From the NCBI GenBank assembly GCA_030640625.1, contig DAOWJB010000270.1:1-32970 (forward strand): 32,970 bases of DNA, read 5' to 3'. A model generated the notes under the pieces. It had not been told where the DNA came from. It saw only the letters and a list, made by a program, of their open reading frames with translations, and did no database searches. The DNA is from Bacteroides sp. GTDB taxonomy: Bacteria; Bacteroidota; Bacteroidia; Bacteroidales; SM23-62. Shown one piece after another: positions 1 to 32,970 of this stretch (position 1 is its first letter; the number at the start of each line of letters is the position of its first letter). The position numbers and the translations under genes are program-made.

Positions 1-3000
1 AGCCGGCAAAATGGGCAAGATATTACCTGCACCCCCTTGCTGCAATTGAACGGAGTAGCAAGTGCAGACGGCGGGCGGCTAAGGGTTAACAGGGTCCAGG
101 TTAACGGAGTAAACAGGCAGTTTGACCTGATAGCCGATACCGGATCCTTTTTTGGGACCCTCTCCGGTGATGAGGTGATCATCAGCGGGAATATGGCAGA
201 ACGGCTTGAGGTAGGAGTGGGTGATTTTATCGTGCTGAGAATCCAGAAGGCCAGTGTTATGCCGTTGAATGCTCCTTTTGTATCAGCCACCCATACCACT
301 GTCTCAGCCAGGGTCCGCGTTAAGGCCATTGCCGGATTAACTGAACTGGGACGATTCAGCCTGAAGATCTCCCAGACTGCTCCCTTCAACGTTTTCGTTA
401 ACCTGGACTACCTGAACCAGGCAATGGACCTTGAGGACAAAGCAAACCATATTTTAATATCCCATGAGGTTCCCCTGGATCAGGATCAGGTTACTGCTTC
501 TCTCCGGAAGGTCTGGCATCCTGAAGATGCCGGGTTAATGATCCGGAACATCCCTGACTTAAAAGAGACCGAGCTGTATTCCGAACGGGTTTTCATTGAA
601 CCGGCCATCATCGATGCATTTCAAAAGGTGAGCGCAAATCAGCAATATGTGCTGACCTATTTCGTGAACAGCATCACAGCCGGTGAAAACCAAACACCCT
701 ATTCCTTCATTTCGACTCTGCCAGGCGAGCAATCGGCTGACAAAAAGACGGGCGAAAAGACCCTCAGTGAGGACGGGATAGTGGTTAATGAATGGCTGGC
801 ATCCGATCTGGGGGTAATCCCAGGTGATACCATCAGGCTTGATTATTTTGTGCCTGGTCCCTTACGGAGGCTGGAGGAGCATTCCATCCCATTGAAGGTT
901 GAAGGCATTGTACCCATGGAGGGCAGGTACGGGGACATGAACCTGATGCCTGACCTGCCAGGTCTTTCAGATGCAGGCCATTGCCGTGACTGGGAAGCAG
1001 GAATACCCATTGACCTTGAAAAGATACGTGACAAGGACGAGGATTATTGGAACAGGTATAAGGGCACTCCAAAGGCTTTTATCTCCATAATTACTGCAGA
1101 AAAGATATGGCAAAACAGGTTTGGAGACTATACAGCCATCAGGTTTCCTTCTTCCATGGTTGAAAATGAATTGCTGGTGAAAGCTTTCCAGGATCACCTG
1201 GATCCTGGCGACCTGGGCATCCGGGCAGAATTTGTACGAAAATCAGGGATGGAAGCGGCACGCAATGGAGTGGATTTCAGCCAGTTATTTATCGCACTTA
1301 GTTTTTTTATTCTGATTTCAAGCATCATCCTTACAGCCCTTCTGTTTCATCTCAACCTGACAAACAGGATCTCACAGGCCGGTACCATGGCAACCTGGGG
1401 CTATTCAAAACGGCTGATCAAACGTATTTTTCTGCTGGAGGGTGGATTTATTGCCATTCTTGGTGGCATCCCGGGTATTTTACTGGCCATCCTCTATACC
1501 CGGTTTGTATTTAACATGCTGGAAAGAGTGTGGTCTGATATCGTAAGGACCAGTGTCCTGGAGATTTCCATTCAGTCCCTTACCCTGATCAGCGGTTTCC
1601 TGATCTGTATCTTGATCTCCTGGATAACCATATACATTATATTGCGAAGGAATCTCAGGAAAGAGATTGTTCAAATCCAGCGAAACCTGAAAACTCCTTA
1701 CAGAAGCCAGTCAGGCCTCCTCAGGTTGCTCCCGGGATCACTGGCAGCATTGATCTCGATAGTACTTGTATTTACCCAGGCAATCAGTGGAGGAGAATGG
1801 AGCACTCCTGTTTTTCTCATGGCCGGTGGAATGCTTTTCCTGTCTATGATGCTGTTCACGGGCCAGTTATTACGCCTTCCACAGCAAAGCCAATCCTCCA
1901 GTCTCAGGGTCCACCAGATTGTCCGGCGAAATATTTCCAGGAACAGGCAGCGCAGCCTTACCATCATCCTGTTGTTTGCCCTGGGTACATTCAGCGTAAT
2001 TCTGACGGGGTCAAACAGGCGGGATCCAGGCAGGGAAATGATTGACAAAAAAGGAGGTACAGGTGGATTTCAATATTTTGCGGAAGCAACCATCCCTATC
2101 CTGCATGATCTGAACGATCCGGTTGTCAGGGTTGAATCCGGACTGGAGGGCAATTACTCTTTTGTCCAGTTCCGTAAAAATGATGGAGACGATGCCAGCT
2201 GTCTGAATCTTAACAGGATCAGTAGGCCGGTCCTGCTCGGAGTGGATCCTGCCTCAATGGAAGGAAGGTTTAGTTTTGTGGCCTCGACCCCGGATCTCGA
2301 ACCGGCACATCCCTGGGGGTCTCTGGAGAAGGAGCTTGATGGGGGACTCATCCCTGCTATTGCAGACCAGACCATGATTCAATGGGGACTTGGCAAAAAG
2401 ATGGGAGATACACTTTTCTATCAGAATGAAAGGGGTGATACCCTGAGGATAAAACTGATCGGAGGGATTGCCCCATCAGTGCTGCAGGGGAATATGATCA
2501 TCGCTGATAAGCATTTTTTAAATAATTTCCCCTCCTCCAGCGGTGCCTCCCTGTACCTTGTTGAGGTGTTGCCGGGCGACAGCATTGATCCGGGGATTGA
2601 TCTGACCCGGGCTTACAGGGACAACGGGTGGTATATGACCCAATCTGCTGCCAGGCTGGCTGAATTTGAGTCCGTACAGAATACCTATCTTTCCATTTTT
2701 ACATTCCTTGGTGTACTGGCTTTATTGCTGGGTACGGTTGGTTTGGGTATAGTGCTTGTACGCAACATCATAGAGCGCAGGAATGAGATCGGATTATACC
2801 AGGCCTTGGGATATGGTGCAAGGCATATCTTCAGGATCTTTTTCCTGGAATACTTTTGGCTGATCAGTATCGGGATCCTGACCGGATTTTTTGCTGCGCT
2901 ACTGGCATCTCTGCCGGGATTTATCTCACTGGATTTTATGCAGGTCTTTAAAAGTGTCGGTCTCATCCTGCTTATCCTGTTTGCCAACAGCATATGCTGG

Positions 3001-3063
3001 ATAAGCATTTTTATCCTGGCCAATTTACGGAAGAGGTCACTTGCAGAACTTGGTCAGGAATGA
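1..3063 (+). CDS. ABC transporter permease, MacB/FtsX-like (5' end outside the window)
   Basis: The reading frame is open from base 1 (SRQNGQDITCTPLLQLNG...), so the listed start at 37 (TTG) is probably not the real start. Duplicated extracellular domains alternate with hydrophobic segments; the C-terminal block 'GIVLVRNIIERRNEIGLYQALGYGARHIFRIFFLEYFWLISIG' is typical of FtsX domains. Confidence 0.88.
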   Translation, partial: SRQNGQDITCTPLLQLNGVASADGGRLRVNRVQVNGVNRQFDLIADTGSFFGTLSGDEVIISGNMAERLEVGVGDFIVLRIQKASVMPLNAPFVSATHTTVSARVRVKAIAGLTELGRFSLKISQTAPFNVFVNLDYLNQAMDLEDKANHILISHEVPLDQDQVTASLRKVWHPEDAGLMIRNIPDLKETELYSERVFIEPAIIDAFQKVSANQQYVLTYFVNSITAGENQTPYSFISTLPGEQSADKKTGEKTLSEDGIVVNEWLASDLGVIPGDTIRLDYFVPGPLRRLEEHSIPLKVEGIVPMEGRYGDMNLMPDLPGLSDAGHCRDWEAGIPIDLEKIRDKDEDYWNRYKGTPKAFISIITAEKIWQNRFGDYTAIRFPSSMVENELLVKAFQDHLDPGDLGIRAEFVRKSGMEAARNGVDFSQLFIALSFFILISSIILTALLFHLNLTNRISQAGTMATWGYSKRLIKRIFLLEGGFIAILGGIPGILLAILYTRFVFNMLERVWSDIVRTSVLEISIQSLTLISGFLICILISWITIYIILRRNLRKEIVQIQRNLKTPYRSQSGLLRLLPGSLAALISIVLVFTQAISGGEWSTPVFLMAGGMLFLSMMLFTGQLLRLPQQSQSSSLRVHQIVRRNISRNRQRSLTIILLFALGTFSVILTGSNRRDPGREMIDKKGGTGGFQYFAEATIPILHDLNDPVVRVESGLEGNYSFVQFRKNDGDDASCLNLNRISRPVLLGVDPASMEGRFSFVASTPDLEPAHPWGSLEKELDGGLIPAIADQTMIQWGLGKKMGDTLFYQNERGDTLRIKLIGGIAPSVLQGNMIIADKHFLNNFPSSSGASLYLVEVLPGDSIDPGIDLTRAYRDNGWYMTQSAARLAEFESVQNTYLSIFTFLGVLALLLGTVGLGIVLVRNIIERRNEIGLYQALGYGARHIFRIFFLEYFWLISIGILTGFFAALLASLPGFISLDFMQVFKSVGLILLILFANSICWISIFILANLRKRSLAELGQE

Positions 3064-3066
3064 CCA

Positions 3067-3093
3067 GGAATTCTTTGATAATGAAAGAATTCC
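3067..3093. terminator. Perfect 10-bp inverted repeat (GGAATTCTTT-gataatg-AAAGAATTCC) between convergent genes
   Basis: Read directly from sequence; lies between the + permease stop (3063) and the - NIPSNAP stop (3131). No clear T-tract, so the terminator role is inferred. Confidence 0.5.
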
Positions 3094-3130
3094 CTGCTTC
3101 CCTTAGCGAGTTCCAGCTTTCCCGCTGAAT

Positions 3131-3922
3131 TTAGAAATCAGAATAGTCTGTATGATGAAGCAGGATGATATCAATCTCCGAAACATTGTTCTGGTATTCT
3201 TCCATGGAACTGATTTTTTCCCATACCGGATGTTCCCTGAATTTTGCCCAGTGCTCTTCTCGCGATTCCATATTGGAAAAACTTGTCATATACATAAGGT
3301 TGGGCATACGGCTTCCTGATAACACTTCTGCATAGAATACGGCATTGAATTCCAGTTTTTCAAAAAGGCTTACTTCCCCGCCTTCATTAAACATATGTAC
3401 TTTGTTGACCAGGGTATTCTCTGTGTAACTCTCATAACTGCGCAATTCATAGATTCTTTCTTCGGGTGGAGAATCCAGTTTAGGAACACTGGCTTGCGGC
3501 TGGTAATCGAAAGCATGCAATATTATCGATTCGAGACGTATGTATGGAGGATCATCATATGCTGCCTCCAGGTATGCCTTTCCGTCTGTATGATATGCCT
3601 TATCCAGTTCCAGTTTCCCCTCAAGCTGGGCAAATTGTTCAAGTGTTTTAAAGGGAATGAACACGTAAATCTTTTGTTCAGCTGCTTCATCACTTTCCAC
3701 GGGTTTAAACACACCCACATTCTCTATACCCGCCCTGTGCAGTGCTGGCAGGTAGGCTTCTTTCAGGTAAGTATCGATCCGGCCTTCCTGTGATGCGTCA
3801 AGGTAATGATAGATCCTGATCTGATAATACTCTTTAGTGGTCTTGGCAGCATTCACAGTTAACGGAATGATGAATATCAAACTGCACAAAATATGGCATA
3901 ATAGTTGGACCGGTCTTTTCAT
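3131..3922 (-). CDS. NIPSNAP family protein, putatively secreted
   Basis: N-terminal signal-like segment MKRPVQLLCHILCSLIFIIPLTVNA; two ferredoxin-like repeats 'YYQIRIYHYLDASQEGRIDTYLKEAYLPALHRAGIENVGVFKP' and 'RIYELRSYESYTENTLVNKVHMFNEGGEVSLFEKLEFNAVFYAEVLSG'. Confidence 0.85.
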   Translation of the reverse strand: MKRPVQLLCHILCSLIFIIPLTVNAAKTTKEYYQIRIYHYLDASQEGRIDTYLKEAYLPALHRAGIENVGVFKPVESDEAAEQKIYVFIPFKTLEQFAQLEGKLELDKAYHTDGKAYLEAAYDDPPYIRLESIILHAFDYQPQASVPKLDSPPEERIYELRSYESYTENTLVNKVHMFNEGGEVSLFEKLEFNAVFYAEVLSGSRMPNLMYMTSFSNMESREEHWAKFREHPVWEKISSMEEYQNNVSEIDIILLHHTDYSDF

Positions 3923-4053
3923 GGTTTTGTTTGTTTTTAAAGATTATGAATTATCTCAATATACTGAAAAAAAGCTTCAGATTGTCAATATGTATTTGTT
4001 CATTCCTTTTTTCCGTTTATTTTAGGCGATCCATTTTACCAATTAAAATTGCA

Positions 4054-4404
4054 ATGAGAAAGTTTGTGATGATAGTATTGTGCCCTGTTTTCCTGTTGTC
4101 CGCAACGGCACAGGAACCCACGAAATGGCGTGGGCCCTCGGCCAACGGTATTTATCCTGAAAAGGGCTTGTTAAGGGAATGGCCTGAGGATGGACCTGAA
4201 ATGCTGTGGCATTATGAGGGACTTGGTGAGGGATTCTCTTCCCCCGTAATGGCCAATGGAAAGATTTATGTTTCTGGAATGGTAGATAATACCGGGCATA
4301 TTTTTGTCCTCAGTGATGAGGGGTTGTTCATGGATCAATTTACATATGGAGAGGAGTTCCATGTGAGGCATGGCAATGTTCTGATGGCTTTTAAAATTAA
4401 ATAA
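4054..4404 (+). pseudogene. Miniature PQQ-like beta-propeller protein (116 aa) with an internal in-frame deletion relative to the neighbouring paralogue
   Basis: ATG at 4054 (MRKFVMIVLCPVFLLSATAQEPTKWRGPSANGIYPEKG...). It aligns with the N-terminus of the 4431-5636 protein up to 'YGE(E/D)FH', then jumps to the paralogue's last residues (VRHGNVLMAFKIK vs VRHGSVLMAYKIK). Confidence 0.8.
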
Positions 4405-4430
4405 TCTAAGAAACCACAAATAGTTTGATC

Positions 4431-5636
4431 ATGAAAAGAATTTTTATTGCATTAGGAATTATATTAAGTACACTGGCATCGGCCCAGGAACCAACACAGT
4501 GGAGAGGACCTGAAAGCAAAGGGATCTATCCGGATAAGGGGCTGTTGAAGGAGTGGCCTGCTGAAGGACCTGAAATGCTCTGGCATGCTGACGGACTGGG
4601 TCAGGGGCATTCATCCCCTGTTTTCGCCAAGGGCAAAATTTATATTACTGGTATGCTAAATAATATTGGACATATTTTTGTTCTCAGCAATGAAGGCAAG
4701 TTATTAAGTAAGTTTCCATATGGTGAGGATTTCCATGAAAGTTACGCGGGATCCCGTTCATCTCCCACTGTTGTTGGAGACCTGCTGTATGTTCTGAGTG
4801 GCCAGGGATTATTGGTCTGCATGAATGTCCATGATGGCAAGATCCAGTGGTCCAAAAACCTGTTCAGGGATTTTGACGGGAGGAACATTACCTGGGGGAT
4901 CACAGAAACGGTTTTAGTGGATGGGAATACTGTGTATTGTACCCCGGGTGGATCAAAACATAATGTGGTGGCATTGGACCGTTTTACAGGAAATGTAAAG
5001 TGGACAAGCAGGGGCAAAGGAAATCTTTCAGCTTATTGTACACCGCTGCTGGTAAATCTGCCTGCTGCAAAGGTCCTTGTCACACATACCGCCAGTAATA
5101 TAATTGGGATAAATGCTTCCGATGGTACCCTATTGTGGTCACAACATCATCCTAACCAGTACTCGGTACACGCCAATACACCCATTTATCATGATGGAGC
5201 AATATATTGTTTCAGTGGATACGGGCGAGGAGGTGTAATGATCGAGCTAGATAACAGGGGAAACAAGCTGAATATTAAATGGACCGAAAAAAGCCTGGAC
5301 AGCCGGATGGGAGGCGCGGTTCTTATCGATGGATACATTTATGGATCCGGCGATAATGGACGCAGCTGGAAATGCCTTGACTGGAACACAGGGAAAAAAC
5401 AATATGAGTCCACACTCATTGGAAATGGTGTGGTTATCTTTGCCGACGGAATGTTGTTTTGTTATAGCCAGCGTGGAGAGCTTGCCATGGTACGGGCAAA
5501 TCCTGATCAGTTCAAAGTGGCTGGCAAGACCAGGGTAAGCATGGGCTCGGGTCAGCACTGGGCACATCCGGTGATTGACAATGGACGCCTGTTTGTCAGG
5601 CATGGCAGTGTATTGATGGCCTATAAAATCAAATAA
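4431..5636 (+). CDS. PQQ-binding-like beta-propeller repeat protein, secreted
   Basis: Signal peptide MKRIFIALGIILSTLASAQ; repeats such as 'VVALDRFTGNVKWTSRG', 'IIGINASDGTLLWSQHH'. First ATG at 4431; the listed 4425 start is a TTG. Confidence 0.88.
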   Translation: MKRIFIALGIILSTLASAQEPTQWRGPESKGIYPDKGLLKEWPAEGPEMLWHADGLGQGHSSPVFAKGKIYITGMLNNIGHIFVLSNEGKLLSKFPYGEDFHESYAGSRSSPTVVGDLLYVLSGQGLLVCMNVHDGKIQWSKNLFRDFDGRNITWGITETVLVDGNTVYCTPGGSKHNVVALDRFTGNVKWTSRGKGNLSAYCTPLLVNLPAAKVLVTHTASNIIGINASDGTLLWSQHHPNQYSVHANTPIYHDGAIYCFSGYGRGGVMIELDNRGNKLNIKWTEKSLDSRMGGAVLIDGYIYGSGDNGRSWKCLDWNTGKKQYESTLIGNGVVIFADGMLFCYSQRGELAMVRANPDQFKVAGKTRVSMGSGQHWAHPVIDNGRLFVRHGSVLMAYKIK

Positions 5637-5646
5637 ATTCCAAGAA

Positions 5647-7002
5647 ATGTTTTCACGCATTCTTTGTGCCAGTTTGGTACTAGCATTCCTTTGCTTTCCG
5701 GAAATAACCGCGCAGACAGATTATAAGGAACAATGGCCCGGATTTCGGGGACCCTACGCAGTCGGCATTGTTGACAATGCCAATACACCCATAGAATGGA
5801 ATGCCGAGAGCGGAAAAAACATTAAATGGAAAACGAGGATCCCCGGACTGGGGCATTCATGTCCCGTGATCTGGGATGATTATCTTTTCGTAACAACCGC
5901 GGTCAGCGGCTCAGGAGAAGATTATCTGAAAGTTGGCCTGTATGGCGACATTGATATGGTTGATGATGAATCGGTCCACGAGTTTAAAGTGTATTGTCTC
6001 AATAAAAACACGGGTGAGATCATATGGGAACACCTTTCCCACAAAGGAGTGCCCAAGACCAAACGGCATACCAAATCCTCGCAGGCCAACTGTACCCCTG
6101 TCACGGATGGGAAACACCTGGTGGTGTATTTTGGTTCGGAGGGACTGTTCTGTTATGATCTGAAAGGGAAATTGCTATGGCAAAAGGACCTTGGTGTGAT
6201 CAATGCCGGACCATATACCGAGCCGGATGTGGAATGGGGAATCGCCAGTTCACCGGTAATACATAAAGAGAAGATCATTATTCAATGTGATGTCACCGGG
6301 GAGAATTTCCTGGCCTTGTTCGACCTGGAAAACGGAGAGGAGATCTGGCGGACACACAGGGATGAGGTATCAACATGGTGTACACCGGCCATATATGAAA
6401 AAAACGGCAGGACACAGATCATCGTCAACGGATTTAAGCATATGGGTGGCTATGATTTTGATACAGGCAAGGAGATATGGAAGATGAGCGGAGGAGGTGA
6501 CGCACCAGTCCCAACGCCGGTCATTGCACATGAACTGATTTTTCTGAACAATGCACATGGCAGGTACTCACCCATTTACGTCGTGAAGCCTGAGGCAAAA
6601 GGTGATATAACGCTGGACAAGGACAGTACTACAAATGAGTACATTGTCTGGAGCATCGAACGTGGCGGCGCCTACATGCAAACACCCCTGATCTATGGGG
6701 AATATCTCTATAATTTGCGGGGCAACGGTTCACTGAGCTGTTTTCATGCTACCACCGGGGAGTTAATGTATAAGCAGAGTCTCGGGGTCAGTGGCGGTGT
6801 GACTGCCTCAGGAATCGCCTCTGACGGAAAACTTTATTTTACCTCAGAAAATGGATATGTTTATGTAGTGAAAGCCGGTCCGGAATATGAACGCCTGGCC
6901 AAGAATAACATGGATGACATCTGCATGGCCACCCCGGCTATTTCAAAAGGGTGCATTTATTTCCGTACGGCAAAGTACCTGATTGCTGTTTCAGCGGAAT
7001 AG
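5647..7002 (+). CDS. PQQ-binding-like beta-propeller repeat protein, secreted
   Basis: Signal peptide MFSRILCASLVLAFLCFPEITAQ; 'WPGFRGPYAVGIVDNANTPIEWNAESGKNIKWKTRIPGLGHSCPVIW', 'VYCLNKNTGEIIWEHLSH', 'LALFDLENGEEIWRTH'. Confidence 0.9.
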   Translation: MFSRILCASLVLAFLCFPEITAQTDYKEQWPGFRGPYAVGIVDNANTPIEWNAESGKNIKWKTRIPGLGHSCPVIWDDYLFVTTAVSGSGEDYLKVGLYGDIDMVDDESVHEFKVYCLNKNTGEIIWEHLSHKGVPKTKRHTKSSQANCTPVTDGKHLVVYFGSEGLFCYDLKGKLLWQKDLGVINAGPYTEPDVEWGIASSPVIHKEKIIIQCDVTGENFLALFDLENGEEIWRTHRDEVSTWCTPAIYEKNGRTQIIVNGFKHMGGYDFDTGKEIWKMSGGGDAPVPTPVIAHELIFLNNAHGRYSPIYVVKPEAKGDITLDKDSTTNEYIVWSIERGGAYMQTPLIYGEYLYNLRGNGSLSCFHATTGELMYKQSLGVSGGVTASGIASDGKLYFTSENGYVYVVKAGPEYERLAKNNMDDICMATPAISKGCIYFRTAKYLIAVSAE

Positions 7003-7044
7003 TTATTATCCCTAACCAGCAGGCCAGCCTGTATTGATGTGAAA

Positions 7045-8301
7045 TTATTCGCTGATATTATAGGCGGTTACAGTCTCTCCGTGCCGGATATATAAGATAC
7101 TGTTACCGATAGTGGGATGGGCCCAATGCGGACCACTTCCCGGCTTATACTGGAAAGAACTGATTACCTGGAAATTATCAGGATTGGGATTGACCAGTCC
7201 CACAAATCCGCGCTTTTCCTCATAAACAATGAGTTTGCCATCAGCAGCAATAATGGAACCCTTATTGTTCCACTTTTTATCATACATGATTTCTCCGGTT
7301 TCCCAATTAATACATGCCCAATTCCCCTTGCTGTTATTGATCCAGGTAGATCCGTATATATAACCATCAAGGAGCACGATTCCTCCATGGTGTGTATCCA
7401 GCACAGGCTGCTTCCAGACCAGGCTGATCCCGGAACCGTCGGGCAACAGCTCAAACATGGCTGAGGTATGATTATAACCGCTTGTAATAAAAAGCCGGCC
7501 GTCTCGGTACAGTGGACTGACAGCATTGATATAGATACCCTGGGAATGACTGAGTGATTTATCCAGTTCGCTGTAATTGTATGTCCACAGTATTTCACCA
7601 TTTTCCGAGTCTACTCCAATTAAATAATTCCTCAATACATTGACAATGATCCTTTTATCCCCTTTTTTAATCAGAATGGGAGATACATATGCGGTAGTAT
7701 CATGAATTGTCTCGCTGGTCCAGATAGTCTCTCCGCTTTCTTTATCCAATGCAACCATGGTGGTTAAATGTCCAGCTGGCGTATAAATAACCTTATTATC
7801 AACCAATAATGGTGATTCAGCAATCTCCCATGTGGCATAAAGTCCTTTAAAACTTTCAAATGCATCTACATGCCATTTAATTTGTTGCTGTGAGGCATCC
7901 ACACAAACGACCTCTCCCCGTCCGCTTATGAGGTATACCTTGTCTCCCTCAACGGTAGGTGTGGCACGGGTCTCCTTGAAAGAGCGACGAGGGGACAGCC
8001 CATAGGGGATTTGCCATATGGGATTTCCGTTTGCTGCTTCAATGGCAGTCAAATATTCAATGCTATCTTTTCTGCCGGTTGCATAGATAATCCCATTGTA
8101 CACTGATAAGGATGAAAAACCTTTTCCGATTCCCTCCATTTTCCAGAGGAGATCGGGGCCCTCTTCTGCCCATTTATCCAGAAGGCCCTTATCGGGATAG
8201 ATCCCGTTCCGTTCCGGGCCACGCCATTGTGCAATGTCCTGCCCTGCAAGCAAATTGGGGAACAGAAAAAAAACAATCAGTAGATATCTGAATTTATTCA
8301 T
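7045..8301 (-). CDS. PQQ-binding-like beta-propeller repeat protein, secreted
   Basis: Signal peptide MNKFRYLLIVFFLFPNLLAG; 'AQWRGPERNGIYPDKGLLDKWAEEGPDLLWKMEGIGKGFSS', shared with the + strand paralogues. Confidence 0.9.
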   Translation of the reverse strand: MNKFRYLLIVFFLFPNLLAGQDIAQWRGPERNGIYPDKGLLDKWAEEGPDLLWKMEGIGKGFSSLSVYNGIIYATGRKDSIEYLTAIEAANGNPIWQIPYGLSPRRSFKETRATPTVEGDKVYLISGRGEVVCVDASQQQIKWHVDAFESFKGLYATWEIAESPLLVDNKVIYTPAGHLTTMVALDKESGETIWTSETIHDTTAYVSPILIKKGDKRIIVNVLRNYLIGVDSENGEILWTYNYSELDKSLSHSQGIYINAVSPLYRDGRLFITSGYNHTSAMFELLPDGSGISLVWKQPVLDTHHGGIVLLDGYIYGSTWINNSKGNWACINWETGEIMYDKKWNNKGSIIAADGKLIVYEEKRGFVGLVNPNPDNFQVISSFQYKPGSGPHWAHPTIGNSILYIRHGETVTAYNISE

Positions 8302-8433
8302 TTTCTTTGGGTGAATGTTTTTAAGTTATATGAAATTGATCAACAAAATTATTTCTTTCCTCAAAAATCAGCGGTATAAATTTAGACAGAATGATTAACT
8401 TGACCCTTAAGCCACTTAACTTACCTACATAAA

Positions 8434-9223
8434 ATGAAAAAATACGGATGTTCTGAAGATGCTATTGCTCATTATACATGTTTGCAAGTCCCAGAAACCA
8501 TTATCATTGATGGAAACCTTAATAAACCTGTCTGGCAAAAAGCCGTTAAATCACCCCGCTTTGTGGGACAGGGACTACCTCTACATTGGTTTCTGGGTAG
8601 AAGAACCCTATGTGGAGGCCCATCTGAAGGAAAGGGATGATATCATTTTCAGGGAGAATGATATTGAGGTTTTGATAGACGGAGGGGATTGTTATTATGA
8701 ATTTGAAATCAATGCACTGGGTACAATATATGAAGTATTCTTTATTTGGCAGGATGCATATAAAAAAAACAGCCGGTTTGATGTGCCCGAGTTTGATCTG
8801 CTTTCTCGCAAGGCACTTTCCTTTGGTGGCGATTACGACCGCAATCCGGAATCATTTTGGTGGGGCAGGCATCCTAGGAAATGCAGGTGGGCTTTCCTTG
8901 ACTGGGATTTCCCGGGACTTTTATCAGCAGTACGGGTGGATGGAAAAATAAATGACAACAGCACACCTGATAAGGGTTGGAGTGTAGAACTGGCTTTTCC
9001 ATGGGAAGGGATGAAATGGCTCGCATGCGGAAGATCACTACCTCCACAGGATGGGGAAACCTGGCGGATCTTCTTCGGGCGCTTTCAAAGATTCCATAAT
9101 GCTGGAAATGAAGTACAACCCCATCCGGCCTGGGCATGGAACAGACATGGTGTTTATGATACCCATATACCGGAATGTTTCACCAATGTGCATTTTTCGG
9201 ATGAGCATCTACAACTTGACTAA
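8434..9223 (+). pseudogene. Carbohydrate-binding family 9-like (CBM9-like) protein, disrupted by deletion plus frameshift near 8565-8575
   Basis: N-terminal piece in one frame (8434: 'HYTCLQVPETIIIDGNLNKPVWQKAVKSPRFV') and the rest in another ('DRDYLYIGFWVEEPYVEAHLKERDDIIFRENDIEVLIDGGDCYYEFEINALGTIYEVFF...'). The short segment expected between RFV and (W)DxDYLYIGF is missing. Confidence 0.75.
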
Positions 9224-9319
9224 AAGTTTTGTTAATGCGCCCATTCCAGCATTATATTAATTTAAGCATGTCCCTGTATTTTAGTATATTTAATTTGCTT
9301 TACCTTACCCCAATCGGCA

Positions 9320-9889
9320 ATGGAGCAATATACCGATGAGCAGATCATCGAGGGAATTTTTCAGAGTGACCGAAAAGTGATGGATTTCATTTATGAGCGC
9401 TATTACGGCAAGGTTGAAAGCTTCATCATGGGCAGAGGAGGGAACCCTGAACATGTCAAGGATGTTTTCCAGGAGGCCCTGATGGTAATCTACCAGAAGA
9501 TCCAGGATAAGGGGCTGAAACTTACCTGTGCTTTCTCAACTTATTTGCTGGCTGTATGCAAGAATATATGGATGCATGATATGAGGAAGATAAAATATCA
9601 TCTGGTGGAGGATTCAAGGCTTGATACTGTCTCAGAAGAAGATATGGTGGACAGGGAACTGGAAGAAAAATTACTGGCCCTGTTTGAGTACCATTTCAAA
9701 CAGCTAAGCAAGGATTGCCAGAAACTTTTGCGTTTGCATTTTAATAAGGTTTCTCTTGCAGATATCCAGCAGATATTCGGGTACAGCAGTGAGCATTATA
9801 CCTCTGACCGTAAATACAGGTGCAAGCAAAGCCTGTATAACCGGATAAAAAAGGACCCAAAATATAAAGAGATTGTAAATGATCGATGA
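9320..9889 (+). CDS. RNA polymerase sigma-70 factor, ECF-like
   Basis: Region 2-like 'VMDFIYERYYGKVESFIMGRGGNPEHVKDVFQEALMVIYQKI' and region 4-like 'LSKDCQKLLRLHFNKVSLADIQQIFGYSSEHYTSDRKYRCKQSLYNRI'. Confidence 0.87.
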   Translation: MEQYTDEQIIEGIFQSDRKVMDFIYERYYGKVESFIMGRGGNPEHVKDVFQEALMVIYQKIQDKGLKLTCAFSTYLLAVCKNIWMHDMRKIKYHLVEDSRLDTVSEEDMVDRELEEKLLALFEYHFKQLSKDCQKLLRLHFNKVSLADIQQIFGYSSEHYTSDRKYRCKQSLYNRIKKDPKYKEIVNDR

Positions 9890-10796
9890 TAAAAACATAA
9901 TCAGGTATCTCGACGGGGAAATGCCGGAAGATGAGAAGCTGAGGTTTGAGGAAAAAATGTCAAGAAACCCTGAATTGGCAAGGAAAGTGAAAGAGATTAG
10001 GAAATTACAGGAGCTGGCAGGTAAAGCTTTGAGGAAAGAGGAGGATCCGGAGGAAAACCTGGATCAGGAGACCAGGGATGAGATCCGGCAGTCCGTGGAC
10101 GATTTTAAGGAAGAAGATAAAGCTGCATCCATTCCGAATGATTTCAATGAAACTATAAAAAGTGCCGGGAAGGCATTTGAAGAAAAGAGGGAGAAAAGTC
10201 AGCATAAACCTGATGATGATCGTCCCGGGCCAGATGAGGGTCATCCTGAAGCTGGATCAGGGTTTTTTCTGTCCAACATCAAGCAAATCAGGCGTATCTG
10301 GTTCACTGCCGCCGCTGTTGTTGTCATCGCCGTCATTGCCTCAATCCTCATTCTCAGACCTTTCGCAGACAAGCCGGCAAAGGATCTGTATGCGGAATAT
10401 TTTAAGGCATTTCCCAAGACGGAGGAAATGACCGAGCTTTCGAGGGCAGACAATGATCTGATGTTTGCCATAATAGTATATGAGGCTGGTGATTATGAAC
10501 GGGCCGCAATATTGTTTGAGATGCTGGCAGATAGCAGCAGACTCAGGGAATACTCGCTTTTATATGCTGGCAATGCCTATATGCACCTGAACCGTACTGA
10601 TAAGGCCATTGAAACATTTCAGGAACTCCTGGCTGATGCTTCGGATGAAATCATCCCAGCCACCAGGTGGTACATGGCATTATGTTATGTCAAGCTTGGA
10701 GATCCGGCTCTTTCCAGGGAACAGCTTGAGTTGATTCTAGAGACTGATTCCCCATTCCGGAAAGATGCCAGGATGCTGCTCCGGGATCTGCAGTGA
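9879..10796 (+). CDS. Single-pass membrane protein with a cytoplasmic N-terminus resembling anti-sigma factors and C-terminal TPR repeats
   Basis: Overlaps the sigma gene by 11 bp; 'IIRYLDGEMPEDEKLRFEEKMSRNPELARKVKEIRKLQ', TM segment 'IWFTAAAVVVIAVIASILIL', TPR 'EYSLLYAGNAYMHLNRTDKAIETFQELLADA'. Confidence 0.75.
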   Translation: MIDDKNIIRYLDGEMPEDEKLRFEEKMSRNPELARKVKEIRKLQELAGKALRKEEDPEENLDQETRDEIRQSVDDFKEEDKAASIPNDFNETIKSAGKAFEEKREKSQHKPDDDRPGPDEGHPEAGSGFFLSNIKQIRRIWFTAAAVVVIAVIASILILRPFADKPAKDLYAEYFKAFPKTEEMTELSRADNDLMFAIIVYEAGDYERAAILFEMLADSSRLREYSLLYAGNAYMHLNRTDKAIETFQELLADASDEIIPATRWYMALCYVKLGDPALSREQLELILETDSPFRKDARMLLRDLQ

Positions 10797-10867
10797 CTTC
10801 ATTTTACTGGCATAAAACAATGATTCTCTTAAGATTTTGTTATTTTTAACCCAAAGCATCCCTGAAC

Positions 10868-13060
10868 ATGGCGTCTTTCCCATTCTATAAACAATTAGAT
10901 GCGATGGATTGCGGGCCTTCCTGCCTGCGGATGATTGCCAAGTTTTATGGGAAATCCTATTCCCTGCAAACCCTGCGTGAGAAAAGCTACCTGTCAAGGG
11001 ATGGTGTTTCCATGATGGGGATTTCTGAGGCTGCGGAATCGATCGGATTCAGGACCATGGGGGTTTCTCTGACTCCGGAAAAACTATTTTCTTCGGCACC
11101 TTTACCTTTGGTTGTTCACTGGAAACAGAATCATTTCGTCGTGGTCTACAAGGTTGCCAAGGATACGGTATTTGTGGCTGATCCGGCATTCGGACTGGTG
11201 AAATATACCAAAAATGAATTTCTGAAAAACTGGATCAGCGTCCAGCAGGAAGGAGAAAAGAAAGGTTTGGCCCTGTTGCTGGAAACCACTCCGGATTTCT
11301 ATGCCGAAGAGGGGGAAGTAATTGACAAATCCAGTTTCCGGTTCCTTTTATCCTATATTAAACCGCACAAAAAGTATATTGTCCAGTTGATCCTCGGAAT
11401 GCTCCTCGGAAGTATTCTTCAGCTCCTGTTCCCCTTTCTTACCCAGTCCATTGTGGATGTGGGTATCAACAACCAGGATATCGGATTCATTTACCTGATC
11501 CTGATAGCCCAGCTTGTATTGTTCATCAGCCGGATGTCTGTGGATTTTATCCGGGGCTGGATACTTCTGCACCTGAGCACACGGATGAATATCTCACTGA
11601 TCTCTGATTTCCTGATCAAACTGATGAAACTCCCGCTTGGTTTCTTTGATATTAAGCTTATAGGCGATATTCTCCAGCGGATAGGTGATCACCGCAGGAT
11701 AGAATATTTCCTGACCAGTTCATCCCTGAATATCATGTTTTCCCTGGTGAATCTGCTGATCTTCGGGATTGTGCTGGCCGTCTATAGCTGGAAGATCCTG
11801 TTGCTGTTTGTTGTTGGAAGTTTTCTCTACTTCCTCTGGTTAAGCGTATTTATGCGGAAGCGTCGTGAACTGGATTTCAAACGGTTCTCCAACCTGGCAG
11901 ATAACCAGAGCAAATTGATCCAGCTGATTTATGGCATACAGGACATTAAGCTGTACCATGCTGAGCGGCAGAAACGATGGGAGTGGGAGAACATCCAGGG
12001 TTCCCTGTTCAAGGTCAATATCAAGTCCCTCGCCCTGACCCAATACCAGGAAGCAGGCGGGGTTTTCATCAATGAAACCAAGAATATACTGATCACTTTC
12101 CTGGCGGCTACTTCTGTTATACATGGAGACATGACCCTGGGTATGATGCTGGCAGTATCCTATATACTCGGGCAGTTAAACAGTCCCATTGAGCAAATGA
12201 TCCACTTCATGCATGTAACCCAGGACGCAAAAATCAGTCTGGAACGGCTGGGAGAGATCCACAAGGAGGAGAATGAGGAAAAAGAGGATAGAGGTGACAT
12301 GATCATCATGCCAGAAAGCAAAACGCTGGATATCAGGAAATTGTCATTTCAGTATGAAGGTCCCCATTCACGGAAGGTGCTGGATGGCGTAAACTTTGAG
12401 ATCCCTGCCGATAAGGTGACGGCAATCGTAGGCGTGAGCGGGAGCGGAAAAACCACCCTGGTTAAACTCTTGCTGGCCTTCTATCCACCGGTGGAAGGGG
12501 AGATCAGGGTAGGGGATACCACCCTTCAATCCCTGAGCCAGCAGCTCTGGAGAAGAAGATGTGGGGTGGTCATGCAGGATGGATATATTTTTTCAGATAC
12601 CATCGCCAGGAATATTTCCCTGGGAGAAGAATACATAGACCCGGATCGCCTGCTGGAGGCCGTTAAAATGGCGAATATCAAGGATTATATTGAATCCCTG
12701 CCAATCGGATATAACAGCAAGGTAGGAACCGGTGGACAATCACTCAGTGGGGGTGAAAAACAGCGGATACTGATCGCGCGTGCCATCTATAAACAACCTG
12801 AATTCCTCTTTATCGATGAGGGAACCTCTTCCCTGGATGCTGAAAATGAAAAAGTGATCATTGACAACCTGCAGGATTTTTTCAGGGACCGGACAGTGGT
12901 GGTGGTGGCTCATCGCCTTAGCACGGTAAAAAATGCAGATCAGATCGTGGTACTCGATAAGGGAAAAGTTGCCGAGATCGGCAAACATGATGAATTGATC
13001 GAAAAAAGGGGGAATTACTACGAGCTTGTTAAGAATCAGCTAGAACTTGGTTCAGAATAA
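10868..13060 (+). CDS. Peptidase-domain (C39) ABC transporter, bacteriocin/double-glycine-leader type exporter
   Basis: C39 motif 'QLDAMDCGPSCLRMIAKFYGK', 'HFVVVYKV', 'ADPAFG'; ABC TM region; Walker A 'GVSGSGKTT', signature 'LSGGEKQR', Walker B 'FLFIDEGTSSLD'. Confidence 0.93.
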   Translation: MASFPFYKQLDAMDCGPSCLRMIAKFYGKSYSLQTLREKSYLSRDGVSMMGISEAAESIGFRTMGVSLTPEKLFSSAPLPLVVHWKQNHFVVVYKVAKDTVFVADPAFGLVKYTKNEFLKNWISVQQEGEKKGLALLLETTPDFYAEEGEVIDKSSFRFLLSYIKPHKKYIVQLILGMLLGSILQLLFPFLTQSIVDVGINNQDIGFIYLILIAQLVLFISRMSVDFIRGWILLHLSTRMNISLISDFLIKLMKLPLGFFDIKLIGDILQRIGDHRRIEYFLTSSSLNIMFSLVNLLIFGIVLAVYSWKILLLFVVGSFLYFLWLSVFMRKRRELDFKRFSNLADNQSKLIQLIYGIQDIKLYHAERQKRWEWENIQGSLFKVNIKSLALTQYQEAGGVFINETKNILITFLAATSVIHGDMTLGMMLAVSYILGQLNSPIEQMIHFMHVTQDAKISLERLGEIHKEENEEKEDRGDMIIMPESKTLDIRKLSFQYEGPHSRKVLDGVNFEIPADKVTAIVGVSGSGKTTLVKLLLAFYPPVEGEIRVGDTTLQSLSQQLWRRRCGVVMQDGYIFSDTIARNISLGEEYIDPDRLLEAVKMANIKDYIESLPIGYNSKVGTGGQSLSGGEKQRILIARAIYKQPEFLFIDEGTSSLDAENEKVIIDNLQDFFRDRTVVVVAHRLSTVKNADQIVVLDKGKVAEIGKHDELIEKRGNYYELVKNQLELGSE

Positions 13061-13065
13061 TAACC

Positions 13066-14409
13066 ATGGAAGAAAAGGAAGCTCAAAAAATTGAAGTACG
13101 AAGTGATGAGGTCCAGGATATCCTGGGACAGATACCCTCATGGATCGTCAGATGGGGTACTGTGGTCATTTTGGCTACTATCCTGATCATCCTGGCGGGA
13201 AGCGGGCTTTTCAGGTATCCCGACATCAAACGGGCAGATATCCTGGTCACGACCGAGAATCCACCCGCCACCCTGATAGCCAGATCTGATGGTCAGATTG
13301 AAAGTCTTTTTGTCAGGGATAGCCAACTCGTTAAAATTAACACCCACCTGGCTGTGCTCGAGAATCCGGCAGATTATTCGGATGTAATAAGCTTGCGCTT
13401 TGACATCGAGGAGATCCGCACCATTATTGCCAACCTGGACAAGGAAGAATACATTCCGTTTACCAACACCTACACACTAGGAGAAATCCAATCTATCTAT
13501 GCGGAATTCATAAACCGCTACGAGGATTATTTCCAGTTCCTGGAACTGGATTACTATGTAAAAACCATTGAGTCAAAACAGGAGGAAATCAGAAGATTTG
13601 AGATTTATAATAACAGGCTCAGGGAACAGGTCCGCATCCTCAGAAAGGAGTACCAACTGGCACAGCGGCAATACAGCCGTGACTCCTCCCTGCATGTAGA
13701 CGGTGTTATTCCCGATGCGGATAAAGATAGATCGGAACAGAGCAAACTGGCTGCACAGTTAAAATATGAAGAATCCAGGGGAAATATGTCAGTCAATGAG
13801 ATCGAAATCTCAAAACTGGATCAGCAGGTGCTGGATCTGGAGCTGAAGGCCCAGGAGGAACGAGAACAGATGGAAACCGATGTCAGGGAGGCCTTTGAAA
13901 AACTGATTGGACAGATCGATATGTGGGGACAAAAGTATCTGCTCGAGGCACCCATAGACGGAGTGGTAAGTTTGACCAGGTACTATAGTGAAACCCAGAA
14001 TGTCCGGACAGGTGATAAGGTGCTGACCATCATACCTGCCAACCAGGGCGAGATTATCGGTAAAATTAACCTTCCCCTGGAAGGTTCGGGCAAGGTAAAG
14101 ATCGGCCAGCAGGTGAATATCCAGTTTGCGAATTTCCCACACCTTGAATATGGGATGGTCAGGGGGATCATCCGCACCATCAGCCAGGTCCCCAATGACC
14201 AGCTTTATGCGGTGGATGTTGAACTGCCGGATGGTCTGACCACCTACTATGGAATTGAGATCCCCTTCAACCAGGAAATGTTAGGCCGTGCCGAAATCAT
14301 CACCGATGACCGCGTCCTCATCGAGCGTATCTTTTCACCGATCCGATCTATTCTCACAGAGCAGAAAGAGACCCGGAGGTCTGCAGATGCAAATAATCAG
14401 GCAGAATAG
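13066..14409 (+). CDS. HlyD-family secretion (membrane fusion) protein
   Basis: Starts 5 bp after the ABC exporter; one N-terminal TM, coiled-coil hairpin, '[33 protein letters not shown]' lipoyl/barrel signature. Confidence 0.9.
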
Positions 14410-14455
14410 CGTTTTCCCGATTGTAAATAGTAATAACCTAAAATCTAAAAAATCA

Positions 14456-16003
14456 ATGAATCGTTTAATGTTCAAATTTGCCATTGGATCTGTCCTGTTG
14501 GCTGCTGCCACATGTTTTTATTCATGTGAGGAGCAGGTTACTGAACAGCCCAACATCCTTTTTATATTTTCAGATGATCATGCCTATCAGGCGGTAAGTG
14601 CTTACAATTTTGAGATAGGGAAATACGCACCCACCCCGAATATCGATCGCATTGCGGGTGAGGGGATGCGTTTTGACAAATGTTATGTAACCAATTCCAT
14701 CTGTGCTCCTTCGAGGGCCACTATTCTAACAGGGAAACACAGCCACGAAAATGGGGTGCTTACCAATCGCGAACGTTTCGACTCAACCATGGTTACCTTC
14801 CCAAGGATCCTGCAAGCGAACGGATACCAGACTGCCATCGTTGGCAAATGGCATTTGAAGACCACTCCTATGGGATTTGATTTCTGGGAAGTCTTGCCCG
14901 GACAGGGACATTATTATAATCCCGACTTCAGGACACCTGAGGGGACCATCAGGGTAAAGGGATATGTTACAGAGATAATTACCGACAAAGCCCTTGAATG
15001 GCTACAGGAAAAAAGGGATGAAACCAAACCTTTTATGCTAATGCTGCAGCATAAGGCACCGCACCGGCGATGGGAACCCGGACCAGGACAGTTGGGAATG
15101 TTCGATGATGTCGTCTTTCCGGAGCCAGGCAATCTGTTTGATGATTATGTGGGACGAGGTACCGCTGCGAAGGAGCAGGATATGACCATAGATAAGACAA
15201 TGCGTTTGGGAGGTGACCTGAAAGTCTGGGAAGACGAAGCGGATCCGGGCAGGGAAAGGTTTTTAGGGCGATTTGAAGATGACCAACGCAAGTCGTGGGA
15301 CGCCGTTTATGGTCCGGTTCGCGATACTTACCTCGATGCGAACCTATCCGGTGAGGAATTGGTCAGCTGGAAATACCAGCGATACATGCGTGATTACCTG
15401 GCCTGTATCCAGGCTGTTGATGAGAATATTGGCCGTGTTCTGGATTATCTTGAAGAGAGCGGTCTGGCAGAGAATACCATCGTGATTTATAATTCCGACC
15501 AGGGATTCTACCTTGGTGAACACGGATGGTTTGACAAGCGCTTCATGTATGAAGAATCATTGCGTACTCCCCTTCTGGTGCGCTGGCCAGGTGTGATTCA
15601 GCCAGGTCAGTTGAACGATGCTTTGGTTTCCAATCTTGACTTTGCCCAGACTTTCCTTGAAATTGCCGGTGCTGAGGCCCCGGATGAAATGCAGGGAGAA
15701 AGCCTGGTGCCGTTCTTTTATGGCCAAGCCCCTGAGAACTGGCGAAAAAGCCTTTACTATCACTATTATGAATTTCCGGGTGCCCACTCAGTCAGAAAGC
15801 ATGAAGGGGTGGCCACCAAACAATACAAACTGATGCATTTTTACAATCTTGATGAATGGGAACTCTATGACATGGCAAAAGATCCTGGTGAAATGCAAAG
15901 TGTGTATGATGATCCCGCCTACCAGGATGTTATTCCTGCCCTGAAGCAGGAGCTGGACAGCCTGAAATATTTATACAGGGTTCCAGTTCCCACCCTGCAT
16001 TAG
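14456..16003 (+). CDS. Sulfatase (S1 family, Cys-type formylglycine site), putative lipoprotein
   Basis: In-frame ATG at 14456 ([27 protein letters not shown]); '[19 protein letters not shown]'; active-site motif '[20 protein letters not shown]'. The listed 14288 start would overlap the HlyD gene and is unlikely. Confidence 0.92.
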
Positions 16004-16020
16004 GTTTGGAAGTTCCAAAC
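16004..16020. terminator. Short palindrome GTTTGGAA-g-TTCCAAAC between convergent sulfatase and xylA
   Basis: Read directly; sits in the 18-bp gap between two convergent stop codons. Confidence 0.4.
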
Positions 16021-16021
16021 T

Positions 16022-17350
16022 TTAAATGTACTGGTTAATGATGGATTCATAGAGCTCCTGCTTTCCGCTGATCTGTGAAGGTTCACCATTTTTAATTGCC
16101 AGATCCCGCAGGTCTTCCAGGGTCAGTTTTCCGGCTTCAAAGGCAGCTCCGTCTCCACTGTCAAATGATGCATATCTCTCCTTGCGCATCTTCAGGAAAT
16201 CGGAATCTGATCTTACCTTGTCAGCTACAATGAGTGCACGTGCAAAAGAATCCATGGCTGCAATGTGGGCAATGAAAATATCCTCCAGGTCTGTGGAATT
16301 TCTTCGCGTCTTGGCATCGAAATTTACTCCACCGGTTGTAAATCCACCCATATCAAGAATTACCAACATGGATTCTACAAGTTCATAAATGTTGATTGGG
16401 AACTGGTCTGTATCCCACCCGTTCTGATAATCTCCCCGGTTGGCATCCATGCTGCCAAGTAATCCTGCATCTGCAGCCACCTGCAGATCATGCTGGAAGG
16501 TATGTCCCGCCAGTGTCGCATGGTTCACCTCAACATTCAACTGGAAATCTCCTGCCAGTCCATACTTATTCAGGAAGCCAATTACGGTTGCAGCATCAAA
16601 ATCATACTGGTGCTTTGTGGGTTCCATTGGTTTTGGTTCCACAAGGAAGGTTCCTTTGAATCCCTGTTTTCGGGCATAATCCCTGGCCATGGTCAGGAAT
16701 TGGGCCATGTGGTCCAGTTCCCTTTTCATATTGGTATTCAGGAGGGACATATAACCTTCCCGGCCACCCCAGAAAACATAATTTTCGCCACCAAGTTCTA
16801 TGGTGACATCCAGGGCATTTTTAACCTGGGTGCCTGCCCATGGAATGACAGAGAAATCAGGATTTGTAGCAGCCCCGTTCATATATCTTTTGTGGGAGAA
16901 GAGGTTGGCAGTCCCCCAAAGAAGCTTTATCCCGGATGCAGCCTGTTTGGTTTTGGCATAATCCACCATGGTTTGCAGGCGCTTCTCTGATTCTGTTATT
17001 GAATCACCTTCATTAACAATATCAAAATCATGGAAACAGTAGAAGGGGATGCCTATTTTTGAAATAAATTCGAATGCTGCATCCATTTTTTCTTTGGCAT
17101 TCAGGATGGGATCTGATTGCCGGGCCCAGGGAAAGTCCTTGGTGCCAGGACCAAATGGGTCTCCGCCTGTACCGGTCATGGTATGCCAGTACGCAACGGC
17201 GAAGCGGAAATGATCCTTTATGCTTTTGCCATCAATCTTCTGGTCTTCATCATAGTATTTAAACGCCAGGGGATTTCTTGATTCTTTTCCTTCAAATTTG
17301 ATTTTCCCGATTCCTGGGAAAAATTCTTTGTCTCCGGTTAAGTAGTCCAT
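16022..17350 (-). CDS. xylA: Xylose isomerase
   Basis: '[26 protein letters not shown]', '[14 protein letters not shown]', '[29 protein letters not shown]', '[30 protein letters not shown]' match bacterial XylA. Confidence 0.96.
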
Positions 17351-17449
17351 CGTTGATTTATTAGTTTATATAAAGATTATTAAAATTTTAAAATTAGATG
17401 CTAAAATAACTAAAGTTTAACAGCTGACCCAATGCTGGCAAGAGGAGTG

Positions 17450-17512
17450 CATAACCCCGATGCCGGGTTATGAAAAATACAAAGCTATTACCCCCCTCTT
17501 TTTTTGTATTTT
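17450..17512. promoter_or_regulatory. Two consecutive inverted repeats in the divergent xylA / URO-D-like intergenic region
   Basis: CATAACCC-cgatgcc-GGGTTATG (17450-17472), then AAAATACAAA (17474-17483) ... TTTGTATTTT (17503-17512). Read directly; function inferred. Confidence 0.4.
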
Positions 17513-17550
17513 AGGCCCTGTGTAATGAGATTGTTTGCTTTATTATTGCA

Positions 17551-18741
17551 TTGCAAATACAAAACGATACCTTGAAGAGAACTGAAAATGCTCTTAGAAA
17601 GTTAGATCGCCTGATGAAAGCCGTCCGGCACCAGGAACCTGACCGGGTACCCATCAGTGATTTTTTTTGGGGAGGGTTCATCCGCAGGTGGCGTAAAGAG
17701 CTGAACCTGGAAGACGGAACAGATCCTTATAAGTATTACGATCTGGATATGTACGTACTTACGGCTAATATGGATCCCCACATCAGGGAATTTCAAATAC
17801 TGAAGGAGGATGAAGAGGAGGTCCTGGTAAAAACCGGCTTCGAGACAACCATCCGTAAAAGATTTGATTTTCCGATGCCGGAGCAGATCAGCTGGGATAC
17901 TGACAGTATTGAGAAACTGCTTGCCTTCGAATTTGATGATCCTTATGACAGGCGGAGATTTTACGAGGCCGGGGATGACCAGATCAACGGCGTTGGAGAT
18001 GGCTTTTACCCGGATACTCCGGCCTGGAAGGATACCCTGGTTGAATTACGCAGGGAGATTCCCGTTTTCGGAGGGGTGATAGAGTGTTCGGAGTGCCTGA
18101 CCCGCCTGATCGGTCAGATGAATAACCTGTTATGGATCGGCATGTACCCAGATGAACTGGGAAATGCCATCAATCGGATCGGAGAATTTTACCTTAACAT
18201 ATGCAAAGCTGAGCTGGAGGCATCAGCAGGGCTTCTTGACGGGATGGTCATCTGGGGTGATATCGCTTTCAAACAGGGACCGCTGTTCGATCCCGAGTAC
18301 TGGAGAACCTATTATAAGCCATGGGTGAAAGCGATGGTGGATGAATGTCATAAGCACAACATACCCGTGATGTACCATGGCTGCGGTAATGTGAATATTG
18401 TCTTCCAGGACTATATTGATATCGGCGTGGATATCTATAATCCCCTGGAGGTTAAGGCCGGTATGGATACACTGGAACTAAGAAGAAAATACGGACACAG
18501 CATTGTCCTCTGCGGTAATAATGATATTACCTTATGGGAACGGGGAGACCGGGATGAAATTCGCAGGGAGGTCATGCGGATCCTGAATGCCGCAAAGGGA
18601 GGAGGTTTGATTTTTCAATCAGACCATTCGGTTTCATCGAATGTTTCGGGTCATACCTATGATTACATTGTAAACCTTGTCCGGGATCACGGCAGTTACC
18701 CATTGGATCTCGGAGAATTCGACGAAGATATCTTATGTTAA
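17551..18741 (+). CDS. Uroporphyrinogen decarboxylase-family (URO-D / MtaA-CmuA-like) protein
   Basis: 'RLMKAVRHQEPDRVPIS' start motif; 'MVIWGDIAFKQGPLFDPEYWRTYYKPWVKAMVDECHKHNIPVMYHGCGNVNIVFQDYIDIGVDIYNPLEVKAGMD' resembles the His/Cys region of MtaA-like methyltransferases. Listed start is TTG; first in-frame ATG is 17614. Confidence 0.85.
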   Translation: MQIQNDTLKRTENALRKLDRLMKAVRHQEPDRVPISDFFWGGFIRRWRKELNLEDGTDPYKYYDLDMYVLTANMDPHIREFQILKEDEEEVLVKTGFETTIRKRFDFPMPEQISWDTDSIEKLLAFEFDDPYDRRRFYEAGDDQINGVGDGFYPDTPAWKDTLVELRREIPVFGGVIECSECLTRLIGQMNNLLWIGMYPDELGNAINRIGEFYLNICKAELEASAGLLDGMVIWGDIAFKQGPLFDPEYWRTYYKPWVKAMVDECHKHNIPVMYHGCGNVNIVFQDYIDIGVDIYNPLEVKAGMDTLELRRKYGHSIVLCGNNDITLWERGDRDEIRREVMRILNAAKGGGLIFQSDHSVSSNVSGHTYDYIVNLVRDHGSYPLDLGEFDEDILC

Positions 18742-18908
18742 CACCTGCTCCAAACCCGGTTCTTGGAACCACCAATCATGCCATCGGCGGCAAATAAGAG
18801 ATTGGAAGCCTGGTTAAAAGAAAACAAATGAGCCGGGCTCCCTGCATGGAGTTCCTTTCCAAATAGCTCTTAAATTGTTCTTCCGCCATCAAAGTTTTAA
18901 TTAATTTT

Positions 18909-21900
18909 ATGGGATCAAAAAGCATATCCATGAAAAGTAATTATTCCGGACATATGTTCATGCGTATTTTGATTACCATGATCCTCTGTTCTTTCCTGTT
19001 CCCTCAGTGTCAAAACAGGAAATCCTCCCGGCAGGATAAGCAGGATGAAATACAAAAGAAAACCGATGATGAGTTACGCTCAGAAAAGATATTAACCGCC
19101 AGAACCATGGGACTGGCTTACCTGGAGGAAGATAAACTGGATGAGGCGGCAAGTGAATTCCAAAAACTCATCGAACTGGCGCCCCGGGAGGCTATCGGTT
19201 ATGCTAACCTGGGACTGGTATACCTCAGAATGGGTCGATATGATGAGGCTGAAAAACAATTGCTGCAAGCCCGGGAACTGGACCCTGGTGATCCTGACAT
19301 CCGTCTGAACCTGGCCAAGGTTTACGAATACCAGAATAAGTCGGATAAGTCCATTATGGAGCTGAAAAAAAGCATTGAGATTGATCCAGGGCATGTACAG
19401 ACGCTTTACACCCTGGCAGAGATCTATGGGCGGGCTTCAGATAAATACTCCATGCAGCAGTGGGAGAAATACATGAAAAAAACGGTGGTAGCCTCACCCG
19501 GTAACATTGTACCCCGCCTGCATCTGATCGAGATGCTGCTTCGGAATGGTAAAACCGATGAAACGTTGGGCCAACTGGAAGAACTTCAGCGTGTATTCCC
19601 GGACCTGCCGGCAGAGGTGCTGACCTGGTACAACGGTGCCCTGGAGTCCCTGCATGCATCAGATACCGGGGAGGCGCTGACCAAAATAATGGTATTTCAT
19701 AACACCCTGAAACTTACCAATCAATATCACATCGGGGTTGCAGAACTTAAAGGATCTTCGGGCTCCTCTATGGGTGTTCCGGTTTTCTCCTTTTCTGCAC
19801 GTGCACCCATATACGTTCCGGATGGGGTCACCATCCTGGAAACCATTCGCTTTACAGATGTTACCGCTGCTGCGGGTCTGGAATTGTCCTCCCTTACCGG
19901 GGAAAAATCCGGACAAGCGGATGATAAGAGATCACCCGGGGGATCATCTGAAGGAAATCCTGGCATCCCGGGACATGCAAAATATAAAACACACCTGGCA
20001 TTGGGTGACCTGGATCATGACGGTGACCAGGATCTGTATCTGGGGACATGGCTGGAAGATGAATCCCGTTACCGGCATTTTCTTTTTCTGGCAGATATGG
20101 GCAGGTTCACGGATATTTCCAAAAAGGCCGGTCTCAGTCATAAGGGACCTGAAACCAATGCCCTGTTTGCAGATTATGACAATGATGGCTGGCTTGATCT
20201 GCTGGTGATCAGGGAAGGATCATGCATCCTCTATAAAAGTATTACTGAAGGTAAATACAGAAATCTTACCGGGAAAGCAGATCTTTCCGGAAACGGAAAG
20301 GGGATTAAAGCCCTCTTTTTCGATATGGACCATGAAGGCGATCTTGATTTATTTGTTGCCGGATCAGGCAAAAACAGTCTTTCCAGGAACAACGGGGACG
20401 GCAGCTTTACCGATCAATCCGCCTATTCAGGCCTGCAGGGCGGGGAAACCATAAGCCTGGATGCCTGTTTCGGGGATTTTGATGACGACGGTGACATTGA
20501 CCTTTTCGTATTGAATCAGGACGGGGATAATGAACTTTATTTCAACCAGCGGGAAGGAAAGTTCAGCAATGTAACCGGTGAAAGCGGTCTTTCCGGTTTA
20601 CAAGGTTCAGTCGCTGTTGCATGCGGTGATTATAATAATGACGGCTGCCTCGACCTCTTTATTGCAGCCATGCAACCTGGTCAATATGAGCTGTTCAGGA
20701 ACAGGGGGAACGGATCCTTTCAGAAGGATGAGTCGTTTGCGGAAAACCTGGACATTCTCAGAAATACCCAGGCAGCGGATGTTTCGTTCTTTGATTTTGA
20801 CAATGATGGTTACCTTGACCTTCTGATATCCGGCAAATCATCCGAATCAGCACAGAGAGGAATTCATTTATTGCATAATGAGGGGGATGGAATATTCGAG
20901 GATGTCTCACATTTATTGCCCGAAGATTTATTGGGTGGGGGTGAAATAGGGATCGCCGATTACAATGAGGATGGAGACCTGGATATATTCCTGGCCGGGA
21001 AAGACGGGGGTATTCACCTGCTTCGTAACGACGGTGGTAATGCCAACCACCGGCTGCAGGTACGCCTGGTCGGTGTGAAAGCAGGCAGTGGCAAGAACAA
21101 TCATTTTGGGATCGGGACAAAGATTGAGGTGCGTGCAGGTGATCTTTACCAGATGAAGGTGGTTACCGAACCCGTTGTTCATTTTGGACTTGCACAGCGA
21201 TCTCGTGCGGATGTGGTTCGGATCCTCTGGACAAACGGTACACCGCAGAATATTTTTTCACCGGGTGTTGAACAGGACCTCGTAGAAGAACAGCAATTGA
21301 AAGGATCATGCCCTTTCCTCTACACCTTTGACGGTGAGCAATTTACCTTTGTAAAAGATATTATGTGGCACTCCGCCCTTGGCATGCCCCTGGGTATTAT
21401 GGGAGGCACTACTACCTATGGATTTTCAGAGGCCTCCATGGATTATATGAAAATACCGGGAAATAAACTCCGCCCCCGTGACGGCAAATACATCATCCAG
21501 ATAACGGAAGAATTATGGGAAACCATCTATCTTGACGAAGTTGAACTGATCGTACTGGACCACCCGGATACAATAGAGGTCCTGGTGAATGAAAAGTTTT
21601 CTCCTCCTCCATATCCGGAATACAGGATTTATCGTATTTCTGATAAGATCTTTCCCCTGTCTGCAAAGGACGGAAAGGGGAACGATGTTCTGGATATGCT
21701 CCTGGAAGAGGATGACAGATATGTTTCAAACTTCCTGAAAACAGGCTACCAGGGCATCACCGAGATGAGGGAGCTGATTCTCGATCCGGGACCGGTGGAA
21801 AATGCAGAGAATCTTCATCTCTTCCTTCATGGCTGGATCTTTCCAACAGATGCCAGCATCAATTATGCCATTGCCCAGTCAGGAAAAATTAAGGTTGCTA

Positions 21901-22625
21901 CTCCCAGTTTACAGGTAATAAACGGGGACGGAGAGTGGGAAACCGTGATTGAGAACCTTGGCTTTCCCGCCGGGAAATCCAAGACAATAATCGCAGATCT
22001 GGATGGGAAATTCCTTTCAGAAGACCACCGGATCAGGATAACTACCAATATGGAGATATACTGGGATCATGCATATTTCGCATACGATCTGCCAGAGGCA
22101 GCCCTGGAATACTCAAAGATAAAACCCATGGATGCCGACCATCATTACCGTGGATTCTCCAGGTTGTACCGGAAAGGTGGGAGGTACGGTCCCCATTGGT
22201 ATGATTATAATTCCGTAACGGATACCCCCCGCTGGAGGGACCTGTGCGGTTACTATACCAAGTATGGTGACGTTATTGAGCTTTTGGAGGATGCGGACAA
22301 TATGTACATTATAGCCAATGCAGGAGATGAGACAACCATTGTGTTTGACGCTGAGGAACTCAAGGAACTGCCGGAAGGCTGGAAAAGGGATTTTGTCATC
22401 CATACTGTGGGATGGGTGAAGGACGGAGATCTTAATACTGCCAGGGGACAGACGGTGGAACCACTGCCTTTCCATGGCATGAGTTCATATCCATACGGAG
22501 ATGATGAGTCCTATCCTGCTGACCGGGCGCACCGGCATTATCTGAAGAAGTATAATACAAGGGAGGTAAACACAGTGAACTTCCGGCAGGCCCTGCATAA
22601 TGGCTACGGAAAAGATGAAAGATAA
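18909..22625 (+). CDS. Large secreted TPR + VCBS/FG-GAP + ASPIC/UnbV-like protein with an extra C-terminal region
   Basis: Lipoprotein-like N-terminus 'MRILITMILCSFLFPQCQNRK'; TPRs 'AIGYANLGLVYLRMGRYDEAEKQLLQARELDPGDPDIRLNLAKVYEY'; Asp-rich loops DLDHDGDQD, DYDNDGWLD, DFDDDGDID, DYNNDGCLD, DFDNDGYLD, DYNEDGDLD; UnbV-like 'NANHRLQVRLVGVKAGSGKNNHFGIGTKIEVRAGDLYQMK...HFGLAQRSRADVVRILWTNG'. Confidence 0.88.
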   Translation: MGSKSISMKSNYSGHMFMRILITMILCSFLFPQCQNRKSSRQDKQDEIQKKTDDELRSEKILTARTMGLAYLEEDKLDEAASEFQKLIELAPREAIGYANLGLVYLRMGRYDEAEKQLLQARELDPGDPDIRLNLAKVYEYQNKSDKSIMELKKSIEIDPGHVQTLYTLAEIYGRASDKYSMQQWEKYMKKTVVASPGNIVPRLHLIEMLLRNGKTDETLGQLEELQRVFPDLPAEVLTWYNGALESLHASDTGEALTKIMVFHNTLKLTNQYHIGVAELKGSSGSSMGVPVFSFSARAPIYVPDGVTILETIRFTDVTAAAGLELSSLTGEKSGQADDKRSPGGSSEGNPGIPGHAKYKTHLALGDLDHDGDQDLYLGTWLEDESRYRHFLFLADMGRFTDISKKAGLSHKGPETNALFADYDNDGWLDLLVIREGSCILYKSITEGKYRNLTGKADLSGNGKGIKALFFDMDHEGDLDLFVAGSGKNSLSRNNGDGSFTDQSAYSGLQGGETISLDACFGDFDDDGDIDLFVLNQDGDNELYFNQREGKFSNVTGESGLSGLQGSVAVACGDYNNDGCLDLFIAAMQPGQYELFRNRGNGSFQKDESFAENLDILRNTQAADVSFFDFDNDGYLDLLISGKSSESAQRGIHLLHNEGDGIFEDVSHLLPEDLLGGGEIGIADYNEDGDLDIFLAGKDGGIHLLRNDGGNANHRLQVRLVGVKAGSGKNNHFGIGTKIEVRAGDLYQMKVVTEPVVHFGLAQRSRADVVRILWTNGTPQNIFSPGVEQDLVEEQQLKGSCPFLYTFDGEQFTFVKDIMWHSALGMPLGIMGGTTTYGFSEASMDYMKIPGNKLRPRDGKYIIQITEELWETIYLDEVELIVLDHPDTIEVLVNEKFSPPPYPEYRIYRISDKIFPLSAKDGKGNDVLDMLLEEDDRYVSNFLKTGYQGITEMRELILDPGPVENAENLHLFLHGWIFPTDASINYAIAQSGKIKVATPSLQVINGDGEWETVIENLGFPAGKSKTIIADLDGKFLSEDHRIRITTNMEIYWDHAYFAYDLPEAALEYSKIKPMDADHHYRGFSRLYRKGGRYGPHWYDYNSVTDTPRWRDLCGYYTKYGDVIELLEDADNMYIIANAGDETTIVFDAEELKELPEGWKRDFVIHTVGWVKDGDLNTARGQTVEPLPFHGMSSYPYGDDESYPADRAHRHYLKKYNTREVNTVNFRQALHNGYGKDER

Positions 22626-24321
22626 AGATATGAAAGGAAGCTGGAACAGGAAGGAGCCAGGATCCTGTCAACCAGATTTTTTATTGCTGTTTGCAGGGAT
22701 ATTGCTATTGTTCTCCTGTGGGGAGACCCCAAAAAAAGGCTTTACCGATGTGACTGTAGAAGCCGGGATAGATTTTCTGTATACATTCGGGGATGATACC
22801 TACGAAAACATACTCGAAAGCAGCGGATCCGGGATAAGCATTTTGGATTATAACAAGGATGCCTACCCTGACCTTTATATGATGAACGGAACCTGGCTGG
22901 AAGGGATCTCCGATCCGGAAGGCAGAGCGTTTGAAGGAACACCCAACCGCTTGTATGTTAACAGGGGGGACGGGACCTTTATCGAGTACGCTGAAGAAGC
23001 CGGTCTGGACGACCGGAACTGGAGCATGGCTGCAGGGCCCATCGATTACGACCTGGACGGGGATGAGGATCTGTATCTTTTAAACTATGGCCCGAATGTA
23101 TTATACCGCAATAATGGGGACGGAACGTATACCGATATAGCGGGATCAGTGGGACTCAGGGGACCTGAACTGCTGAATGGGTTTACAAAATGGAGTGTTG
23201 GCGCATCCTTCTGGGATGTGAACCTGGACGGCAGGCTGGATGTCATGGTGGGCAATTTTCTCGCCTTTGATCCCGAATATTTATCACCGACCACGCCGGA
23301 TCTGATGCCTCATCCGTCTGAATATATGGGACAGGCATCCATGCTGTACCTTCAGCAGGAAGACGGTACATTTATTGATGCCACGGAATCCTACGGCATG
23401 TACTACCCGGAATCCAAATGCATGGGACTTACCGTTTTTGATTATGATGATGACGGGGACCTGGACCTGTTTCAGGGGAATGATCATCAGTCAAATTTCC
23501 TGTTCAGGAATGAGGGGGATTATTTCAATGAAGTCGGAGTGAAAAGTGGCGTGGCTGTTAACAGCCATGGGCAGTCCACAGGATCCATGCACGGAGCCAT
23601 CGGCGATGTGGATGGGGACGGGTGGATAGACCTGCTGGTTCCGGACCTGAGATATGGGGCCCTGTATCGAAACCAGGGAAATGGATTGTTTGAGGACATT
23701 ACCGAAAAAAGTGGCCTGGCAGCCATATTAAATGGAATGGGGCAATGGGCAGCTGCCTTCATCGATTACGATAACGATGGGGACCTCGATATATTTTTCG
23801 CTAACGGGATTGCAGAAGAATTGATCGTACAACATCCCCTCCTGCTTGAAAATGACGGGAGTGGAAATTTTCGGAATGTCGGATCTGAACTTTGCCCGTA
23901 TTTTACAGAAAAACGGTCGGGCCGTGGAGCCGCAATATGGGATTATGATAATGATGGTGACCTTGATATTATCGTTTCTCATATTGATCTGCAGGCGACT
24001 GCAACCCTGCTCAGAAATGATTTGAAAAGCCGGAATCACTGGCTCGGGCTGAAACTTGAAGGGGAAAACGGACCCACAGCAACCATCGCAGCAAAGGTGC
24101 TTGTCCATCTCGGTGATAAGAAAAAGGTGTATATTAGCCAGTGGACCACCAACTACCTCTCCAATTCTGATCCCCGTATGCATATTGGTCTCGGAATGGA
24201 GGAGAAGGTCGACAGGCTGGAAGTATTCTGGTCTGACGGAAGCATGGATGAGATCTCAGATCTGCCCGGGATTGACCGGTATCTGAAGATAGTCCAGGGC
24301 AGGGGACTGGTTATGGAATAA
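22600..24321 (+). CDS. CRTAC1-type VCBS/FG-GAP + ASPIC/UnbV protein, putative lipoprotein
   Basis: Overlaps the upstream ORF by 26 bp; lipobox-like 'LLLFAGILLLFSCGETP'; loops DYDLDGDED, DVNLDGRLD, DYDDDGDLD, DVDGDGWID, DYDNDGDLD (twice); UnbV-like 'SRNHWLGLKLEGENGPTATIAAKVLVHLGDKKKVYISQWTTNYLSNSDPRMHIGLG'. Confidence 0.9.
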   Translation: MATEKMKDKDMKGSWNRKEPGSCQPDFLLLFAGILLLFSCGETPKKGFTDVTVEAGIDFLYTFGDDTYENILESSGSGISILDYNKDAYPDLYMMNGTWLEGISDPEGRAFEGTPNRLYVNRGDGTFIEYAEEAGLDDRNWSMAAGPIDYDLDGDEDLYLLNYGPNVLYRNNGDGTYTDIAGSVGLRGPELLNGFTKWSVGASFWDVNLDGRLDVMVGNFLAFDPEYLSPTTPDLMPHPSEYMGQASMLYLQQEDGTFIDATESYGMYYPESKCMGLTVFDYDDDGDLDLFQGNDHQSNFLFRNEGDYFNEVGVKSGVAVNSHGQSTGSMHGAIGDVDGDGWIDLLVPDLRYGALYRNQGNGLFEDITEKSGLAAILNGMGQWAAAFIDYDNDGDLDIFFANGIAEELIVQHPLLLENDGSGNFRNVGSELCPYFTEKRSGRGAAIWDYDNDGDLDIIVSHIDLQATATLLRNDLKSRNHWLGLKLEGENGPTATIAAKVLVHLGDKKKVYISQWTTNYLSNSDPRMHIGLGMEEKVDRLEVFWSDGSMDEISDLPGIDRYLKIVQGRGLVME

Positions 24322-24351
24322 CAGAAATTTATAATCAAATATAAAGAACAA

Positions 24352-25680
24352 ATGCAGAAAGAATATGTGAACCGGGTCATAGACCTGACCCATGCTGAAA
24401 AGAATGTGATCTATAATATGAGCCAGGATGAGGCCATTGAATGTTTGGGGACTGGAAACCTGGATGAGGTCAGGAAGATCGATGGACAATTCGCTTTGAT
24501 TTCGGTTGAGGGCAAAACCATCCGGATGGCAAGATCCATTGGCCGGCCGATCCGGTACTTCATAGCGAAGCTGGAAGATGGTCCCTGTCTTGTAGTCGGA
24601 GAACGTATGGACAACATCCATGAGTACCTTAAAAAAGTGGGACTCGATGACCAGTTCCACCCCTCCTATACACGAATGGCCCCGGCACATTATATTACCC
24701 GCATCGAGCTGCTGGGTTGTCCCGATCCAAACCCGGTGTACGATCGTTTCTTTACACCTGAACGTAATAAATTTCATAGCATGGCACCGGAAGATATTGG
24801 GGAGATTTACGTTGGTGCCCTCTATAATGAAATCAAGAAATGGCTGAAATACCGGGCAAAGTCGGGTCCTCTGGGGGTAAGTTTTTCAGCCGGCATCGAC
24901 AGCGGCTCCGTCTTTCTTCTCACCTATTATGCATTGAAAGAACTCGGTGAGAGTCCATCCCGGCTCAAGGCCTTCACCCTCACCGTGGAAGGGGCCGGTG
25001 AAGATCTCCTGCAGGCCAGGCAGTTTCTGGGTGATATGGGACTGGAACTCTTCCTGGAACCCGTCGAGGCAGAAGCCAGCCGGCTCGACTGGAAAAAGAC
25101 CATCCGGATAGTGGAAGATTATAAGGCGCTGGATATCCAGGCGGCAACCATGAACCTTGCCCTTCTGGAGGGAGTACGTTCCCGCTATCCCGGTTGGAAA
25201 TACATTCTTGACGGGGATGGGGGAGATGAGAACCTGAAAGATTATCCCATTGAAGAAAATCCCGAACTTACCATCCGTTCGGTGCTGAATAACCTGATGC
25301 TTTACCATGAAGGATGGGGTGTCAACTCCATCAAGCATTCATTAACTTACTCTGGTGGACTGAGCCGGGGATACATGAGAACCTGTATGCCCGCGGAATC
25401 TCTCGGGTTTGAAGGATTCAGTCCCTATACCCTTCCCAATGTAATAGAAGTTTCAGAAGGGATCCCCTTTATTGAGATGACGGACTGGGATCATGGTAAA
25501 TTGTATGAACTCAAAGGCAGAATTGTTTCCGCCGGGGTGAAAGCCATCACAGGCATGGATATGCCGGTATTTCCCAAAAGACGGTTCCAGCACGGAGCAA
25601 CGTCAGAAAATATATTCCGGGAACACTTCCCCGGAAAGGACAAATCCTACCGGCAGGAATTCCAGCGGATCTATGAGTAG
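24352..25680 (+). CDS. Asparagine-synthase-like ATP-dependent amide ligase with reduced N-terminal glutaminase-like region
   Basis: PP-loop 'LGVSFSAGIDSGSVFLLTYYALKE'; 'KYILDGDGGDENLKDYP' in place of the usual SGxGxDE; degenerate N-terminus 'VRKIDGQFALISVEGKTIRMARSIGRPIRYFIAKLEDGPCLVVGERM'; no Cys at residue 2. Confidence 0.83.
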   Translation: MQKEYVNRVIDLTHAEKNVIYNMSQDEAIECLGTGNLDEVRKIDGQFALISVEGKTIRMARSIGRPIRYFIAKLEDGPCLVVGERMDNIHEYLKKVGLDDQFHPSYTRMAPAHYITRIELLGCPDPNPVYDRFFTPERNKFHSMAPEDIGEIYVGALYNEIKKWLKYRAKSGPLGVSFSAGIDSGSVFLLTYYALKELGESPSRLKAFTLTVEGAGEDLLQARQFLGDMGLELFLEPVEAEASRLDWKKTIRIVEDYKALDIQAATMNLALLEGVRSRYPGWKYILDGDGGDENLKDYPIEENPELTIRSVLNNLMLYHEGWGVNSIKHSLTYSGGLSRGYMRTCMPAESLGFEGFSPYTLPNVIEVSEGIPFIEMTDWDHGKLYELKGRIVSAGVKAITGMDMPVFPKRRFQHGATSENIFREHFPGKDKSYRQEFQRIYE

Positions 25681-26839
25681 TTATCCCGATTTCATGATCG
25701 ATGGACGCTGGATCCTGTCCCACAGAGGGGGCAAGAACCCTGTGGATACCTCAATTCCTTATGCCTGGCTGCATGAAAAAGAATACTGCGCCTCCGGTAA
25801 GGTTGAGGATGTTGCCACCATATTCCTAACCAACCGGGAATGCCCCTACCATTGTCTGATGTGTGACCTCTGGAAGAATACCACGGACCATACCGTCCAG
25901 GCTGGAACCATTCCACAACAGATCCGGTATGCACTTGATCGTATGCCACCCGCAAAACATCTGAAACTCTACAATTCAGGTAATTTTTTTGATACACAAG
26001 CCATCCCGGAACAGGATTATGAAACTATTGCCGCCCTGCTAGAACCCTTCGAAACGCTGGTTGTTGAAAACCATCCTAAACAGACCGGTGATAGATGCCT
26101 CAGATTTAATGAGATGATCACACCGCGGCTGGAGGTGGCTGTAGGACTTGAAACTGTACAACCCGACGTGCTCTCAAAGCTGAATAAGAAGATGACACTG
26201 GATGACTTTACAAATGCCATAGCTTTTCTGGAAAAAAACGGAATTCAGTCCCGGGCATTTATCCTCCTGAAACCACCCTTTATGACAGAAGAAGAAGGGA
26301 TCCATTGGGCGAATGAATCAATTGATTTTGCGTTTCAGACCGGGGTGAGGGCATGTTCTGTAATACCCACCAGGGCTGGAAACGGCGCCATGGATTTCCT
26401 GGAACAAAATGGGTTCTTTGCCCCCCCAAAAATTCAGTCCCTCGAAGAAGTACTTGAATACGGACTGGAGATGAAAGCCGGACCGGTTTATGCTGATCTG
26501 TGGGATATTGAACTTTTCTCCACATGCGATCATTGCCTGGTACAAAGAAAAGCGAGGCTGCAAAAAATGAACCTAAGCCAGAAGATACCCGAACCCGTAA
26601 GATGTACCTGTAATTTTGGTAGAAGTATATTGACTTTTTTACTGGCCATCCTTCTGATTTCTTTCATCGGTCCTGAAGACAACAGCCAGTCAGAAACCAT
26701 TAAGATCGGTATGATGATAACCAGCCTTTCCCATCAGTCTGCCTGCGATGCGGCCGAACTGGCAATTCGTGAAGCCAACGAGCAGGGTGGTTTCCCGGGA
26801 TCATCCGGATCAATGGCGAGAAGCCGGGAATTGGCATAG
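25673..26839 (+). CDS. Radical SAM protein (CxxxCxxC) whose ORF continues into a truncated ABC substrate-binding protein
   Basis: 'NRECPYHCLMCDLWKNTTDHTVQAGTIPQQIRYALDRMPPAKHLKLYNSGNFFD' with CX3CX2C; overlaps the AsnB-like stop by 8 bp (ATGAGTAG). Radical SAM homology seems to end at '...EPVRCTCNF' (~26618). Confidence 0.85.
   Translation: MSSYPDFMIDGRWILSHRGGKNPVDTSIPYAWLHEKEYCASGKVEDVATIFLTNRECPYHCLMCDLWKNTTDHTVQAGTIPQQIRYALDRMPPAKHLKLYNSGNFFDTQAIPEQDYETIAALLEPFETLVVENHPKQTGDRCLRFNEMITPRLEVAVGLETVQPDVLSKLNKKMTLDDFTNAIAFLEKNGIQSRAFILLKPPFMTEEEGIHWANESIDFAFQTGVRACSVIPTRAGNGAMDFLEQNGFFAPPKIQSLEEVLEYGLEMKAGPVYADLWDIELFSTCDHCLVQRKARLQKMNLSQKIPEPVRCTCNFGRSILTFLLAILLISFIGPEDNSQSETIKIGMMITSLSHQSACDAAELAIREANEQGGFPGSSGSMARSRELA
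26619..26793 (+). pseudogene. 5' fragment of a type-1 (HAAT/LivJ-like) ABC transporter substrate-binding protein
   Basis: Signal-like 'ILTFLLAILLISFIGPEDNSQS' then 'ETIKIGMMITSLSHQSACDAAELAIREANEQGGF'; homology-like sequence stops abruptly at GGF. Confidence 0.6.
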
Positions 26840-26976
26840 CAGGTCCCCGGACCTTCCCCTTCTATTAATGTGCTCATATCGCCTGAGGGAGCCTGGGTGA
26901 AGATAAGCATGCTTTCCTGGTTCTTTCCCCCGCAGGAGATAAGAAGCAGTGCGACTGTTCCGAGTGCCAGGACCAC
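26794..26976 (-). pseudogene. 5' fragment of a lipoprotein gene (remainder missing)
   Basis: 'VVLALGTVALLLISCGGKNQESMLIFTQAPSGDMSTLIEGEGPGTCYANSRLLAIDPDDPGKP', then abuts the antisense of the SBP fragment. Confidence 0.5.
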
Positions 26977-27546
26977 TCGATCCAGTCCACCATCTTATTT
27001 CCTGCCAGGCCAAAGTGCAGTCAGGGATCATTCTGTGAGAGATATCCCGTTGTACTCTTTTTCTGAGTGATCTGTGTTACTCCACCGGCATTTACTCTTA
27101 CACTGGCCCCGATCCCATCCCTGTTAACAGTTGTGCCGCGGAGCTTGATGATCAGCCAGTTATTCCGATTGCCCTGGTTGTTCCGCAGAAAAGTACCGTG
27201 GTCATTCAGGTTGACGATGTATGCGTCTATGTCCCCATCATTATCATAATCTATAAAAGAAAAGGCCCAGCCAACATGCTGTCCCCTCGCTCAATCCTTC
27301 TGCGTATGTACCGTTTGTGACATAGATATCCAGGTATCCGTCCTGGTCATAGTCCAGGAACACAGCCCCCTCGGGTACAGTAGATCCGGGATATTCTAAA
27401 TTCCTAATATCCCTGCCATTTACAGGGGGTACTAATCCTGCAAAACTGAGGGGCAAATTGGCACCTGAATGATCAAGCACTAAGTATAACAGGCTATAAA
27501 TCAGTTCACTGTCTTCGGGATGCGACCTTTGTATCAGGATTTCCAT
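26977..27546 (-). pseudogene. Degenerate CRTAC1-type (VCBS + ASPIC/UnbV) gene with internal deletion/frameshift and premature stop
   Basis: N-terminal part 'AVFLDYDQDGYLDIYVTNGTYAEGLSEG', frame change near 27280, then 'GWAFSFIDYDNDGDIDAYIVNLNDHGTFLRNNQGNRNNWLIIKLRGTTVNRDGIGASVRVNAGGVTQITQKKSTTGYLSQNDP' followed by TGA (27021-27023) and 'LHFGLAGNKMVDWIE'. Confidence 0.8.
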
Positions 27547-27628
27547 TTTTGTGTGATTTGAGAAAGAATTCTAACTTGCATGTTTATGTTCTTGAACACG
27601 CAGAAAAAATCCCTTAATAATATTACAA

Positions 27629-30600
27629 ATGACAAAACAGATAGATAAGAGATTTCAAATTGCTCTGCTCACCGTATTCTTGATTTTGGTTGAGGTAAGC
27701 CTTTATGCCGGGTCCCCCGTAAAGATCTGGCAGGAAAAGATAGTCATTCCCACATACCAGGTGGGCAAACCGGATCCGAATCCCCGGTTCTACGATGGCA
27801 GGGTAACCCAAGGGGCCCAGGGCCGGGTCTATCCATATCCGATGTCGGATGTGCTGTTAGGCAATATGGAAGACCAGCGTTACGATATCGTCTACCTGGA
27901 AAATGATTTCATAAAGATCTCCGTCATACCCGAACTGGGAGGAAGGATCTTTACGGCCGTGGACAAAACAAATGATTACGATTTCTTTTACAGGCAATCA
28001 GTCATCAAACCTGCACTGATTGGAACGCTGGGCAAATGGATATCGGGTGGCTCGGAGTGGAATTTCCCGCATCACCACAAGACAACAACCATGATGAGGA
28101 TGGACCATTACCTGGAGCAGAACGAGGATGGCAGCGCCACTCTCTGGCTTGCGGAAACTGAGAGGCGGCATCGTTTCAGGATCACCTTGTCATTGACACT
28201 CTATCCTGACAGGTCATACATTGAGATGCAGGTCAATCCATACAATCCAACCCCCTTTGTGCATTCTTTTCTTTATTTTGCCAATCCCGCAGTGCATGTT
28301 GATTCTACCTATCAGGTTATCTTCCCGCCCAACGTAGAGTATGTAACCCAGCATGCCAAGCGTGAGTTCATTCAATGGCCGGTCGCAGATGGAAGGTATG
28401 GTGGAAAGACATACCAAGATGTTGATATCAGCTGGTGGAAAAACCTATCCAGTTCGGTGTCCTTTTTCGCATGGAACGATGAAAAGGACTTTTTTGCAGG
28501 CTATGATCATGGGAAAGAGGCAGGTGTGGCATATGTCTCCGATCATCATACTGCCCCCGGTATGAAATTCTTTACCTTCGGATGCGGGGAAGCCGGGGCT
28601 GCGTGGGATAAACGGCTGACAGATTCAGATGGTCCCTACCTTGAGCTGATGGCCGGGGTTTATTCCGACAACCAGCCGGACTACAGCTGGTGCCAGCCAT
28701 ATGAGAACAAGCTTGCCACCCAGTACTGGTATCCAATACGTGAATTGGGGGGCATGCAACATGCCAATCTCAACGGGGCCCTGAACATCGATCTGGAAAA
28801 ACTGCCACTTGCTGCAATCCATCTCAATACTACCTCCGAGCATAAAAATGCCAGGGCAGTACTCCTGGCCGGGGATGAGTTAATATGGGAAAAGCACCTG
28901 GATATTGGTCCCGCTCAGCCCTTTTCGGCCGAGATTCAGGTTCCGGCAGAAACTGATGCCCCGGAGCTTATCTTGGAGCTTTTTACTGAAGATGAGAAGC
29001 TGCTCATATCGTACAAGCCTGAACCACAAAAGAATGCCGGGATGCCTGATCCGGCAAAACCTCCCCCTTCTCCGGAGGAAATAACGTCCGTGGAAGAATT
29101 GTACCTGGCAGGACTGAGACTGGACCAGTTTCACAATGCTCAGATGGATCCCTATCCATATTATGAGGAAGCCCTTAACCGTGACCCCGGGAATTATCTT
29201 GTTAATACCCAGCTGGGCATCCTGGACTGCAAAGGATTCAGATGGGAGGCGGCGGAGAAGAGACTGAAAACAGCAATGGCAAGGATTACTTATAATCATA
29301 CCAGGCCCAGAGATGGCGAGTCCTGGTACTATCTTGGGATCTGCCTGCGTGAACAGGGTAAGACCGGGGAGGCCTATGATGCGTTTTTTCGCGCAACATG
29401 GAGCCATGCCTGGCATTCCGCTGCTTATTTTCATCTCGCTGAACTGGATTGCCTTAAGCGTGACTATACCCGGGCACTGGATCATGTTAACCGTTCGCTA
29501 AGCACCAATACAGCCAACCTGAGGGCCCGGAACCTGAAAACAATCATTCTGCGCAAACTTGGTCGTATTGAAGAAGCCGCCAGTCTGGCCCGTTCCATCT
29601 CAGATGATAATCCCCTTGATCTCATGTCCAGGCTGGAGATTGAGAGGCTGTCCGGAAATTACGTGGAAGCCTCGTCGCCTCAGTTTTCGGCTGATCATGC
29701 TCATCAGGATAAAGCCCATGAAGAGTTGAAGACCATCCTGGGCAATAATGTTGAGACCCGGCTCGAACTGGCCTCCCATTATGGAAACTACGGTTGCTGG
29801 GAGGAAGCCATAGAGGTTCTTGCTGAGCTTGATGTATCAACAAATGAAGATGGAAGCACCTATCCCATGCTGTACTATTTCCTGGGCTATTACCATGACC
29901 GGACCGGGGATCAGGGAGAATCGATAAAGTATTACAGGCTTGCAGGCAGTATGCCGGCCGATTATTGTTTTCCATACCGGAAGGAATCCCTTCAGGTACT
30001 CAAAAATGCCATCCTGACAGATCCTGCCGATGCCTCTGCCCAGTATTACCTGGGGAACCTTCTGTTCGATCACCTGCCGGTGGCAGCTATTGTATACTGG
30101 GAGCAATCCCGTGAGATCGACGGATCAAACCCCGTCGTCCACCGGAACCTGGGAATCGCTTACGAAAAGGTAAACGGGGACTATCCCAAGGCCATCGCAA
30201 GTTACGAGCGTGCCCTCGAACTGAAAGCGGATCCCAGGATGGTTTATGAACTTGACATCCTGTATGAAAAGACCAATACTCCCATCAAAACAAGGCAGAA
30301 ACTTTTCCAGGTGAACCAAAAGGTCATACCGGAACGGGTTGACGTACTCACCCGCCAGGTACTCGTTTACATCCAGTCAGAACAATATGACCGGGCCTTA
30401 GCACTCCTGCACGACAGTCATTTCTACAGGTGGGAGGGAGGCCGTGAGATCAGGCAGTATTATGAAGACGCTTGCCTGCTTAGAGGCCTGGACCATCTTC
30501 AGAAAGGATCTGCCGGGAAAGCATTGGAAGATTTTAATGCAGCGATGGAATATCCGGAAAACCTCGAGGAAGGAAGACCCGAAATGGACAAGCGCTTTAC

Positions 30601-31006
30601 ACAAATTTATTATTACGCGGGACTTGCCAATGAGCGACTTGGAAAAAGAAGTGCAGCAAAGGAATTTTACCAAAAAGCTGTAGGGGAAGAGACGGGTAAT
30701 TCTGAGTATCTTTATTACCGGAGCCTTGCCTGTGAGAAACTTGGAGATCCTGATCGTGCCCTCCAGTATGCACAGCAATTACGTGATTATGCGGACAAAG
30801 GTTTACAGGCTGATTTCTTTGCTAAATTTGGGGAAAGGGGCTCGCCTGATATGATACGGGCAAATCAGAAATACCTGGACGGACTGGCTTCCCTTGCCCT
30901 TGGGAATACCGCCATGGCCGGCGAGGCATTGTCGGAAGTCCTCACACTGAATCCCAATCATTCATGGGCCAGGATCCATTTGGATGGCATTGGTAATGAG
31001 GATTAA
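27629..31006 (+). CDS. DUF5107 + tetratricopeptide repeat protein
   Basis: Signal-like N-terminus; 'YDIVYLENDFIKISVIPELGGRIFTAVDKTNDYDFFYRQSVIKPALIGTLGKWISGGSEWNFPHHHKTTTMM' typical of DUF5107; many TPRs in the C-terminal half. Confidence 0.85.
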   Translation: MTKQIDKRFQIALLTVFLILVEVSLYAGSPVKIWQEKIVIPTYQVGKPDPNPRFYDGRVTQGAQGRVYPYPMSDVLLGNMEDQRYDIVYLENDFIKISVIPELGGRIFTAVDKTNDYDFFYRQSVIKPALIGTLGKWISGGSEWNFPHHHKTTTMMRMDHYLEQNEDGSATLWLAETERRHRFRITLSLTLYPDRSYIEMQVNPYNPTPFVHSFLYFANPAVHVDSTYQVIFPPNVEYVTQHAKREFIQWPVADGRYGGKTYQDVDISWWKNLSSSVSFFAWNDEKDFFAGYDHGKEAGVAYVSDHHTAPGMKFFTFGCGEAGAAWDKRLTDSDGPYLELMAGVYSDNQPDYSWCQPYENKLATQYWYPIRELGGMQHANLNGALNIDLEKLPLAAIHLNTTSEHKNARAVLLAGDELIWEKHLDIGPAQPFSAEIQVPAETDAPELILELFTEDEKLLISYKPEPQKNAGMPDPAKPPPSPEEITSVEELYLAGLRLDQFHNAQMDPYPYYEEALNRDPGNYLVNTQLGILDCKGFRWEAAEKRLKTAMARITYNHTRPRDGESWYYLGICLREQGKTGEAYDAFFRATWSHAWHSAAYFHLAELDCLKRDYTRALDHVNRSLSTNTANLRARNLKTIILRKLGRIEEAASLARSISDDNPLDLMSRLEIERLSGNYVEASSPQFSADHAHQDKAHEELKTILGNNVETRLELASHYGNYGCWEEAIEVLAELDVSTNEDGSTYPMLYYFLGYYHDRTGDQGESIKYYRLAGSMPADYCFPYRKESLQVLKNAILTDPADASAQYYLGNLLFDHLPVAAIVYWEQSREIDGSNPVVHRNLGIAYEKVNGDYPKAIASYERALELKADPRMVYELDILYEKTNTPIKTRQKLFQVNQKVIPERVDVLTRQVLVYIQSEQYDRALALLHDSHFYRWEGGREIRQYYEDACLLRGLDHLQKGSAGKALEDFNAAMEYPENLEEGRPEMDKRFTQIYYYAGLANERLGKRSAAKEFYQKAVGEETGNSEYLYYRSLACEKLGDPDRALQYAQQLRDYADKGLQADFFAKFGERGSPDMIRANQKYLDGLASLALGNTAMAGEALSEVLTLNPNHSWARIHLDGIGNED

Positions 31007-31063
31007 TCCCCGCATGCATCACCAAACTTGACATAAGCCTTGAATAAATTGAAAACAGAAAGA

Positions 31064-32761
31064 ATGAAAACATTTAGTTGCGGCTTCCTATTGATATTCC
31101 TGGCGGGCCTGTTTATCACCGTGCAGCTGGCTGCCCAGGAGGTGAAACTGGTAAACCAGAACCTCCCCGAACGGGAAGAATGGCTCAAAGATGCAGGTTT
31201 CGGGATGTTTATCCACTGGAATGTCGATACCCAGCTGGGTACAGTGATCAGCCATACCCTTGTGGGATCTTCAGAAGCGTATGCAGAAAAATATATAAGT
31301 GAATTGCCGGGGACTTTTAATCCGGTGGACTGGAACCCTGAGAAAATAGTGATCCTGGCTAAAAATGCCGGTATGAAGTACATTGTTTTCACCACTAAGC
31401 ACCATTCGGGATTCTGTTTCTGGGATACAAAAACCACGGATTTCAAGATAACGAATACACCTTACGGGAAAGACCTGCTGGCAGAATTTGTACAAACCTG
31501 CCACAAGTACGGGATGGCTGTGGGTTTTTACTTTTCGACAGAGGATTTTGTATTCAGCTACAGAAACGGCATCAAGGATATACGCCGTGTAAAACATTGG
31601 GAATACGCTGAACCCATCAGGGAAAAATACGAACAGTACCTGCAGGCCCAGACGAGAGAACTCATGGAAAATTTTGGAAGGGTTGACATTTTCTTTATTG
31701 ACAGTGAGGCTTACCGGGAAGAAGTAAAAAAACTGGTCTGGAAAATGCAGCCTAACTGCCTGATCACCAGAGGTGCCATACCTACTCCTGAACAGTTCAT
31801 CCCGGGTGAAATCATCAATGCAGCCTGGGAGAGCAATATGACAATGGGAACCCAGTGGAATTACAAGCCTACCAATGAATATTATAAATCGGGTACCTAC
31901 CTGATCAATACCCTCATCGAAGCAAGGGCAAAGGGGGGTACATACCTTCTGAATATCGGTCCCGACCAGTGGGGTAAGCTCAACGAAGCCCAGCAGGGCC
32001 GGCTGATGGAGCTGGCTGCCTGGAACTTTGTGAACGGAGACGCCATACAGAATGTCAGGCCCTGGGTTGTTCAAAACGAGGGGAATATCTGGCTGACCAG
32101 GCAGAAGGAGAAAAATACGGTGTATGCCTATATCACTGATATCGAAGGATGGGAACGTGGCGACAGGAAGTCATTCCTGCTGAAAAGCGTGAAGACGACA
32201 CGGGACAGCCGGATCTCAGTTCTGGGTCAAACCGGGAATGTTGTGGAATATCAGCCTGCTACTGACGGGAATGCCTATTTTGAGCAGACCAGTGTTGGAC
32301 TGACGATTTCCGTAGTCCGGGCACAGCGCATATACAACAACCACCGCTGGCCAAACCCTATTGTTGTTAAGCTTGAGAATGTTGAACCTGCACTGGAGCC
32401 TGTTAAGTTCGCCACGCTTGAGGCCAATGTTTCCGGAAACAGAACAATAGTGTTCCGGACCGAGATATGGGCAATGGGAGATGGACAGGATCATTCCATC
32501 AGGTTTGAGTACCGTAATCGAGTCAGTTCGCTGGACAGTGGAGCAGAAAATCCATGGAAATCATCAAACGTTTTACCCTTTAAGGGTGAAGGGGAGTATA
32601 CCCTTGAAGTAAGCGATGAACTTTTCGCAGGATTAAACCCGAAGGAGGATAATGAGAATGACATAGTAAATGCATCAGCCGGACAAACAAGAATAGAATA
32701 CAGGGCCGTGGTTTCCCAGGATGGCCTTCAAATCCGGGGCAATACAATGAGACTTGAATGA
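31064..32761 (+). CDS. Alpha-L-fucosidase-like protein, GH29 family, secreted
   Basis: ATG at 31064 (MKTFSCGFLLIFLAGLFITVQLAAQ); 'REEWLKDAGFGMFIHWNVDTQLG', 'AKNAGMKYIVFTTKHHSGFCFWDTKTTDFKI', 'FGRVDIFFIDSEAY' (candidate nucleophile Asp), 'GGTYLLNIGPDQWGKL'. Confidence 0.9.
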   Translation: MKTFSCGFLLIFLAGLFITVQLAAQEVKLVNQNLPEREEWLKDAGFGMFIHWNVDTQLGTVISHTLVGSSEAYAEKYISELPGTFNPVDWNPEKIVILAKNAGMKYIVFTTKHHSGFCFWDTKTTDFKITNTPYGKDLLAEFVQTCHKYGMAVGFYFSTEDFVFSYRNGIKDIRRVKHWEYAEPIREKYEQYLQAQTRELMENFGRVDIFFIDSEAYREEVKKLVWKMQPNCLITRGAIPTPEQFIPGEIINAAWESNMTMGTQWNYKPTNEYYKSGTYLINTLIEARAKGGTYLLNIGPDQWGKLNEAQQGRLMELAAWNFVNGDAIQNVRPWVVQNEGNIWLTRQKEKNTVYAYITDIEGWERGDRKSFLLKSVKTTRDSRISVLGQTGNVVEYQPATDGNAYFEQTSVGLTISVVRAQRIYNNHRWPNPIVVKLENVEPALEPVKFATLEANVSGNRTIVFRTEIWAMGDGQDHSIRFEYRNRVSSLDSGAENPWKSSNVLPFKGEGEYTLEVSDELFAGLNPKEDNENDIVNASAGQTRIEYRAVVSQDGLQIRGNTMRLE

Positions 32762-32801
32762 TCCTGGCAGCCAGCTGAACGAAGAGGATGAGAAATACCC
32801 A

Positions 32802-32970
32802 TTAAGCCAGTCTTCTTAGCAATTCAGATTGCCAGGTTTGATATGCCTCCAAGTATTGTTCCTGTCCCTGGGGATCGGGTTCAATCACCTTGATCTTTTT
32901 CAGGTTGCTGAATGCACTTTTAAATCCACTATAATATCCACAACCAACACCTGCACCGATGGCTGCCCCC
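32802..32970 (-). CDS. C-terminus of an FGGY carbohydrate kinase, xylulokinase-like (cut by the window edge)
   Basis: Reverse-strand translation 'GAAIGAGVGCGYYSGFKSAFSNLKKIKVIEPDPQGQEQYLEAYQTWQSELLRRLA*' resembles xylulokinase C-termini. Not in the ORF track. Confidence 0.72.
   Translation of the reverse strand, partial: GAAIGAGVGCGYYSGFKSAFSNLKKIKVIEPDPQGQEQYLEAYQTWQSELLRRLA

Follow-up and report, generated by a model that had tools for sequence, protein, structure and literature searches.

Length against homologues is one of the features by which truncated pseudogenes are recognized; the cut-off used in the Pseudofinder paper is 75% (PMC9336565). As for parts of a propeller expressed as separate chains, single-blade constructs of WD40 propellers were unfolded, and larger sub-propeller units formed homo-oligomers (PMC6805158). 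We found nothing specific in the literature on secreted propeller genes reduced by internal deletion to a mini-gene.

Here we describe a case from a contig of 32 970 nt of Bacteroides sp. (assembly GCA_030640625.1, contig DAOWJB010000270.1); the whole stretch of DNA analysed is referred to as the window. An open reading frame of 116 codons, the mini-ORF, is located immediately upstream of the propeller gene PQQ1. We characterize it, with a probability of roughly 0.85, as a truncated pseudogene-like remnant of a tandem duplicate of a PQQ1-type gene, which underwent an in-frame internal deletion in the lineage of the window. Such an event most likely represents ordinary birth-and-death evolution. 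The features considered are as follows.

4054..4404, plus strand: mini-ORF, 116 aa, probably an internally deleted tandem copy of a PQQ1-type (BamB-like) propeller gene
4054..4110, plus strand: signal peptide region, ~19 residues, hydrophobic, ending in ...SATA before QEPT (from the sequence, a model helix at residues 3-16 and the homologous position in PQQ1)
4111..4362, plus strand: retained N-terminal section with the WRGP motif, the N-terminal closing strand and complete blade 1 (from alignment and models)
4362..4363, no strand: deletion junction CAT/GTG, exact point ambiguous by 1-3 bases; ~286 codons absent in comparison with PQQ1
4363..4404, plus strand: retained last 13 codons and stop (VRHGNVLMAFKIK), last strand of blade 8
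4431..5636, plus strand: PQQ1, full-length paralogue of 401 aa, eight-bladed PQQ_2/BamB-like propeller by its model
5647..7002, plus strand: PQQ2, more distant propeller of 451 aa, next gene of the same cluster
7045..8301, minus strand: PQQ3, propeller of 418 aa, convergent
3131..3922, minus strand: NIPSNAP-domain protein with a signal-peptide-like start, divergent neighbour

The frame of the mini-ORF, open from its ATG through the 116 residues encoded by 4054-4404, runs stop-free upstream to position 3874; the signal peptide begins at the ATG at 4054. Residues 3-106 of the mini protein aligned to PQQ1 with E-value 2e-43 and 60% identity. In the multiple alignment residues 1-103, comprising the signal peptide and the first blade, corresponded to PQQ1 residues 1-102; the C-terminal 13 residues, VRHGNVLMAFKIK, corresponded to PQQ1 residues 389-401, with 11 of 13 identical. 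The two-ended match is far beyond chance. A sequence-only reading of the locus had pointed to this match with the adjacent paralogue, to preservation of the frame across a gap of about 285 codons and to retention of the first blade together with the closing C-terminal strand; all three proposals agree with the alignment and, for the last one, with the structural models. The tail, for which 12 residues had been claimed, has 13 in the alignment.

Within the retained section the mini protein has every residue that shows no or almost no variation in the alignment, GC3 is 0.47 as against 0.45 in PQQ1, and the protein branch is not long in the tree. With an open frame, an intact signal peptide and conserved residues, one could think of a functional minimal propeller fragment, still expressed and assembling with itself or with PQQ1, an explanation that we consider improbable. 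The kept frame, the conserved residues, the similar GC3 and the branch length also fit a recent deletion. Pairwise comparison of the mini-ORF and PQQ1 over the retained section gave dN of 0.21 and dS of 1.40; most of this divergence is probably older than the deletion. In a home-made two-ratio codon model omega was 0.24 on the mini branch versus 0.06 elsewhere, with no significant gain over one ratio (2dlnL 1.46). A value of 0.24 is compatible with constraint on a functional fragment, but omega of 1 was equally acceptable on the same branch (profile 2dlnL 0.36). With pairwise dS of 1.4 or more, synonymous sites are almost saturated, and the branch dN/dS test therefore has no power here.

The AlphaFold model of PQQ1 (mean pLDDT 89, pTM 0.87) resembles solved BamB chains (Foldseek, E-value down to 3e-17), and the protein matches Pfam PQQ_2 with E-value 3e-25. 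Its score against the BamB equivalog, 51.6 bits, is far under the cut-off of 285.2, thus PQQ1 is not BamB proper. The model appears to have eight blades, as counted from the strand list, and the N-terminal strand 49-53 seems to close the last of them. In PQQ1 numbering, the last strand of blade 1 reaches residue 99, the junction follows residue 102 and the final strand spans residues 394-399. Relative to PQQ1, the mini protein lacks blades 2-7 and the opening portion of blade 8; it has kept blade 1, the closing strand at the N-terminus and the strand that ends blade 8. Its own model is of low overall confidence (mean pLDDT 76, pTM 0.59); the retained blade reached pLDDT >90, a value to be read with the caution that the alignment supplied to AlphaFold was one of full-length relatives. 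One blade and two further strands, versus eight blades in PQQ1, do not make a closed eight-bladed propeller. Comparison of the mini model with solved structures produced no significant match, and in searches of Pfam and NCBIfam no family was found at E-value 0.001 (the best value, 0.12, was to another propeller model).

The confident prediction of the retained blade, along with the homo-oligomers formed by some multi-blade propeller fragments (PMC6805158), could be taken in favour of a functional fragment. The lack of a significant match of the mini model to solved structures argues against it, as does the unfolded state of one-blade constructs in the same published work. Because single-blade WD40 constructs did not fold, we regard the mini-ORF as a remnant of recent date that most likely has no function of its own. 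A more specific version, in which the in-frame deletion made a new small secreted protein of one blade and two closing strands, expressed and capping or oligomerising with PQQ1, is in our estimate highly improbable. If the mini product were stable, it would amount to a natural experiment on the survival of one-blade fragments.

Against a functional fragment, no conserved mini-gene was observed among the matches listed for relatives. We used the mini protein as a query against 99 relatives and then against 393 genomes of the order, with ~150 matches listed for the order; matches were found in 20 of the 99 relatives and in 72 of the 393 genomes (the latter at E-value 1e-8). Among the matches listed, all except the one in the window were situated in open frames of ~300 aa or more, apart from those cut by contig ends. 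The proposal of the sequence-only reading to look for similar internally deleted genes in relatives thus yielded none, either in the 99 relatives or among the ~150 matches listed for the order. Four short frames in relatives, of 126 aa (G075:C165), 270 aa (G001:C243) and 54 and 65 aa (both in G004), were rejected as cut by contig ends. Viral contigs contained no relative. Named close relatives of the mini-ORF are found in metagenome genomes of Prolixibacteraceae and other Bacteroidales.

Tandem copies are common in these genomes, some of them in a broken state. In one genome (G013:C19, locus L015, 713-1818, minus strand) a tandem copy is split into frames of 355 aa and 57 aa, apparently by a frameshift, which could be a sequencing error; in another genome (G236:C183:11070-11369, plus strand) a PQQ1-type copy contains one in-frame TAG.

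The most informative comparison is with G002, a genome of the same genus. There, a long PQQ copy, PQQ1 (80% identical) and PQQ2 (82%) follow each other on one strand, and further along are PQQ3 (73%) and the sigma factor (83%). The upstream copy occupies the slot of the mini-ORF; at least 226 C-terminal residues are present before the contig ends, and it is apparently full-length, its N-terminal part being beyond the contig end. The 3' flanks of this copy and of the mini-ORF start alike (TAATC...GAAA), and the distance from the stop to PQQ1 is about equal for the two. In trees, the N-terminal part of the mini protein branches outside the G000/G002 pair of PQQ1 proteins (support 88), and the C-terminal part of the G002 upstream copy also branches outside the PQQ1 pair (support 95); searching the window's genome with this copy gave PQQ1 as the best match, at 58%. 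The slot and the trees are read most parsimoniously as a single old duplication and a later deletion in the lineage of the window. The last 42 bases of the mini-ORF have seven differences from the G002 copy and seven from PQQ1, so that the origin of this end is not told apart. In G003, PQQ1 comes directly after an FtsX-type gene, with no extra copy; the NIPSNAP relative of that genome is elsewhere, on contig C58, and in the window the NIPSNAP-domain gene (3131-3922, minus strand) separates the FtsX-type gene from the PQQ cluster.

The presence of a long copy in this slot in G002 could also mean that the deletion is an assembly artefact, with two copies or strains collapsed and a full-length copy present in the organism. 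Tandem paralogues are hard to assemble, and the metagenome-derived genome of the window is fragmented (352 contigs, 90% complete). Still, k-mers of at least 11 bases that cross the junction occur nowhere else in the window, and the longest exact stretch common to the mini-ORF and PQQ1 is 14 bases, which makes collapse by a k-mer assembler unlikely. Moreover, neither the missing middle nor a full-length orthologue of the G002 upstream copy was found on other contigs of the window's genome. We regard an artefact as very improbable.

The mini-ORF opens a row of three closely spaced genes on the same strand, with gaps of 26 bases to PQQ1 and 10 bases to PQQ2 (the PQQ1 start is taken as the ATG at 4431; the TTG at 4425 is also possible). 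This arrangement, along with the similar distance from stop to PQQ1 in G002, would agree with the mini-ORF being kept as an operon leader, whose translation leaves expression of PQQ1 and PQQ2 undisturbed, so that an in-frame deletion was favoured. Such a role, compatible with a remnant, seems rather unlikely to us; in-frame joining has a one-in-three chance anyway, and no full match to a Bacteroidota-type promoter was found upstream of the mini-ORF. A generic promoter and terminator scan around the mini-ORF produced nothing informative, and no Rfam family was detected near it. Elsewhere in the window (18909-24321, plus strand) two large adjoining genes resemble, judging from translations alone, FG-GAP/ASPIC-UnbV repeat proteins, the first one with TPR-like repeats.

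The remnant most likely originated in the following way. Tandem duplication of a full-length PQQ1-type gene probably preceded the divergence of the window's species from G002. In the lineage of the window the upstream copy then probably lost ~860 bp, presumably by illegitimate recombination, given a junction without long homology. The deletion being in frame, the start, the signal peptide and blade 1 were left together with the last strand; the frame may have been kept by the one-in-three chance or since the downstream genes stay undisturbed. Any protein made from the mini-ORF would be exported, with unfolding or degradation as its most likely fate, and the intact downstream PQQ1 presumably carries the function; the start region of the mini-ORF may still act as a 5' leader of the cluster. 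The sequence-only reading had considered a decaying duplicate, a suggestion supported by the long copy in the G002 slot, by the absence of another mini-gene among the order matches listed and by the breaking of other copies. Its other suggestion, a minimal secreted propeller piece that is still expressed, seems improbable. It had also named, as evidence against its proposal, relatives with only full-length copies together with a silent mini-ORF; one half of this, long copies in relatives, was indeed observed.

The mini-ORF cleanly illustrates how birth-and-death evolution proceeds in tandem propeller arrays of Bacteroidota. It also warns that an open frame headed by a signal peptide is in some cases no more than what a deletion has left. 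In comparison with the eight-bladed PQQ_2/BamB-like propellers (PF13360), it is derived from such a gene, the parent paralogue PQQ1 matching the family, but has neither blades 2-7 nor a family match of its own. With the PkwA and WRAP constructs of WD40 sub-propellers (PMC6805158) it shares the property of being a propeller part on a separate chain; the constructs that assembled were multi-blade, whereas the mini protein has one blade and two strands and belongs to another family. Truncated pseudogenes as judged by length in Pseudofinder (PMC9336565) offer a further comparison: with 116 aa against ~400 aa in homologues, and at least 226 aa in the G002 slot, it has ~29% of homologue length, far under the 75% cut-off, but it differs from them in carrying no frameshift or stop and in having both ends kept by an in-frame deletion.
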